A stretch of 64,000 nucleotides of DNA from Bacteroidota bacterium. Its GTDB lineage: Bacteria > Bacteroidota > Bacteroidia > Chitinophagales > Saprospiraceae. The position numbers and the translations under genes were made by a program. Of this stretch, positions 1 to 64,000 are shown piece by piece. The notes beneath the pieces are model-generated. The model did not search any database. It was not told where the DNA came from and saw nothing but the letters and a program-made list of their open reading frames with translations. The number at the start of each line of letters is the position of its first letter. The stretch's first letter is position 1. Where the stretch lies: assembly GCA_029781865.1 (NCBI GenBank), contig JAKOVW010000079.1, positions 248,001-312,000 of the forward strand, given 5' to 3'.

Positions 1-635
1 AACTGGTAGTGATCGAAAATACGGGTAATCGAAGCGGAGGCAATTACTATACTTTGGATGAACTGAAATTGATTGCTAATCAATGCAAGACATCTGGTTT
101 AAAATTACATGTGGATGGTGCCCGGATTTTTAATGCAATACTTGAGGCTGGTTATACCACCAATGAAGTTGGAGATCTTTGCGATTCGATTTCAATTTGT
201 TTATCAAAAGGTCTTGGTGCACCAATTGGCTCCGTTTTAGTTGGTCCGCTTGAATGGATTTCCAAATGCAGAAAGATTAGAAAAGTGATGGGAGGAGGAA
301 TGAGACAAGCCGGTATCATAGCAGCAGCGGGTATTTATGCACTGGATCACCATGTTGACCGTTTAAAATCAGATCACTTACACGCCAAACAAATAGAGTC
401 TGTCCTTAAGACCCTGCAATATGTTTCCGCAATCAAACCAGTAAGCACCAATATCGTTATTTTTGATCTGGTCAATTCTTTCAGCACACAGTCTTTTCTA
501 TCGCAACTCAATCATCATGGCATACATGCTTCGGCATTTGGCAAGCACTCTATTCGCTTTGTAACCCATTTGGACATTCATGAAGAGATGATCCAGGAGT
601 TAGAAATTGTGTTGAAAGAGAAAATAAAAATGTAG
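1..635 (+). CDS. Low-specificity L-threonine aldolase, C-terminal part
   Basis: The reading frame is open through the left edge (upstream codons read Leu-Val-Val), so this is the 3' part of a longer gene and the first start-like codon at position 9 is not the true start. About 210 residues are visible, out of roughly 340 usual for the family. The fragment opens with ENTGNRSGG, has HVDGARIFNA (the PLP-ring contact region) and CLSKGLGAPIGS, where the Lys of SKGLG is the expected PLP-binding lysine. These fit the beta-eliminating lyase/threonine aldolase fold, which cleaves L-threonine or allo-threonine to glycine and acetaldehyde in the cytoplasm. It ends 8 nt from the convergent nuclease gene. 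Related aldolases with other beta-hydroxy amino acid substrates cannot be excluded. Confidence 0.85.
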   Translation, partial: LVVIENTGNRSGGNYYTLDELKLIANQCKTSGLKLHVDGARIFNAILEAGYTTNEVGDLCDSISICLSKGLGAPIGSVLVGPLEWISKCRKIRKVMGGGMRQAGIIAAAGIYALDHHVDRLKSDHLHAKQIESVLKTLQYVSAIKPVSTNIVIFDLVNSFSTQSFLSQLNHHGIHASAFGKHSIRFVTHLDIHEEMIQELEIVLKEKIKM

Positions 636-643
636 CCGAATAA

Positions 644-1234
644 CTATTTACGCTTATTGAGTTCATCCCGGATATTGGCGGCCTTCTCATAATTTTCTTC
701 TTCGAGTACTTTTTTTAACAACTTTTCCAATTCATCAGTACTGTAACTGGAATATGCTTTTTGATTTTTTTCCTTGTGAACGACTTGCTTTTTAGCTTCT
801 CCCTCCGTTTCCTCTAAAACAACACCCGCTGCTTCCATAATAAATTCGTAGGTATAGACAGGACAACTGAATCGTACGGCCAGAGCCAATGCATCAGAAG
901 TACGCGAATCGATTTTAATGATTTCACCTTCTTTTTCGCAAATCAGCTGCGAATAAAAAATACCATCCAGAAGATTATTGATAATGATTTCTTTTATTTC
1001 TATTCCAAAAGAAGACAAGGCATTTTTAAATAAATCATGAGTAAGCGGACGGTTGGGTGTCATACGCTCAAGAACCACTGCAATTGCCTGCGCTTCATAA
1101 CCACCAATTACAATTGGCAATCTTCTGTTTCCATCGAGTTCACCCAAAACCACAGCATAATTCTGAGATTGCGTTACACTATGAGATAATGCAATTATTT
1201 CCAGTTCAATTATCTTATGATCTTGATTTGACAT
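644..1234 (-). CDS. Bifunctional nuclease (DUF151) family protein with UVR-like tail
   Basis: This 196-residue protein has an N-terminal bifunctional nuclease (BFN/DUF151) domain. The diagnostic strings are LPIVIGGYEAQAIA near residues 40-53, RPLTHDLF near 62-69 and SRTSDALALAVR near 110-121. A variable linker rich in Lys and Glu follows, then a C-terminal helical pair (about 164-196, ELEKLLKKVLEEENYEKAA) resembling the UVR motif of UvrB/UvrC. This two-part architecture is common in Bacteroidota. Plant and bacterial members have been reported to have nuclease activity, but the cellular role is poorly defined. It sits 9 nt downstream of etfA on the same strand and may be co-transcribed with etfBA. 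Confidence 0.85.
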   Translation of the reverse strand: MSNQDHKIIELEIIALSHSVTQSQNYAVVLGELDGNRRLPIVIGGYEAQAIAVVLERMTPNRPLTHDLFKNALSSFGIEIKEIIINNLLDGIFYSQLICEKEGEIIKIDSRTSDALALAVRFSCPVYTYEFIMEAAGVVLEETEGEAKKQVVHKEKNQKAYSSYSTDELEKLLKKVLEEENYEKAANIRDELNKRK

Positions 1235-1243
1235 GCTTTAAAT

Positions 1244-2191
1244 TCATTTTGCTCTTCTCAGTGCTTCATTCAACTTAGGAATTATTTCAAACAAATCCCC
1301 ACAAATTCCATAATCCGCAGCTTTAAAAAATGGAGCTTCCGGATCTTTATTGATAACAACAATATTCTTAGAATTGTTAACTCCCGCAAGATGTTGAATC
1401 GCACCCGAGATTCCAATGGCTATATAAACATTTGGCCTGATGGCGATTCCCGTTTGTCCAACGTGCTCATAATGGGGCCTCCACCCAGCATCTGCAACAG
1501 GTCGCGAACAAGCAGTTGCAGCATTCAGCAAATCGGCCAGCTCTTCGATCATTTTCCAATTGGATGGATCTTTAAGCCCCCGGCCGGCTGAAACAACAAT
1601 ATCCGCTTCGGTTAAAGGGGTCTTTCCTTTAAGCAGATTCCGCTCTTTAAGTTTGACATTACCGGAAGGAATTGAAATATCGATTTTCGATGCAGTCACC
1701 TGTTTATTTTTATTCGGAAAAACACCATAACCATGTGGCATCACAGAAATGATTCCTTCATTTGATTGAAATGCGTACCAGGCAAAGGCTTTCCCCGAGT
1801 AAACGCTTTTCCTGAATATTGGTTTGCTTTCTTCAGATTTAAACTGAATAACATTACTAATCAATCCCTTGTTTAACCTTACTGCTATTCTTCCGCCAAT
1901 TGATTTACCTAAACTATTATTACTCAGAACAATAAAAGTTGGCTGTAATTTTTGATATGCCTGTTCGATAACTTGAGTCCACTGCTGACTATCCAGGTAA
2001 TCCGCAGCTTCAAACTCGAAAATCTCTTCAATTCCCAAAGCTCCTAATTCATTACTATTTGTAGCACCCCCGGCAATTAATCCAACTGCTTTTTCCCCTG
2101 TCGACATTGCCAGATCCGCTGCAAATGAAGCAGCTTCTTTAGAAGATTTCTTAATCTCCCCATCCTTATGTTCCAATAATACCAATACCAT
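1244..2191 (-). CDS. etfA: Electron transfer flavoprotein subunit alpha
   Basis: The product (315 aa, normal length) is the FAD-binding half of the ETF heterodimer, which carries electrons from acyl-CoA dehydrogenases to the quinone pool. The C-terminal FAD domain is clear: VVSAGRGLKDP near 200, then SRPVADAGW, HVGQTG, the GISGAIQHLAG stretch and INKDPEAPFFKAADYGICGD. The N-terminal domain begins MVLVLLEHKDGEIKKSS, as expected for EtfA. It lies 5 nt after etfB, so the two form an operon in the order etfB-etfA. No acyl-CoA dehydrogenase or ETF:quinone oxidoreductase lies in the window. Confidence 0.93.
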   Translation of the reverse strand: MVLVLLEHKDGEIKKSSKEAASFAADLAMSTGEKAVGLIAGGATNSNELGALGIEEIFEFEAADYLDSQQWTQVIEQAYQKLQPTFIVLSNNSLGKSIGGRIAVRLNKGLISNVIQFKSEESKPIFRKSVYSGKAFAWYAFQSNEGIISVMPHGYGVFPNKNKQVTASKIDISIPSGNVKLKERNLLKGKTPLTEADIVVSAGRGLKDPSNWKMIEELADLLNAATACSRPVADAGWRPHYEHVGQTGIAIRPNVYIAIGISGAIQHLAGVNNSKNIVVINKDPEAPFFKAADYGICGDLFEIIPKLNEALRRAK

Positions 2192-2196
2192 CGTGT

Positions 2197-2937
2197 CTAT
2201 ATTATTTTTAATTCATTTTTAAAAATATCAACCATTTCATCAAGCTTATCCGGATCTATCATCCGAACGCCTGATTTCGCAGCTGGTGTTTCAAATCGTA
2301 CCAATTCTGAATGATTTTCAACATTCACTTTCGCAATTACATTCAATGGCTTTTTCTTGGCATCAATAATTCCTTTCATATTTGGAATTCTTTGTTCAGC
2401 AAGTCCTTTAGCAGCTGATAATACAAATGGAATATTCAATTCTATAATTTCATTGCCACCATCGATCTCCATACTGCAAACCGCAATATTATTTGTAATT
2501 TCAAGATGATTACAAAAAGATACGAATGGAAGATTTAAAAAGGCCGCAAGTTTGCTCCCAACTTCAGATCCATTATGATCGATGGTTTCTTTACCAACAA
2601 ATACGATATCGTATGGATGCGATTTAACAAATTCGGCAATCTGATAAGCTACAGAAGTAGAATTTGATGCTTCGTCCTCAATTCTGAATGCCGCATCTGC
2701 ACCTATGGCTAAAGCTTTTCGAATTAATATATCAGAAGATGTATTACCAACATGAATTACATCAACCTGTCCACCTATAGACTCCCTGATTTCAATTGCT
2801 CTGACTAAAGAATACCATTCATCATAAGGATTCAAAATGAATTGTACTCCTTCTTCAATGAAATTTTTTGAATCTGCGTCAAATCGTATCTTTGAAGTGG
2901 TATCCGGAGTTTTACTTATACAGACTAATAACCTCAT
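2197..2937 (-). CDS. etfB: Electron transfer flavoprotein subunit beta
   Basis: EtfB (246 aa) is the AMP-binding partner of EtfA. Visible family features are the start MRLLVCISKTPDTTSKI, the FILNPYDEWYSLVRAIEI segment, a VDVIHVGN strand, the ALAIGADAAFRIED region and FVGKETIDHNGSEVG, which matches the nucleotide-binding and recognition region of beta subunits. An in-frame ATG at 2958 would add seven residues, but it lies inside a -7 promoter box (2956-2963). I therefore chose the ATG at 2937, which also matches the usual EtfB N-terminus. It is the first gene of etfBA and is divergent from the TPR gene. Confidence 0.92.
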   Translation of the reverse strand: MRLLVCISKTPDTTSKIRFDADSKNFIEEGVQFILNPYDEWYSLVRAIEIRESIGGQVDVIHVGNTSSDILIRKALAIGADAAFRIEDEASNSTSVAYQIAEFVKSHPYDIVFVGKETIDHNGSEVGSKLAAFLNLPFVSFCNHLEITNNIAVCSMEIDGGNEIIELNIPFVLSAAKGLAEQRIPNMKGIIDAKKKPLNVIAKVNVENHSELVRFETPAAKSGVRMIDPDKLDEMVDIFKNELKII

Positions 2938-2955
2938 TATCCTTAGTTTTATCTG

Positions 2956-2963
2956 CAAAGATA
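2956..2963 (-). promoter_or_regulatory. Candidate -7 promoter box for etfBA
   Basis: The reverse strand reads TATCTTTG, a perfect match to the Bacteroidota -7 consensus TAnnTTTG, 18 nt before the chosen etfB start. No convincing -33 TTTG was found at the usual distance. The box argues against the longer start at 2958. Confidence 0.45.
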
Positions 2964-2996
2964 TATATTTTACAAAGATGACCTAAGCTACCCACT

Positions 2997-3323
2997 ATGA
3001 CCCTTAAATCCAGAAAAGAACAGATAGAATCAATGCTCGAATCGAATCCGACAGATTCTTTTTTATTATTTGCTTTAGCAAAAGAATTCGAAAATGAAAG
3101 CAACTGGCCAGAAGCAAAGAAACGATATGAACTCATTTATCAAACAAATGATTCCTATATCGCACTTTATTATCACCTGGGAAAATTACTCGAAAAAATG
3201 GATGACAAATCCGAGGCTCTTAAATTCTACCGGATAGGAATTAGTAAATGCCTGGAAGTAAATGATTTGCATTCAAAATCTGAATTGGAATCGGCTTTGA
3301 TGAATGCCCAGATTGAGGATTGA
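2997..3323 (+). CDS. Small tetratricopeptide-repeat protein
   Basis: The protein has 108 residues, is soluble and shows no signal peptide. Residues about 20-90 form two TPR-like helix pairs: DSFLLFALAKEFENESNWPEA with the Ala/Leu pattern of a TPR, and ALYYHLGKLLEKMDDKSEALK, an almost canonical unit, followed by a capping helix. TPRs mediate protein-protein contacts. Proteins of this size made only of TPRs are frequent in Bacteroidota, but no partner can be named. It is divergent from etfBA (59 nt between starts) and its 3' end lies 5 nt from the convergent dapF stop. Confidence 0.75.
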   Translation: MTLKSRKEQIESMLESNPTDSFLLFALAKEFENESNWPEAKKRYELIYQTNDSYIALYYHLGKLLEKMDDKSEALKFYRIGISKCLEVNDLHSKSELESALMNAQIED

Positions 3324-3328
3324 AGTAT

Positions 3329-4111
3329 CTATTCAAATTCATAAAACCCACTGAAAACCTTTCTTGCCCGGCCAGTCAACCAGATTTCCGTTGCCGATTT
3401 ATCATGGATGTTCAAGTTGACATGTAACGCACCGCCTTTAGAATCAACCTCGATGAATTGACTACCACTTTGCTTGTCTGACAAGCATTTATAGTAAGCC
3501 GCTGCAGTCACACCGGTACCGCAGGCCAGTGTTTCCCATTCCACACCCCTTTCATATGTGGCTATGGTCAAACCTTTTGCAGATTTTTCAATAAAATTCA
3601 CATTAACTCCGTCAGGCCCAAATAAATTTCGCAATCGTCTGCCCTCCTCATTTATGGGATAATCCCAGGGTTTCTTCACTTCGACGATCAGGTGAGGGGA
3701 ACCACTATCAATAAGAATTCCATTTGGTGTTTCCTGATACGAGTCAATGTTTTTCATTTTCACGGAAACGAGACCATCATTAACTTTTCCATAATGAGGC
3801 CCGTCCTGTGCTATAAAACTAAAATCAGATTTTTTGTGTTTAGAAGCCATGTATTGAATGGAAGCCCTGCTGCCATTACCACAAAAAGTGGATTTGCGAC
3901 CATCGCTGTTAAAGTAATTCATGCGAAAATCAAATCCATTTTCGTACTGCAAGGCAATCAATCCATCAGCTCCGATTCCAAAGTGTCTGTCACAAAGCAA
4001 CTTTATGAAATCAGTATCCGCAAGGTCGAATAAGGTGAATTCGAAAAAATCAAGAATGATGAAATCATTACCGGTAGCTTCATATTTTTCGAATGGAATC
4101 AATCGTTTCAT
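3329..4111 (-). CDS. dapF: Diaminopimelate epimerase
   Basis: DapF interconverts LL- and meso-diaminopimelate, the last step before lysine and the source of the peptidoglycan cross-link residue. The protein is 260 aa. The two catalytic cysteines are present: Cys77 in FCGNGSRAS and Cys197 in ACGTGVTAAA. The N-terminal FEKYEATGNDFIILD and the FGIGADGLI segment are also typical. The enzyme is cytoplasmic and cofactor-free. The gene stands alone, convergent with the TPR gene and divergent from htrA with 79 nt between starts. Confidence 0.94.
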   Translation of the reverse strand: MKRLIPFEKYEATGNDFIILDFFEFTLFDLADTDFIKLLCDRHFGIGADGLIALQYENGFDFRMNYFNSDGRKSTFCGNGSRASIQYMASKHKKSDFSFIAQDGPHYGKVNDGLVSVKMKNIDSYQETPNGILIDSGSPHLIVEVKKPWDYPINEEGRRLRNLFGPDGVNVNFIEKSAKGLTIATYERGVEWETLACGTGVTAAAYYKCLSDKQSGSQFIEVDSKGGALHVNLNIHDKSATEIWLTGRARKVFSGFYEFE

Positions 4112-4190
4112 TGAGCAAGATTAGTTAATTATTTGATCAAGGCACAGTTTTTGTAGAACTTTATATATTAAATATATTTCTAATATAAAA

Positions 4191-5642
4191 ATGAATATCA
4201 ATAGAACTTCGTTATTAACCATAGCCATTTGCGCCATAATTTGCGGCCTATCTTCTTGGTTTACAATACAATATGTATCCTCTGGTGCGGCAAAGTCTTT
4301 TGCGGAAAGTAAACTTGTCCACGAAGTAAACAACCCGCCGACGAATTATACAAATGAATCACTTGCATTGTTGGCCAGTCTGAGCAGTCATACCCAGGGA
4401 AATTTCATATTAGCAGCTCAGAAAAGCACGCCGGCAGTTGTCTGGATCGAATCAGCCACCGAAGAATCCGATAATATTTTCATGCTTCCGAATCGTGGAC
4501 TATCAACGGGTTCCGGGGTCATCGTTTCTCCTGATGGTTATATTGTCACCAATAATCACGTGGTTGAAAATGCGGATAAAATACAAGTCATACTCAATGA
4601 TAACCGGGAGTATTCAGCCACTCTGATCGGCACAGATCCAACCACAGACGTTGCGCTCATAAAGATTGAAGATTCTGGATTGCCTTATCTCGAATTCGGA
4701 AATTCCGATTCTACAATGGTTGGTGAATGGGTACTTGCCATCGGAAATCCATTAAGGCTCCAATCTACTGTCACCGCTGGTATAGTTTCAGCTAAAGCGA
4801 GAAATATAGATATACTGAATAACCAGCAATTTCGCATTGAATCATTTATTCAGACGGACGCCGTTGTTAATCCCGGGAATAGTGGCGGAGCTTTGGTTAA
4901 CATCAAAGGTGATCTAATTGGAATTAATACGGCAATAATGAGCCAAAGTGGCCGGTACGAAGGTTATTCCTTTTCCATTCCTTCCAATCTCGTAAAAAAA
5001 GTAATCGTCGATTTAAAAGACTATGGTGCTGTTCAAAGAGGATTATTGGGTGTCGTCATCGAAAAAGTAAATAGTGATCGGGCAAAAATTTATGGACTGA
5101 ATAATGTTACCGGAGTATTTATCAGCAATACCACAAAAGATGGAGCTGCAGATCTTGCCGGGCTAAAACCGGAAGATATCATTCTTGAAGTGAATCGTAC
5201 AAAAATTCAATCTGTACCTGAGCTTCAGGAAATTATTGGACGTCTTAGACCCGGTGCAAACCTTCAAATTAAATATTGGAGAGATGGTAAAACTCTATCC
5301 ACTGAAGCAACTTTAAAAAATCAGGCAAATACAACGGCATTGATCAGCACGAGGAGAGACCCGGCATTACTCGACATAGGCATCGAAGCCAGGGATCTTA
5401 CCCTCGAAGAAAAAACCTTCACCGGTAAATCAGGGGTCAAAGTGTTAAGTATCTACCAGGGAAGCATAGTTGAAAAGACCAACATGGCGCCGAATTATAT
5501 TATTATTTCAGTGAATGGTAAAAAAGTAAGCAATGTCGATGAACTCATCCATCAAATCAAAGCATCTGATAATGAAATACTGTTTGATGGTTTTTATGAA
5601 AAATACAATGGCCACTTCCCCTACCGGTTCCATAAGAAATAA
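4191..5642 (+). CDS. HtrA/DegP-type periplasmic serine protease with PDZ domains
   Basis: The protein (483 aa) has an N-terminal hydrophobic segment (about 8-30) that acts as signal peptide or anchor. It is followed by a trypsin-like domain with the full triad: His123 in TNNHVVENAD, Asp153 in TTDVALIKI and Ser231 in NPGNSGGAL. A PDZ domain lies at about 275-370 (GLLGVVIEKV to LQIKYWRDGK), and a second, more diverged PDZ-like region runs to the C-terminus. HtrA proteases degrade or refold damaged envelope proteins. The gene is monocistronic, with dapF divergent upstream and a carboxylase gene 65 nt downstream. DegP versus DegQ/DegS assignment cannot be made from sequence alone. Confidence 0.92.
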   Translation: MNINRTSLLTIAICAIICGLSSWFTIQYVSSGAAKSFAESKLVHEVNNPPTNYTNESLALLASLSSHTQGNFILAAQKSTPAVVWIESATEESDNIFMLPNRGLSTGSGVIVSPDGYIVTNNHVVENADKIQVILNDNREYSATLIGTDPTTDVALIKIEDSGLPYLEFGNSDSTMVGEWVLAIGNPLRLQSTVTAGIVSAKARNIDILNNQQFRIESFIQTDAVVNPGNSGGALVNIKGDLIGINTAIMSQSGRYEGYSFSIPSNLVKKVIVDLKDYGAVQRGLLGVVIEKVNSDRAKIYGLNNVTGVFISNTTKDGAADLAGLKPEDIILEVNRTKIQSVPELQEIIGRLRPGANLQIKYWRDGKTLSTEATLKNQANTTALISTRRDPALLDIGIEARDLTLEEKTFTGKSGVKVLSIYQGSIVEKTNMAPNYIIISVNGKKVSNVDELIHQIKASDNEILFDGFYEKYNGHFPYRFHKK

Positions 5643-5707
5643 GTTAATTAAATTCGCGCTTTAATTACTTATTTTACAAATTCATTCTTTCAAACAATAG
5701 TAAAATC

Positions 5708-7336
5708 ATGATAGATCTGGAATTCAATCGAAATGAAGATTCCATGAATACGAATATTTCCAGATTAAGAAGGGAACTCGACATTATTTATGAAGGTGGT
5801 GGTAAAAAGAAACTGGAAGCTCAAAAAAGAGATGGAAAATTAACGGCAAGAGAGCGTGTCGCCTATTTACTCGACAAACAACATCCACAATTTGAAATTG
5901 GCGCATTTGCCGGATACGGTATGTATGAAGAATATGGTGGATGTGCGGGCGGTGGTGTAATCGTTGTAATCGGATATATTAGCAATAAACTCTGTATTGT
6001 CGTTGCCAATGATGCCACTGTGAAAGCTGGCGCCTGGTTTCCGATCACTGCTAAAAAAAATCTGCGTGCTCAGGAAATTGCTTTAGAAAATCATATTCCG
6101 ATTATTTATTTGGTAGACAGTGCCGGCGTTTTTTTACCAATGCAGGATGAAATATTTCCGGATAAAGAACACTTTGGAAGAATTTTTAGAAACAACGCGA
6201 TTCTATCCTCGAAAGGAATCCCGCAAATAGCTGCAGTAATGGGCAGCTGCGTAGCCGGTGGCGCCTATCTTCCCATTATGTCGGATGAAGCATTAATCGT
6301 TGAAAAGACAGGCTCGATTTTCCTGGCCGGTCCCTATTTGGTCAAAGCAGCAATTGGCGAAGATGTAGACAGTGAAACTTTAGGTGGAGCTACGACACAT
6401 TGCGAAATTTCTGGAGTCACAGATTACAAGATGAAAGATGATGTTGAATGCCTCGATACAATAAAAAAAATCGTAGATAAAATTTCGGTTGATATTAAAT
6501 CCAGTTTTGATCAGGTAATTTCCAAAGAACCAAAAGAACCAATTAAAAAAATTCTTGGCATGTATCCCGCAGAACCGGGCAAGCCGTACGACATGAGAAA
6601 AGTAATCGAATGTCTGACAGATGATTCTGAATTGGTTTATTATAAAGAACAATATGGGAAAACAATTTTGTGTGCATATGCAAGAATTGGTGGTTATGCC
6701 GTAGGTATTGTTGCAAATGACAGAAGAATTGTCAAATCCGGAAAGGGTGAAATGCAAATGGGAGGCGTAATCTATTCAGATTCTGCTGATAAAGCCACCC
6801 GATTTATATTAAACTGCAATCAAAAAAAGATTCCACTTGTTTTTATACATGATGTTACAGGCTTTATGGTTGGAACAAGATCTGAACAAGGTGGAATCAT
6901 TAAAGACGGAGCTAAAATGGTGAATGCCGTTTCCAATTCAACGGTTCCTAAATTTACCATCATCATTGGGAATTCCTATGGAGCAGGAAATTATGCGATG
7001 TGCGGCAAAGCATATGATCCACGATTTATTGTAGCGTGGCCTACCGCTAAAATTGCAGTTATGGGCGGTGTACAAGCGGCTAAAGTGCTTACTCAAATTC
7101 AAGTAAGTGCACTTAAAGCTAAAGGGAAGATGCCAGATGATGATGAAGAAAAAAAACTATTTGAACAAATCAGTAAACGATATCTCGAGCAGACAAGCCC
7201 TTATTATGCAGCTGCAAGACTTTGGATAGATGCGATAATTGAACCTGATCAAACCCGGGATTGGATCATCATGGGAATCAAGACATCGCAATTTGCTGCG
7301 ACAAAAAAATTTAATCCCGGAGTCATTCAAACTTAA
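5708..7336 (+). CDS. Biotin-dependent acyl-CoA carboxylase, carboxyltransferase (beta) subunit
   Basis: This 542-residue protein has the two crotonase-like halves of a carboxyltransferase. The N-terminal half carries KLTARERVAYLLD, VVANDATVKAGAWFP and YLVDSAGVFLPMQ, followed by MGSCVAGGAYLP. The C-terminal half carries HDVTGFMVGTRSEQGGIIKDGAKM and NSYGAGNYAMCGKAYDPRF. The spacing and the ATVKAG/FLPMQDE motifs are closer to methylcrotonyl- or geranyl-CoA carboxylase beta subunits than to acetyl-CoA carboxylase. The enzyme transfers carboxyl from biotin to an acyl-CoA. No biotin carboxylase/BCCP subunit is nearby, so the substrate stays open. The small membrane gene begins 3 nt after the stop, which suggests co-transcription. 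Confidence 0.88.
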   Translation: MIDLEFNRNEDSMNTNISRLRRELDIIYEGGGKKKLEAQKRDGKLTARERVAYLLDKQHPQFEIGAFAGYGMYEEYGGCAGGGVIVVIGYISNKLCIVVANDATVKAGAWFPITAKKNLRAQEIALENHIPIIYLVDSAGVFLPMQDEIFPDKEHFGRIFRNNAILSSKGIPQIAAVMGSCVAGGAYLPIMSDEALIVEKTGSIFLAGPYLVKAAIGEDVDSETLGGATTHCEISGVTDYKMKDDVECLDTIKKIVDKISVDIKSSFDQVISKEPKEPIKKILGMYPAEPGKPYDMRKVIECLTDDSELVYYKEQYGKTILCAYARIGGYAVGIVANDRRIVKSGKGEMQMGGVIYSDSADKATRFILNCNQKKIPLVFIHDVTGFMVGTRSEQGGIIKDGAKMVNAVSNSTVPKFTIIIGNSYGAGNYAMCGKAYDPRFIVAWPTAKIAVMGGVQAAKVLTQIQVSALKAKGKMPDDDEEKKLFEQISKRYLEQTSPYYAAARLWIDAIIEPDQTRDWIIMGIKTSQFAATKKFNPGVIQT

Positions 7337-7339
7337 TTT

Positions 7340-7750
7340 ATGGATGAGAAACATTCAAATTGGTTAAAAAAAATTGGCATAGCAGGATTTTTATTCTTTT
7401 TATTAAAAGGAATCATGTGGCTGATTTTTGGAACTGCATTTTATAAATGGATTAAAGACTTATTGATCATTTCTTCCATAGGACTATCCCCTGTAATCAT
7501 TGAGGCTCAAACCCCTACTTTCTTTTTAAACAAACCAAAAGCGATTTTACCAGGATTGATCCAATACAACCAACCGAAACTTTACATTGAGGCTTCAGAA
7601 GAAAAACCCTTTTTCTGCAAACTTGAAGATCAATTGAATGAGCACAAAAAGACCTATTTAAAATTCAGATTAGGCTCCCTCGATTATTCCAATCAATTAG
7701 AATATTCAAAATTCCTGCAACAAAAACAAAATGAAATTTATTTAAAATAA
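7340..7750 (+). CDS. Small membrane protein of unknown function
   Basis: The product (136 aa) has a hydrophobic N-terminal half: one probable membrane segment at about 10-35 (GIAGFLFFLLKGIMWLIFGT) and a weaker one near 40-52. The C-terminal half is soluble, with PFFCKLEDQLNEHKKTYLKFRLGSLDYSNQLEY near 91-123. That half resembles short conserved Bacteroidota proteins that I recognise by pattern but cannot name. It starts 3 nt after the carboxylase stop and so is probably co-transcribed. Its last 9 nt overlap the convergent bshB1. No function is assigned. Confidence 0.65.
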   Translation: MDEKHSNWLKKIGIAGFLFFLLKGIMWLIFGTAFYKWIKDLLIISSIGLSPVIIEAQTPTFFLNKPKAILPGLIQYNQPKLYIEASEEKPFFCKLEDQLNEHKKTYLKFRLGSLDYSNQLEYSKFLQQKQNEIYLK

Positions 7751-8485
7751 ACTTTCAAGCAGATTTTTAACAGGTACAGGACCCACTATATTGAATCCTT
7801 CTGCGTACTCCACTCCTACTGCCCTTCCATATGTTTTATTCTTTGCTTTGATCACATCAAAAAAGTCACTTCCCGAAATTGGTGATACAGGCTCAGAAGA
7901 TAATGGATTATAAAATTGAGATGCGAAGCATTGAATGACTTTTAATTTTTGCTCCATCACATCAGAAATATCAAAGACAAGATCCACTTCGAGCTGATGG
8001 TCCTGTACATAATGCATTATTTGTTTGGGACGCCATCGCTCCTGTTCCTTATCGTTGGAATCAAAGGTGCTGATTTTTTGTAACCCCGAATAAAACACAG
8101 CATCAGCAGTTAATTTAGCTGCTCTTCCATGATCCGGATGCCTGTCGGATAATGCATTCGCCAAAATCAATTTCGGTTTTGAACTTCTTACAATATTGAT
8201 AATTTTTAAAATTGCTGCTTTTTCGTAATTAAAAAAACCATCGGCCAGGTCTAATTGAATCCGAAACATGGCACCCATTAATTCAGCGGCATTCATGGCT
8301 TCCTGAGTACGCAATTCCGCATTTCCTCTGGTACCTAATTCACCACGTGTAAGATCTAAAAGTCCGACAGTGTAACCCTGAGCAATGTGTTTCAGTAATG
8401 TTCCTCCACAGGAAAGTTCAATGTCATCCGGATGAACGCCGATTGCCAAAATATCTACAGGTATTGCATTAATATTGAGCTTCAT
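7742..8485 (-). CDS. bshB1: Bacillithiol biosynthesis N-acetylglucosaminyl-malate deacetylase BshB1
   Basis: BshB1 removes the acetyl group from GlcNAc-malate in the second step of bacillithiol synthesis. The protein is 247 aa with the LmbE-like fold. The zinc-site motif HPDD is at residues 18-21 (AIGVHPDDIELSCGG), followed by LDLTRGELGTRG. A second histidine motif, SDRHPDHGRAA, lies near 117-127. The ATG at 8485 is preferred over one six codons upstream because it gives the usual MKLN-type start. bshA and bshC are not in the window. Its 3' end overlaps the convergent small membrane gene by 9 nt. Confidence 0.88.
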   Translation of the reverse strand: MKLNINAIPVDILAIGVHPDDIELSCGGTLLKHIAQGYTVGLLDLTRGELGTRGNAELRTQEAMNAAELMGAMFRIQLDLADGFFNYEKAAILKIINIVRSSKPKLILANALSDRHPDHGRAAKLTADAVFYSGLQKISTFDSNDKEQERWRPKQIMHYVQDHQLEVDLVFDISDVMEQKLKVIQCFASQFYNPLSSEPVSPISGSDFFDVIKAKNKTYGRAVGVEYAEGFNIVGPVPVKNLLESLF

Positions 8486-8527
8486 TAAAATACATTTGAA
8501 CAAATAACAAGAAAATTTACAAAAAGA

Positions 8528-9580
8528 TTACCAGCGAATCAATGCGGATCCCCAGGTAAATCCACTGCCAAATGCCGCAATGCAAACGAGATCCCCTTTG
8601 TTTATTTTACCTGCATCTCTGGCTTCGCACATTGCAATGGGAATAGTCGCAGCAGTCGTGTTTCCATATCGCTGGATATTATTCCATACCTGATCATCGC
8701 GCAATCCCAATTTATGCTGAACAAACTGACTAATCCGCAAATTAGCCTGATGTGGAATTAACATATTGATATCCGATACATTCAGTCCAGCCTTATTTAA
8801 ACCACTTATAATTACTTCGGGAAATTTTTGAATGGCCATTTTAAATACCAGTTGCCCATTCATATTGGGAAATATCATTTGATCATCCCACATTTTTTGA
8901 GTCAGGAAAACACCTCCAAAATCAGTGTCTGGATACCCATATTGTTCTTTATTGCTATGATATCCACCATGACAACCCGGATTGATGAAGGCCAATTCTT
9001 CAGCGTAAGTACCATCGGAATGCAAAACAGTATTTACAACACCTTCTGAATCATCATCGGTCGGTTGTAAAATTACAGCACCTGCACCATCACCAAAAAT
9101 CACTGAAACATTACGCCCTCTGGTACTGAAATCCAGGCCCATAGAATGCATCTCAGCTCCAACTAAAAGAATGTTTTTATACTGTCCTGTTTTAATAAAC
9201 TGATCTGCAATAGATAGTCCATAAATGAACCCACTGCATTGATTTCGGATATCCAAAGCGCCGGCTTCATTCTTGGTCATTTTTAGCTCCCTTTGCATCA
9301 AAACACCACAACCGGGAAAATAATAATCAGGACTCAAGGTGGCAAAAATGATAAAATCAATATCATTTTTCTCAACACCAGCATCAGACATAGCTGCTTC
9401 AGCTGCTCTGGCTCCCAAAGTTGTTGTAGTCTCTAAATGTGCTTTTCCAAATCTCCTTTCTTTAATTCCGGTACGCTCCTGTATCCACTCATCAGATGTA
9501 TCCATTATGGATTCAAATTCCTTATTACTTACAATTCGTTCCGGAACGTAATAACCCATACCTGCAATTTTCGTTCTCAT
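8528..9580 (-). CDS. Beta-ketoacyl-ACP synthase III family protein
   Basis: The protein (350 aa) matches FabH-like thiolase-fold condensing enzymes. The triad is present: Cys115 in IRNQCSGFIYG, His277 in LIPHQANLRIS and Asn307 in RYGNTTAAT. The N-terminus (AGMGYYVPERIVSN, then TSDEWIQERTGIKERR) and the GDGAGAVIL segment are typical. FabH starts fatty acid synthesis by condensing acetyl-CoA with malonyl-ACP. The enzyme is about 25 residues longer than E. coli FabH, with the extra near 190-225, so a specialised starter or an OleA/DarB-like role is possible. It lies 42 nt upstream of bshB1 on the same strand. Confidence 0.85.
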   Translation of the reverse strand: MRTKIAGMGYYVPERIVSNKEFESIMDTSDEWIQERTGIKERRFGKAHLETTTTLGARAAEAAMSDAGVEKNDIDFIIFATLSPDYYFPGCGVLMQRELKMTKNEAGALDIRNQCSGFIYGLSIADQFIKTGQYKNILLVGAEMHSMGLDFSTRGRNVSVIFGDGAGAVILQPTDDDSEGVVNTVLHSDGTYAEELAFINPGCHGGYHSNKEQYGYPDTDFGGVFLTQKMWDDQMIFPNMNGQLVFKMAIQKFPEVIISGLNKAGLNVSDINMLIPHQANLRISQFVQHKLGLRDDQVWNNIQRYGNTTAATIPIAMCEARDAGKINKGDLVCIAAFGSGFTWGSALIRW

Positions 9581-9737
9581 GGCTTTAGTTTTTGCACATT
9601 CTTTTCTAAAATCTACTTCTGAATAAAAATAATTGGTTCAACAACTATGATCGGATAAATTAAGAATTGTCATTTAATCCATGAATGATTAAACACATTG
9701 GTAAATTTAAAAAAGAAATGGACAAAAAGGAAAGAAT

Positions 9738-11015
9738 TTATGTTTTCCGCTCTTTCTTTTTAGCAGCCGGAAATAAGACATTATTGAGGATCAAACGGTA
9801 ACCGGGAGAGTTTGGATGAAGACTTAGATCTGTCGGTGGATCCCCAACTTTATGCTGGTAATCTTCCGGATCGTGCCCACCATAAAATGTCCAGGTGCCA
9901 AAGTTATATTCACCATGTATATAACGCACCTCATCTACTGATTTTGTATCACCCATTATCAGGACATTTGATTTGATCAATCCTTTTTTAAACGCTGTAG
10001 TCTGACCCATAAATCCCTTGATGGTTTTGGTGTGATTTTGAGTAAGCATGGTTGGAACGGGATCCCATTTTGCAGAAAATTCAAACAAATTAAAATAATC
10101 GTTATCAACTTCTATTTTCCGGTCCTGGAAATTATCAATGGATGAAAATTCATATTCTAAAGGATTTTCCTTTAGCGTAAAATCCTTGAAAGCAAGTGTT
10201 TTTGAAAAGTCAAGTCTTGCATTTAGATTTTGGTCTGTACCATCACCGTCATAGTAGACCGCGCAGATATCCATACCTTCTGCAGCCAGTGCGATATCAT
10301 AAGAATCCGTTGCTGAACACATGGCAAACATAAATCCACCTCCTGCTACATATTCTTTTATCTTTTTGGCAACCGCCAATTTGCATTGGGAAACTTTTGC
10401 AAAGCCGAGTTCTTTACTCAGACGTTCTTGCCGGCTTTGGTTTTCAATATACCACGCCTGGGTGTGGTACCCATTATAAAACCGTCCGAATTGCCCGGTA
10501 AAATCTTCGTGATGTAAATGAAGCCAGTCGTATTTAGGCAACAAATCATTGATGATCTCACGGTCATATATTTTATCAAAAGGGATTTCTGCATAAGTCA
10601 ATGCCAGTGTAACGGCATCATCCCAGGGCTGTACCCGTTCACCACGCTCATTGTATTCAGGAGTATAAACAGCAATTTTAGGAGCCTTTTCGAGCTTAAT
10701 CACTTCCTGGTTTACCTCAGGATTAGCAATTTCCGCCCTTATCCTTGCGAATTCTCCATCTGATACAACTTCATAGCTGACGCCACGCGTTATACATTCT
10801 TTTTCAAAAACCTTGGTATTGATAAATGCAAAACTACCTCCGCGGTAATTTAACAACCAATACACATCGATTTTTTGATCAATGATCCAATAGGCTATCC
10901 CATAAGCCTTTAGATGATTGACTTGCTTTAAATCCATTGGCAACAGGATAAATGATGCATGTACGGATCCAAAAACAAAGCATATTAAGCTTAAAAAACA
11001 GGCGATTTTTCTCAT
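9738..11015 (-). CDS. Secreted protein with glutamine-amidotransferase-like fold
   Basis: The mature protein (425 aa with signal peptide) starts MRKIACFLSLICFVFGSVHA, a clear export signal. The body contains KIAVYTPEYNERGERVQPWDD, a YDWLHLHHEDFTGQ segment and GGGFMFAMCSATDSYDIALAAEG (near 225-250), which places a Cys in a nucleophile-elbow-like turn. Homologs are often labelled asparagine synthetase B in databases, but the ATP-pyrophosphatase and N-terminal Cys amidotransferase parts of AsnB are absent, so that name looks wrong. The ATG at 11015 is favoured because the alternative at 11039 falls within a -7 box. It is divergent from the vWA-like gene. The function is unknown. Confidence 0.7.
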   Translation of the reverse strand: MRKIACFLSLICFVFGSVHASFILLPMDLKQVNHLKAYGIAYWIIDQKIDVYWLLNYRGGSFAFINTKVFEKECITRGVSYEVVSDGEFARIRAEIANPEVNQEVIKLEKAPKIAVYTPEYNERGERVQPWDDAVTLALTYAEIPFDKIYDREIINDLLPKYDWLHLHHEDFTGQFGRFYNGYHTQAWYIENQSRQERLSKELGFAKVSQCKLAVAKKIKEYVAGGGFMFAMCSATDSYDIALAAEGMDICAVYYDGDGTDQNLNARLDFSKTLAFKDFTLKENPLEYEFSSIDNFQDRKIEVDNDYFNLFEFSAKWDPVPTMLTQNHTKTIKGFMGQTTAFKKGLIKSNVLIMGDTKSVDEVRYIHGEYNFGTWTFYGGHDPEDYQHKVGDPPTDLSLHPNSPGYRLILNNVLFPAAKKKERKT

Positions 11016-11036
11016 TCTACTCTTGAAAATAAAAGA

Positions 11037-11044
11037 CAAATATA
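11037..11044 (-). promoter_or_regulatory. Candidate -7 promoter box
   Basis: The reverse strand reads TATATTTG, matching TAnnTTTG, 21 nt before the chosen start at 11015. The alternative start codon at 11037-11039 would overlap the box, which decides for the shorter protein. Confidence 0.4.
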
Positions 11045-11156
11045 AGCAGATGATTTCTCCATAATTGTTGATTATCAGACTTTAATGGTTAAATTTTAGT
11101 TATCCTATATTAAGATAATTCAATTTATGGATATTTGCACCGCATAAAAACGGAAA

Positions 11157-13253
11157 ATGGGTCAATTTAGTTTTCAGTATCCGATGTGGTTTATTGGAAT
11201 TTGCTTGCTTGTTGCAATTGCTTCAGGCCTGCTTATGTATTACAAATCCCGGTTATTGTCTGATAAATCATTTGGCCAAAAACTATTGCTTTGTGTGCTT
11301 AGAATTTCTGCTGTATTTCTCATTTTGCTTTTATTGTTGAATCCATTTTATAAATACTATAAGCAATCCATTAAAAAACCGGTACTCATTTTTGCGCAGG
11401 ATGTCAGTTCTTCCTTTCGCTCAAAAGACAGTAGCTTTCTTAAACTCTATATTCAGAACAGAGATAAAACGGAAATAGATTTATCCGAGAAATACGACGT
11501 AGTCCATATTGAATTTGCAAATAAAGCAACTCGCACAAAAACAGATCAGTTTAATGGCAAATCTACAAATCTAAGCACAGTATTCGATTATGCGGCAGAC
11601 CAGTTGGATTTGGAAAATTTAAAAGGCATCATTCTTGCTACGGATGGAATTTACAATTCCGGAATGAATCCACTATACCATTCCACCTTAAAGCAGATTC
11701 CCGTATATCCTCTGTTATTCGGCGATACACTTCCGGAAAAAGATCTTTCTGTAACCAGCTTATTTTTTAATGAAATTATTTACGCGGGAGACAAATTCGC
11801 CGTTCAGGCTGACCTTCAAAGCTGGAATCTGGAAAATGAATCATTTACAGTTTCTTTGAAAAAATATAATGATGGACAATGGAATACCTTAAAATCAGAA
11901 GTAATTAAAATACAGCAAAAGAAATTTTTTCAGACTAAAGAATTTGTTATTCAGACAGATGCTCCCGGCATTAACCGCTACAAAATAGAATGCAGTACAC
12001 TATCCTCCGAAACCAATACTAAAAATAATCAAAGAGAATTTTATGTCGAAGTATTGGATTCCAAGAAAAAAGTATTAATCTTAAGTTATGCTGTACATCC
12101 CGACATTGCTGCTTTACAAGAAGCACTAGTGTCTAATAAAAATTACGAAGTTGAAATTAAAACTATTAACGAGCCTGTTAGCAATTTAGAGAAATACAGT
12201 TTATTAATCACACATCAATTGCCGGCAGCATCTGGAAATGGGAGCCAGATCATTCAGCAGGCTAAATCCATGAAAGTTCCTGTACTGCTTATTTTGGGAT
12301 CTCAGACAGATATTGCTTCCTTTAATAAATGCCAGGATATAGTTCAAATAACCGGAACATCTAAATCAGCTAATGAAGCTTTGCCACTTTACAGAAAAGC
12401 ATTCAATCAGTTTACATTCAGTGATAAAACGCAGGAATCTTTTCAAAAATATCCGCCAATTAATGCAGTATACGGCAACTACAATGTTGATCCATCTGCC
12501 TCTATTTTATTATATCAAAAAATCGGTAAAGTAGAGACCAATTATCCATTATGGATATGTTCAGATAAAAACGGTTACAGAACATCCATTATTCTTGGAG
12601 AAGGAATCTGGAAATGGAAGCTCAATGAATTCATGTCTTCCAATTCATTTGATCCGTTTTTTGAGCTCATAAATAAAACGGTACAATACACTTCAACAAA
12701 AGAAGACAAACGAAAATTCAGGGTTTTGCAGGATAAGCGCATTTTTGACGAAGGAGAATCCATAGGTTTCAATGCCGAATTTTATAATGACAATCTGGAA
12801 CGAATCAATACACCGGATGCCAATCTTTCTATTACCGGTCCGGGTAATGTAAAATATGATTACAGTTTTTCTAAACCTGAAAACTATTATACTTTGGATG
12901 CCGGTTCGCTGGCTCCTGGAGATTATTCCTATCAGGCTAATTTAAACTGGAACCGCAAAGATTATCAGGCAACTGGAAAATTTTCAATACAAAGCCTGGA
13001 TATTGAAAATAGTTACAAAGTAGCTGATTTTGGATTACTCAGAAATCTTGCCCAACAATCTGGCGGTAACGTCTATTTACCAAATCAATTAGATCAATTA
13101 TCTGCTGATTTAATTGAAAACAAAAGTGCCAAACCAATCATAACGCAGAATCTGGAAATCAATCCACTCATCGACCAGAAATGGGTATTTCTAATTCTGT
13201 TTTTATGCCTTGCCTTAGAGTGGTTTTTAAGAAGATACTGGGGTAGTTACTAA
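11157..13253 (+). CDS. Membrane protein with vWA-like region
   Basis: This 698-residue protein has two N-terminal membrane helices (about 12-30 and 44-65). A vWA-like segment follows, beginning VLIFAQDVSSSF near residue 80, with GIILATDGIYNSGMNP near 158 acting as the second metal-site-like strand. A large periplasmic part with beta-sandwich character precedes one last helix, VFLILFLCLALEWFLRRYWG, at the C-terminus. The MIDAS motif DxSxS is close (DVSSS). Two N-terminal helices plus an EWFLRR-type tail are typical of BatA-like and related Bacteroidota membrane proteins of unknown role. It is divergent from the amidotransferase-like gene. Confidence 0.7.
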   Translation: MGQFSFQYPMWFIGICLLVAIASGLLMYYKSRLLSDKSFGQKLLLCVLRISAVFLILLLLLNPFYKYYKQSIKKPVLIFAQDVSSSFRSKDSSFLKLYIQNRDKTEIDLSEKYDVVHIEFANKATRTKTDQFNGKSTNLSTVFDYAADQLDLENLKGIILATDGIYNSGMNPLYHSTLKQIPVYPLLFGDTLPEKDLSVTSLFFNEIIYAGDKFAVQADLQSWNLENESFTVSLKKYNDGQWNTLKSEVIKIQQKKFFQTKEFVIQTDAPGINRYKIECSTLSSETNTKNNQREFYVEVLDSKKKVLILSYAVHPDIAALQEALVSNKNYEVEIKTINEPVSNLEKYSLLITHQLPAASGNGSQIIQQAKSMKVPVLLILGSQTDIASFNKCQDIVQITGTSKSANEALPLYRKAFNQFTFSDKTQESFQKYPPINAVYGNYNVDPSASILLYQKIGKVETNYPLWICSDKNGYRTSIILGEGIWKWKLNEFMSSNSFDPFFELINKTVQYTSTKEDKRKFRVLQDKRIFDEGESIGFNAEFYNDNLERINTPDANLSITGPGNVKYDYSFSKPENYYTLDAGSLAPGDYSYQANLNWNRKDYQATGKFSIQSLDIENSYKVADFGLLRNLAQQSGGNVYLPNQLDQLSADLIENKSAKPIITQNLEINPLIDQKWVFLILFLCLALEWFLRRYWGSY

Positions 13254-13439
13254 GTTCTCTTACTTCAAAGCATTTAACTTTTTACTGTTTTGTACTTCAA
13301 TCCATTTATCTGGTGGCAAGCATTCAATAATTGTTTGCCTTGCTTTAATAAAAAATCAGGTCAGTCTAATTAGGGATCTGGGATTTCACGATTCCAAACC
13401 GAAATAATCATCTAATTTTACCGGACACTTAAGAACACC

Positions 13440-15440
13440 ATGATTGAATACATCCTGGCCCGTCCATTTATTACTTTATTTTTTCTAAGTGCCATAGTAA
13501 CGCTCATCGCAATAAATTCCGCAAGCTCATTTCAGTTCAAAGTAAATCCAATAACATGCCTCAGTGTTCTAACACTGGGAATCATATGCCTCTTCTATTC
13601 TAAAATGATTTCATCTGCGGTAATTTGTATAGCCATTTCCATTTTGTGTTTGAATATAAAATTACATTTAAACCGCGCACATTGCCTTATTAAAAATACG
13701 GAATCAGAATTAAATGATCCTTTAACTATTGTATCCTGTAATAAAATAAAGAATAAATTTATAGTCGAGACCAGGAATATGAACACCAATGATAAAACTT
13801 CGATCCAAGTTGAAATCCCGGAACGATATCTTAGCGAATTGCTGTTCTACGGAGATACCTTGTTTTGCCAATATCGATTAAACAAAGTATATAGCGTCAA
13901 CAACAGATACTTTAGTAGTTTCAATAACTATCTGATCAATGAACATATATTTTATATGGCCAGGTTAACTGATTCGGTAATAACCTTCCATAAATCCAAA
14001 AAATTCTCCATCTTTTCGTTTTCACAAAAACTGTCCAATATATGCAGGAGTATTTTTATCGATAAGATTAAAGATACGCGTATAGCCAATCTTATGATTG
14101 CATTACTATTGGGTGACAAGGCCAATCTGGACAAGGAAATTAAAACAGATTTTATCAATAATGGAACAGCACATATCCTTGCCGTATCCGGCCTACATCT
14201 GGGCATGATTTATGGTATGATACAATTTGTAACTTCTCTATTGAAAAGCAAACGCATTGAGAAAAAGAAACACCTGTCTGATGTGTTGCTTGTATTAGGA
14301 TTAGTATGGTTATTTGCCTGTATTAGCGGGCTTGGAGCATCTGTACTCAGGGCAGCTGTAATGCTTACTGTACTTGAGACCGGTAATTATTTAAAACGCA
14401 ATACAGATTCTGTCAACAATTTATTCAGTTGTGGCTTTACCATGTTATTTATAGATCCCTGTACCCTTTTCGACATAGGATTTATGTTATCTTTTACGGC
14501 TGTGTTAAGTATAGTCCTGTTCAATCCATTTATAAACAGAATCTGGATTCCGGAGACACAAATCTTAAGAAGCATACGTGATCTTCTTTCGGTTACTACC
14601 GCCGTACAATTATTAGTAACTCCAATTAGTGTATACTATTTTCAGCAATTCCCATTGACCTTTTTATTGAGCAATATTGTCTGGGTGCCTTTATCCTTTA
14701 TCTTAATGCTAAATGGCATTGCCCTGGTCGCCGTAAGCTCAATATTACCGGGTTTAAGTCATTGGATTGGCAATGTTAGTATTTTTCTATGCAATTTAGG
14801 ATTGGCGCAATTTCAATTAATAAACGGATTGCCGGTACGGGCTTTGAACACATTATGGATTTACCCGGAAGAAGTTGCGGAATATCTTTTTTCAATGATC
14901 ATGATTTACTTATGGATGAAATTTAACCGGAGTAAATTATTAATCATTGGGCTCAGTGCTTTCACTTTGATCCCATTCGGACATTTGATACGTAATGAAC
15001 AACATAAAAGAAGTCGTGAGCTTATTATTTACTATGAAAATAAATCTGTTCAGATTGATATAAGAAGAGGTCAGATTTTATATACGAGCAATTTAAATTC
15101 CCGGATCATGCAGAAATACAGAAGCGCTTTCCCTATTCATACAGTCATTCAATACAATACTTTTGAATCATTTCAGTCTGAATTAATAAATTCTTCTAAC
15201 GAATTGATTCTTCCTGATCAGGAGTCCACTTGTGCCTCAACAACAAGTTTAAAAACAATTCAACATTTATATTTAAAGCATTATCCGGATGATAAGAAGC
15301 CAGGAAGCTTTGATTTAACTGATGTGACGATCAACCGAGCTTTTCGTGATTATGCTAACTTCGAAAATCTCTATCCGCAATATAATCTCATGACTAACGA
15401 ACCCATTGTTATCCAATTTAGGAATTATGCGCAAAAATGA
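13440..15440 (+). CDS. comEC: ComEC/Rec2-type DNA uptake channel protein
   Basis: The protein (666 aa) is an inner-membrane protein with about ten hydrophobic segments. The competence domain starts near 210 with LMIALLLGDKANLD and the hallmark NNGTAHILAVSGLHLGMIYG near 240-259, followed by FACISGLGASVLRAAVML. An N-terminal region (about 60-200) fits the OB-fold part. The metallo-beta-lactamase domain seen in longer ComEC proteins is absent; the C-terminus from about 520 is a short soluble tail. ComEC moves single-stranded DNA into the cytoplasm during transformation. It overlaps the next gene, a helix-hairpin-helix protein, by 14 nt. Confidence 0.88.
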   Translation: MIEYILARPFITLFFLSAIVTLIAINSASSFQFKVNPITCLSVLTLGIICLFYSKMISSAVICIAISILCLNIKLHLNRAHCLIKNTESELNDPLTIVSCNKIKNKFIVETRNMNTNDKTSIQVEIPERYLSELLFYGDTLFCQYRLNKVYSVNNRYFSSFNNYLINEHIFYMARLTDSVITFHKSKKFSIFSFSQKLSNICRSIFIDKIKDTRIANLMIALLLGDKANLDKEIKTDFINNGTAHILAVSGLHLGMIYGMIQFVTSLLKSKRIEKKKHLSDVLLVLGLVWLFACISGLGASVLRAAVMLTVLETGNYLKRNTDSVNNLFSCGFTMLFIDPCTLFDIGFMLSFTAVLSIVLFNPFINRIWIPETQILRSIRDLLSVTTAVQLLVTPISVYYFQQFPLTFLLSNIVWVPLSFILMLNGIALVAVSSILPGLSHWIGNVSIFLCNLGLAQFQLINGLPVRALNTLWIYPEEVAEYLFSMIMIYLWMKFNRSKLLIIGLSAFTLIPFGHLIRNEQHKRSRELIIYYENKSVQIDIRRGQILYTSNLNSRIMQKYRSAFPIHTVIQYNTFESFQSELINSSNELILPDQESTCASTTSLKTIQHLYLKHYPDDKKPGSFDLTDVTINRAFRDYANFENLYPQYNLMTNEPIVIQFRNYAQK

Positions 15441-16350
15441 ACTCGACCATTTGTATCTTTCAAAAAATGAACGATTAGGTATTTTCATCCTGTTTGGAAT
15501 GATGCTGCTACTCATCTTCATACCCTGGATATATAACCAACTTTACAGTACTATTAATCACGAAACAAAAGTTCTTGCTGAACTAAAATCAAGTTCAACT
15601 TATGACAGCACAAACGGGAATGAATCAATGAAAATCCCGGAATCAAATTATACCAATTCCCTTAAAATCGAACCAACTCAGGACTTATTTGAATTTGATC
15701 CGAATCAACTAACTGAGCAAGGAGCACATAGTCTGGGAATCAGCAATAAAGCATACCGCTCATTACAAAAATACCTGGCAACGGGAGCCAGAATAAGGTC
15801 AGCAGAACAGTTTAGCAAAATTTATGGAATGGATCAAAATCTCTATAACAAACTCAAACCTTTTATTAAAATTAAAGGTAAAAACAAGTCTGATCCAGCT
15901 CCTCTCAGTGAAAATCAAAAGCAAAATAAATTAATAAACCTAAACGCTGCAGAAATAGACGATCTCATTCCATTGCCCGGAATAGGAGAAAAGCTGGCAA
16001 CAAGAATAATTAAATACAGAAATTTGCTTGGCGGATTTTATTCTTCGCTTCAACTTCAAGAAGTATTTGGTTTAAAGGATTCTGTAATTATGAAATTCCG
16101 TAACAAAATATCAATTGAAGGCCCTGTTCATAAAATAAATATCAACAAATGCAATTATGATACATTAAGCAAACACCCTTATATCGGTTTTAAAAAAGCC
16201 AAAATAATAATGGAATACAAAAAGCAGCACAGTGCATTTAAAGAGATAGCAGACTTATACCACGTAGTTGCACTGGATTCAAACTGGATCCGGAGAATAA
16301 GTGCATATTTGAGCTTTGAACCTGATGTTAGTTCAGAAAAGGGAGAATAG
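15427..16350 (+). CDS. Membrane-anchored helix-hairpin-helix protein (ComEA-like)
   Basis: The product (307 aa from the ATG at 15427) has one N-terminal membrane helix (about 18-37, GIFILFGMMLLLIFIPWIYN). Three helix-hairpin-helix modules follow: a diverged one near 95-150, INLNAAEIDDLIPLPGIGEKLA near 180-201 and ININKCNYDTLSKHPYIGFKKA near 235-260. HhH units bind the DNA backbone without sequence preference. The 14-nt overlap with comEC suggests translational coupling and a shared role in DNA uptake, as for ComEA and ComEC; this is inference. An upstream ATG at 15406 would extend the overlap. The 3' end overlaps fbp by 23 nt. Confidence 0.82.
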   Translation: MRKNELDHLYLSKNERLGIFILFGMMLLLIFIPWIYNQLYSTINHETKVLAELKSSSTYDSTNGNESMKIPESNYTNSLKIEPTQDLFEFDPNQLTEQGAHSLGISNKAYRSLQKYLATGARIRSAEQFSKIYGMDQNLYNKLKPFIKIKGKNKSDPAPLSENQKQNKLINLNAAEIDDLIPLPGIGEKLATRIIKYRNLLGGFYSSLQLQEVFGLKDSVIMKFRNKISIEGPVHKININKCNYDTLSKHPYIGFKKAKIIMEYKKQHSAFKEIADLYHVVALDSNWIRRISAYLSFEPDVSSEKGE

Positions 16351-17311
16351 AATTTACATTTTCTACAGAGCCGATGATTATGGAAGATCGTTGATGCAAT
16401 GTTTGGACCGGCAGCTCCATAATACGCTTTCCGTGTTCATCAATACAAATGCCTCCCGCCTGTTCAACAACAAAACTCATTGGATTGCATTCATAGAGCA
16501 TTCGTAATTTTCCCTCCGGATTTTTCTTTGTTTTTGGATATAAAAAAATACCTCCCAAACAAAGGGTCCGATGTACATCGGCAACCATTGATCCAATATA
16601 TCTAAGCATCATGTTTTCATCAGCACATTTATTTAAATAATCTTGTATCCTGGTATCAAACTGTCGGAAATAGCCCTGATTAATGGAGTAATGATTGCCA
16701 CTTGGAGGTATTTTCATGTCTCGGTGACTGAGACAAAATTCACCAATTCCTCTGTCATAGGTAAATCCATTAACACCATATCCAGAAGTATAAACCAACA
16801 TAGTTGAGGTGCCATATAAGACATAACCTGCGGCAACTAATTCGATTCCAGGCTGAAGAAAATCTTCCAGTTGCAATAGTTCACTTTCTGATGTCAATCT
16901 CTTGTAAATTCCGAATATAGTACCTACGCTGATATTTACATCGATATTAGAAGAACCATCTAATGGATCAATTACAACCAGATACTTGTTTTTTTGTGGA
17001 ATTTTATTTGAGAAGGAGATAAATTCATCCAATTCCTCCGATGCGACACCTGCGCATTGACCAGAATTTTTCAAATATTCGATCATTAATTCGTTTGCAT
17101 AAATATCCAGCTTCTGTACCGCATCACCTGAAGAATTCGTATTCCCATCCAATCCGATAATATCCATTAAACCCGCTTTATTAACGATCCGGTTTACAAT
17201 TTTTGCAGCAATCCCAATATGTCTAAGTAAACCGGAAAATTCACCGGAAGCATTATCCTGATTCATTTGGCTATGCACAATGAACTCATCCAAGGTAACT
17301 CTGTTATTCAT
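16328..17311 (-). CDS. fbp: Fructose-1,6-bisphosphatase class I
   Basis: The enzyme (327 aa) hydrolyses fructose-1,6-bisphosphate to fructose-6-phosphate in gluconeogenesis. The metal and phosphate site VVIDPLDGSSNIDVNISVGTI is at about 112-132, SEELDE near 91 supplies further metal ligands, and LRMLYECNPMSFVVEQAGG near 270 is the conserved C-terminal motif. I chose the ATG at 17311 (MNNRVTLDEFI) because it matches family N-termini and a -7 box lies just upstream; the frame stays open for 28 further codons. It is convergent with the HhH gene and divergent from the ABC exporter. Confidence 0.92.
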   Translation of the reverse strand: MNNRVTLDEFIVHSQMNQDNASGEFSGLLRHIGIAAKIVNRIVNKAGLMDIIGLDGNTNSSGDAVQKLDIYANELMIEYLKNSGQCAGVASEELDEFISFSNKIPQKNKYLVVIDPLDGSSNIDVNISVGTIFGIYKRLTSESELLQLEDFLQPGIELVAAGYVLYGTSTMLVYTSGYGVNGFTYDRGIGEFCLSHRDMKIPPSGNHYSINQGYFRQFDTRIQDYLNKCADENMMLRYIGSMVADVHRTLCLGGIFLYPKTKKNPEGKLRMLYECNPMSFVVEQAGGICIDEHGKRIMELPVQTLHQRSSIIIGSVENVNSILPFLN

Positions 17312-17326
17312 CGATGTGATTTGCTG

Positions 17327-17334
17327 CAAAGGTA
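17327..17334 (-). promoter_or_regulatory. Candidate -7 promoter box for fbp
   Basis: The reverse strand reads TACCTTTG, a match to TAnnTTTG, 15 nt before the chosen fbp start. This implies a very short leader, as is common in this phylum. No clear -33 element was seen. Confidence 0.4.
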
Positions 17335-17398
17335 GAAAAAAACAGGACCCTGAAATAGCATAATCCGACTTAGCTTTGTCACTTGAAACTATCATTTA

Positions 17399-19159
17399 TT
17401 GAAACATCTATTCACACTTAACCGCTATTTTAGCAAGTACCGGTCTAAATTACTCCTTGGTATTCTGTTTGTTGTATTGTCGAATGTATTCCGCATATTA
17501 CAACCTCAGGCCATACGAGAAGCTTTAAACCGCATTATTGAATTTATTAATACAGACCGCAGTGCATCTAAAGCAGATTTATTGAGTCACGAATTGATGA
17601 AATTCGGATTATACATCTTTGGTTTTGCGCTATTAATGGGTTTATTCATGTTTATGATGAGGCAAACGATTATCGTGATGTCCCGCCTGATAGAATATGA
17701 TCTTCGAAAGGAAATATTCGAGCATTATTTAACTCTGGACACTGCTTTTTACAAACGCAATAAAACCGGAGACTTGATGTCAAGAATAAGCGAAGATGTA
17801 AATAAGGTCCGCATGTATCTGGGACCTGCTCTGCTATATGGTATTAATTTGATCAGCCTGGTTGTAATTGTCATATTTACCATGTTCAAAGTAAATACCA
17901 TGCTTTCCATTTATACCTTACTCCCCTTGCCTATCCTGTCATTTATCATATACTGGGTAAGCAACAAAATCAATAAAAAAAGTGAATTAATACAAAAACA
18001 ACTGGCGAAACTTACTACAATCTGCCAAGAATCATTCAGCGGAATACGGATTATAAAATCCTATGCAACAGAGGATTTCTGGAAAAAGGACCTCGAGCAA
18101 AATGCTTTTTCCTATCGCAATATGTACCTTGGTTTAGCTAAAATCGATGCACTTTTTTTCCCTTCCATGTTATTACTCATTGGATTGAGTACACTGATCA
18201 CCATTTATGTCGGAGGACTTAATGTATATAATGGGACCGTGACAGCCGGAAATATTGCGGAATTCGTAATCTATGTCAATATGCTGACCTGGCCAGTCTC
18301 CGCATTAGGCTGGTGCGCGTCTATCATTCAACAAGCCGAGGCCTCTCAAAAAAGAATCAATGATTTTTTGGAAACAAAACCGGAAATCACTTCACCAAAC
18401 AACCTGCTTCCTATACCATCCAGACCTGAAATTCAATTTGAAAATGTCAGTTTTAAGTATCCGGATTCTGGTATACAGGCTATTCGTGATCTTCAATTGA
18501 ATTTAAGCTTCGGTACAAAACTTGCGGTTGTTGGTAAAACGGCATCCGGGAAAACGAGCATTGCCGAACTGTTGTTGAGGATGTATGATCCTACCAGCGG
18601 CCGCATCACAATCGGCGGAATTGATATTAGGAATTTTTCTTTACAAGATCTCAGAGAGCACATTGCTTATGTTCCACAGGATGTTTTTCTTTTTTCGGAT
18701 ACGATAGAAGCCAATATTGAATTCGGCATACAGAATCAACGAACAGGTCTTGCGAAGCAAGCTGCAAGCATAGCTGCAGTTGACCCGGAAATTGAAGAAT
18801 TATCCTCTGGTTATCAGAGTATTCTTGGGGAAAGGGGCGTCAACCTTTCAGGTGGTCAAAAACAACGGATCAGCCTGGCACGGGCATTGACAAAATCTGC
18901 TCCTATTGTAATCCTGGATGATTGTTTTTCTGCAGTTGATCCGGAAACGGAAACAGCAATTTTCGATCAGTTATTCAATGACCTCCAAGGCAAAACCTTA
19001 CTCTTCATTACACAGCGCCTGAAACAAACCCAGTATATGGATGCTATTGCCGTATTAGATCATGGTAAATTAGTCCAGTATGGCACGTACCAATCTCTGA
19101 TCAAAGAGGATGGCTTATTTAACCATCTGTATGAGATAGAAAATAAGTCAGACTATTGA
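17399..19159 (+). CDS. ABC exporter, fused membrane and ATPase domains
   Basis: The protein (586 aa) has a six-helix exporter membrane domain (about 15-310) and an ATPase domain (about 335-580). The Walker A is VVGKTASGKTS, the signature is NLSGGQKQRIS and the Walker B is IVILDDCFSAVD. The residue after the Walker B Asp is Asp instead of the catalytic Glu, and the switch histidine is replaced by Gln (FITQRL). Such a degenerate site is usual in one half of heterodimeric exporters, yet no second half-transporter is adjacent. The start appears to be TTG at 17399, giving the family-like MKHLFTLNRYF. The substrate (lipid or drug) is unknown. Confidence 0.85.
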   Translation: MKHLFTLNRYFSKYRSKLLLGILFVVLSNVFRILQPQAIREALNRIIEFINTDRSASKADLLSHELMKFGLYIFGFALLMGLFMFMMRQTIIVMSRLIEYDLRKEIFEHYLTLDTAFYKRNKTGDLMSRISEDVNKVRMYLGPALLYGINLISLVVIVIFTMFKVNTMLSIYTLLPLPILSFIIYWVSNKINKKSELIQKQLAKLTTICQESFSGIRIIKSYATEDFWKKDLEQNAFSYRNMYLGLAKIDALFFPSMLLLIGLSTLITIYVGGLNVYNGTVTAGNIAEFVIYVNMLTWPVSALGWCASIIQQAEASQKRINDFLETKPEITSPNNLLPIPSRPEIQFENVSFKYPDSGIQAIRDLQLNLSFGTKLAVVGKTASGKTSIAELLLRMYDPTSGRITIGGIDIRNFSLQDLREHIAYVPQDVFLFSDTIEANIEFGIQNQRTGLAKQAASIAAVDPEIEELSSGYQSILGERGVNLSGGQKQRISLARALTKSAPIVILDDCFSAVDPETETAIFDQLFNDLQGKTLLFITQRLKQTQYMDAIAVLDHGKLVQYGTYQSLIKEDGLFNHLYEIENKSDY

Positions 19160-19211
19160 CTTTTATCTAAAATCTCTTATTTTTACAGGAATATTACTAA
19201 AATCCTGCCCT

Positions 19212-19556
19212 GTGGAAAACGAAAAACATATTGAAAACATATTTTCAAAAAAGTTGCGTGCCGGCAAAAGACGAACCTACTTTTTCGACATTCGCAAAAC
19301 CAAATCCGAAGATTTTTTCATTTCGATTACGGAGAGTACCCGTAAGTTTAATGGAGATGGCTTTGAGCGACACAAGATTTTTGTCTATAAAGAAGATTTC
19401 AATAGATTTGTGGATAACCTTCAGGAAGTCATAGATGAAATCAAAACAAAGTACTTACCGGATTTTGATTACGAAGCATTCGCTAAACGCGATGAAGAAT
19501 GGGAAAACTCAAAGTCTGAAAATAAAGAATTAAAAGACGACAATATCAGTTGGTGA
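19212..19556 (+). CDS. PUR-alpha-like DUF3276 protein
   Basis: A 114-residue protein of the DUF3276 family, which adopts a PUR-type nucleic-acid-binding fold. Family features are the SKKLRAGKRRTYFFDIRKTKSEDFF start region, the ITESTRKF turn and the KIFVYKEDFNRFVDNLQEVID C-terminal part. The tail is acidic and probably disordered. The start is a GTG at 19212. Members are widespread in Bacteroidota and Spirochaetes; a PUR-type homolog in Borrelia binds DNA, but no function is fixed here. It lies 52 nt after the ABC exporter and abuts the convergent DUF2905 gene. Confidence 0.88.
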   Translation: MENEKHIENIFSKKLRAGKRRTYFFDIRKTKSEDFFISITESTRKFNGDGFERHKIFVYKEDFNRFVDNLQEVIDEIKTKYLPDFDYEAFAKRDEEWENSKSENKELKDDNISW

Positions 19557-19778
19557 TTATTTACTCATCCATTTATAGATCCAGTAAATCACATTTATCA
19601 AGATACTGATCAAAAGCATAGTACTTAACGGAAAATAAATTTTGGAATTTCCATTTTCCCACTTGAAATCACCAGGCAAGTTTCCAATCCAATTTAATTG
19701 TTTATTAAACAACATCCAAAGGAAACCGACCACTACGATAATCACTCCAATGATTATGATTTGTTTCCCTGTTTCCAT
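19557..19778 (-). CDS. DUF2905 small membrane protein
   Basis: A 73-residue protein with two membrane helices (about 5-23 and 51-69) around a short loop containing NWIGNLPGDFKWENGNSKIYFPL. GxLPGDxxxxxxxxxxYxP is the DUF2905 hallmark. The function is unknown. I used the ATG at 19778 (METGKQII); an upstream in-frame start would add eight residues. It follows the nucleotidyltransferase by 25 nt on the same strand and is probably its operon partner. Confidence 0.85.
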   Translation of the reverse strand: METGKQIIIIGVIIVVVGFLWMLFNKQLNWIGNLPGDFKWENGNSKIYFPLSTMLLISILINVIYWIYKWMSK

Positions 19779-19803
19779 CTTTTTATAAATTATTAAATTC
19801 AAT

Positions 19804-20703
19804 TTATTTGGCGGTCAATGGAGACGGATATAAACCTTCCCGGATCATATTATTAAATGCATTTGTAACAGCAGGCTTATCTTCCTTGTAGGTCACTCCA
19901 ATCCAATTGGATTCCGATTGCAACACCTGCACATTTAATTGTTCTGTATCTATTAAATGCTGAATAAGTTCTGGTATATAAAATTCAGCATTTGTAGAAT
20001 GTATTTGTTTTTCCAGAAATTTTGAAAAATAAATTTCAGCTTTTTCAAAATATGATTTCCTGAAGGCCCACATATTCATGGAAACCAAAGTATCCGGCTT
20101 CAAAAAGTGACGAACTCCATTCAGCTCAAAATAAATCTGATCCGATTTTATGATGTTTTTACATTCATTTATTTTCCGCAGACTTCCATTGCTGTTCATT
20201 TCACAAACTCCACGGTTTACTGCTCCATGTTCAGAAAGCGTATTCATCAACAGGTAAGCGATAACTGCAAATTCCGATTCATTTTTTAAATACTGGTACA
20301 ACAATTTCATAGCTCCTCTTCCATAGAAGTCATCGGCATTGATCACACCGAAAGATTCGTGTATAACATCTTTTGCTACCCAAACAGCATGTCCTGTACC
20401 CCATGGTTTCGTGCGGTCATCAGGACACTTAAAATCTCCGGGAAGGCGATCAAGTTCCTGAAACACATAATCGATTTCTACCTCGTTTTTCCAACGGGAT
20501 TCCATAAGCTCAACAAATTCGCTTGCAAAAGATTTTCTGATCACAAAGACCAGTTTTTTAAACCCAGCCTGTAATGCATCGTAAATGGAAAAATCAATAA
20601 TCGTCTCCCCATGGGGGCCGAATGAATCCAATTGTTTTAATCCTCCATAGCGACTGCCCATACCCGCTGCTAAAATCAATAATGAAGGGGAATGATTACT
20701 CAT
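19804..20703 (-). CDS. Sugar-phosphate nucleotidyltransferase-like protein
   Basis: The protein (299 aa) has the nucleotidyltransferase A-fold: LLILAAGMGSRYGGLKQLD at about 9-27 is the GxGxR-type NTP-binding loop, and FGVINADDFYGRGA near 121 carries the metal-binding Asp. KPWGTGHAVW near 101 matches the typical GTGHA motif. Enzymes of this fold couple NTP to a sugar phosphate. The C-terminal part differs from RfbA and GlmU, so the substrate is not clear. It is the first gene of a probable two-gene unit with DUF2905. Confidence 0.8.
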   Translation of the reverse strand: MSNHSPSLLILAAGMGSRYGGLKQLDSFGPHGETIIDFSIYDALQAGFKKLVFVIRKSFASEFVELMESRWKNEVEIDYVFQELDRLPGDFKCPDDRTKPWGTGHAVWVAKDVIHESFGVINADDFYGRGAMKLLYQYLKNESEFAVIAYLLMNTLSEHGAVNRGVCEMNSNGSLRKINECKNIIKSDQIYFELNGVRHFLKPDTLVSMNMWAFRKSYFEKAEIYFSKFLEKQIHSTNAEFYIPELIQHLIDTEQLNVQVLQSESNWIGVTYKEDKPAVTNAFNNMIREGLYPSPLTAK

Positions 20704-20750
20704 CTCATTGAAATTTGCTGCAATATTAAGAAGCCTTACCCTTATAAAAT

Positions 20751-20779
20751 CGAAAACCCGGACTTTCGGCCGGGTTTCG
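20751..20779 (-). terminator. Terminator-like hairpin after the DUF1800-DUF1501 operon
   Basis: Arms 20751-20761 and 20770-20779 pair over ten GC-rich positions with one extra A in one arm. On the reverse strand the hairpin is followed by a short T-rich run. It lies 26 nt past the DUF1501 stop. The tract is weaker than in a canonical intrinsic terminator. Confidence 0.5.
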
Positions 20780-20804
20780 ACAAAAATTTGTGGACAGTGG
20801 TCAA

Positions 20805-22358
20805 TTAAAGCTTGATCAATGCTTTTGTTTTTTGAGCGCTTTCAGATGCAATCCGGATATAATAATTTCCGGCAATCAGATCATTGGTTTCCAATCGTAT
20901 AGTATGTTTACCACTACTCATCTTACCGGATTGAAGCACTTTAAGTTCAGAACCGAGGGAATCATAAACACTTAGCCTAATAAACTCATCTCTGGTTTCA
21001 AAATTGATTATGGAATAATCAGTAGCCGGATTAGGATATGTTTCAAACTGAAGGTTAAAATCCCTGTTATAATCATCTACTGAAGTCGGAGCACAACCAT
21101 CGACGACTGGTAATTTCTGGAATTCCTTAAACAATATGTCACTGACTATGGCAGGCGACACTTCAAACCAGTCAATTAATATAGAAGCATAAATAGATCT
21201 GAAATCATATTGCATCGCAACCCCTTCATCATTCGCCACCCGATCGCTTATGGTCGGATTATTTCCAAGAATTCCAGGATTAACGCAATGTCCAAAAATG
21301 AACAACGGCGCTGCTGATCCATGATCGGTTCCGGTTGAGTCATTAGCCTGAATTCTTCTTCCGAATTCAGAAAATGTCATTCCCATCACTCGTTTTTCCA
21401 AACCCGCTTTTTCGATCTGAGATTGAAATCCGGCAATGGCATCTGAAAGAGTCTGTAAAAGATCTGCCTGGGTCCCGATTTCATGATCCGCAGGATCGCA
21501 TTGATTGGAATGGGTATCGAAGCCGCCAAGTGTTACCACATAAACTTTGGTTTGCATACCGCCTTTTATGAGCTGTGCGACAATATTCAGCTGATCCAGT
21601 AATTTATTGCCTGTAGTCGCAATAGCGCCTCCTGCCCCATCATAAGCATTTTTAATGACATCGGTATAATCATTGGTTTGCTTTAATGTTTCAATCAGGT
21701 AGCTCAGTTCATTACCATAGTTAGTGCTCGGAATAGTTACCGGAAATGCTGGCTCCGTTAACTGGGCTAAAGTGGACGGATCATTAATGGCAAGACTAAA
21801 ATTAGCAACAGGTCCCTGACAGGTTTGTGAGACTAGTGAGCCTATAGTGATCGCCAGAGGGTCAGGATAATCAGCACTCGGATAACCCGTGGGGTAACTA
21901 CTGTGATTTTGATTGTAAAACCGTCCCAGCCATCCGGTAGGTTCTACCTGCTCTGCACTGGACCCTGAAGTCCAGATATCCGTAGATCTGAAATGGGATC
22001 TGTTTTGATTCGGATAACCAACCGATTGAACTAATTTCAATTTGGCATTGTCATAAAGACTTTTTAATCCTGTCATGGTCGGGTGCAGGGCCAGATCAGT
22101 TCGCAATTGAATACCCAAAGTTTCCGGAATCAGAATTTTACTCCTGACTTTAGAAAGGTTGGAATACTGATCCAATGGAAGGACCATATTAAGGCCATCA
22201 TTCCCACCCGTGAGTTGAATCAACACCAGGATTTTATCATTATCCGGACTTACAAAATCAAGAAATGAATTTCTTGCAACAGCACTAACAGGAATGCCGT
22301 TTATGAGTACTGGCACGGAGGCCAATGAACTTACTTGGAGAAAGGTTCTTCTTTTCAT
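20805..22358 (-). CDS. DUF1501 protein with T9SS sorting domain
   Basis: The protein (517 aa) starts with MKRRTFLQVSSLASVPVLI, a twin-arginine-like signal. The DUF1501 body contains LIQLTGGNDGLNMVLP near 47-62, VTLGGFDTHSNQ near 270, MTFSEFGRR near 320 and GTDHGSAAPLF near 336, so the alkaline-phosphatase-superfamily fold is likely. A C-terminal domain (about 440-517) with YPNPATDYSIINF and GNYYIRIAS is a type A T9SS sorting signal. DUF1501 genes commonly pair with DUF1800 genes, as here (13-nt gap). The reaction is not known. Confidence 0.9.
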   Translation of the reverse strand: MKRRTFLQVSSLASVPVLINGIPVSAVARNSFLDFVSPDNDKILVLIQLTGGNDGLNMVLPLDQYSNLSKVRSKILIPETLGIQLRTDLALHPTMTGLKSLYDNAKLKLVQSVGYPNQNRSHFRSTDIWTSGSSAEQVEPTGWLGRFYNQNHSSYPTGYPSADYPDPLAITIGSLVSQTCQGPVANFSLAINDPSTLAQLTEPAFPVTIPSTNYGNELSYLIETLKQTNDYTDVIKNAYDGAGGAIATTGNKLLDQLNIVAQLIKGGMQTKVYVVTLGGFDTHSNQCDPADHEIGTQADLLQTLSDAIAGFQSQIEKAGLEKRVMGMTFSEFGRRIQANDSTGTDHGSAAPLFIFGHCVNPGILGNNPTISDRVANDEGVAMQYDFRSIYASILIDWFEVSPAIVSDILFKEFQKLPVVDGCAPTSVDDYNRDFNLQFETYPNPATDYSIINFETRDEFIRLSVYDSLGSELKVLQSGKMSSGKHTIRLETNDLIAGNYYIRIASESAQKTKALIKL

Positions 22359-22371
22359 TGTGGAAGAATTT

Positions 22372-24036
22372 TTAGCTTAGATAATATTCAGGCATGGACA
22401 ATAAAGACACAAACAACGGTTTGAGTCTGGTTTCTACAACTGCTTTTGTTTGCGTGGTGGGATTGTTTTTATAATTATTCCAGGCAGAAGTCCATTGGGC
22501 TTCCGTGTTGGGACCCAGAAGTTTAGCTTTCAGATAATCCTTTTGATTCTGATAAATGGGTTGTGGTAACAAATGTGCAACTACATCATCAATCAGTTTT
22601 GAAGCGATTTCCGGATTCGAAAATCCACTGACATAAATGGCAAGTTCCAATCCTGCAAGACCAGCTACATTTCTAATTTTTACCGATCTGTTTGCAAAGC
22701 TAGTTGTGAAGGCTGTTCGAAGGGGTAACGTTACCGAGTTAACCCAAATTTCATGATAACTTGGCATTTGATAATAGGGAGTCCAACCGGCAACACTCGG
22801 CAGATCAAAATAGACTTGTTGCATACCCATCGTACCTCTGTACAAGTATAAATAAGCATTGTACTTTTCGGTAAGGTCTGTCGGAGGTATATATTTCATC
22901 GCTTTCAAGGTATTGAATACAAATTCATAAGGCGGACGGATCATACACCCCAATGCTTCCTCAGAATAGAAGTGAGAACTTCCTAAAAGAGTATTCAACA
23001 CAGATGAAATATTGAAATTATTTGCTATTAATACATCTGCTAATCCTTCAACGATTTCATTTTCAATGCTTGAATTTACTTTGTAATAGATAAAATAGCG
23101 ATACAATTTACGACACACAAATGTTGCCGCTTCCCGCTTTTGAAATATGATATCAATAACATTGCTGTACTCATTGCCATCTGCATTGGATATACTTTGA
23201 TTATTAAAACGGGCTGATAGTTGTTTGGTAGAAGTATCGTGATTTTTTTGAACAAAAGCAGCCAATGGATAAACTCCACGGTTATCTACAGTCCAGCCGG
23301 TAAATGCTTTGGCCAGTGCTGCAACATCCTGTTCTGTATACGTTGTATAATCACCCGGACCGGCTAAAGCACCTTTTCCCAGCGTAAACAATTCCATCAC
23401 TTCTCTTGCATAGTTTTCATTCGGATTGCCTTTGGTATTCTGAGCTCCGTTCAAATAAAGCAGCATTGCCTTATCAATCGTTATTGCTTTTGTTAGGGTT
23501 TTAAAATTTCCCAATGCATTAGCTCTTAATAAAGTAATATAATCATAGTTCATCCGTGGATCGAAAATATTAGAAACCACAAAATGATTATGCCAGAACA
23601 AAGTCATTTTTTCAGTAAGTGATACGCCCTCTGTAAACATTTGTTCCATAAGCCATGCATACATTGAGTTCTCTTTAGAATTGACGTTTCCCTGGATTTG
23701 CGGATTTAAAGGTGTCTTGACCCATGAACTACCTTTACTAACATTAGGATCAACAGGAGAATCATAATAAACAACCGGATCTGCCGGTGTTGGGCTTGGT
23801 GTTAGAAGTTTAGATAATGTTAGTTGGAGTCCATCGCTCACCGCCTGCAATATCTGCTCATGGGTAGGCCCAAACATTGCCCTACGCAAAAGATGTGCAG
23901 CAGTTGCATAATTCCAGGTACCAGAATAAGGAGTCAGTCCGCCAGCTATAGGCAAAGCATCATCCTGTAAGATAGTTCCTGTGGATGCTGCAAGATCAGC
24001 TCCAAGAAACTTCCTGAGTGTGGTTCTTCTATTCAT
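22372..24036 (-). CDS. DUF1800 protein
   Basis: The protein (554 aa) begins MNRRTTLRKFLG, a twin-arginine-like start. DUF1800 landmarks are AAHLLRRAMFGPTHEQI near 46-62, EKMTLFWHNHFVVS near 142-155, ENYAREVMELFTLG near 206-219 and AKAFTGWTVDN near 244. No sorting domain is visible at the C-terminus, unlike its DUF1501 partner. The function is unknown. It is the first gene of the two-gene operon and is divergent from the ferredoxin reductase gene. Confidence 0.9.
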   Translation of the reverse strand: MNRRTTLRKFLGADLAASTGTILQDDALPIAGGLTPYSGTWNYATAAHLLRRAMFGPTHEQILQAVSDGLQLTLSKLLTPSPTPADPVVYYDSPVDPNVSKGSSWVKTPLNPQIQGNVNSKENSMYAWLMEQMFTEGVSLTEKMTLFWHNHFVVSNIFDPRMNYDYITLLRANALGNFKTLTKAITIDKAMLLYLNGAQNTKGNPNENYAREVMELFTLGKGALAGPGDYTTYTEQDVAALAKAFTGWTVDNRGVYPLAAFVQKNHDTSTKQLSARFNNQSISNADGNEYSNVIDIIFQKREAATFVCRKLYRYFIYYKVNSSIENEIVEGLADVLIANNFNISSVLNTLLGSSHFYSEEALGCMIRPPYEFVFNTLKAMKYIPPTDLTEKYNAYLYLYRGTMGMQQVYFDLPSVAGWTPYYQMPSYHEIWVNSVTLPLRTAFTTSFANRSVKIRNVAGLAGLELAIYVSGFSNPEIASKLIDDVVAHLLPQPIYQNQKDYLKAKLLGPNTEAQWTSAWNNYKNNPTTQTKAVVETRLKPLFVSLLSMPEYYLS

Positions 24037-24197
24037 AGAAAGGCAATTTATAGATGATTAGTAATAGTATATTGAAATTAGAGACTGGCAATTAGGACAT
24101 TCGTTTAACAAAGATTAAAAAAAATTTAACGAATTCTTCAGTTTTTCGGGAACCAATTAACCCATACGTCCTATAAGGGCTTTGGGTTGTTTTTAAG

Positions 24198-24205
24198 TAG
24201 CTTTG
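24198..24205 (+). promoter_or_regulatory. Candidate -7 promoter box for the ferredoxin reductase
   Basis: TAGCTTTG matches TAnnTTTG and ends 10 nt before the ATG at 24216, implying an almost leaderless message. A TTTG at 24181-24184 lies 13 nt upstream, closer than the usual -33 spacing. Confidence 0.45.
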
Positions 24206-24215
24206 CCGCTTAATT

Positions 24216-25226
24216 ATGAAAACCGCAAAATCAGACATAGTTATAATTGGTGCGGGGCCTACAGGCTTATTCGCTGTATTCGAAGCAGGGCTTTTAAAAA
24301 TGCACTGTCACCTGATTGACTATTTAGGCGTACCAGGTGGGCAACTTTCCGAAATTTATCCCAATAAGCCCATTTACGACATTCCGGGTTATCCCGTAAT
24401 ACTTGCCAAAGACCTAGTAAACAACCTCTTAAAACAGATTGAACCATTCCATCCGGAATTTACCTTAGGCGACCGGGTGGAAGAAATAACACAGCAAAGC
24501 AATGGGCAATTTCAAGTTAAAACGAGAAGAGGTTTATTAATTGAATGTGCAGTTATTATTATAGCAGGTGGACTTGGATGCTTTGAACCCAGAAAACCCG
24601 AACTTGAAGAGCTCCATAAATATGAAGATTCCGGAGTAGATTACATTATCCGTGATCCTGAGAAATACCGAAATCAAAATGTCGTCATTGCAGGTGGTGG
24701 TGACTCCGCTCTGGATTGGGCCTTATACTTAGCTGACTTGTGCAAATCGCTTACTTTAATTCATAGACGTACAGAATTCAGAGGAGCTCCTGAATCTGTT
24801 TCGAAATTAGAAGCTTATCGGAATTCAGGCAAGATTAATGTGCTCTTAAATTCAGAAGTAAGTAAACTAATCGGAGATGATAAACTCGAATTGGTCGAAG
24901 TGACGAGTGATCAAGGAAAACATCAATTTGAAGTGGATTATTTCATCCCCCTTTTTGGACTCAGCCCAAAGCTTGGACCAATTGCCAATTGGGGTTTGCA
25001 GATTACAAAAAATGCAATTGATGTCAATCCGCTGGATTACAGCACAAATATTCCAGGCATATTTGCCATTGGTGATATCAACAATTATCCCGGAAAATTA
25101 AAGCTTATACTCTGTGGATTCCATGAAGCAACACTTGTCATGCAATCGGCTTATAAAATAATTCACCATGGTAAAAAACCGAGCTTTAAATACACTACCG
25201 TAACCGGCATTAGTGAATTGCCTTAA
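24216..25226 (+). CDS. Ferredoxin--NADP(+) reductase, thioredoxin-reductase-like type
   Basis: The protein (336 aa) has two nucleotide-binding folds: an FAD motif IIGAGPTGLFA at 10-20 and an NADPH motif VVIAGGGDSALDWAL near 158-172. GVPGGQLSEIYPNKPIYDIPG near 39-59 and GLSPKLGPIANWGL near 248 are typical of the YumC-type FNR. The redox CxxC of thioredoxin reductase is absent, which supports FNR. It would move electrons between NADPH and ferredoxin. A 2Fe-2S ferredoxin gene lies 448 nt downstream on the same strand and is a plausible partner. Confidence 0.88.
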   Translation: MKTAKSDIVIIGAGPTGLFAVFEAGLLKMHCHLIDYLGVPGGQLSEIYPNKPIYDIPGYPVILAKDLVNNLLKQIEPFHPEFTLGDRVEEITQQSNGQFQVKTRRGLLIECAVIIIAGGLGCFEPRKPELEELHKYEDSGVDYIIRDPEKYRNQNVVIAGGGDSALDWALYLADLCKSLTLIHRRTEFRGAPESVSKLEAYRNSGKINVLLNSEVSKLIGDDKLELVEVTSDQGKHQFEVDYFIPLFGLSPKLGPIANWGLQITKNAIDVNPLDYSTNIPGIFAIGDINNYPGKLKLILCGFHEATLVMQSAYKIIHHGKKPSFKYTTVTGISELP

Positions 25227-25674
25227 AGAATCAAGCCAAAAAACTAATCTGATAGCCAATCAAGTTCATATTGCGTTTCTATTTAACAAAAAGAAACATT
25301 CGGTATAAGTATTGTTCAATGTTCTTACTTTCAGAATTAACTTCTAAATACACCACCTATCGGAAATTTTACTACGGTCTAAGCTGCTTTAACAGTTTTA
25401 TTGATTCATCCTGTGATCCCAATATCAAATTCAGAGATAGCAAGATAAAGTTTTATACCTGCACCAGGCAAATGAGATGCTACTTATGATGTTATTATTT
25501 GGATATGTATTTATACATTCCGCAATGTTTTATAACATTTTAAGAATAGATAGCATACCAGTTTATAATTACCTTTGACGACCCATAGAAATTAAAAACC
25601 GTTTCACTCTTTTTGTGTTTATCTGTTTGTTTGTTACACTGAGCACGAAAGCAATTAAGCATTATTGGCAAATT
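25227..25674. other. 448-nt intergenic region with one candidate promoter
   Basis: Nothing coding could be supported here. A short open frame at 25271-25489 has no family pattern or promoter. The sequence is AT-rich, with one -7 box at 25570-25577. No terminator hairpin or riboswitch-like fold was recognised. Confidence 0.5.
25570..25577 (+). promoter_or_regulatory. Candidate -7 promoter box for the ferredoxin gene
   Basis: TACCTTTG matches TAnnTTTG. The ferredoxin ATG follows 97 nt downstream, so the leader would be about 90 nt, longer than usual in this window. No clear -33 element was seen. Confidence 0.35.
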
Positions 25675-25992
25675 ATGGAGTTCCTGACCATTTTTATAAA
25701 GGATAAAACACAAAATATACAAGAGATCATCTTGCCGAATGATCCTTCGTTCTCTTTAATGGAATTGCTTCGCGCTGCCGAGTTACCAATATTAGGTACC
25801 TGCGGCGGCATGGCGCTTTGTGCCAGCTGTCATATTTATATTCATTCCAATCATACCTTACCCCAAAAGAGCGATAGTGAAAATTTAGTCCTTGATGGAT
25901 TGCCAAATAGCCAGATCAATAGTCGCCTGTCATGTCAGTTAAGAATGAATGATTCCCTGGATAAACTTTTTATAGAATTAGCCACAGATTAA
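25675..25992 (+). CDS. Plant-type 2Fe-2S ferredoxin
   Basis: The protein (105 aa) carries the cluster motif C-x5-C-x2-C as TCGGMALCASC near 40-50, with the fourth ligand in RLSCQL near 86-91. The spacing is that of adrenodoxin/plant-type 2Fe-2S ferredoxins. It is a soluble electron carrier and probably the partner of the reductase upstream. I chose the ATG at 25675 (MEFLTIFIKDK); the frame is open further upstream but without family-like sequence. Its stop overlaps the next ATG by one base (TAATG), so translation of the EamA gene is likely coupled. Confidence 0.88.
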   Translation: MEFLTIFIKDKTQNIQEIILPNDPSFSLMELLRAAELPILGTCGGMALCASCHIYIHSNHTLPQKSDSENLVLDGLPNSQINSRLSCQLRMNDSLDKLFIELATD

Positions 25993-26882
25993 TGCAAGCT
26001 CAATCTAATCTTCGCAATGCTTATATTGCCTTAATACTCGTATGCATAATCTGGGGAACGACTTATCTGGCTAATAAACTAGGCGTAACCCACATGCCAC
26101 CATTGTTCTTTACATCGGTGCGTCAAATTATTGCCGGTATACTGCTATTGAGTTATCTGTTTATAATCCGAAAAGAAAAATGGCCTGAAACATCTTTTAT
26201 TTACTTGCAAATCCTGTTAGGCATTTTACTGATTAGCGGTGGAAACGGACTTGGAATTTATGGATTACAATATATTGACAGTGGAATATCCGCAATACTA
26301 GCTACATTCTCTCCTATCCTTATGGCTTTTCTTTTATCGATCACCAAAACAGATCATCACATCAGTAAATGGACCTGGCTTGGATTGTCGTTAGGAAGCC
26401 TGGGGATTATCATTATTTGTCTCCAAAAAATAGGAATGCATCCGGGCGCAACTTCCATTACCGGAATAGTTTTTACGCTATTATCTGTAATATCCTGGTC
26501 AGCAGGATCTGTTTACAGTAAATCACGTCCTCATCATCATTCACCTTTTGTTTCTGCAGGATTTCAAATGCTATTCGGGGGTATTCCTGTTTTTATAAGT
26601 TCCCTGATTCTCGAAAAACCTTTAGAATTCGAAATACATTTCAATCATATTTTGATCTGGGCATATACCATTGTATTTGGATCACTTATTGCCTATTCTT
26701 GTTTTATTTATTGTCTCAAGCATTTACCTGTAACCTTAGTAAGTATTCACAATTACATCAATCCGATTCTTGCCATATTTCTGGGTGTACTCATTTTAAA
26801 AGAAACCATAACAATCTGGATCGCAGTCGGAGCCTTCATTACTTTAACAGGTGTGTATATTGTCACCAAACAGCGAGGCTAA
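25992..26882 (+). CDS. EamA-type drug/metabolite transporter
   Basis: The protein (296 aa) has ten predicted membrane helices in two repeated EamA units. The first starts ALILVCIIWGTTYLANKLG (about 12-30). The second has VISWSAGSVYSK near 170-181 and GSLIAYSCFIYCLKHL near 234-249, with PILAIFLGVLILKE near 260-273. The family exports amino acids, nucleosides and other metabolites; the substrate cannot be told. The one-base overlap with the ferredoxin gene implies an operon, though a functional link is not obvious. Confidence 0.87.
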   Translation: MQAQSNLRNAYIALILVCIIWGTTYLANKLGVTHMPPLFFTSVRQIIAGILLLSYLFIIRKEKWPETSFIYLQILLGILLISGGNGLGIYGLQYIDSGISAILATFSPILMAFLLSITKTDHHISKWTWLGLSLGSLGIIIICLQKIGMHPGATSITGIVFTLLSVISWSAGSVYSKSRPHHHSPFVSAGFQMLFGGIPVFISSLILEKPLEFEIHFNHILIWAYTIVFGSLIAYSCFIYCLKHLPVTLVSIHNYINPILAIFLGVLILKETITIWIAVGAFITLTGVYIVTKQRG

Positions 26883-26964
26883 AATCAATCGGACCATCAA
26901 GAATGCAGAATATCATTTGTCCTTTTCCGGACTTCGGCATACTATTCTGCTTTAAATTTTTGAT

Positions 26965-27810
26965 TCAATTTACGGACAAAATCAAATTATGGACTACTTC
27001 CAGAATAGATGCCTTTATCTCCTGTTCAAGATGAGGATCAAGTTGTTTTAATTTAAATTGTATTCTGTACTTTACTTCTTCTTTATCAATCGACAGAATT
27101 TTAAACTGGTTGTATTCAGCATCAAGTGCTTGTTTGTAATTGTCCAATATTTTAAAAATATGGATTTGCAATTCACTTTTCGAAATGTGTTTCGAACCGG
27201 ATATTCCAAAATCGAGATTATAATTTTTTATTTCCCTTTGTGTAAAATTGATAATATCGCTATAATAGGCTTTTGTATTTGAAATAAATACAATATCATC
27301 ACTATCATTTCTCAACACAATTTTATGAATGTTAATATCGACAACTGTTCCTTTATGGTCTCCACATCGCACATAATCACCTATAGCCAGTTCCCTGGAA
27401 AAACTAATGTTCATTCCACAAATGATATCTGTAACCTGTTCCTTTGAAATAATGGCAATTGCAGCCGCTACGATACTGATTGATGTCAATAGGACCTTAG
27501 GTTCCAGGCCAAAAAAACCAAGTATCATAAAGATGATTCCAACCGCAGTTAAGATATAATAAATATTCTGCAAACCAATGATCACATTGTCCGAATATTT
27601 ATGACCGTACTTCTTTCTTTTTCTGTAAAAAAACTGACTTGTTCTAATGATTAAATTGATCGCTGATAAAAATATTAAAAAATTCAAAAGCGGACTTGCA
27701 ATTCTGGAATTGTCGACCAGGCTCTTAATAAACTCTGACCCCAAACCTTCTCTTAGAGAAATCAACAGGACCAGTACAATCAATTTTACAATAAACCTTA
27801 GTATTATCAT
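26965..27810 (-). CDS. Small-conductance mechanosensitive channel (MscS family)
   Basis: The protein (281 aa) has about four membrane helices. The pore-lining segment is followed by the beta domain: SIVAAAIAIISKEQVTDIICGM near 112-133 and ELAIGDYVRCGDHKGTVVDIN near 140-160. The IHKIVLRNDSDDIVFISN stretch is the MscS signature region. Such channels release solutes on osmotic downshock. The glycine and alanine pattern of the pore helix is partly changed (AAAIAIIS), as in other long-branch members. It is convergent with the EamA gene and ends 82 nt from it. Confidence 0.87.
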   Translation of the reverse strand: MIILRFIVKLIVLVLLISLREGLGSEFIKSLVDNSRIASPLLNFLIFLSAINLIIRTSQFFYRKRKKYGHKYSDNVIIGLQNIYYILTAVGIIFMILGFFGLEPKVLLTSISIVAAAIAIISKEQVTDIICGMNISFSRELAIGDYVRCGDHKGTVVDINIHKIVLRNDSDDIVFISNTKAYYSDIINFTQREIKNYNLDFGISGSKHISKSELQIHIFKILDNYKQALDAEYNQFKILSIDKEEVKYRIQFKLKQLDPHLEQEIKASILEVVHNLILSVN

Positions 27811-27895
27811 AACAATCTACTAAATGAATTAAAAACTGCCTTTAGCATTTTTGGTCAAGACAATATTTTTCAATTAAACCAATCACTTTGCGAAT

Positions 27896-29842
27896 CTAAT
27901 TTGGAATAATTCTAAAAGTAGTCCTTCTGTTGAGTTGATGCTGAGCCTCTGTACATTCTTCACATTTACATTCTACTGAAGGATCCCTTTCTCCATATCC
28001 TTTATATTCCAATCGTTGAATGGCAATACCTTTTTCAACCAGCCAATTTAAAGCAGATTGTGCCCGTTTGGAAGATAATATATCATTGTAAGCATCGTCA
28101 CCCCTGCAGTCCGTATGCGAGCCCAGAAGAATTCTTATTTTTGGATTGGTAACCAGCAACATGCGCAATTGCTCCAAAGCCGGAACGGCATCAGCTCTTA
28201 TCTTCCAGTCATCAAAATCATAATACAATTCCTGAAGAATAAATTCCTGGTCATATCGTATAGGCAGCATTTCAACTTCGAGATTGATAATGTAAGTACT
28301 GTCATGATCAATTACCGGTGCATCAGGGGTATTAAAACTAAATTCCTTATTCAAATAATTCCGTTTACTGGCCAGAAAAGTATAATGATCTGAAGGCAAT
28401 ACTTTCAAACTCACATTACTAAGACCCCTGGTGTTTAAGGTGTTTTTACTTACTTTTTCGATTAGTTCTATTGAATCTAATTTTAGCTTTGTGTTATTCT
28501 TGTATATTTCATGAGATACAAACTGAATATTTACAACGATTTCCCATTTAAATTTTCCTGGTGGAATTATTTGTTTGGTTTCAGCCCGTTTTCTTAATTC
28601 CACGCTATAAATTTCATCATTATCTGTTTGTGCTCTGTTGGAAGAGAGTAATCCTTTTAAATAGACCGAATCATTCCTTGTGAATGAAGTATCCACGAAA
28701 AAACCAAAATCATCTGCTTCTGAATTGATTGCTGGCTTCATATTAATTGGAGGAACCCATTTCCTGTTTTCAACCTGATACGTTTTAAACACATCGAGTC
28801 CACCCATACCCGGGTGACCTGTACTGCTAAAAAACAGTGTATCTCTATACCATACCGGAAATTTCTCATCCAGCGCCGTATTCACAGTTTCGCCTAAATT
28901 TTCAGCCCTGGACCATCCTTCGCGACGCAAATAACTAATATACAAATCGTATTGGCCAATGCCGTTTTTAGCATCTGAACTTAGGACAAGAATTGAATCA
29001 TTCTTATACAAAGCCGGATGCATTTGATTGGATACACCCAAACCGAAATCCATCAGCTCCGGTTCCGTCCAACCAGACGATGTTGAACTGGAAGAATAAA
29101 TATTACAATAATCTTCTGATTCGCCAGTATTACTGCAACGGGTAAAATACAATGTTTTCATTTTGGAATCAAAACAAAAGGGTCCTTCATTGTCCGCGCT
29201 ATTTACAGGTGCGGGTAAGGGAGAAACGGTATTGCCTGAAAATTTAAATATATCCGAAAAAAAACGTCCGGTCCAGGCAAATTTTGAAGTTTTGCTTTTG
29301 CTTTCCTGCAACCGGTCAGAAACAAAATAGATTACTCCTGAAGTATCCATCACAGCAGAATAGTCCGAACTTTTTTCATTAAGTTCACTCCAATTGATCA
29401 GTTTGTAATAAAACTCGCTTTTCTGCAACTTCCATTGCATATTGAGTTTACAAATGTTAATTTCCTTTCTAAATTCCGTTGTATTTTTTAGTTCTTCAGT
29501 TAATTCCTGAAATGCTGCTATAGCGGCTTCATATTCACCATTATCTTTCAGGGCAAAAGCGTATTCTTCAAGCGCCTTTAATCCGTAATTTAAGTCGTAA
29601 GCCTTTTTAAACCATTTAAGAGCCTGCTCAAAATGAGATACGTTTTTATAACAAAGACCAATCCTGAATGCCTTATAAGCTTTTATCTTGAGATCCTCGG
29701 ATTGATCGAATTCGTTTCTGTATAGGTTTTGTGCCACAGCATATTGCTTGCTGTCATAAGCCTGATCACCCGTTTTTATTTTGATCTGGTATGAGCAGGC
29801 CAAAAACAAAAACAAGAGTGGTATACTTATATTTTTCATCAA
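27896..29842 (-). CDS. PorE-like OmpA/TPR lipoprotein
   Basis: The product (648 aa) is an outer-membrane lipoprotein: lipobox LFLACS, Cys16. Order of domains: TPRs at about 25-130, a PD40/WD40-like beta-propeller at about 145-430 (YSAVMDTSGVIYFVSDR, ALYKNDSILVLSSDA), a carboxypeptidase-regulatory-like domain at about 440-530, and a C-terminal OmpA peptidoglycan-binding domain (HTDCRGDDAYNDILSSKRAQ near 578-597). This order matches PorE of the type IX secretion machinery, which links it to peptidoglycan. Many Bacteroidota carry several paralogs of this layout, so a T9SS role is likely but unproven. Translation may start at either of two adjacent Met codons. Confidence 0.82.
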   Translation of the reverse strand: MMKNISIPLLFLFLACSYQIKIKTGDQAYDSKQYAVAQNLYRNEFDQSEDLKIKAYKAFRIGLCYKNVSHFEQALKWFKKAYDLNYGLKALEEYAFALKDNGEYEAAIAAFQELTEELKNTTEFRKEINICKLNMQWKLQKSEFYYKLINWSELNEKSSDYSAVMDTSGVIYFVSDRLQESKSKTSKFAWTGRFFSDIFKFSGNTVSPLPAPVNSADNEGPFCFDSKMKTLYFTRCSNTGESEDYCNIYSSSSTSSGWTEPELMDFGLGVSNQMHPALYKNDSILVLSSDAKNGIGQYDLYISYLRREGWSRAENLGETVNTALDEKFPVWYRDTLFFSSTGHPGMGGLDVFKTYQVENRKWVPPINMKPAINSEADDFGFFVDTSFTRNDSVYLKGLLSSNRAQTDNDEIYSVELRKRAETKQIIPPGKFKWEIVVNIQFVSHEIYKNNTKLKLDSIELIEKVSKNTLNTRGLSNVSLKVLPSDHYTFLASKRNYLNKEFSFNTPDAPVIDHDSTYIINLEVEMLPIRYDQEFILQELYYDFDDWKIRADAVPALEQLRMLLVTNPKIRILLGSHTDCRGDDAYNDILSSKRAQSALNWLVEKGIAIQRLEYKGYGERDPSVECKCEECTEAQHQLNRRTTFRIIPN

Positions 29843-29873
29843 TATATGAACGAACAGAATTTTAGCCTAATAT

Positions 29874-29911
29874 AAAAAAAATCGCCTTTTAAACAGCAAG
29901 TTTAAAAGGCG
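29874..29911 (-). terminator. Intrinsic terminator after secDF
   Basis: Arms 29883-29894 and 29900-29911 are a perfect 12-bp inverted repeat with a 5-nt loop. On the reverse strand a T-run (complement of 29874-29880) follows at once. It lies 33 nt past the secDF stop and separates it from the PorE-like gene. Confidence 0.85.
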
Positions 29912-29943
29912 AACATACACATTTTATTTTATTTAGAACCTGT

Positions 29944-32900
29944 CTATACTTTAGCTACTTGCTTGGTGATTTTTTTTGTCTCCTTTTTGGTAACATATTT
30001 AAGGTTCTTTGTAAAGTCAATTACTACCGGCATAGCCACGCATATGGAAGAGAACGTACCGATAATGATACCTACGATCATTGCAAAACAAAATCCTTTT
30101 GTACTGGATCCACCAAAGAAAAACAATAATATTATGGTAAGCAGTGTGGCCAGAGAAGTATTAATTGTTCTGGACAGAGTCGTATTAATGGCATCATTCA
30201 CGAGTTCTTTATCCGTCTTATTGCTATCCATCATTAAGAATTCTTTAATCCTGTCGAATACGATGACTGTATCGTTCATTGAATAACCAATCACAGTAAG
30301 AACCGCCGCAATTAAAGTCTGATCCACTTCCATAGCGAAATGAAACACACCATGGAACAAAGAAAATGCACCCAGTACAACTATCGTATCGTGAAATAAA
30401 GCGACGATAGATCCCAGACTATATTGCCATTTGCTGAAGCGAAGCAGGATATAAATAAAAATGACAATCAATGCGATGATAATCGATTTATAGGCGCTGG
30501 CTTTAATATCGTCAGCAATGATAGGTCCTACCCTGCTAAAAGCAGTAATGTGCGTACCTGAAGACTCATTGTTTATAAAGTCTTCATACTTGATGTTCTC
30601 GCCCATTGCTTCATTAACACCCTCTATTAATTTATGATTGACTCTGTCTACCACATCCTCTCCTGTTTCATTAATAAGATAAGAAGTAGTTATATTATAC
30701 GTATTTTTAGTATCGACACTCTTTACAACCGGGTTTCCTTCAAAGGTTTTTGACAAAACATTTCTCAATTTTTCAGCATCGATATCTTTATCAAATGAAA
30801 CATTATAAGAATAACCACCTTTGAATTCGACGCCTAATTCAAATCCTCTTGTAAAAAACGAAATAAAACTTATTGTAATCAAGGTTAGCGAAAACAAATA
30901 AGCATATTTGCGTCCACCGACCCAATCGATGTTGATATTTTTGAAAGCCCTTGCAGTCATCTGGCTTGCAAATCCCAAATGTCTTCCTTTTCCAAGCCAC
31001 CAATCGATCATCAATCTCGTTACCAATACGGAAGTAAACAAAGAGAAAATAATACCAATAATCAATACAATAGCGAATCCCTTGATTGCACCAAGACCAT
31101 AGATAAATAATACTACACAGGTCAGTAAATTGGTTACGTGAGCATCAATAATCGGAGCATAAGAATTTCTGAAGCCCTCTTTAATGGCTTCCAAAATACC
31201 CCTACCGGCAGCTAACTCTTCTTTGATCCTTTCATATATGACGACATTCGCGTCGACAGACATACCCATAGTCAATACCAAACCTGCAATACCAGGCAAC
31301 GTTAATACCGTTCCGAATGAGGCCAGTGTAGCAAGTATGAATAGAATATTTAACAATAATGCAATGATGGAAAAGAAGCCCCCACCGGTATAATACAATA
31401 CCATGAATAACATTACGAGAACAAAACCACCCAGAATTGACCATAATGATCTGGAGATATTCTCTTGTCCCAAAGATGGACCAATTAAGGATTCCTGAAC
31501 GATTTGTGTTTTAGCTGGCAATTTTCCAACCTGTAGAATATTAGCTAGATCCTTAGCTTCATCAATCGTGAAACTTCCTGAAATCTGCGAACTACCACCG
31601 AGTATAGGCTCTCTTACACTGGGACACGAAACAACTTCATCATCAAGTAATATGGCTATTTCACGTTTATTGTCATTTGCCGCTTTTGTAGTCATGTCTC
31701 CCCAAATCTTAGAGCCTTTATTATCCATGGATAGGCTCACCACGACTTCACCAGTAAGATTATCAGGATTGGCTTGTGCCCTGATTACATGTTCTCCATC
31801 CAGCGGAGCAACTGTAGCACCTGGTCTTTTTTTGATAGCATAAACATTGTAGGAGTTGGAAACCACCTTAAGATCCTGCGATTTTTGCGGTTTTGCATCC
31901 ACTCTGAATTCAAGATCTGCGGGAAAAATAGATTTCAACTCCGGCATGTTGACCAATTCTAAAAACCGTGTTCTTTTAGATTTTTCAACTGTACCGATGA
32001 CGGCATATCCACCTGCAGCCGAGCTTGCCGGTGTGAACACACTCAGCAAAGGACCACGGTCCGACATTGGATCCTGATTTTTTATGGTATCCGTACCTGT
32101 TAAAGTAGAATCTATCGGGTTACCCAAAGAATCTCTTTTATATTCATATCTGTTTTTCAAAGTATATTCTTCCTTTACTACCGCAGACGTATCACCTTTA
32201 GAAAGCGCCTTTAACTTTTTATCAGCATTGATTATGGATTCAAATACACCGGCATCAATATTTCGGTAAACCTCCCAAAACTCCAGTTTAGCGCTTGCCT
32301 GAAGGTATTTTCTTGCCCTAACCGGATTATCAATACCCGGAAGCTCGACTACGATCATATCTCTGGCTTTATCCAGAGATACATTGGGCTGCGTAACCCC
32401 TATTTTATCAATACGATCTTTAAGCCTTTTAAAAGTAAGGTCTACAGTTTCATTCGCAATTTGTCTTAAAATCCTGGCCACGTCGATATCAGGAGTTTCA
32501 AACTTGATCCGGTCTTTCATGGAAGCACCGCGGGAGAACACCGAGGCCAGTGATTTCCCATTCCCCTCTTTTTTAAATTCTTCAACAAACAAACTTATAA
32601 AATCAGTTTGACTGGATTTCATCCGCTCTTCGGCTTTAATGATAGCATTTTTAAAAGCCGGATCCTGACTATTGCCGGATAAGGAAACCAGCAGCTCCCT
32701 AAGGTCAATTTGCAGAATGGTACTCATTCCACCTTTCAAGTCAAGACCTAATGCGAGCTGTTGCTTTTTAAGATCCGCATAAGTGTATTCTTTGATAAGA
32801 GGAATGCTGAATATCTTTTCATTGGAAACTGAATCCAGATATCTAATTTTTGCAATCTTGAATGCAGCTTGTTTTGAATTCTCATCCGGTGATGAAGCAC

Positions 32901-33027
32901 TGTATTCTTTTGCATATTCGTCGGCCTGACGCTCTACTTTATTGGTTGGTATATAATAGACAAATTGCAGCAAGCAAATGAATATTATAGCGAAGAGTAA
33001 CCACTTGACAATTCCTTTTTCAGACAT
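29944..33027 (-). CDS. secDF: Fused protein translocase subunit SecDF
   Basis: This 1027-residue protein joins SecD and SecF, the usual arrangement in Bacteroidota. The SecD part has the LALGLDLKGGMSTILQID motif near 90-107, a P1 periplasmic domain and the membrane domain (LTMGMSVDANVVIYERI near 585-601). The SecF part starts near 700 with GRKYAYLFSLTLITISFISF, followed by VEFKGGYSYNVSF and SMNDTVIVFDRIKE. SecDF uses the proton gradient to pull exported proteins through SecYEG at the periplasmic side. The gene has its own promoter box and terminator. Confidence 0.95.
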   Translation of the reverse strand: MSEKGIVKWLLFAIIFICLLQFVYYIPTNKVERQADEYAKEYSASSPDENSKQAAFKIAKIRYLDSVSNEKIFSIPLIKEYTYADLKKQQLALGLDLKGGMSTILQIDLRELLVSLSGNSQDPAFKNAIIKAEERMKSSQTDFISLFVEEFKKEGNGKSLASVFSRGASMKDRIKFETPDIDVARILRQIANETVDLTFKRLKDRIDKIGVTQPNVSLDKARDMIVVELPGIDNPVRARKYLQASAKLEFWEVYRNIDAGVFESIINADKKLKALSKGDTSAVVKEEYTLKNRYEYKRDSLGNPIDSTLTGTDTIKNQDPMSDRGPLLSVFTPASSAAGGYAVIGTVEKSKRTRFLELVNMPELKSIFPADLEFRVDAKPQKSQDLKVVSNSYNVYAIKKRPGATVAPLDGEHVIRAQANPDNLTGEVVVSLSMDNKGSKIWGDMTTKAANDNKREIAILLDDEVVSCPSVREPILGGSSQISGSFTIDEAKDLANILQVGKLPAKTQIVQESLIGPSLGQENISRSLWSILGGFVLVMLFMVLYYTGGGFFSIIALLLNILFILATLASFGTVLTLPGIAGLVLTMGMSVDANVVIYERIKEELAAGRGILEAIKEGFRNSYAPIIDAHVTNLLTCVVLFIYGLGAIKGFAIVLIIGIIFSLFTSVLVTRLMIDWWLGKGRHLGFASQMTARAFKNINIDWVGGRKYAYLFSLTLITISFISFFTRGFELGVEFKGGYSYNVSFDKDIDAEKLRNVLSKTFEGNPVVKSVDTKNTYNITTSYLINETGEDVVDRVNHKLIEGVNEAMGENIKYEDFINNESSGTHITAFSRVGPIIADDIKASAYKSIIIALIVIFIYILLRFSKWQYSLGSIVALFHDTIVVLGAFSLFHGVFHFAMEVDQTLIAAVLTVIGYSMNDTVIVFDRIKEFLMMDSNKTDKELVNDAINTTLSRTINTSLATLLTIILLFFFGGSSTKGFCFAMIVGIIIGTFSSICVAMPVVIDFTKNLKYVTKKETKKITKQVAKV

Positions 33028-33062
33028 AATTCAGGATTTCTATATTTTTTTAAAAAACTGCG

Positions 33063-33070
33063 CAAATATA
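33063..33070 (-). promoter_or_regulatory. Candidate -7 promoter box for secDF
   Basis: The reverse strand reads TATATTTG, matching TAnnTTTG, 35 nt upstream of the ATG. No -33 TTTG was found at 19-23 nt. Confidence 0.4.
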
Positions 33071-33173
33071 GTGTAAGAAAAAGAAAATCAGGGCTTTTTG
33101 TAGAATTTAAACGAAAGAAATTTTATCCGAAGTTACACATTAACCATTGACCATCAAATACTTATGCATTGTG

Positions 33174-35450
33174 TTATAATTTATACGAAATACGGGCGGC
33201 TACATTTCTTGGTGCTGCCATCAATCCGGGTCTCTGGCTGTAATCTTCATTAAAAGCATTGTTGAAATTTATTTGAAGACCGAAATGCTTCAAATTGAGG
33301 CCAACTCTGAAATCATAAAGCCGGTAACCGGTATTATGTGATAACCTGTAATCCCTTTCCCCTTTAATAAAAAGATCAAATACTTTATCGATCGCAGCCA
33401 CATTGGAGGCATAATTAAAATTCAATCCAAAGAAGAATTTAGAAAATTCCAACTGGATATCATATCGAATCAAGTACTTGGATCTGTATTTAAGGATATT
33501 CTCATCAGAACTCGAAGTAGCTGCATTGAGCTGCCCCCGGCTTGCCGTCTCAAAATTGGTTATTGGCGTTTTGTCAAATTCAAGATATCTTGGATCGATG
33601 TAAGTATAACCACCATTGGTGGTCAAGGTACAATTGCGGAATTCAGTAATAGTCTGCACCTCGATTTCAAATCCCTTGATATCTGTATCTCCTATATTTA
33701 TGGATTGGAATTGAGCACGGTTGTTTAGTAAAAATTCCATCATTTCGTGGTACCTGGATTCAAAAATAGCCAGGTCTGCCAGCAACCTGGTGTTATTGAA
33801 TTGAGCAGCCTGTTTTATGCCGATTTCATAACTGATACCGTATTCTGCATGCAGATCGGGATTCGGCACGACGCTCAGTCCCCCTGCTTTTGTACTTATG
33901 TATTTTTCTGCAATAGTCGGAAACCGGAAACCCTGTCCGAATGAAGCTCTCAGAAAACTTGCTTTAGCCAGTTTCAGATTTGCACCAAATCGGAATAAAG
34001 TCGTATCCTGACTTACATTGGGATCAACCGTTTTTCCACCCGCAAAGTGCGGTCCTTTAATTCGATAATTTTCATACCTGAATCCCCCTGAAATAATAAG
34101 CCGATCTGCAATTTTCTTTTCCAATTGAATGAAAGCAGCCAGATTTCGGTGATTAAAGCTCGTATCTCCATACAGCTCTGCATTAGTCCAGGATTGATTT
34201 AAGACGATACCTCCGGCACATTGCAGTGAAATAGTTTGAAAATTCCGCGATAACTGGTATTCGGAATACACATTATTACTCCGGTTGGATTGATTGTTTT
34301 CATTATTATTTTCCACGTAGTAATACCTGGATAGCAATTTATGCTGGAAGCCAGATTCAGAATCATAAGTAAGAGATGGATCAATCGTAAAACGAAGCTT
34401 TTGTGTAGTACTTGATGTCGTTGGATCGCCTTCGAAGGAACCATTGTCTTTCCAATAAAAAAAACTACTGCTTCTGCCCTGGTTATAATTGAGTCCAAGA
34501 TTCAATTTTAACCGGTCATTGACTCTTTTGCGAATCAAAAAATGAACCCTACCTGTTTTGTAATCTTCATTTTTATTGTAACCCAGTTTATAGGAGTACT
34601 GACCACTTACTGCATAATCCAAAGTGTTTATCTTCTCCCTGCGTACAAAGTTGATGAATGTTTCATTGGGTACGCTTTCATCCCCGTTTTTACCCCACCA
34701 TTCTTTAGAACTGGACGGTTTCAGATAAAATCTACTTCCCAGGGTAATATTTGTATATGGATCTGAACCTGGATAAGCCGTTCTAAAATGTATAATACCA
34801 TTCATAGCTGCACCACCGTACAAAGCGGAAGAAGCCCCCTTTACGATTTCAAGCTGACCAATGTTTTCCAATGGCAAATCATCCCAATTCGGAAATCCGG
34901 AATCAGCAACCAAAACAGGTAATTCATCCATCATCAACAAAACCCGGCTTCCTGCCCCATAACTGTAACCGGATCCTCCCCGAATATTTGCCTGTCCATC
35001 GATTATTTGCACACCGGGCACCCGATCTAAAACCTGTGCAACCGTATTACAATTTAATTTTGAAGGAAATTCAGGCTTTATAACACTTAATGAAACGGAT
35101 GACTCTGCTAATGGCTTTTCAAAACGGGAAGAAGTGATTACAGGCGTATTTAACAGATAACTTGCCTGAGTAAGAAAAACATTAAGCTCATGGTTTATGG
35201 GCAACTGAACCGTGGTATCTTCATAACCAATTAATCTAAAGTGCAAAAAATGAACTGAAGTGTCCACATTCAATTGAAAATTTCCATCCCTATCTGAAAT
35301 GGTTCCGAATGCACCGAATCCTATCGAAACAGCTGTTAATCCCTCTTTGGTATGAATATCTTTAACCGCACCTTTAATTAAAATCAACTGACCCCATGAA
35401 TTGAAATTAAACAGGAAAACCAATACTAAATGGATAGAAAGTTTTAGCAT
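33174..35450 (-). CDS. TonB-dependent outer-membrane receptor
   Basis: The protein (758 aa) has a signal peptide, then a carboxypeptidase-regulatory-like domain (about 22-95). The plug domain has LNCNTVAQVLDRVPGVQI near 132 and ANIRGGSGYSYGAGSRVLLMMD near 154-175, with LEIVKGASSALYGGAAMNG near 199-217. The rest is a 22-strand beta-barrel ending ARISYKL. Such receptors import siderophores, vitamins or glycans using TonB energy. No SusD, siderophore or cobalamin gene is nearby, so the ligand is unknown. It is divergent from a T9SS cargo gene by 40 nt between starts. Confidence 0.9.
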   Translation of the reverse strand: MLKLSIHLVLVFLFNFNSWGQLILIKGAVKDIHTKEGLTAVSIGFGAFGTISDRDGNFQLNVDTSVHFLHFRLIGYEDTTVQLPINHELNVFLTQASYLLNTPVITSSRFEKPLAESSVSLSVIKPEFPSKLNCNTVAQVLDRVPGVQIIDGQANIRGGSGYSYGAGSRVLLMMDELPVLVADSGFPNWDDLPLENIGQLEIVKGASSALYGGAAMNGIIHFRTAYPGSDPYTNITLGSRFYLKPSSSKEWWGKNGDESVPNETFINFVRREKINTLDYAVSGQYSYKLGYNKNEDYKTGRVHFLIRKRVNDRLKLNLGLNYNQGRSSSFFYWKDNGSFEGDPTTSSTTQKLRFTIDPSLTYDSESGFQHKLLSRYYYVENNNENNQSNRSNNVYSEYQLSRNFQTISLQCAGGIVLNQSWTNAELYGDTSFNHRNLAAFIQLEKKIADRLIISGGFRYENYRIKGPHFAGGKTVDPNVSQDTTLFRFGANLKLAKASFLRASFGQGFRFPTIAEKYISTKAGGLSVVPNPDLHAEYGISYEIGIKQAAQFNNTRLLADLAIFESRYHEMMEFLLNNRAQFQSINIGDTDIKGFEIEVQTITEFRNCTLTTNGGYTYIDPRYLEFDKTPITNFETASRGQLNAATSSSDENILKYRSKYLIRYDIQLEFSKFFFGLNFNYASNVAAIDKVFDLFIKGERDYRLSHNTGYRLYDFRVGLNLKHFGLQINFNNAFNEDYSQRPGLMAAPRNVAARISYKL

Positions 35451-35490
35451 AAAATTGATTTACTTTGCAGTATATGATAAACCACCAAAT

Positions 35491-36270
35491 ATGAAATATT
35501 TATTCTATACTTTATTTTATTCTTTGAGTTTTTTAAATCTAAGTGCTCAGAATTGTCTTCCCGACAGTATTTACCGAGATTCAGCTACAGGTGTTTATCC
35601 CAGACCTGTTTCAGCGGATTATCCGAATGGTGGCATTAAGAAAAAAGCATGTATCAATAAGCCTTATGATTTTACATTCACTGTTGTAGTTCCGGATAGC
35701 GTTTTGGTACCACCACTTACCACGCCAATCCCGCTTGAAAAGGCCGCAATCGATACGGCCAATGCGATCATCAATTTACCAAAAGGGATTAAATATTCCT
35801 GTAATCCTCCGGATTGCATTTTTAAGAAGAAAACTTTCGGCTGTCTGATTTTACAAGGCACTGCAGATAATTCCAATTCACCGGGTGAATACAAGCCGGT
35901 AATCCATATGAAGTTGACTGTGAATTTAGGCTTCCCTGTTGATTATAATCTCGATTATCCCGGTACAAATTTTCCGGGCGAGTATATTCTCACTTTAGTT
36001 TCAGAGAATGATTGTGTCGCAGCTACTAAAGATCAATCATTGGCTACCAATCTTTGGTATCCCAACCCCAATCAGGGTCACTTACAAAATTTATCCACTC
36101 ATATTGAACATGTTAAAATATACAACATGGCAGGAAAACTAGTCTATTCGGAAAATGGACTTAATAATTCCAATGTAAACCTGAATCCATTGAATATGGA
36201 GGGCATACATTTTATTCATTGGATAGAAAACAACCAGGCTTATGTACAAAAAATAATCATTCACAATTGA
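35491..36270 (+). CDS. Secreted protein with T9SS sorting domain
   Basis: The product (259 aa) begins MKYLFYTLFYSLSFLNLSAQ, a signal peptide with AQ cleavage typical of Bacteroidota. The middle part (about 20-185) is unrecognised, with repeated Pro-rich strands and Cys residues (KKACINKPYDF, SCNPPDCIFKKK, FGCLILQG). The C-terminus (about 190-259) with LWYPNPNQG, KIYNMAGKLVY and HWIENNQAYVQKIIIHN is a type A T9SS sorting domain. I took the ATG at 35491; the open frame upstream overlaps the divergent TonB receptor gene. The function is unknown. Confidence 0.78.
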   Translation: MKYLFYTLFYSLSFLNLSAQNCLPDSIYRDSATGVYPRPVSADYPNGGIKKKACINKPYDFTFTVVVPDSVLVPPLTTPIPLEKAAIDTANAIINLPKGIKYSCNPPDCIFKKKTFGCLILQGTADNSNSPGEYKPVIHMKLTVNLGFPVDYNLDYPGTNFPGEYILTLVSENDCVAATKDQSLATNLWYPNPNQGHLQNLSTHIEHVKIYNMAGKLVYSENGLNNSNVNLNPLNMEGIHFIHWIENNQAYVQKIIIHN

Positions 36271-36376
36271 TTATTTGATATAGATCAAAACAAACAATTA
36301 ATCTGAATCAATTATTACTGTTTCAAGTTTGCTGATGCTGAAAGATTAGAATATGACCTGATGAGCGCTGCGATTT

Positions 36377-36895
36377 TTATTCTTCTTCATCAACTTCATC
36401 AAAGAAAATAGGATCGATCATAGGTAAGCCTATCCATATAGATTCCTCCCTACTTATAGACATCATGCGTAAAATACCACCAGAAGCTCTGGCGATTTGC
36501 TCTGCATAAGCAATAAAGGAAGTATAAAGCTGATTTGCTGTACGCATATTCAGTTTAGCAAAAATTTCATTGACAGCTGATAGACGTTTAGTCAATTCTC
36601 TGCTTCGGGCTTCAGCATTTTTAGGAAGCTCATTCAAAAATTTTTCGAACAAGTCTTTAAATTGTTCATCGACATCTTTATAATAAGGCTTGAGATCAAA
36701 ATGGTTGTTATAACTCCGGATTTTGACAATCTTTTCAGCCCAGGTCTTTTCACGTAAATCGATATCATTATCTGCTCCTGCTATAAGTATGGCAATAAGA
36801 GGCACAGCATCGATTAGTAATTGGTATTCTTCCTTTTTCAAGCCATTAAATGCCGATATCATATCATCAGTTTTTGAACTGGTTTGTTTGGTCAA
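36377..36895 (-). CDS. TerB-like cytoplasmic protein of unknown function
   Basis: The protein (172 aa) is alpha-helical with no signal or membrane segment. Residues about 25-50, LLIDAVPLIAILIAGADNDIDLREK, resemble the TerB-type helical motif (hydrophobic helix, then Ala-Asp-Asn-Asp acidic turn). A central Lys/Glu-rich helix and LYTSFIAYAEQIARASGG near 124-141 follow. The tail is very acidic (DEVDEEE). Homologs seem common in Bacteroidota, but no function is known to me. The -7 box ends 10 nt before the first ATG; an ATG 11 codons downstream is an alternative start. Confidence 0.68.
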   Translation of the reverse strand: MTKQTSSKTDDMISAFNGLKKEEYQLLIDAVPLIAILIAGADNDIDLREKTWAEKIVKIRSYNNHFDLKPYYKDVDEQFKDLFEKFLNELPKNAEARSRELTKRLSAVNEIFAKLNMRTANQLYTSFIAYAEQIARASGGILRMMSISREESIWIGLPMIDPIFFDEVDEEE

Positions 36896-36904
36896 ACCAG
36901 ATTA

Positions 36905-36912
36905 CAAATCTA
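36905..36912 (-). promoter_or_regulatory. Candidate -7 promoter box
   Basis: The reverse strand reads TAGATTTG, matching TAnnTTTG, 10 nt before the ATG of the TerB-like gene. This would give a leader of only a few bases, or about 38 nt if the second Met is used. Confidence 0.35.
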
Positions 36913-37095
36913 TAATAATTTTTATTGTTCAAAAAAATATTTCAAACGCAAAAATCTGCAAATCACAAAGGTTCAATGCCTTGTACCATAACATAAAATC
37001 ATATAGCCGATGGCACCATGCAGTTTATCTACCCAAATCGGGCTATTTCTAATGCTACACCTGCATTTGTAACATTTTCTCTCTTAAGCACTTTG

Positions 37096-37103
37096 TATAT
37101 TTG
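37096..37103 (+). promoter_or_regulatory. Candidate -7 promoter box for mutS
   Basis: TATATTTG matches TAnnTTTG and lies 50 nt before the chosen mutS ATG. A TTTG at 37066-37069 sits 26 nt upstream, slightly longer than the usual -33 spacing. Confidence 0.4.
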
Positions 37104-37153
37104 CGCAAACTTGAAACTTGAAAGGAGAAGCTTTACTCTTTGAGATTAACACC

Positions 37154-39742
37154 ATGACCCCATTAATGGAGCAGTATTATGCTATGAAAAGCAAGCATCC
37201 TGACGCCATTTTACTTTATCGGGTTGGTGATTTTTATGAAACTTTCGGTGAAGATGCAATTACCACTTCCAAAATTTTGGGCATAGTACTTACCAAGAGA
37301 AACAATGGCGGAAATGATATAGAACTTGCCGGCTTCCCTTATCACTCGTTAGATGCTTATCTTCCCAAATTGGTTCGCGCAGGTTACCGCGTTGCGATAT
37401 GCGAGCAACTTGAAAAACCAGTCAAAGGCAAAAAAATTGTAAAGAGAGGCATCACTGAAGTAATCACTCCGGGAATTACATTCGACGACAAATTACTTGA
37501 TCACAAAAAAAACAATTTCCTGGCGTCTGTTTTTATTTCGAATGAAATTTGCGGAATATCCTTCGCGGATGTATCCACCGGAGAATTTTATCTCGCCCAG
37601 GGAAACGAAGATTATCTTCAAAAATTACTGCAAAGTTTTCAACCATCCGAGATCATACTTTCCAGAAGCAAAACATCTTACTTTGAATCCAATTTTGGCG
37701 AATCCTATTACCTCTATCCCCTTGAAGAATGGATCTATCAAACCGATTACACCAGGGAAAAATTATTACAGCATTTTAAAGTCAACAGTTTAAAAGGATT
37801 TGGTGTAGAAGAATATACTTACGGGCAAATCGCAGCAGGTGCGATTATCCACTATCTGGAAAGTATTGAAACAAAAAATCCGGCACATCTTTCGCAAATC
37901 AGCAGACTCGCGAGTGATGAGACAGTCTGGATGGATCGGTTTACTATCAAGAATCTGGAATTGGTTGATCCGATCCACTCGGAAGGATGCAGCTTACTCC
38001 AAATCCTCGACCATACACAGACGCCAATGGGTTCGCGTCAATTGCGCAAATGGATTATCATGCCTCTTCTGGATCTGGAGAAAATCCAAAACAGACTCGG
38101 AATGGTTGAATCGATTATTTCTCAGGATTCACTTCGGGAAGAACTAAATCAGATCTTAAATCATTTCGGAGATCTCGAACGATTGGTTTCCAAAATACCG
38201 CTGAGAAGAATAAATCCTCGGGAAATAAATCACATCCTAAAGAGTTTAAATAAATTATCTCCACTTAAGGATGTTTTAAGCAAACAAACCAATGAAGGCC
38301 TTTTAAGACTTGGTGAAAAAATACAGGAATGTGCAAGTCTTGCCCTTTTAATTTCTCAGCAATTACATCCTGATGCACCAAACCAAATCAATAAAGGTGG
38401 CATTTTCAAAACCGGATTCTCACCAGAGCTGGATGAATTAAAATACATTCTTACAAACAGTAAGGATCTCTTGCTCGATATTCAAAAACAGGAAATTATC
38501 AATACGGGCATTGCCAATCTGAAAATCGGATACAATTCGGTATTTGGTTATTTTCTTGAAGTGACCAATAAATATAAAAATCAGGGACTAGTGCCTGATC
38601 ATTGGATCCGGAAGCAAACCATGTCGAATGGCGAACGATACGTCACAGATGAATTAAAAAAACTCGAGATAAAAATTCTGGGCGCAGAAGAACGGATCAT
38701 TCAACTGGAAGAGGAGCTGTTTGAAAAATTAGTTGATTTGATTCAGGACTATTTGTTACCACTGCAACTCAACTCACAGGTAATTGCTGAAATTGATGTT
38801 TTGTATTCCTTTGCCAAAACCGCTCTTGCCAATAATTATTGTAAACCACAGGTAGACGACAGCAAAGTAATCGACATCAAAGATGGACGTCACCCGGTTA
38901 TAGAAAAGCAATTGTCCAGCGGTGATCATTATATACCCAATGATATTTATCTGGATTCCGACTCTCAGCAAATTTTAATGATTACAGGACCAAACATGTC
39001 AGGTAAATCAGCCATACTTCGTCAAACTGCTTTAATTTGTTTGATGGCCCAGGTTGGGTCATACGTACCAGCAAGAGAAGCAAATCTTGGATTTATTGAT
39101 CGGATATTTACCCGGGTTGGCGCCAGCGATAATATCTCATCCGGAGAATCCACTTTTATGGTTGAGATGAATGAAACTTCATCAATACTAAATAACTTAT
39201 CAGACCGGTCTTTAATCCTGCTGGACGAAATTGGAAGAGGAACCAGTACCTACGATGGAATTTCCCTTGCCTGGGCAATTGCAGAGTACATACATGAAAT
39301 TCAGGACAAAAGAGCAAAGACCTTATTTGCTACTCATTATCATGAGCTCAACGAATTAAGCGCCTATCTTCCAAGAATTAAAAACTTCCACGTCTCCACC
39401 CAGGAAATTGATAAATCCGTAATTTTTTTGAGAAAATTGGTTCCGGGTGGAAGTGAACATTCATTCGGAATTCACGTAGCACAGATGGCCGGGATGCCAT
39501 TTGAAGTTTTACACCGTGCCCAGGAAATTCTTACCGATCTGGAAGAGAAAAGAACAAAATCCGGAAGTGAAGAAAAAAGCACAGCGCAAACCGGTAAAAT
39601 GCAGGTCAATATTTATGAGTACGCCCAACAAGAAGACCGCAAGTTAATCAATGAAATCAAAGCGCTCGACGTGCAAACAATGACTCCCATCGAATGCATG
39701 ATGAAATTACTCGAACTTCAGAAAAAGCTGAGATCGCTCTAA
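37154..39742 (+). CDS. mutS: DNA mismatch repair protein MutS
   Basis: MutS (862 aa) recognises mismatches and starts methyl-independent repair with MutL. The mismatch-binding domain opens with MTPLMEQYYAMK and the RVGDFYETFGEDA motif, whose Phe and Glu (FYE) contact the mismatch. The ATPase domain has the Walker A MITGPNMSGKSAIL near 608-621 and LILLDEIGRGTSTYDGISLAWA near 688-709. ATG 37154 is chosen; a TTG at 37118 would add 12 residues without family-like sequence. The gene appears monocistronic. Confidence 0.95.
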   Translation: MTPLMEQYYAMKSKHPDAILLYRVGDFYETFGEDAITTSKILGIVLTKRNNGGNDIELAGFPYHSLDAYLPKLVRAGYRVAICEQLEKPVKGKKIVKRGITEVITPGITFDDKLLDHKKNNFLASVFISNEICGISFADVSTGEFYLAQGNEDYLQKLLQSFQPSEIILSRSKTSYFESNFGESYYLYPLEEWIYQTDYTREKLLQHFKVNSLKGFGVEEYTYGQIAAGAIIHYLESIETKNPAHLSQISRLASDETVWMDRFTIKNLELVDPIHSEGCSLLQILDHTQTPMGSRQLRKWIIMPLLDLEKIQNRLGMVESIISQDSLREELNQILNHFGDLERLVSKIPLRRINPREINHILKSLNKLSPLKDVLSKQTNEGLLRLGEKIQECASLALLISQQLHPDAPNQINKGGIFKTGFSPELDELKYILTNSKDLLLDIQKQEIINTGIANLKIGYNSVFGYFLEVTNKYKNQGLVPDHWIRKQTMSNGERYVTDELKKLEIKILGAEERIIQLEEELFEKLVDLIQDYLLPLQLNSQVIAEIDVLYSFAKTALANNYCKPQVDDSKVIDIKDGRHPVIEKQLSSGDHYIPNDIYLDSDSQQILMITGPNMSGKSAILRQTALICLMAQVGSYVPAREANLGFIDRIFTRVGASDNISSGESTFMVEMNETSSILNNLSDRSLILLDEIGRGTSTYDGISLAWAIAEYIHEIQDKRAKTLFATHYHELNELSAYLPRIKNFHVSTQEIDKSVIFLRKLVPGGSEHSFGIHVAQMAGMPFEVLHRAQEILTDLEEKRTKSGSEEKSTAQTGKMQVNIYEYAQQEDRKLINEIKALDVQTMTPIECMMKLLELQKKLRSL

Positions 39743-40073
39743 TTTAGATCAGTTAACCTTTTGGTTTTTCACAGAATATTCCATTATTCAAATAATTCGA
39801 ATTTGGTGATGAGAATATTTTCAGATTATACTCCGTATTTCAGCAATGAAAACAAACCTATTTCATCAATAATTTTGATTCAAATTTACTATTTGCAAAA
39901 GGTATGTTTATCTTTGATTTACCGGATCCCATCTTCAATCCATACTTTCTGTTGATAATTATTACGGTAAGTATTATACCATCATTTTAAAATTTTTAAA
40001 GTCTTTTAGATTTAGATATTCTACTCATCTGCGACATGACGAATAGTATAATCACATTTTAAAAACAATTGCA
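39743..40073. other. 331-nt intergenic region after mutS
   Basis: No coding sequence is supported; a short open frame at 39761-39955 has no family pattern. One perfect -7 box (39909-39916) is present. I saw no terminator hairpin behind mutS. Confidence 0.5.
39909..39916 (+). promoter_or_regulatory. Candidate -7 promoter box
   Basis: TATCTTTG matches TAnnTTTG. It lies 157 nt upstream of the beta-helix gene, so the leader would be long. A TTTG 13 nt upstream is closer than expected for a -33 element. Confidence 0.25.
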
Positions 40074-41525
40074 ATGAAATCAATACTGACTATCTGCATG
40101 ATTTTTTTAACTGTTTTTGGTAAGTTCTATGGTCAATGCAATTGTCCTTCCCTGCCTACTCCCGGTAAATCTGTTTTGGTGAATACGGTTACTGAACTTC
40201 AGCATGCACTTACGCTTGCCAATTCCAATAATGGCAACATGACAATACTACTTGCGAAAGGCAACTACAATCTCAATTCCAATCTGCTATATATTAGTTC
40301 TAATATGAAGAATCTGACTATCCGGGGACAAACAGGCAATCGCGACGATGTCGTCATTAAAGGCCTGGGATTTAATGGTGGGGTTACCCATATTTTCAAT
40401 GTTGCAGCTGCACATTTTACAGTTGCCGATATGACCATTGGCTGGGTATACTATCATCCGATTCAGATACACGGAGAATCCAACGCCGATAGCGCTTTAA
40501 TTCACAATGTCAAAATCATTGACGGCAATGAGCAGTTTATAAAAATATCCGGCAGTTCAACAGAACCCAATGTTTGTGATGGTGGAATTATTGAATGCTG
40601 TGAATTCGAATTTTCCTCAGGAATCGGCAATCAATATTATACCGGAGGAATAGATGGTCATCATTGTGCAAACTGGATCATAAGATACAATACTTTTAAA
40701 CATCTGCGGAGTCCTGATGGCAATCTGGCAGAACATGCGATTCACTTCTGGTCAAACTCGTCAGATATCCTTGTTGAAAATAATTTTATTATGGATTGCG
40801 ACAGAGGCATAGGCTTTGGTTTAAGCGACGATCCGTCACGGGGAAATTTTGGTGGGATGATCCGCAATAACATTGTACATACCAGCAGGGATGTAGGCAT
40901 TGGCATTGAAAGAACTCCTGATGTCAAAATTTATAATAACACAGTTTGGACAGAAAATTATTTTAACTCCATCGAATACCGCTTTACAGGAAGCACGAAT
41001 ATTCAAATCGCCAATAATCTCACGAATCAAGCGATTGCTTTACGCGAAGGGGCACAGGGCATATTGACAAGCAACTACACTAAAGCAACTTCAGGTCTGT
41101 TTACTGATGCAGCAAACTTTAATTTTCACCTGGCTAAAAAGAATATTAACCTGATTGCTGCAGGCAAAGTATTAAATGATGTTATCACAGATATGGATTG
41201 CTTGCCCAGGGGAATAACAAATGATATCGGAGCTGATCAGTTCGAAGTGATTACCAGAGACATACAGGTTGATACAAAGACAAATAATGTACAAGTTTAC
41301 CCTAATCCGGCATTAGATTTCATAACCATAGTTATTAAAGATCCCGTCACTCCGGATTTGAAATTTGAAATATCCAACCAGCTTGGGCAAATCAGGTGGC
41401 AACAAAAAATCAGCACGCAATCCACAAGAATTAATCTAAAAGATATTGAAACCGGAATTTATTGCCTGAGAATCACAAGTCCAACTAATCTTTACAAATC
41501 ACAGATCAGCTTGGTGAAACTATAA
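40074..41525 (+). CDS. Secreted right-handed beta-helix protein with T9SS sorting domain
   Basis: The protein (483 aa) has a signal peptide (MKSILTICMIFLTVFGKFYG). A pectate-lyase-like parallel beta-helix follows at about 30-390: TELQHALTLANSNNGNMTIL, then coils such as NLTIRGQTGNRDDVVIKG, FTVADMTIGWVYYHPIQI and WIIRYNTFKHLRSPDGNLAEHAIHFW. The C-terminus (VQVYPNPALDFITIVI ... GIYCLRITS) is a type A T9SS sorting domain. Beta-helix proteins of this type include polysaccharide lyases. The Asp/Lys catalytic set is not obvious, so enzyme activity is uncertain. It is convergent with the repeat protein. Confidence 0.85.
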   Translation: MKSILTICMIFLTVFGKFYGQCNCPSLPTPGKSVLVNTVTELQHALTLANSNNGNMTILLAKGNYNLNSNLLYISSNMKNLTIRGQTGNRDDVVIKGLGFNGGVTHIFNVAAAHFTVADMTIGWVYYHPIQIHGESNADSALIHNVKIIDGNEQFIKISGSSTEPNVCDGGIIECCEFEFSSGIGNQYYTGGIDGHHCANWIIRYNTFKHLRSPDGNLAEHAIHFWSNSSDILVENNFIMDCDRGIGFGLSDDPSRGNFGGMIRNNIVHTSRDVGIGIERTPDVKIYNNTVWTENYFNSIEYRFTGSTNIQIANNLTNQAIALREGAQGILTSNYTKATSGLFTDAANFNFHLAKKNINLIAAGKVLNDVITDMDCLPRGITNDIGADQFEVITRDIQVDTKTNNVQVYPNPALDFITIVIKDPVTPDLKFEISNQLGQIRWQQKISTQSTRINLKDIETGIYCLRITSPTNLYKSQISLVKL

Positions 41526-41577
41526 CAATCATTTCAATTCGAAATAAATTCACATCGCATTTTTAAATAATGGTGTC

Positions 41578-43536
41578 TTAGTTGACAATCCACTTTAAAA
41601 CTTTACTGGACTGTTCAGTACTAAGCACTAAAAAGTATAATCCAGCCGGATAATCACTAAACTCAATTTCAAATTGATTTTGCATTTTAGAATCTACAGT
41701 TGACCAGATCGTTTTGCCCAATATATTAATAAGGTCGATTCGATACAATTGCTTTTCAAAAAGTTCTATTTTTATTATCCCATTTCCTTTGACAGGATTT
41801 GGTTCTATTTCAATTTGTTTAACAAACTTTCTTATGGCAGAATTGTACCGGTTATTCAATATGTTAAGTCCGGCAGTAGAATCAACCTGATTATTAAAAC
41901 CTCCGGTTGAAACAAGTCCTGAATTGACTGAAAATTTTGCTTTACAGGTTTTATTGGGCTCGCAACCACTCGCTATGCTAAAGAGGACTGTCCTGGAACC
42001 ACCTTTACTTGAAGGAGCATCTGTACTATTATTACTAATTACTGCATTACATCCTCCTGAAAAACTATAATCATTCAGCCACTTTGCAAATTTTATATTT
42101 ATTTGAGATTGAGTCTGACCTGTGTCTTCAACTTGATTTGCCGGACAAGTTAATACTACCGGTGGTGAACTCTGAACGGTAAATACAGAAATGCAGGTCT
42201 TTGGCGGTTCACAAGCAGTGGTCACCACGAATCGCACATTAGCTGAGCCACCGCAAGCAGATGGTGCACCCAAATTATCATTACTCAATGCAGCATAACA
42301 CCCACCTAAATATGAAGCAGAAGCCAACCACGTCGCAAATTTAGAATCAATTTCTGCCTGAGATTGACATGGTGCTTCAGTCTTGTTCACAGGACAAAGT
42401 AGGACTACCGATGGTGAAGGTACAACCGCAAAAGAAGCCGAACAGGTCACCGTGGGATCGCACGAACTAGTTGCAGTGAACTTTACCGAAGTAGAACCGC
42501 CACAGGCCGGAGGCGAACCTGTATTATTATTTGTTACCACTACATTACAGCCTCCTTCAAAAGTTACTGAATTCAACCAGGTATTAAATTTCGCATTTAT
42601 TTCTGCCTGAGTCTGACATGCTAATTCTGCGACATTTAAAGGACATTTCAATGAAAATACAGGTGGTTTAACTGTAAAAGTTGATCTGCAAGTTTTGTTC
42701 GGCTCACAACTACTTGTCACTGTAAATATTACAGTAACAGATCCTCCGGAATGATCCGGTGCACCAGTACTATTATTACTTAAATTTGCATTACACCCTC
42801 CTGAAAAACTGGCGCTATTTAGCCAGGCTGCATATTTCCAATCAATGCTTGATTGTGATTGGCCTGCAGCTTCCGTAATATTTGTTGGACAACTAACTAT
42901 AACCGGAGGAGATGGAGTAACCGTAAATTTAGCGCTTGCTGTTACTGGTGGGTCACAAGTACTTGTCACTATAAACTTTACTGTTTTTGTTCCACCACAG
43001 GCAGGCGGTGAACCATCATTATTATTACTGATTGCTGAATTGCAACCACCACTAAATGTCGTTGTTGCCAACCAGTTGGCAAATGCCGAATTAATTGCAG
43101 CTTGTGTTTTACAAGATGCTTCAATAACATTACCTGCGGTATTCAGAATCACCGGTGGAGGGTTTATAACTGCAAATACGGCAGAACAACTAACGGAAGG
43201 ATCGCAAGAACTCGTTACCGTAAACGTCACTGTTACCGATCCCCCACAGGCACTGGGAGCACCTGTATTATTATTCGAAAGCAATGGATTGCAGCCTCCT
43301 GAAAACGTAGCCGAACTTAACCAGCTTGCAAATTTAGCATCGATAGCTGCCTGAGTTTGACGAGCCGCTTCGGTTGCATTTACAGGGCAATTAATCACCA
43401 ATGCGCCCGGATTTACCTCAATCATTTGGATCAGGGACTTTGAGTCAAACTTGGTAAGGTTTTTTTGACTTATTATTTCGCTGAACAGCAAATTAAGGCA
43501 GAGCGTAAAACCCAGAGATAAGATAAACCTGATCAT
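41578..43536 (-). CDS. Secreted six-repeat cysteine-rich protein with T9SS sorting domain
   Basis: The protein (652 aa) has a signal peptide and, from about residue 49 to 540, six tandem modules of about 82 residues. Each contains a CPxNxTEA-type start, QTQAxIDxKFAxWL, SFSGGCN, SNNNTGAP, GGSVTVxFTVTSSCxPxxTC and a closing FxV strand. The Cys pattern is kept in most copies; module 2 lost its first Cys (NTAGN) and modules 3 and 6 lost the Cys before GGS. The last 75 residues (IEIEPNPVKGNGIIKIEL ... GLYFLVLS) are a T9SS sorting domain. It is likely a surface or extracellular structural protein; the modules resemble repeats seen in other Bacteroidota surface proteins. Confidence 0.85.
   Translation of the reverse strand: MIRFILSLGFTLCLNLLFSEIISQKNLTKFDSKSLIQMIEVNPGALVINCPVNATEAARQTQAAIDAKFASWLSSATFSGGCNPLLSNNNTGAPSACGGSVTVTFTVTSSCDPSVSCSAVFAVINPPPVILNTAGNVIEASCKTQAAINSAFANWLATTTFSGGCNSAISNNNDGSPPACGGTKTVKFIVTSTCDPPVTASAKFTVTPSPPVIVSCPTNITEAAGQSQSSIDWKYAAWLNSASFSGGCNANLSNNSTGAPDHSGGSVTVIFTVTSSCEPNKTCRSTFTVKPPVFSLKCPLNVAELACQTQAEINAKFNTWLNSVTFEGGCNVVVTNNNTGSPPACGGSTSVKFTATSSCDPTVTCSASFAVVPSPSVVLLCPVNKTEAPCQSQAEIDSKFATWLASASYLGGCYAALSNDNLGAPSACGGSANVRFVVTTACEPPKTCISVFTVQSSPPVVLTCPANQVEDTGQTQSQINIKFAKWLNDYSFSGGCNAVISNNSTDAPSSKGGSRTVLFSIASGCEPNKTCKAKFSVNSGLVSTGGFNNQVDSTAGLNILNNRYNSAIRKFVKQIEIEPNPVKGNGIIKIELFEKQLYRIDLINILGKTIWSTVDSKMQNQFEIEFSDYPAGLYFLVLSTEQSSKVLKWIVN
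41915..43392 (-). repeat. Six tandem coding repeats of about 246 nt
   Basis: The array encodes the six roughly 82-residue modules of the secreted repeat protein. Copies differ by many substitutions, so they look old and not recently amplified. Boundaries are approximate. Confidence 0.8.
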
Positions 43537-43669
43537 AACAATGTATTTAATCGAAAAAAAAACTATGATAATTAGAGAAATTAATTCTCTTACAAACTAC
43601 AATTATCCATGATCAAAACTATGCAATGGCAAACGCACTTATCGACACAAGTTTTAAGAGCAATCCAAT

Positions 43670-46564
43670 TTATTCGATGATCCATTTTAATACCACACGC
43701 GAACGGTCATCACCAAGCATTACAAAATACAAACCCCGGGCATAATTATTAAAATCCATTGGGATAAATTCATCAGAGGTGACCTTAGTCCAAACAATTT
43801 CACCAAATGCATTTAGCATGTTCAAGGTAAAATTATTTAACTTAGCCGAATGAACATGTATCATCCCTTTGCCACTCGCCGGATTTGGCATTATTTCTAA
43901 ATAGTTTACACCATCAGAATGATTGGTTGCGGTTATTTCTTTAATGGTAAAGGGTCCAAATATTTTTACGCAATTATTGGAATCGCTTAGTTCACAGGTA
44001 TAATCGCCAGCACCCAGATCAATTGCAGGATTTGAAGTCATTCCATTTGACCAAAGAAACTTGTATTGCGGTACGCCACCGGAAATGTCCAGCAAAATAC
44101 TTCCTTCATTCTTACCGGAGCTTGTATTCACTATTGTGGCGTTTCTAAGTTCAATTTCCTGAGCCTCATCGATTTTGAAGCTTTTTATCAAAAGGGTGCC
44201 TTGCTGGTCTTTGATTTCAACAGTATAATCTCCTGCCACCAGGCCTGATATATCTTTCGAGGTTTCCTGATTACTCCAATTGTATTTATAAGGAGGAACT
44301 CCTCCCTGCACAGTTAATGTTATTGATCCGTCATTTCCACCGAAACAACTCACCGGATGAATATCGGATGAAGCAAGATCAAGTGCAGCAGAAATTCCAA
44401 CAAGAATTTTCTGACATTTAACATCCTGCCCGCAATCATTTTGGATGGAAAGACAAACTTCATATTCACCATCTGAAGGAAATTCATGCTCCGGATTTTT
44501 CTCACTGCTTTTCGTTCCATCGCCAAACATCCATTGCCATGAAGAAGGAATACCCTGAGAGAGATCATTGAATTTAGCAGAAAGGCCATTAATGAACTGT
44601 GTAAAAGCAGCGACTGGACTGGTTTGTTGTAACACAGAAACACTCGCTTTACTTTTGCAATAATTTTTTGTATTGGTTACTTCCAGGATATATTCCCCAC
44701 CTTTGTTAACCAGAGGCTTCAATGTACTATCACCTGTTACAATATTTCCATTCGACGTTACCCAATGATATGTAAATTCAATTCCTTGAGACGATGCACT
44801 ACCATCAATAACCACTTCAGTATTTTTGCAGCTAACTTCTTTTTCAGGAACAGCAACAGCCTGAGGCTTGTTCTGATCGGTCAGAATCCGGATCGTGTCT
44901 TTTGAAATACATAAATTAATGGTATCCACTACCTGAAATACATATTGCCCGGAATCCGATACAATAAACTTTTTCCCATTGAAAACAAATAGTGAATCTT
45001 TTATTTTTTTCCAATAAAATTTTGAGTTGCTGTTTGTACTATTTCCCGACAATTCTGTTTCAGTTAAATTACAATTCAGCGTAGTATCTCCGGTTGCGCT
45101 GATATCTGGATAAATTCGTTTATCAATAACCAATACGGAATCATTATTGACACACTTATTATCTATGTTGGTGACTTTCAAATAATACTTACCCGGTTTA
45201 ATGACTTGAGGCAACAAAGTTTCGGCATCCTTTACAATTATACCATCACTGGTAGTCCATGAATAAACAAAAGGCGAACCCTGATCTGATTGTGTTCCAT
45301 CTAAACTAATCGTATCTTTTTTACAATCCAATGATTTATCTGAACCAGCGTCTGCTTTTGGTCTTTCTGTTATATCGACAAATATGGTTACTGATTCTGT
45401 ACATGCATTTGCATCTGTTATCGTAACTGTGTAGTCTTTTCCTCCCTTTAATTTTGCAAAGTAAGGACTCGTTTGAATCCCACTACCCAAATCATATTTA
45501 TATGGCGATACGCCGCCCTGTCCTTTTACCTGAATAAATCCATCCTGATTCGAACAATTTTCTTTTCCGGAGGTGGCTGTAATTTTAAGATCAGCCGGTT
45601 GTGACAAAGTATAGGACTTCATTCTGGTACAACCATTACTATCTGTTATAGTAATGCTATAAATACCTGCTTTCAGATTATCAATGCTTGAAGAAGTAAA
45701 TCCATTTGACCAGGAATAAGTATAAGGAGGTGTTCCATAATCTGCTTGAATAGAGATACTTCCTGTAGCCTCATCAAAGCATTTAATGTGCGTTAAATTT
45801 ACATTTGTTACATCAACGCGTTTTTGAGGACCAGTGATGACATAGGGCCCAAACGATTTGAAGTAACCATTCACGTCGGTTATGGTTACTGAATACGTAC
45901 CACCGGGAATATTGTTTAGATCTTTTGTAGTTTCCCCATTGCTCCATTTATAACTTAAAGTACTGAAGCCACCCGTGGGATTTAAAATAATTTTTCCATT
46001 ATCACCACAGGTAGAATTCGTAAGATTTGCTGTTGCTGCCAGAGTAAAACTTCCGGTAATCCAATTGACATAATTCTGGTAGGTCCTTACCATAATTTCC
46101 CAAACCCTTTTATCCGGAGAGATGACATACAGGGTTGGATAATAAGCAATATTATAATCGTTATTGACACCTGCACCGTTTGATGATGAAAGATCTGCGA
46201 TTGGATATGGAGTGCCGGCGACCCAATTTCCCTGTGTTACATTGTTACATCCACTAGGGCCATATAAACAATTGGTATTGGTGTTCCAATCAGATTCCAG
46301 AAAAATGACTGTAGTATAAGCGCTCAGATTATTATTAACCTGCTCCAGCACTCCGCTCTGATGAAATGACCAGCATGGAGCACACCAGGTTGCGGAAAAA
46401 TCAAGACAAGCTGATTTGTTAGCGCCCATTTTCGAAAACAAGCTGTAAGTACCCCCATTTATATCCTGGACCGTGAAATCATTTGCATCAGAACCATTTG
46501 GAAGTTGACCAAAAATTTTAGAGCTGACTGCAATCAGAATCAAAATCCTGAAAGTGTTAAACAT
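43670..46564 (-). CDS. Secreted thioredoxin-fold/SprB-repeat/PKD protein with T9SS sorting domain
   Basis: The protein (964 aa) has a signal peptide, then a thioredoxin-like domain (about 22-170) with active site CAPC at 61-64 and a cis-Pro loop (YYPTLYVISP). SprB-type repeats follow at about 175-400 (GGFSTLSYKWSNGETTKDL, YGTPPYTYSWSNGFTSSSI). Three Ig-like units with paired Cys (about 400-640), a PKD domain (about 645-715, WQWMFGDGTKSSEKNPEHEF) and two more SprB repeats (about 725-870) come next. The end (YLEIMPNPASGKGMIHV ... GLYFVMLGD) is a T9SS sorting domain. A redox-active head on an adhesin-like stalk is suggested; targets are unknown. Confidence 0.85.
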   Translation of the reverse strand: MFNTFRILILIAVSSKIFGQLPNGSDANDFTVQDINGGTYSLFSKMGANKSACLDFSATWCAPCWSFHQSGVLEQVNNNLSAYTTVIFLESDWNTNTNCLYGPSGCNNVTQGNWVAGTPYPIADLSSSNGAGVNNDYNIAYYPTLYVISPDKRVWEIMVRTYQNYVNWITGSFTLAATANLTNSTCGDNGKIILNPTGGFSTLSYKWSNGETTKDLNNIPGGTYSVTITDVNGYFKSFGPYVITGPQKRVDVTNVNLTHIKCFDEATGSISIQADYGTPPYTYSWSNGFTSSSIDNLKAGIYSITITDSNGCTRMKSYTLSQPADLKITATSGKENCSNQDGFIQVKGQGGVSPYKYDLGSGIQTSPYFAKLKGGKDYTVTITDANACTESVTIFVDITERPKADAGSDKSLDCKKDTISLDGTQSDQGSPFVYSWTTSDGIIVKDAETLLPQVIKPGKYYLKVTNIDNKCVNNDSVLVIDKRIYPDISATGDTTLNCNLTETELSGNSTNSNSKFYWKKIKDSLFVFNGKKFIVSDSGQYVFQVVDTINLCISKDTIRILTDQNKPQAVAVPEKEVSCKNTEVVIDGSASSQGIEFTYHWVTSNGNIVTGDSTLKPLVNKGGEYILEVTNTKNYCKSKASVSVLQQTSPVAAFTQFINGLSAKFNDLSQGIPSSWQWMFGDGTKSSEKNPEHEFPSDGEYEVCLSIQNDCGQDVKCQKILVGISAALDLASSDIHPVSCFGGNDGSITLTVQGGVPPYKYNWSNQETSKDISGLVAGDYTVEIKDQQGTLLIKSFKIDEAQEIELRNATIVNTSSGKNEGSILLDISGGVPQYKFLWSNGMTSNPAIDLGAGDYTCELSDSNNCVKIFGPFTIKEITATNHSDGVNYLEIMPNPASGKGMIHVHSAKLNNFTLNMLNAFGEIVWTKVTSDEFIPMDFNNYARGLYFVMLGDDRSRVVLKWIIE

Positions 46565-46688
46565 CGGTGTTGAATTTGTAGTAAAATTAGCAAATTCAAC
46601 CGGAAGTTCACTATCAGAATGGACAAGTAAAGTATTAAAATTCGAACACCCTATGTCCGTTAAAGCCAGAACGACTTTACATAAATGC

Positions 46689-48026
46689 TTATCTTCTCAT
46701 ATTCTTCATTTGATTCATCATTTGGCCCATTCCCTGACCTTTTGACATCATAAACATCATTTTTCGCATTTCTTCAAATTGCTTGATAAATGCATTTATT
46801 TCGTGAATATTCTTTCCGCAACCCGCAGCAATTCTGCTTTTTCTGGACATATTCAGGATTTCAGGATTTGCCCGTTCCTGCGGTGTCATCGATTGGATGA
46901 TTGCCTCAACTTTTGAAAAGGCTTTATCATCAATATTAATATCCTTTAACATCTTACCCGCGCCAGGTATCATGCCTAACAAGCTCTTCAAATCTCCCAT
47001 TTTCTTAATTTGTTGAAGCTGGCCCTGAAAGTCATTAAAATCGAATTTGTTCTGTTTAATTTTCTTTTCAATCTTTTTTGCTTCTGCATCATCAAATTGT
47101 TCCTGAGCCTTTTCCACCAAGCTTACAATATCTCCCATCCCCAGAATCCGTTGTGCCATGCGATCCGGATAAAAGACATCAAGGGCATCCATTTTTTCGC
47201 CCGTAGAAACAAATTTGATCGGCTTTCCAATGGTATACTTAACAGAAAGAGCTGCTCCGCCTCTGGTATCTCCATCCAGTTTGGTTAATACAACTCCATC
47301 ATATTGAATCCGATCGTGAAAAGCCTGTGCCGTGTTTACTGCATCCTGACCAGTCATTGAATCGACAACAAATAATGTTTCTGAAGGCTGAATGGCCTGT
47401 TTCACATTCGCTATTTCTGTCATCATTTCTTCATCGACTGAAGTTCTTCCTGCTGTATCTATGATGACTACATCCAATTTATTTGTCCTTGCGAAATCAA
47501 CTGCATGCCTGGCAATCAGTATAGGATCTTTAACATCCGGTTCCTTATAAATCTCAACCCCGACTTGCTCTGCCAATACAGTCAACTGATCAATTGCCGC
47601 CGGGCGGTACACGTCGCATGCCGTCAACAAAACCTTTTTATTCTTTTTGGTTTTGAGAAACAAAGCCAGTTTTCCCGAAAAAGTAGTTTTACCCGAGCCC
47701 TGAAGACCGGCAATTAAAATCACAGCCGGATTTCCATTTAAATTAAGCCCTTCCGCCTGTCCGCCCATGAGCTCAACCAACTCATCCATTACAATCTTCA
47801 CCATCAGCTCTCCCGGTTTGACTGACTTCAGCACATTGCGGGTACCAAGGGCCTGCTCCTTAACTTTATCGGTAAATTCCTTGGCAATTTTATAATTCAC
47901 ATCCGCATCGACGAGGGCACGGCGAATTTCCTTAATGGATTCTGCAACATTGAGATCCGTAATCCTGGCTTCTCCTTTTACACTTTTAAGCGCCAGTTCC
48001 AGGCGTTCATTCAAACTTTCAAACAT
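46689..48026 (-). CDS. ffh: Signal recognition particle GTPase Ffh
   Basis: Ffh (445 aa) binds the signal sequences of nascent membrane and secreted proteins together with 4.5S RNA. The N domain starts MFESLNERLELALKSVKGE. The G domain has GLQGSGKTTFSGKLA near 107-121, DTAGRTSVDEEMM near 187-199 and TKLDGDTRGGAAL near 245-257. The M domain ends in a Met-rich tail (MMFMMSKGQGMGQMM). The ATG at 48026 is chosen because the alternative at 48047 falls in a -7 box. No 4.5S RNA gene was recognised in the window. Confidence 0.95.
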   Translation of the reverse strand: MFESLNERLELALKSVKGEARITDLNVAESIKEIRRALVDADVNYKIAKEFTDKVKEQALGTRNVLKSVKPGELMVKIVMDELVELMGGQAEGLNLNGNPAVILIAGLQGSGKTTFSGKLALFLKTKKNKKVLLTACDVYRPAAIDQLTVLAEQVGVEIYKEPDVKDPILIARHAVDFARTNKLDVVIIDTAGRTSVDEEMMTEIANVKQAIQPSETLFVVDSMTGQDAVNTAQAFHDRIQYDGVVLTKLDGDTRGGAALSVKYTIGKPIKFVSTGEKMDALDVFYPDRMAQRILGMGDIVSLVEKAQEQFDDAEAKKIEKKIKQNKFDFNDFQGQLQQIKKMGDLKSLLGMIPGAGKMLKDINIDDKAFSKVEAIIQSMTPQERANPEILNMSRKSRIAAGCGKNIHEINAFIKQFEEMRKMMFMMSKGQGMGQMMNQMKNMRR

Positions 48027-48044
48027 AATTTCAAAATTAGTAGG

Positions 48045-48052
48045 CAAAGATA
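48045..48052 (-). promoter_or_regulatory. Candidate -7 promoter box for ffh
   Basis: The reverse strand reads TATCTTTG, matching TAnnTTTG, 18 nt before the chosen ffh ATG. The upstream alternative ATG overlaps it, which supports the shorter start. Confidence 0.45.
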
Positions 48053-48100
48053 CCTGCCTTCAAGTTTTAAGAAGAGCTAAATTAAGGTCTTTTAGAAGTT

Positions 48101-48775
48101 CTATTCAGCCGTAATTAAGGAGCCGTTCACCAATTTCATTGATTTGCAACTAGTTATTTCCTTGGCCCAACCATAAAGCGAAGTAGAGATAATCGTCATC
48201 CGCTCGGAAACCCTGTAAGATTGAATGATTTCCAGTACCTGTCTGCGGTATTTATCATCCAGTAAATCCAGGCTCTGATCCATTAAAAGCAATTTAGGTC
48301 TATGGACTAATGCCCGGGCCAAAGCAGTAAGATGCTGCTGGCTATAAGACAATTCCCTGACTTCTCTGCGAATACAATCTTTCAATGAAAAACGATCCAG
48401 CAATTCTTCAATCTGACTTTCGGAATCCAGATCCGTGATTCGGTCTGCTGCATTTAAAGCCATTGCCAGATTAGCCCTGACTGTTTTATTCTCAACCAGA
48501 TTTGATCCTTGTTTTGCATATCCCAGCTTTCTCCGAAGGGTTGCTAAATCCCCTTTGGATACAGGCATCATCGAATAGTCAAGTACAAATAATTGTCCGG
48601 AACTGTTGCCCGGATGTCCATATATAGCATTTAAAAGGGTTGTTTTACCGGTATGATTCAAACCAGTGATTTCAATAAATTCAGATTCATCAACCATCCA
48701 ATTTAAGTTAGCAATCAAGGGGTTTTCCTGCTGATAAATATTGAAATTAATGGTTTGAATGATGTGTTTTGACAT
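48101..48775 (-). CDS. Degenerate FtsE-like ABC ATPase
   Basis: The protein (224 aa) aligns by pattern with FtsE-type ATPases: Walker A GLNHTGKT at 38-45, Q-loop Gln near 89, RRKLGYAKQ near 81-89 and ALARALVHRPKLLLMD near 151-166. Key residues are changed. The signature is LSYSQ (142-146) instead of LSGGQ, the residue after the Walker B Asp166 is Gln167 instead of Glu, and the switch His region reads STSLYGW. ATP hydrolysis is therefore probably weak or lost. No FtsX-type membrane partner is adjacent. It lies 74 nt upstream of ffh on the same strand and is divergent from ccmE. Confidence 0.75.
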   Translation of the reverse strand: MSKHIIQTINFNIYQQENPLIANLNWMVDESEFIEITGLNHTGKTTLLNAIYGHPGNSSGQLFVLDYSMMPVSKGDLATLRRKLGYAKQGSNLVENKTVRANLAMALNAADRITDLDSESQIEELLDRFSLKDCIRREVRELSYSQQHLTALARALVHRPKLLLMDQSLDLLDDKYRRQVLEIIQSYRVSERMTIISTSLYGWAKEITSCKSMKLVNGSLITAE

Positions 48776-48935
48776 AGTCGGTTTTTCAAATTCAAAAATA
48801 GACTCAAGTTTTAACTAAAAACCAGCCCGCAAGTTATTTAAACTATTATTAACCCTGTTCTCAAATCCCCCCGGCTACAGTGAATCAAGCTTATTAAACA
48901 ATTGGCATTCAAATTCATTATTTAGTAATTAGGTT

Positions 48936-48943
48936 TAACTTTG
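48936..48943 (+). promoter_or_regulatory. Candidate -7 promoter box for ccmE-ccmF
   Basis: TAACTTTG matches TAnnTTTG and ends 7 nt before the ccmE ATG at 48951. This implies a nearly leaderless message. No -33 element at 19-23 nt was found. Confidence 0.4.
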
Positions 48944-48950
48944 CTACTCT

Positions 48951-49349
48951 ATGAAAAAATCATATATATTGGCTTTATCTCTAATAGGTGCAGCCATAAT
49001 ATTGCTGATTTCCGCATCAAAAGACTTTTCGACTTACTCCAGTTTTGGATCAGCAGCAAAAAGTGGTGGCCTGGTAAAACTGGTCGGGCATCTGGCGAAA
49101 GAAAAAGAGATTTATTACCAACCGGAAAAAGAAGCCAACTATTTCAGCTTCTTTTTAACAGACAAAGATGGTGTTACCAAACAAGTAATTCTTAGGGCTC
49201 CTAAACCTCAGGATTTTGAATTATCCGAACAAGTGGTATTAACCGGTACCATGAAAGAAGATATATTCGAAGCCAAGAGTATGCTTTTAAAATGTCCTTC
49301 CAAATACAAAGACGAAGAAATCTATATTAAGTCCACTACAGCTTTATGA
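48951..49349 (+). CDS. ccmE: Cytochrome c maturation heme chaperone CcmE, Cys-type
   Basis: The protein (132 aa) has one N-terminal membrane anchor (about 4-22) and an OB-fold domain. CcmE carries heme in the periplasm before transfer to apocytochrome by CcmF. The usual heme-binding His is replaced: the C-terminal motif is LLKCPSKYKDE, i.e. CxxxY (Cys near 114, Tyr near 118), the variant known from archaea and some delta-proteobacteria. The domain is short and the tail after the motif is about 14 residues. It overlaps ccmF by 4 nt, so the two are one unit. Confidence 0.85.
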   Translation: MKKSYILALSLIGAAIILLISASKDFSTYSSFGSAAKSGGLVKLVGHLAKEKEIYYQPEKEANYFSFFLTDKDGVTKQVILRAPKPQDFELSEQVVLTGTMKEDIFEAKSMLLKCPSKYKDEEIYIKSTTAL

Positions 49350-52171
49350 ATAATGTTCAATACGTAGGTGAACATTTGTGGGTTCATTATTGCGGACGGT
49401 TTCTCGTCTTACTCGCATTTTTCAGTGCCTTGTTTTATTTGATTGCATTTATTAAAAATTATAAAGAGCTTTCTCCGGTATGGAGCAAATCCATTAAGTC
49501 AGCTTTCCTGATACATCTCGTTTCCGTTTTCGGGATCATCATTCTCATTTTTTTTATGATGACCCGTCATTACTACGAATACCAATATGCCTGGGCACAC
49601 GTATCAGATGAGCTTCCCATGAAATACATCGTATCTGCTTTTTGGGAAGGTCAGGAAGGAAGTTTTCTTTTATGGATGTTTTGGAATTGTCTACTGGGAT
49701 CATTCTTTTTTAGATTCAAATCAAAATTGGATGCTTCGATCCTGATGGTGATACTTGCTGTGAATCTCATCTTAACTACAATGTTACTTGGTATATATGT
49801 AGGTGAGTCCAGGATAGGTAGCAGTCCATTCAGTTTATTAAGACACACAATGAATATTCCTTTATTCAGTAATGCTGAATACACTAAATTGATTAAGGGC
49901 AATGGTTTGAATCCACTGCTTCAAAATTATTGGAATATCATTCATCCTCCTACCCTGTTTCTCGGTTTTGCTTCAACGATTGTTCCTTTTGCCTATGCCA
50001 TTTCCGCTTTGCTGTATAAAGAGTATAAGAACTGGATCCGTCTTGTTTTACCCTGGGCTTTATTCTCCGGATTTATTTTAGGTACCGGAGTCCTGATGGG
50101 CGGTGCCTGGGCATATGAAGCGTTGAGCTTTGGTGGATACTGGGCCTGGGATCCGGTAGAAAACATGTCATTGGTACCCTGGATTGTTATTATTGCCGGA
50201 ATACATACGAATCTGATTTCCAAATCAACGGGTTATTCAATTCGGGCAACCTTCATTTTTTATTTACTTGCATTTATCCTCGTTGTATATTCTTCATTTT
50301 TGACGCGTAGTGGCATTCTGGGTGACAGTTCGGCACATGCTTTCACACAAATGGGTCTTGAATGGCAGTTGGTCATTTTTTGCCTTATTGTAACAATTGC
50401 CTCTGTACTCTTTCTGATCAAACGATTTAAGGAAATCCCGACAAAACAAAAGGAAGAACAATTTATTTCCAGAGAATTCTGGATGCTGATAGGTAGTCTT
50501 ATATTACTATTTGGTGCATTGCTTATCAGTTTTACTACTTCAATTCCCGTTTATAACAAGTTGCTCGATTTGATCGGAAAACTCTTAAACACCTCTATGG
50601 AGAGCTGGCACAGAAGTACGCCATTAAATCCGGTTGCGCATCACAACCAATATCAAATTTGGATTGCCATTTTTACAGGAATGCTCTCTTCCTTTTCACT
50701 GTATCTGAAATATCTTGATGACCGGGAAAGTAAACTTGGAAAACTATTTTTCATCAATACAGGAATAAGCCTGCTATTAAGCAGTATAGCGTTTGGCCTT
50801 ACTTTTAATTCGTTTGAAAAGCTGCACTGGAGTCATGCTCTTTTTCTTTGGACTGCCTGGTTTGCCATAATTAGTTCTTTCATTTATCTGATTCGTGTCA
50901 TACAATTCAAATGGCGATTAGCGGGCCCTGTGCTTTCGCATGGTGGATTTGGTATATTATTACTGGGAATATTATTTACAGGAATAAATAAAAATATCAT
51001 TTCACACAATCGCTTTGCGCAACAAGACCTGCTGCCCGGACAAGCTGATGAAGAACTCTCCAAACATTTGACTTTGATAAGAGGTCAAAAGATGTTTATG
51101 AATGGATACTGGGTGATGTACGAAAAAGATACCTTCATTTTGAAAAGCAGAATTTACGATCTGAAAGTCTGGAAGGAAGATTCGTTGAACCATATCACAG
51201 AATCGTTTATGTTGCATCCGGAAGTTCAATATGATAATAAACTAACTAAAGTTGCAGCGTCAAATCCATCGACCAAACATTATATCAATAAGGATATCTT
51301 TTCTTTAATTGCACAGATTCCTCAAACACAGACTGACGCTAATGCAGCACAGAAAGCAGAAGACAGCCTGGACTACAAATTATATACATGCAAACTAAAT
51401 GATACCGTCTTTACAAAAAATCATTATTTGATATTAAAAGAGATCTCCAATGATTTTCAACCTCAGGACTTAGAATCAAAACCTTTTGATCAGAAGTTAC
51501 AATTGACCTTTGAAGTTAGAAAACCAGAAGACAGTACCTTCCAGATTAGCAAACCAGCAATTATTTTCAGGAATAATCTGATCTATAAATTTCCGTCACA
51601 CGTGGATGCTTTACAGATGAGAGTTCAAATTCCGGATTCTGCATATGATGCATTTATGCCATCATTTGAAAACCTGAAATTGACTCAGATCGAATTAAAG
51701 AAAGGCGATTCTATTGAAATCGGAAGTGGTAAATATTTAAAACTGCTTGGTTTTTCAAAGGAAATCGATCCAGATATCCTGGTGCCAAAGGAAAATGAAA
51801 TTGCTTTATCTGCGCAGGTCGAATTCAAAGACCATGAATTTACTGCCAAACTGAATCCGATATTCATGATACGCGACAATCAGGTAATATCGCTGCCAGT
51901 TCAATCCATTATTCCCGGAATCACCCTTAAGTTTTCAAAAATAATTCCTGAAACCGAAACGATGCAATTTCAATATGCACTACACCCTGATTTCAAGAGT
52001 GTTGCGATTCCATTTCTCGTAGCTGAAAATGCGCCAAGAAATGATTTCATTGTAATTCAGGTCATTGAATTTCCATGGATCATTCTGGTTTGGCTGGGAG
52101 GAATAATCATGTTAAGCGGTTTACTCTTATCTTCATACCTTAAAAGATATCCTAAACTGCATGCAGCATGA
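49346..52171 (+). CDS. ccmF: Cytochrome c heme lyase subunit CcmF
   Basis: The protein (941 aa) is a polytopic membrane protein of the CcmF/CcsA family. The heme-handling WWD-like motif is FGGYWAWDPVENMSLVPW near 268-285. HPPTLFLGF near 193-201 and AFWEGQEGSFLLWMFW near 93-108 are also diagnostic. It is about 300 residues longer than the E. coli protein. The extra lies in a large periplasmic region at about 560-905, closed by a final membrane helix (WIILVWLGGIIMLSGLLLSS). CcmF ligates heme to apocytochrome c. It is co-transcribed with ccmE; other ccm genes are not in the window. Confidence 0.92.
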   Translation: MNNVQYVGEHLWVHYCGRFLVLLAFFSALFYLIAFIKNYKELSPVWSKSIKSAFLIHLVSVFGIIILIFFMMTRHYYEYQYAWAHVSDELPMKYIVSAFWEGQEGSFLLWMFWNCLLGSFFFRFKSKLDASILMVILAVNLILTTMLLGIYVGESRIGSSPFSLLRHTMNIPLFSNAEYTKLIKGNGLNPLLQNYWNIIHPPTLFLGFASTIVPFAYAISALLYKEYKNWIRLVLPWALFSGFILGTGVLMGGAWAYEALSFGGYWAWDPVENMSLVPWIVIIAGIHTNLISKSTGYSIRATFIFYLLAFILVVYSSFLTRSGILGDSSAHAFTQMGLEWQLVIFCLIVTIASVLFLIKRFKEIPTKQKEEQFISREFWMLIGSLILLFGALLISFTTSIPVYNKLLDLIGKLLNTSMESWHRSTPLNPVAHHNQYQIWIAIFTGMLSSFSLYLKYLDDRESKLGKLFFINTGISLLLSSIAFGLTFNSFEKLHWSHALFLWTAWFAIISSFIYLIRVIQFKWRLAGPVLSHGGFGILLLGILFTGINKNIISHNRFAQQDLLPGQADEELSKHLTLIRGQKMFMNGYWVMYEKDTFILKSRIYDLKVWKEDSLNHITESFMLHPEVQYDNKLTKVAASNPSTKHYINKDIFSLIAQIPQTQTDANAAQKAEDSLDYKLYTCKLNDTVFTKNHYLILKEISNDFQPQDLESKPFDQKLQLTFEVRKPEDSTFQISKPAIIFRNNLIYKFPSHVDALQMRVQIPDSAYDAFMPSFENLKLTQIELKKGDSIEIGSGKYLKLLGFSKEIDPDILVPKENEIALSAQVEFKDHEFTAKLNPIFMIRDNQVISLPVQSIIPGITLKFSKIIPETETMQFQYALHPDFKSVAIPFLVAENAPRNDFIVIQVIEFPWIILVWLGGIIMLSGLLLSSYLKRYPKLHAA

Positions 52172-52970
52172 TATAGTCTTAATCGGCTCCGGCAATCTGG
52201 CAACAGTACTTGGATTAAAACTCTCCCTTTCCGGTCAAAAAATAGTTCAGGTATTTTCGAGAAATCCCGAGCATGCTAAGCTTTTAGCAGACCAACTAAA
52301 TTGTACAGGAGTCCATTCACTTGATCATCTAAATAAAAATGCTGATCTGTATTTGATTTGCATTAAAGATGATGCGATTGCTGATTTGAGTAGCAAGCTA
52401 TCCAATCAACTCACTCCTGATAAATTAATAGCACATAGTTCCGGTGTAAACTCCCCTGATATCATAGACGCTTATTTTAAAAACCGGGGACTCTTCTACC
52501 CTTTGCAAAGTTTTTCAAAATTGAAAACGCCCAACTGGTCTGAAATACCTGTATTTGTCGAAGGCAATCCAACAATCCTGCCAGTGTTGAAAGACATTGC
52601 AGGCAAAATCAGTCCGGAAGTTTTTATCATGAGTGATATTATTCGCACGCACCTTCATCTTGCTTCTGTTTTTGCAAATAACTTTTCCAATTACAACTTA
52701 GTCATTGCCCAAAAAATTCTGGAAAAAACAAATGTACCTTTCAAAGTATTAAAAAGCCTGATGACTGAAACGGTTGAAAAAGCTTTTGCCATGAATCCTC
52801 ACAGTGCACAAACCGGGCCTGCCAAAAGAGGTGACTTGCACAGTATTGAAAAACACATCCGGTTGCTTGTACAGGAATTTCCTGAATACAGGTCACTTTA
52901 CAAAAAATATTCCCAAATTATTCAACAAGACTTTAAGCATGAGAATCCTGGGCCAGATTCCGCATCCTGA
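52161..52970 (+). CDS. Rossmann-fold DUF2520 dehydrogenase-like protein
   Basis: The protein (269 aa) has an N-terminal NAD(P)-binding Rossmann domain with IVLIGSGNLATVLGLKL at about 5-21 (GxGNxA motif) and a C-terminal helical DUF2520 domain (about 125-260) with LHLASVFANNFSNY and NPHSAQTGPAKRGD. This pairing is common across bacteria, and homologs are annotated as F420-dependent or NADP oxidoreductase-like. The substrate is unknown. The start overlaps the ccmF stop by 11 nt and its end overlaps the next gene by 32 nt, so it belongs to the ccmEF transcript. Confidence 0.85.
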   Translation: MQHDIVLIGSGNLATVLGLKLSLSGQKIVQVFSRNPEHAKLLADQLNCTGVHSLDHLNKNADLYLICIKDDAIADLSSKLSNQLTPDKLIAHSSGVNSPDIIDAYFKNRGLFYPLQSFSKLKTPNWSEIPVFVEGNPTILPVLKDIAGKISPEVFIMSDIIRTHLHLASVFANNFSNYNLVIAQKILEKTNVPFKVLKSLMTETVEKAFAMNPHSAQTGPAKRGDLHSIEKHIRLLVQEFPEYRSLYKKYSQIIQQDFKHENPGPDSAS

Positions 52971-53181
52971 ATTAATTATTCAGGTATTCAAATCCGGAAA
53001 TAAATTTATTCTAAAGTTTGAAGCCGGACCTTTTGAACAAAGTTATAAATTTATGGAAACAGAACGACTGTCTTCATTTGAAGATTTCAAAACTATAGTC
53101 ACTGAAGAATTAATCAGAGAGATCTATTCCATTTTTGATCAAATGAATACCCGTTATATTTTGATATCATCCAAATTATAA
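52939..53181 (+). CDS. Small conserved protein of unknown function
   Basis: An 80-residue protein beginning MRILGQIPHPELIIQVFKSGNKF, then LKFEAGPFEQSYKF and a C-terminal helix (FEDFKTIVTEELIREIYSIF). Short proteins with the same pattern are found widely in Bacteroidota, as I recall, but no function is known to me. The first 32 nt overlap the DUF2520 gene, a sign of translational coupling. A longer frame begins at 52804 inside DUF2520, but its extra residues are an out-of-frame shadow. Confidence 0.7.
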   Translation: MRILGQIPHPELIIQVFKSGNKFILKFEAGPFEQSYKFMETERLSSFEDFKTIVTEELIREIYSIFDQMNTRYILISSKL

Positions 53182-53208
53182 ATGTTCATAACAGATTAAT
53201 ATAGAAAT

Positions 53209-53778
53209 ATGAATTGGCGTATCTCAATCCAGATAATCCTGGTATTAATCACTATGAATTCTTGCTTAAAAGATACCGACCTGCCAACTGATTATTTTGG
53301 CGGACCCAGTGAATTTGATATTGAATTTCAATCCGGTTCATTTACCGGAAGAACCTATCACCTGGTCAGTAGGACCATATATCATGATCATGAATACCTG
53401 AGCTCTGCAAATATTCAAAAAATATTAAGTCAACCCATAGAGGAATATCCAACTAATACACTCGCTGGTAATAGTTTTATTAATTGGGCGTGGAAAGGTG
53501 ACACCACTGCCGGGCAATTCTCCTCAATATTTGCCAACGATCCAACTATTTCCAAATCAGGTGATCTTCAAATGATCTTTTCAAATGGTGACGAATTTAT
53601 TAGCCAGATTCCAAAAGGCGCCTCTATATCCATAGCGTCTTATGGAAGTCCCCAGGGTTCAATTACAGGAAGTCTTACATATACCTCTACTTTGGATTAC
53701 AAGTTTTCCGGAACGAGCAAAAGGGAAACGGCTAGTTTGTTTATACAGTTCAAAATCAAGAGAGGACCAAACCTGTAA
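53209..53778 (+). CDS. Lipoprotein of unknown function
   Basis: The product (189 aa) has a lipoprotein signal: MNWRISIQIILVLITMNSC with the lipobox Cys at 19, followed by LKDTDLP. The rest is beta-rich and has many Ser, Thr and Gly. Residues such as FDIEFQSGSFTGRTYHLV suggest a calycin- or immunoglobulin-like beta fold, but I recognise no family. It starts 27 nt after the small conserved gene and could share the transcript. Confidence 0.65.
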   Translation: MNWRISIQIILVLITMNSCLKDTDLPTDYFGGPSEFDIEFQSGSFTGRTYHLVSRTIYHDHEYLSSANIQKILSQPIEEYPTNTLAGNSFINWAWKGDTTAGQFSSIFANDPTISKSGDLQMIFSNGDEFISQIPKGASISIASYGSPQGSITGSLTYTSTLDYKFSGTSKRETASLFIQFKIKRGPNL

Positions 53779-53897
53779 AAGCCGGATTCGTTTACCTTTT
53801 ACTAAAGAAAGTCTAAGCCAGTGTTAATAGGTGAGTTTTCGTGTTAATCATTTAATAATGATGATTCAAACAGTATCGCAGACAAAAGTAAATCTTC

Positions 53898-54040
53898 AAA
53901 TTTACGTTTGGTTTTATTTAACTCACCAATTAATTAATTAATTTTATTATGAAAAACTTGTTTTTATTATTCGCTTTGACTCTTTGCCTTGGATTTGTAA
54001 ATGCACAAACCAATCCGGCTCCGGCTGCTAAACCAATGGA
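53898..54040 (+). repeat. Duplicated leader and signal region, copy 1
   Basis: This stretch, from the -7-like box through the leader with TTAATTAATTAATT to the signal peptide and first KPMD codons, recurs at 54551-54691 with few changes. Together with the paralogous coding parts it shows a tandem gene duplication that includes the promoter. Confidence 0.75.
53903..53910 (+). promoter_or_regulatory. Candidate -7 promoter box for the first KPA gene
   Basis: TACGTTTG matches TAnnTTTG, 38 nt before the ATG. The second copy has TACGTTCG at the same place, one mismatch. Confidence 0.4.
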
Positions 54041-54281
54041 TAAAGCTGCTGCTAAACCAATGGAAAAACCAGCTGCTAAGCCAATGGATAAGACTGCTGC
54101 TAAACCAGCTGAGGCTGCAAAACCAGCTGCTGATGCTAAAAAAATGGACAAAACTGCTAAACCAGCAGATGCAGCAAAACCAGCAGACACTGCTAAGCCA
54201 GCAACTGAAGGTAAAAAAACCAAAAAAGCAAAGAAAGCTAAAAAGATGGCACCAGCTACTCCAGCAGAAAAGAAGAGCTAG
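53949..54281 (+). CDS. Secreted KPA-rich low-complexity protein, copy 1
   Basis: The product (110 aa) has a signal peptide (MKNLFLLFALTLCLGFVNA) and then a low-complexity chain of Lys, Pro, Ala with recurring AAKPMDK and AAKPA units (about 25-90). A Lys-rich end (KKTKKAKKAKKM) and the short tail EKKS follow. It carries no Cys in the mature part. The function is unknown; a disordered, basic periplasmic protein is the safest description. It is a paralog of the gene at 54600-54983. Confidence 0.72.
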   Translation: MKNLFLLFALTLCLGFVNAQTNPAPAAKPMDKAAAKPMEKPAAKPMDKTAAKPAEAAKPAADAKKMDKTAKPADAAKPADTAKPATEGKKTKKAKKAKKMAPATPAEKKS

Positions 54282-54599
54282 TATTTCTTTTAATCAAAAA
54301 TGAATTATCCAGGGGATTGAATGCATATTCAATCCCCTGTTTTTTTTATTCATTTCCTTCAAATCATTCAAAATACAACAGCTATAAAATTAAAAATGAG
54401 GCAGTTACCCGCAGCTAAATATCAAGATTCAAAAAAGATGGGCTGCATGCTCATACCTTCACATTAAATCTATTCCTATTAATTGTTAAGAGCTTCTAAA
54501 TATATACTCTGGAAAGAGCTATTTCTTTAAAATACCAAATTTATTAGTGAATTTTACGTTCGGTTTATTTAATTCACTAATTAATTAATTAATTTTATT
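54282..54599. other. 318-nt intergenic region between the KPA paralogs
   Basis: It holds the terminator of copy 1 at its left and the duplicated leader of copy 2 at its right (from 54551). The middle, 54350-54550, shows nothing recognisable. Confidence 0.55.
54311..54347 (+). terminator. Intrinsic terminator after KPA copy 1
   Basis: Arms 54311-54322 and 54327-54338 form a perfect 12-bp stem with a 4-nt loop, followed by a G and an eight-T run (54340-54347). It lies 30 nt past the stop. Confidence 0.9.
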
Positions 54600-54691
54600 A
54601 TGAAAAACTTGCTTTTATTATTCGCTTTCTCTCTTAGCTTAGGTTTCGCAAACGCACAAACCAATCCAGCACCGGCTGCAAAACCAATGGA
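54551..54691 (+). repeat. Duplicated leader and signal region, copy 2
   Basis: Counterpart of 53898-54040, with the same TTAATTAATTAATT leader, start context TTTTATTATG and signal peptide. Differences are scattered point changes. Confidence 0.75.
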
Positions 54692-54983
54692 CAAACCAGC
54701 TGCTAAGCCAATGGAAAAACCAGCTGCTAAACCTATGGATAAGCCTGCTGCTAAACCAGCTGACGCTGCAAAACCTGCTGCTGATGCTAAAAAAATGGAT
54801 TCCAAAATGGCTGACATGAACACTAAAGATCACGTTTGTACAGCTGCTTGTAAAGATGGAAAACACGTTTACGCTCATGGTGAAAAAGGCCACACTTGTA
54901 CAGCTGCTTGCCATAAAGCAATGGGAAAATCAAAGAAAACCAAAAAAGCTGCTGCTGCAGCTCCTGCTGAGAAGAAAAGCTAA
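54600..54983 (+). CDS. Secreted KPA-rich protein with His/Cys module, copy 2
   Basis: The product (127 aa) shares its signal peptide and KPMDKPAAKPMEK repeats with copy 1. From about 79 it has a new segment: DHVCTAACKDGKHVYAHGEKG and HTCTAACHKAMG, two HxCTAAC units. This supplies four Cys and six His within about 33 residues, then a Lys-rich tail ending EKKS as in copy 1. The two CTAAC units share a run of 15 identical bases. The pattern suggests metal binding or disulfides outside the cytoplasm, which is inference. The gene is followed by a strong terminator. Confidence 0.75.
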   Translation: MKNLLLLFAFSLSLGFANAQTNPAPAAKPMDKPAAKPMEKPAAKPMDKPAAKPADAAKPAADAKKMDSKMADMNTKDHVCTAACKDGKHVYAHGEKGHTCTAACHKAMGKSKKTKKAAAAAPAEKKS

Positions 54984-55011
54984 GCTTTTTAAAAGCCTAA
55001 ATAATACTTAC

Positions 55012-55044
55012 AGGGATCGATATTTTCATATCGATCCCTTTTTT
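55012..55044 (+). terminator. Intrinsic terminator after KPA copy 2
   Basis: Arms 55012-55022 and 55029-55039 form an 11-bp perfect stem with a 6-nt loop, followed by a T-run to 55044. It lies 28 nt past the stop. Confidence 0.88.
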
Positions 55045-55080
55045 ATTTCATGCACCACCGATCTGTTAAATTGAATCGTA

Positions 55081-55794
55081 TTAAATTAACCCATTGGCAA
55101 GCTTACTGAAACACCTGTCTAATTCTTTCTTGTAAATTCTGCCAACAGGCAATCGGGTTGAGCCCACAAGAATTTGAGCCGCGCTTACAGACTGAATTTT
55201 ATCCATGCTGACCAGATACGATTTATGGATCCTTACAAATTGATCTTTTCCGAGTACATTATATAAAGAGCCAATTTGATATTTGGTTACTATACTGGAA
55301 TCGAGCAAATGAATTCGCACATAGTCTTTTAAGCTTTCTATATAAACTATGTCTTTCAGGTATATCTTAACCTGGCGCTTATCGACATTAAAAAATAGAA
55401 AAGCAGGTTCGTTTACTATTGATTCCGCATATTGTTTTTTGAGCGCATGCAACTTCATTACTTTTTCAATGGCCTGTAAGAAACGCTCCAATTCAATAGG
55501 CTTCAAAAGATAATCAACTACATTTAGCTTATAACCCTCCAGAGCAAAATCATCATACGCGGTGGTAAGAATTGTGTAATAATCCCCTTTAAGCGACTTT
55601 ATAAATTCAATACCATTCATTTTGGGCATATTTACATCGACAAACAAAACATCCATTTTTTCATTCGCAAGCACATGAAGTGCGTCCAAACCATTTTCAC
55701 AAACTGCCCGAAGGTTTAATTGCGGAGCATGGACTAAATAGTCTTGTAGTATTTTGACGGCTAATGGCTCATCTTCTAAGATCAAACAATTCAT
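55081..55794 (-). CDS. LytTR-family response regulator
   Basis: The product (237 aa) has a receiver domain (about 1-120) with acidic pocket E7-D8-E9 and phospho-acceptor Asp53 (LFVDVNMPKMNG), and Thr and Lys in ILTTAYD and LLKPI. A LytTR DNA-binding domain follows (about 140-230; KIYLKDIVYIESLKDYVRIHL and DQFVRIHKSYLVS). It is the output partner of the histidine kinase that overlaps its 5' end by 26 nt. Target genes are unknown. Confidence 0.92.
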   Translation of the reverse strand: MNCLILEDEPLAVKILQDYLVHAPQLNLRAVCENGLDALHVLANEKMDVLFVDVNMPKMNGIEFIKSLKGDYYTILTTAYDDFALEGYKLNVVDYLLKPIELERFLQAIEKVMKLHALKKQYAESIVNEPAFLFFNVDKRQVKIYLKDIVYIESLKDYVRIHLLDSSIVTKYQIGSLYNVLGKDQFVRIHKSYLVSMDKIQSVSAAQILVGSTRLPVGRIYKKELDRCFSKLANGLI

Positions 55795-56872
55795 TTCCTC
55801 TATATGAATTTAAATTAATAAATAACTCCAATTTAAATTGATTCTGGTCTATATAATATTTAAAATTAAAATCTTTATAAAGAAGTTTGATTTGCTTTTG
55901 CACATTGGATAGTCCAGTTCCTTTTTTTAGCACCTCATTTGAACAAACCGGATTAGTCGCAATCAGTGTTAATCTCCCATTAATTAAATTCAATTTAAAA
56001 GATGCAATTGCTCCGTGTACGTCACAATGTTTATAACTATTTTCGACAATTGGCAGTAATATTAAGGGTGTAATCTGTTCTTCTTCTTTATCAATATTGA
56101 TTTCCAATTTCACTTCCATTCTGTTTGAGAAACGCAACTGCTGCAACTCAATATAATCGGCAATCATTTTCAATTCATCTTTAATTGAAACTGTTTTTTG
56201 CACAGTATCATAAAGAGTATATCGCATGAGTTTTGAGAGCCTCATAACGGTATCGGCCGTATTCTCGGATTTCTCTCTGGCTAATGAATAAATACTATTC
56301 AGGGTATTAAACAGAAAATGAGGATTAATTTGGGACTTCAAATGCATTAATTCCGCCCTGCTTCGTTCTATTATTAATTTTTTTTCTTTTTTAATTAACT
56401 CTGATCTCAATTTATATAGCTTAACAGAAACTGCAATACCTGCAATTTGCACAAGATCCAACAAAGAATAAAAATAACGGGCTACAAAGGTTGGAACAGA
56501 CAAGATTACATTCTTGTCTTTATATATGCATGGCCAGATAATGAGATGCATCATCATTCGCATCAAAAAAGCGCCAACCAATAAACTTATTATGGTAAAC
56601 AGAATAAATTGGACTCTCCTCTTATCATCTATCCAGGAAGGGATCAGGCCATACAATATAAAATAGACAACGGTAATTTTAATAATCAATAGCAAAAAAA
56701 CCGCTAAGACGGCTTTATAAAATAAACTTAACTCAGGATGCGATAAAAAAGATGGAGAAAGATACAATTCGTTGTATAAACAAATTATATAATAAATACC
56801 CCAGAATAAAAAATGATAACCCAGTCTATTTTTCACCTTTTCAAAATTGATCAATTTCTTTAAAATCAACAC
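55769..56872 (-). CDS. LytS/AlgZ-type membrane sensor histidine kinase
   Basis: The protein (367 aa) has about four membrane helices (about 20-150), a short coiled linker (KKEKKLIIERSRAEL) and the His_kinase family domain. The phospho-acceptor His185 is in LKSQINPHFLFNTLNSIYSLA. Near the end, PIVENSYKHCD (N box) and a KGTGLSNVQKQIKLLY G box form the ATP site. There is no separate sensor domain, so the signal is likely sensed in the membrane. It forms an operon with the LytTR regulator. Confidence 0.92.
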   Translation of the reverse strand: MLILKKLINFEKVKNRLGYHFLFWGIYYIICLYNELYLSPSFLSHPELSLFYKAVLAVFLLLIIKITVVYFILYGLIPSWIDDKRRVQFILFTIISLLVGAFLMRMMMHLIIWPCIYKDKNVILSVPTFVARYFYSLLDLVQIAGIAVSVKLYKLRSELIKKEKKLIIERSRAELMHLKSQINPHFLFNTLNSIYSLAREKSENTADTVMRLSKLMRYTLYDTVQKTVSIKDELKMIADYIELQQLRFSNRMEVKLEINIDKEEEQITPLILLPIVENSYKHCDVHGAIASFKLNLINGRLTLIATNPVCSNEVLKKGTGLSNVQKQIKLLYKDFNFKYYIDQNQFKLELFINLNSYRGNELFDLRR

Positions 56873-57038
56873 AAAATAAATACAAACAACAAGAATTTAC
56901 CCCCGAACAACAATTGCCAATAAAATTCAATTCGCACCTGGATAGGTAATCCGTGTTGTTTGTCATGTGCAAACTGCCGTTATGATACTTTTTATTTATC
57001 TCACGGCGACACACGGTATCTTGAGCAAAAAACAAACA

Positions 57039-58787
57039 ATGCTTAGGAATTCTTATTTGATTTTGTCGTTGGTTATCTTTATTTCAACTGTAAAAGGACA
57101 GTATTTTACTAAAATAAACACAGGTCCGTTGGTCAATTCACCTGGAGATTCAAGAAGTGTGAATTGGGTGGATGTTAATAATGATGGTTGGGTCGATTGT
57201 TTTATCAGCAATGGTCCAACTGGCGGACAAAACAATTCACTTTTCATCAATGATACGCATGGCAATTTTACTGCTGTTATCAACGACCCTATAGTATTGG
57301 ACAACAAACCTTCAGATGGAGCAAGTTTTGCGGATCTCGATAATGATGGAGACCTGGATGCTTTTGTGGTTAACTGGTATGGGGTTAACAAACTGATGTA
57401 TATAAATCATGGCAATGGTAGTTTTACACAAATCGATACAGGAGTCATTGTGAATGATGGAGGATATTCAGAAACCGCTGCCTGGGGAGATTATGATAAA
57501 GATGGCTTTGTGGATCTGTACATTACCAATAGTGCCGGAGATCGCAAAAATTATTTATACCATAATAATGGCAATTCCTCTTTCACAAAGATCATTACTG
57601 GTTCAATGGTTACAGATGCCCTTAGTTCACGAAGCGTAAACTGGACTGACATCGATAATGATGGTGACCCCGATCTTTTTGTGAGTAATGAGAACAATCA
57701 AAATGAAAACATCTATAGAAATGATGGAATGGGATTGTTTACGAAACTAAACACAGGCCCTCTTCTTACAAATCTGGGTAATACGATGAGCAGCAGTTGG
57801 GCGGATATTGATAATGATGGGGATTTAGATGTATTTCTGGCAAATGATCAGGGTTTTAACTCACTTTTTATGAACAACGGATCATTTAATTTTACCAAAT
57901 TAGTTAATGACACTTTGGTCAAAACACCTTCACGCTCATTTAGCAGTGCATGGAGCGATATAGACAATGATGGTGATTTGGATTTATTTGTTACAAATGC
58001 GTTTGGAACTGCAAAAAAACAATTGAACTTTTTATATATAAATGATGGTGCCGGTCACTTCACAAGAAACAGTTCAGATATAGTTGCCCGGGATTCATCC
58101 TGGTCGTATGGCTGCGCTTTTGGTGATTATGATAATGATGGCTTCGAAGATCTCGCTGTGGCAACTTGCAGATATGGAGGAATCGATTATCCTGATTTCC
58201 TTTATCATAACAATGGAAATTCAAACCACTGGATCACCATTCAATTATCCGGCACTTATAGCAACCGTTCAGGGATCGGCACTAAAATACGGGTGAAAGC
58301 AGTCATCAATGGAGCACATGTCTGGCAAATGAGAGAAATTTCAGCACAAACATCCTATTGCGGACAAAATGATATGCGTGTTCATTTCGGACTTGGGATT
58401 GCAACTCTGATAGACTCTATTCAAATTGAATGGCCCCGTGGGATGATAGAATTCTATAAGGACATCCCGGCAGACCAATTTTTACACTATTCTGAAAAAA
58501 TAGTGAATACAACCAATAATTCCGGATTGAATAATCTGGAGTTTAATGTCTTTCCAAATCCTGGTTCAAAATCGATTAGTCTTTCCTTATCCAATGATTA
58601 TTTCCACGAAAGTGATCAGGTCCTAATATGCGACATCCATGGCAAGGTGCTTATCCGCATTACACCAATTCATACCCGTATATTGAGCATTGAGCTGACA
58701 AAATATAAATTGCACACTGGAACATACTTCATAAAACTCAATAGAAACGGGATGGAAATGATTCGGAAATTCATTTTAGAAAATTAA
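57039..58787 (+). CDS. Secreted VCBS/ASPIC repeat protein with T9SS sorting domain
   Basis: The product (582 aa) has a signal peptide (MLRNSYLILSLVIFISTVKG). From about 25 to 400 it has a run of FG-GAP/VCBS beta-propeller blades with calcium-type motifs (DVNNDGWVDCF, DLDNDGDLDAF, DYDKDGFVDLY, DIDNDGDPDLF, DIDNDGDLDVF). An ASPIC/UnbV domain follows at about 405-480 (NSNHWITIQLSGTYSNRSGIGTKI). The end (FNVFPNPGSKSISLSL ... GTYFIKLNRNG) is a T9SS sorting domain. It probably acts on the cell surface in adhesion or binding. ATG 57039 was chosen over an upstream one, as it starts the signal peptide. Confidence 0.88.
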   Translation: MLRNSYLILSLVIFISTVKGQYFTKINTGPLVNSPGDSRSVNWVDVNNDGWVDCFISNGPTGGQNNSLFINDTHGNFTAVINDPIVLDNKPSDGASFADLDNDGDLDAFVVNWYGVNKLMYINHGNGSFTQIDTGVIVNDGGYSETAAWGDYDKDGFVDLYITNSAGDRKNYLYHNNGNSSFTKIITGSMVTDALSSRSVNWTDIDNDGDPDLFVSNENNQNENIYRNDGMGLFTKLNTGPLLTNLGNTMSSSWADIDNDGDLDVFLANDQGFNSLFMNNGSFNFTKLVNDTLVKTPSRSFSSAWSDIDNDGDLDLFVTNAFGTAKKQLNFLYINDGAGHFTRNSSDIVARDSSWSYGCAFGDYDNDGFEDLAVATCRYGGIDYPDFLYHNNGNSNHWITIQLSGTYSNRSGIGTKIRVKAVINGAHVWQMREISAQTSYCGQNDMRVHFGLGIATLIDSIQIEWPRGMIEFYKDIPADQFLHYSEKIVNTTNNSGLNNLEFNVFPNPGSKSISLSLSNDYFHESDQVLICDIHGKVLIRITPIHTRILSIELTKYKLHTGTYFIKLNRNGMEMIRKFILEN

Positions 58788-59051
58788 TTAAAAATACCGA
58801 AAGCCAAAATAAACCATTGCTTATTCTTGCTTGTCAACATACAGCTGGCGACTGATTAATTTTAAAAAACGCTTAAGTCACTAAATTAAAAAATTCAGTT
58901 CCCATAGAATTCCCTTGCAACTCAATATAATTTTATTTGGTTTAGTGACAACCAAAGGAGACATTATTTATTTTTCATACATTTGCAAACCCAGGTCAGG
59001 TGATGGCACAAAATAGATGCAAATCTGATTTATTCCAGAGCGATGGATGTT

Positions 59052-59684
59052 TCATTTTTTAATTCTCTTCATTCTTATTTTGTATATTTTTGATGCAAAT
59101 ACTTTAGGCGCCGCAAATGCAACAAATAAAATGGAATACATGAGCAAAGGAACCAGAATGGAAACAAAACAAAGCAGAAAAGCAATGAGGTTATAGAATA
59201 TGGCATAGCGATAAATAATTTTATAAGCGCTATAATATTCTCTTTGGCTATCTTCAATCAAACGTGCATTATAGGCATAGGTGCATAACAAATCGGCTGC
59301 AACCGAAATCAAAATATAATTTAATCCAAACATAGCCAATGCAGTACCACCTTCCTTATCCAGGTATTCCGCCAAAACAGCTGTAGGAAATGGAGTTAAG
59401 GTTACCACGAATAAAAGAAAACCATTAATCCACATAAAATTAGTGTCTATTCTATGGACGAACTCAAGAGCTAAATGATGGTTTATCTAGCAAACCATTA
59501 TCGTAACAAAACCTATGGCAAAAGCCAGAAAAGATTGCCAGTGATGCAAACAAGTCGCTATCAGTTTTTCATCTGACTTAATATGCAAGGTGCTAATCAA
59601 CTCCAACACTAAAAGGGTTATTGCGATGGCAAATACACCATCGCTAAAAGCCTCAATTCTTGTCGTTTTTTTCTGTGTTTCCAT
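59052..59684 (-). pseudogene. TMEM175-family (DUF1211) channel gene interrupted by an amber stop
   Basis: The frame encodes a TMEM175-like channel protein of about 210 residues. The first part reads METQKKTTRIEAFSDGVFAIAITLLVLEL, with the family FSDGVFAIAITLL motif. At 59487-59489 the codon is TAG. The frame continues without shift: INHH at once, then HRIDTNFMWINGFLL, PFPTAVLAEYL and four more membrane segments to 59052. Homologs carry Trp just before NHH, so TGG to TAG is the simplest explanation. Bacterial TMEM175 proteins are potassium-permeable channels. It may be a fresh pseudogene, a sequencing error or a read-through gene. Confidence 0.82.
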
Positions 59685-60086
59685 AAACTACCCCGGTATT
59701 CAATCCCTGACTTACAAAGCCAATTTAAAGGTCAAAGTAAGTAAAAATCAAGATACTAAAGGCAGTCAATCTCCGGCTATCGCATCTGACGGAATTCCTG
59801 ACAATTTCAATTCGCGAAAGTCTTATGAAGTCAGCTGTTGATAGGTACAGACCTGTTTATTCAACATCACAATTAATTAATGAATACCAAACCATAGGAG
59901 GTTTACGCAATAAACGCGAGGCCAATTTACAGATGACATAAATACAAATCACATTGCATATCAATAAGTTAAGTAAGTTACAACATGATTTTACAATTCG
60001 GTAACATCGTTTTACAACGAAAAGGAGTGGCTGATTTTGGTTGAACAATACCTTTACTTCATTATTTCACCATATAAGTTCCTATC
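59685..60086. other. 402-nt intergenic region
   Basis: No gene is supported. A frame at 59590-59841 overlaps the TMEM175 remnant in antisense and has no family pattern. No hairpin followed by a T-run was seen. Confidence 0.5.
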
Positions 60087-61115
60087 ATGTTTAAACTATT
60101 TCTTACTTTTTTCATATTCATTGAGTCAATGGTTGGCTCTCAGTTGAAGCAGGATAATCATAAGCCAACATCTAGCAATATTATTTTCAAGTCCACAGAC
60201 GGAGGACAAACCTGGCAAGACATAAGTGATGGCCTTTCGGAAAATGAGCCTGCAAGATTTGTTCTTCCTTATAAAGACCAAGTCTTTTTAGCCTTTGAAA
60301 CAGGTATTTATCGTAGTCAAATTAATGAACCAACACCGATATGGAATAAGGATTTTTTGCTGGATGAAAAAATTTCGGAAATTTTTCGAGGCGCTGATGG
60401 ACCGTATATCCGGAGTTATGAAAATGGTTTCTACAAGGAATTATCGAAGACCGGTATTTGGCTTCCGGTATTTTCTGTTTTAAATGGCAATAGAGTAAGA
60501 AGCATTTTAGAAGCATCAGACGGAGCCCTTTACATCAGCAGCGATAATGGCATCTTTAAATCAAGGGATAGAGGTCAAAACTGGAAACAGGTTGTTCAGG
60601 GTCAACAAGTATTAAGCCTGGTAGAACTCAATGGTGTGATCATAGGAGGTGGATTTCAAGGCTTGATCAGATCAATAGACAATGGGAATCATTGGAATTG
60701 GGTGTTAACAAACCAAGGTTCGATTCGAAAAACAGGAATTATAAATGGCCATTTTTACGCAATAACTAATGGCAATGGTCCTTGGGACGAAATTATGAAA
60801 GACCAAGACGGACTAGCCAACAGCTTTATTATTTCATACGACAATGGTAAAACCTGGACAAATCTTGATGATGGACTTACTGCAGGCAGGTACGTTTATG
60901 ATCCAAATCAAAGGCAAATAGTGCAATTTCTTAATGATATTGAACAACAGGATGGATACCTCTTTTGCAGTCTTAACTCCGGAATTTACAGGTCGTGTAA
61001 TCAGGGTAAAACATGGGAACTTGTTTTTGCAGATACAAGCAAACTGATGTTCACCTTTGCCGTTTCCGGGAAAGTGATTTATGCAATCAGATCGAGCTTA
61101 TTAGGAGGGTGTTGA
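60087..61115 (+). CDS. Exported BNR-repeat protein
   Basis: The product (342 aa) has a signal peptide (MFKLFLTFFIFIESMVGS). The rest forms a beta-propeller of sialidase/sortilin-type BNR repeats with SxDxGxxW-type Asp boxes: FKSTDGGQTWQDIS near 32-45, FKSRDRGQNWKQV near 155-167, RSIDNGNHWNWV, ISYDNGKTWTNL and RSCNQGKTWELV. Sialidase catalytic residues are not evident, so a binding or sensory role is more likely. It starts a two-gene unit with a membrane-spanning winged-helix regulator 22 nt downstream, which suggests that the two work together. Confidence 0.82.
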   Translation: MFKLFLTFFIFIESMVGSQLKQDNHKPTSSNIIFKSTDGGQTWQDISDGLSENEPARFVLPYKDQVFLAFETGIYRSQINEPTPIWNKDFLLDEKISEIFRGADGPYIRSYENGFYKELSKTGIWLPVFSVLNGNRVRSILEASDGALYISSDNGIFKSRDRGQNWKQVVQGQQVLSLVELNGVIIGGGFQGLIRSIDNGNHWNWVLTNQGSIRKTGIINGHFYAITNGNGPWDEIMKDQDGLANSFIISYDNGKTWTNLDDGLTAGRYVYDPNQRQIVQFLNDIEQQDGYLFCSLNSGIYRSCNQGKTWELVFADTSKLMFTFAVSGKVIYAIRSSLLGGC

Positions 61116-61137
61116 AAAAAACATCTTATTTTTCGGC

Positions 61138-62028
61138 ATGCAAATCACCCGTTTATTCCGATTTTTCCTGCCTGCCATACTGTTCGTTTTACCAGGAATG
61201 CTATGGTCATCCACTTCAATACCGGACCAATTTCAAGGCAACTTAATTCCAGAAAAAGTAAACCTGGCACTACGCCGAACTGTTGATGGCTTGCTTAGAG
61301 CCCTGGGTGACAGCACGAGTCGCATACCAGCCATCGAGCAAGCCGGAATGGGTATTTGGCGGGTTCGCATTGATCAACCGTTTTTATACGATCAACTTCC
61401 GGCTTTGCTTCAATCTTCTCTGGACCAATATGACATTCATCAGGCTTACCAGGTTGCTGTTCGCAATTGCACGGATGATCAAATCGATTTAGGATATCAT
61501 CAATTTGATGTCTTGAAAAACAATGTTGTTCCTTGTAAAGGTCGCGACTTTCCCGCCGGTTGCCATTATATCGAAATTACTTTTTTGGACAATAAGCTTA
61601 AGAATGCGCAATGGGCAAATAATCCCTGGATGTATCTACTTCTGTTTTGCGGATTAATTGGTTTATGGCTATTTGGACGATACAAACTGAATAAAACGAC
61701 AATCAGGACTGATGATGATACGGAATTATTGGAATTCGGAAATTCTCGCCTAAACGTAAGCCAACAGTTGCTCCTTTATGGTAACACCCAGCAAAATCTT
61801 ACTTTCCGCGAAACGAAGTTGTTGCGTCTTTTTGCTGTTAGCCCCAACCAATTACTGGAAAGAGATTATATCCTCCAACAAGTATGGGCTGATGAGGGAG
61901 TTCTTGTAGGACGAAGTATTGATGTTTTCATATCGAGATTACGCAAAAAACTAGCCGCAGATCAATCTATCGGAATAGTTGCTGTGCACGGCGTTGGATA
62001 CAGAATGGAAACAGATAAAATTTCTTGA
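61138..62028 (+). CDS. Membrane-spanning winged-helix regulator with periplasmic domain
   Basis: The protein (296 aa) has an N-terminal signal or helix (about 7-25), a periplasmic part (about 26-163), a membrane helix (about 164-180, MYLLLFCGLIGLWLFG) and a C-terminal cytoplasmic OmpR/PhoB-type winged helix (about 200-295). That domain has TFRETKLLRLFAVSPNQLLERDYILQQVW and SIDVFISRLRKKLA. It is a one-component regulator like ToxR in parts but with the order reversed. Three periplasmic Cys (111, 133, 142) lie in NCTDDQ and VPCKGRDFPAGC. The partner is likely the BNR protein. The signal and targets are unknown. Confidence 0.82.
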   Translation: MQITRLFRFFLPAILFVLPGMLWSSTSIPDQFQGNLIPEKVNLALRRTVDGLLRALGDSTSRIPAIEQAGMGIWRVRIDQPFLYDQLPALLQSSLDQYDIHQAYQVAVRNCTDDQIDLGYHQFDVLKNNVVPCKGRDFPAGCHYIEITFLDNKLKNAQWANNPWMYLLLFCGLIGLWLFGRYKLNKTTIRTDDDTELLEFGNSRLNVSQQLLLYGNTQQNLTFRETKLLRLFAVSPNQLLERDYILQQVWADEGVLVGRSIDVFISRLRKKLAADQSIGIVAVHGVGYRMETDKIS

Positions 62029-62124
62029 TTTATTACGAGGTTCAAATAGTACAGATGTTCATTGCATCTGGATTCAATCAAGTTGTGAATGATATTCAAT
62101 CCAGTTGGTATATATGAGTAAAAT

Positions 62125-62682
62125 TTATTCCGTATTTTCAGTATATTTTTTAAACAGTTTATCCCAACCCCGTAAACTGCCAATAATATAAATAAAGAAC
62201 AAACCCAATTTAAAAAATGATGCCGGAATATTAGTAGGTCGCGTAATACATTTTGCATTCATTCTTTTTGTAAAATAGCCAAGTTTAGACATATTCATTT
62301 GTCCTTTACTATCCAAATCATTGTCCAAAACCAATCCTCCCATACATTGATAAAATTTGAACATATCAAGGCCCGGTCGATATTCAACAATACATTTTAG
62401 GATTTCATTTTTATTATTAAAAGCTATGTGTGCTTTTCCCCTATCCACAGTTATCGTTTCTCCTGCTCCGGCTATATGTTGCTTTCCTTCGATAAGAAAT
62501 TTTACTTCTCCTGATACTACCTGAAATAACTCATCCTGATTTAAATGAATATGTTCAAAAGGAACAAATCCATTTGGCTCCACCTTCCATTCAATGATAA
62601 ATGCTTCTGGTGTTGAAGAAAGGCACCGAAAAGATTCCCCGGTAATTTTGTTTGAAAATCCTTTAAACAAATCAGTTGCCAT
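62125..62682 (-). CDS. Cupin-domain protein with C-terminal membrane helix
   Basis: The product (185 aa) has a cupin beta-barrel (about 15-110): EHIHLNQDELFQVVSGEVKFLIEGKQ with the metal-ligand HxH...E set, and GAGETITVDRGKAHIAFNN as the second cupin motif. A linker and a hydrophobic segment near 155-170 (FKLGLFFIYIIGSLRG) close the protein. Cupins range from enzymes to sugar or auxin binders; the activity is unknown. The ATG at 62682 gives the simplest start. It is convergent with the winged-helix regulator gene. Confidence 0.78.
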   Translation of the reverse strand: MATDLFKGFSNKITGESFRCLSSTPEAFIIEWKVEPNGFVPFEHIHLNQDELFQVVSGEVKFLIEGKQHIAGAGETITVDRGKAHIAFNNKNEILKCIVEYRPGLDMFKFYQCMGGLVLDNDLDSKGQMNMSKLGYFTKRMNAKCITRPTNIPASFFKLGLFFIYIIGSLRGWDKLFKKYTENTE

Positions 62683-62812
62683 AAGTTTAATGATCAATTA
62701 AAAACTTTAGATATCATTCAAATTAACATTCAACAAAATTGCTAAAAAATTCTAATCCTTACCATTAACTCATTCTATTATTTTCCAACTGCAACGCGAG
62801 ATTTGCCAAAAC

Positions 62813-62844
62813 AATAAAAGCCATGTATTGACATGGCTTTTATT
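62813..62844 (-). terminator. Intrinsic terminator after the tmRNA gene
   Basis: A perfect 14-bp inverted repeat (62813-62826 with 62831-62844, loop of four) lies 66 nt past the tmRNA 3' end. On the reverse strand it ends in GGCTTTTATTGTTTT, a T-rich run. It could also limit read-through of nearby transcripts. Confidence 0.75.
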
Positions 62845-62910
62845 CATCGAGTGATATTTAAATAAACAACGAACTGATTCCTTGCTTATCAAATTAATCA
62901 TTCATCATTG

Positions 62911-63279
62911 TGGAGCTGGCGGGAGTCGAACCCGCGTCCAGAGAAAGAATCGATAAGCTTTCTACATGTTTAGTTTCTTATTTGATTGTCAGGTTATGAG
63001 GAGCTTAAGAAACGAGCTTTCAAAACCTTATTCCCGTATTGTCTCGTCTGTCAAAAGGGACCATTGACAAACCAGCCTGATGTTTGTTTGATGCGCCGAC
63101 CGAAGTTTATCAGACATCCGCTCCGGGGCACAGAAGCAATCTAACTCAATGAATTAGGCTGCAACGGCAAAAGAAGTATTGCCATCTATGGTTTGATAAC
63201 CGTTTTTAACGTAGCGTGCTATCATCCTACGACATGCTTACCAACCCATTACATTTCCTGTCGATTCCAATACAACCCC
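62911..63279 (-). ncRNA. ssrA: Transfer-messenger RNA (tmRNA)
   Basis: On the reverse strand the RNA begins GGGGTTGTATTGGAATCGACA and ends in a T-arm and acceptor strand (GACGCGGGTTCGACTCCCGC, then CAGCTCCA). GGGGTTG pairs with CAGCTCC, including G-U pairs. The final A at 62911 is the discriminator; no genomic CCA follows, so it would be added. The tag is read from GGC at 63183: G N T S F A V A A, stop at 63154-63156, after the E. coli-like context ATAGAT. tmRNA with SmpB rescues stalled ribosomes and marks the nascent chain for proteolysis. The length of about 369 nt is normal. It lies between the cupin and purC genes. Confidence 0.93.
63154..63183 (-). other. tmRNA proteolysis-tag reading frame
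   Basis: The nine tag codons read GNTSFAVAA and end in TAA. The last residues, AVAA, resemble the LAA/AMAA ends recognised by ClpXP-type proteases. The start at Gly follows the Bacteroidota pattern (GENNYALAA and relatives). Confidence 0.8.
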
Positions 63280-63417
63280 AATTTGGCTATAGTGTGACTG
63301 TGCGTATGTGTTTGTGTTGATACAAATACAAAAAGTGAGTATTCGGATCTCACTCCTAAAACTGCTTTCAGCTTAAGAAAAACACTAACAAGACAGAATC
63401 GGATTTCGTTCCGTTTA

Positions 63418-64000
63418 TTATAGATATTTTGAAAGATTCCTGGCAATTCGCTCCGCTATCGGAATATCCGGGGAGGGTTTCTGGAACTTCAGTCCTGTTA
63501 TTTTTTCATATAATTCGATGTAGCGTTCAGAAACATGCCAAACAAATAAATCCGGCATTTCCGGCATGATTTGATCTTCTTTACCCTGAAAACCATGGGC
63601 CATCAACCATTCGCGTACAAACTCTTTGGATAATTGGGTTTGCGGTTGACCGCTTTTCATATTTGCCTCATAAGCTACCTGCTCAAAATACCTTGAACTA
63701 TCCGGAGTATGAATTTCATCCATTAGTACCAGGTCGTTTTCGTGCAACCCAAATTCATATTTTGTATCTACTAATATGAGACCTTGCTTTTCAGCCATCT
63801 GACTGCCCCTCTCAAATAATTGAAGAGCCTTTGCACACATGTGATCTAAAACTTCAGGTGGTACAATTTTTCTGAGTTTGATTTCATGAATGGATATATC
63901 TTCATCATGACCTTCACTGGCCTTGGTGGTTGGTGTAATAATGACCTGATCCAACTTCTGATTTTCTTTCATCCCATCTCTCAAATGAACTCCGCACAAT
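63418..64000 (-). CDS. purC: SAICAR synthetase PurC, C-terminal part
   Basis: The frame is open through the right edge, so the N-terminal third is missing. The visible 193 residues have DGMKENQKLDQVIITPTTKASEGHDE (the kinase-like nucleotide region), LILVDTKYEFG near 75-85 and a catalytic acidic motif LVLMDEIHTPDSSRYF near 90-105. These are typical of phosphoribosylaminoimidazole-succinocarboxamide synthase, which couples aspartate to CAIR in purine synthesis. It stands apart from other pur genes. The TTG at the window edge is not a real start. Confidence 0.93.
   Translation of the reverse strand, partial: LCGVHLRDGMKENQKLDQVIITPTTKASEGHDEDISIHEIKLRKIVPPEVLDHMCAKALQLFERGSQMAEKQGLILVDTKYEFGLHENDLVLMDEIHTPDSSRYFEQVAYEANMKSGQPQTQLSKEFVREWLMAHGFQGKEDQIMPEMPDLFVWHVSERYIELYEKITGLKFQKPSPDIPIAERIARNLSKYL

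Follow-up and report, generated by a model that had tools for sequence, protein, structure and literature searches.

A recurrent twin HxCx3C module marks an unnamed Bacteroidota family of proteins that are probably exported and metal-binding

Annotation misses small exported metal binders, which are too short and too low in complexity to be picked up. The stretch of DNA analysed here (hereafter the window: 64,000 nucleotides, G000:C79:248001-312000, within a 4.5-Mb Bacteroidota genome) raises a question of this kind. Two tandem genes, A and B, encode similar exported-looking proteins with basic, repetitive linkers, and the second also carries a compact Cys/His-rich module. Did gene B gain this module, as a first-pass annotation of the DNA had proposed, or did gene A lose it, and what might the module do? 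Through sequence comparison, profile searches and a survey of gene neighbours within the phylum, we find that the module recurs well beyond the window and describe the evidence pointing to a role in metal handling outside the cytoplasm. With its eight conserved Cys/His positions and, at some loci, mer, DUF326 and DUF6789 neighbours, the module offers a concrete way into metal handling by unnamed envelope proteins of Bacteroidota.

Anatomy of the tandem pair

Gene A (53949..54281, plus strand; 110 aa) and gene B (54600..54983, plus strand; 127 aa) were delineated from the open reading frame list, supported for gene A by its codon-position differences from gene B and for gene B by protein and profile searches. 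They are joined by a direct repeat of 250 nt at 88% identity, the copies 651 nt apart (53899-54148 and 54550-54799), that spans a leader of about 50 nt (53899..53948 before gene A and 54550..54599 before gene B, both on the plus strand), the signal peptide and the greater part of the linker, in line with the earlier description of a pair sharing leader, signal peptide and repeats. The Lys-rich tails are also homologous in the alignment, and the difference is confined to the middle, where a KPA-repeat stretch of gene A (54150..54212, plus strand) stands in the position of the 28-residue twin HxCx3C module of gene B (54828..54911, plus strand; delimited by alignments A1 and A2 and by column counts), with homologous flanks on either side of a non-homologous core. 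Gene B therefore comprises a signal peptide, a KPA/KPMDK linker, the module and a Lys/Ala tail. The open reading frame list and the alignment both place the module in the second gene only, as first described; the four Cys then counted stand, whereas the six His in about 33 residues are five in 34. Within the module, the two HxCTAAC halves form a 26-nt repeat, 60 nt apart and 85% alike. Over 200 aligned coding bases, the two genes differ at 6, 1 and 15 sites in codon positions 1, 2 and 3, respectively, a pattern suggesting that each frame has stayed coding from the duplication onwards.

Both proteins have hydrophobic N termini with similar signal peptides, judged by eye to span approximately residues 1-19 and to end ...NA/Q, which agrees with the Bacteroidetes Q-rule (PMC5837995). 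The product of gene B is predicted to be exported through this Sec signal peptide, with Gln at +1.

Each gene has its own terminator-like hairpin, as had been claimed: one with a 13-bp stem and T-run 3′ of gene A (54310..54339, plus strand) and one with a 12-bp stem and T-run 3′ of gene B (55012..55039, plus strand), which are the longest stems in a terminator scan that returned 5 sites against 2.2 ± 1.5 in shuffles. Upstream of the ATG, the two genes remain homologous for about 50 nt, beyond which their similarity is no higher than background. The leader carries one promoter-like element, TACGTTTG in gene A and TACGTTCG in gene B; TAnnTTTG is the Bacteroidota −7 promoter consensus. A sigma-70 scan gave promoter-like sites not above shuffles (4 versus 6.2). 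The proposal that the duplication took in the promoter is supported only in part, for the single promoter-like element inside the homologous leader and not for a whole promoter. A protein search of the window's own genome matched only the places of genes A and B, and Rfam gave no match at gathering score over 53700-55100.

Recurrence of the module across Bacteroidota

Searching genomic contigs with gene B alone recovered at least nine loci; among the matches listed, seven carry the module and two the linker only. L010 and L011 were dropped from the relatives because they match the low-complexity linker only, and L012 and L013 were also dropped. Profile searches, all within the phylum of the window and over phylum, family, class and genus samples that overlap, detected the module at E 1e-4 in 3 of the 395 genomes sampled from the phylum, 3 of the 298 from the family, 19 of the 294 from the family to which G528 belongs and 2 of the 197 from the class that includes G400, and at E 0.01 in 4 of 9 genomes of the genus. 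Gene B, itself a row of profile A1, matches that profile at 2.2e-19 (71.9 bits).

These searches amount to 26 distinct whole genomes with the module (G000, G677, G687, G688, G544, G400, G528, G1061 and 18 others), including G874, in which a stop falls inside the match. Three named loci from metagenome-assembled genomes (MAGs), L004, L006 and L007, match no other module locus and bring the total to 29 genomes and 30 loci, G688 having two; L003, L005, L008 and L009 coincide at the DNA level with the loci of G688, G758, G829 and G799 and were counted once. The first-pass view that gene B had acquired a novel module is not supported: the module recurs in the 26 genomes and three MAG loci, and three congener loci share the layout of gene B.

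The relatives carry one to three modules per protein behind hydrophobic N termini, with a lipobox seen once (L080, by eye). Across them the linker varies in both length and sequence, and the module is kept. This variation weighs against the notion that the basic KPA/KPMDK part common to A and B does the work, for instance on envelope polymers or nucleic acid, with the module as an accessory. That notion draws on the existence of gene A without a module and on the retention of the basic part in both genes, where the first two codon positions have changed little; we regard it as very improbable.

NCBIfam contains no curated model that reaches cut-off for gene B, L032, L004, L009, L022, L031 or L023, Pfam none for gene B or L105, and no paper tied to the module was found in the open-access library searched, in keeping with the first-pass view that the pair has no named family. 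The module is best called the mark of an unnamed family of exported, probably metal-binding Bacteroidota proteins. Matches far below cut-off were set aside: L004 to LpqS_Mycobact (NF052429), a putative copper-homeostasis lipoprotein (16.7 bits, cut-off 35), and L009 to penta_MxKDx (TIGR02953; 19.0, cut-off 41) and BRANT His-rich (NF047414; 18.4, cut-off 44). Eclosion hormone (PF04736) was likewise rejected, at 19.2 bits for the module alone and 16.9 for gene B against a gathering score of 25, as was a Pfam match to zf-NF-X1 below cut-off. Sequence matches of the module in the PDB are weak: five, the best at E 0.06, with SmbP at 9.2.

The module peptide had no match at E 0.1 in plasmid and phage collections, and of 16 pattern matches in viral contigs none was confirmed as a relative. 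Among the relatives, a module protein of L079 (1498-1932) carries additional Cys-rich repeats that separate a degenerate module from an intact one. In L031, another small exported-looking protein (5149-5508), encoded near a module gene, combines a low-complexity linker with a short motif that repeats, HLKADGTPDKRYK; it has no Pfam or NCBIfam match.

Conserved positions of the module

Column counts were made over 33 distinct modules in a 29-column table. Degenerate or interrupted modules were left out (the first one in L079, the half module in L025 and, in G874, L081 with its stop in the match), and the two of G1061 are likewise not among the 33. The module motif is H-x-C-x3-C ... G-E-K-G-H-x-C-x3-C. 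As the extraction pattern fixed four Cys and a Glu and left the His columns free, the invariance of Cys and Glu in this table proves nothing; the same residues are also invariant in alignments A1 and A2, the rows of which were hand-chosen. In the free columns, all 33 modules have His at column 2; column 14 is His in 27 and Cys in 6 with no other residue, column 18 is His in 32 and Cys in 1, and column 23 is His in 32 and Gln in 1. Swapping between His and Cys is typical of metal ligands, and a column restricted to these two residues is as expected of a ligand position. Each of the six His-to-Cys modules comes from a different locus; the loci are of related type, and few evolutionary events may lie behind the changes. 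Several non-ligand residues are also conserved (Gly 12 in 31 of 33, Ala 17 in 29, Gly 19 in 31, Lys 21 in 30 and Gly 22 in 32); with Gly 12, Ala 17 and the GEKG stretch kept nearly as well as the candidate ligands, the conservation may reflect a fold or a partner.

Together, the two HxCx3C elements and the two His between them provide eight candidate ligands, which could form two four-ligand sites or one cluster. AlphaFold2 models reached mean pLDDT values of 54.0 (8 rows) and 54.6 (9 rows) with no confident fold, and thus offer no site geometry in support of ligation; such poor models fit, without showing, a protein that is disordered in the absence of metal.

The same residues can be read as a structural or redox element, in which two CxxxC disulfides brace a stable hairpin, or thiols scavenge oxidants, and no metal is involved. 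Export implies an oxidising place, where Cys may form disulfides, and the number of Cys in gene B is even. Small Tim proteins, with twin Cx3C hairpins held by disulfides, provide a precedent. The complete retention of His at column 2 speaks against this reading, as do the His-to-Cys changes at columns 14 and 18, which produce five-Cys modules, and the Mer and DUF326 neighbours described below; we consider it unlikely. Conservation, His/Cys swapping and gene neighbours are the basis of the metal reading, and the earlier picture of a basic, low-complexity secreted carrier with a metal- or thiol-type module is supported.

Gene neighbours of the module loci

Telling neighbours occur at 13 of the 30 loci: MerTP with GDCCVxC at two, DUF326 at one, DUF6789 with an ECF sigma gene at four (one of them shared with mer) and PafA at seven. 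The other 17, the window among them, have none of these in the stretch read.

The two mer-type loci, G544 (L025) and L007, are supported by family models for both MerTP (254.6 and 284.5 bits, cut-off 180) and GDCCVxC (107.6 and 110.9 bits, cut-off 40). In G544 the order is ECF-type sigma (recognised by 72.5% identity to the sigma gene of G687), ArsR, MerTP, GDCCVxC, a gap, a three-module gene and DUF6789; in L007 it is MerTP, GDCCVxC and a two-module gene. A related arrangement—ECF-type sigma, other small genes, a two-module gene and DUF6789—is seen in L004 (a Paludibacter MAG), G687 (L032) and G1061 (L105). At all four module loci with DUF6789 (G544, G687, L004 and G1061), this membrane-protein gene lies directly downstream of the module gene, 7 to 61 nt away on the same strand, an adjacency that suggests a first testable role for DUF6789. 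No DUF6789 was found in the window's own genome at E 0.001. In G965, a Cys-rich, copper-storage-like DUF326 gene lies convergently beside the module gene (51.1 bits, cut-off 20.4); its product scores 37.9 bits against the Csp1 model, below the cut-off of 100.

Placement beside mercury- and copper-handling genes at some loci suggests that the module probably binds metal outside the cytoplasm. The reverse test tempers the mer association. A search for MerTP found 67 matches, spread over 60 of the 296 genomes; at the 30 of these 67 loci examined, with flanks of up to 1.5 kb, the module was found at none (0/30); open reading frames at 4 of the 30 fit a loose Cys/His pattern, and none is the module. 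MerTP was therefore rejected as a general partner of the module, and the mer link is occasional.

PafA lies directly upstream of the module gene on the same strand in G829, G799, G806, G752, G708, G528 and G938 (loci L008, L009, L024, L066, L067, L068 and L075), with gaps of 57, 49, 79 and 72 nt in L008, L009, L068 and L066. Scoring with the PafA family model covered L009 (748.1 bits against a cut-off of 650); the others were recognised by 59 to 100% identity to that protein. PafA requires zinc, and the module protein might act as a chaperone that supplies this metal to exported metalloenzymes, this alkaline phosphatase among them, and not as a detoxifying sponge. The order PafA then module gene holds in 7 of the 19 module genomes of the family of G528, across four genera, two of the genomes being labelled Chitinophagaceae. 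In the remaining 12, no PafA was seen within flanks reaching 1.5 kb at most and in some cases shortened by a contig end, none was seen by eye beside the window pair, and the shared order could be plain vertical inheritance; we judge zinc supply to be quite a long shot.

Loss or gain of the module

Three congener loci, one in G677 and two in G688, encode a signal peptide, a Pro/Thr/Ala/Lys-rich linker, the module and a basic tail, which is the layout of gene B. With module genes both inside the genus and beyond it, loss is the simpler account, requiring a module-bearing ancestor and one loss event, and we think it likely that gene A lost the module and that gene B did not gain it. Counting against loss, the module was not found in 5 of the 9 congener genomes, and the congener module genes lie in other surroundings. 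The earlier description of the pair is mostly right once corrected; its interpretation was right about the kind of protein and most likely wrong about its novelty and the direction of change.

Proposed function and comparison with known systems

We favour, with moderate confidence and from sequence evidence, a model in which gene B encodes an exported, largely disordered metal sponge or chaperone and gene A is its duplicate without the module. Behind the signal peptide, the protein would have a basic, disordered Ala/Lys/Pro linker, then a single twin HxCx3C module and finally a basic tail. This module would wrap or fold around thiophilic metal, one ion or two—Cu(I), Zn(II), Hg(II) or a similar ion—held through its eight conserved Cys/His positions, and the protein would buffer the metal or hand it on outside the cytoplasm, as the unrelated SilE does with silver. 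Gene A would have kept the leader, signal peptide, linker and tail, and lost the module, with linker repeats in its place. Both the metal binding and the buffering role of gene B are conjectural at this level of analysis. The window pair, one member with the module and one without, is a natural control for the contribution of the module.

A broader history is conceivable, and we put it forward tentatively. The module would define an undescribed Bacteroidota family of exported soft-metal proteins, one subgroup of which would form a regulated unit of ECF sigma, multi-module secreted protein and DUF6789 membrane protein, once merged with ArsR-MerTP-GDCCVxC. The secreted protein of this unit would pass metal to DUF6789, acting as a transporter, and the window pair would be a branch in which one copy was reduced to a module-free partner.

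SilE is described as disordered without metal, using His and Met motifs, and folding upon silver binding (PMC5008109). The likeness to gene B is that of a small exported metal sponge by proposed mechanism, gene B having low-confidence models only; the difference lies in the His/Met motifs of SilE as against the paired HxCx3C of the gene B module. Gene B did not match the SilE/PcoE family model in Pfam or NCBIfam. SilE is the nearest working analogue, and no relative by any test applied here.

Other comparisons are more distant. MerP, MerTP and HMA proteins share the handling of thiophilic metals, and MerTP neighbours two module loci; HMA differs in being a folded domain with CxxC. Bacterial metallothioneins are similar in concept as short Cys/His-rich metal binders; they are cytoplasmic and CxC-rich, whereas gene B is predicted to be exported and has Cx3C. 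Gene B matched neither the HMA/MerP nor the metallothionein family models in Pfam and NCBIfam.

Genomic setting of the pair

Upstream of the pair, CcmF-like and DUF2520-like genes (gene names in this section were assigned by eye) also adjoin in congeners where a match was found. A lipoprotein gene like that ending at 53778 follows in G677, G044, G600 and G688, and was not seen in G645 or G145; after it comes a BamD-like gene in G044, G600 and G688 and another gene in G677. The 1.5 kb read after the lipoprotein in these four congeners contains no tandem pair, which places the window pair just past a synteny break at approximately 53778-53900.

Among the open reading frames of 48000-60000, judged by eye with three window proteins family-scanned, no metal-related genes adjoin the pair, and no sil genes were seen by eye in the window region. 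Downstream, 55081-56872 encodes, as judged by eye, a histidine kinase paired with a LytTR response regulator; the best congener matches of the regulator reach at most 45% identity, and a second copy in its own genome 43%. The genome's own MerTP is on another contig, L063 (G000:C45:1-14000), with an RND-efflux-like gene (by eye). Over 1051 bp, L063 matches G418, a genome of another family, at 99.3%, which points to recent transfer or a misbinned contig.
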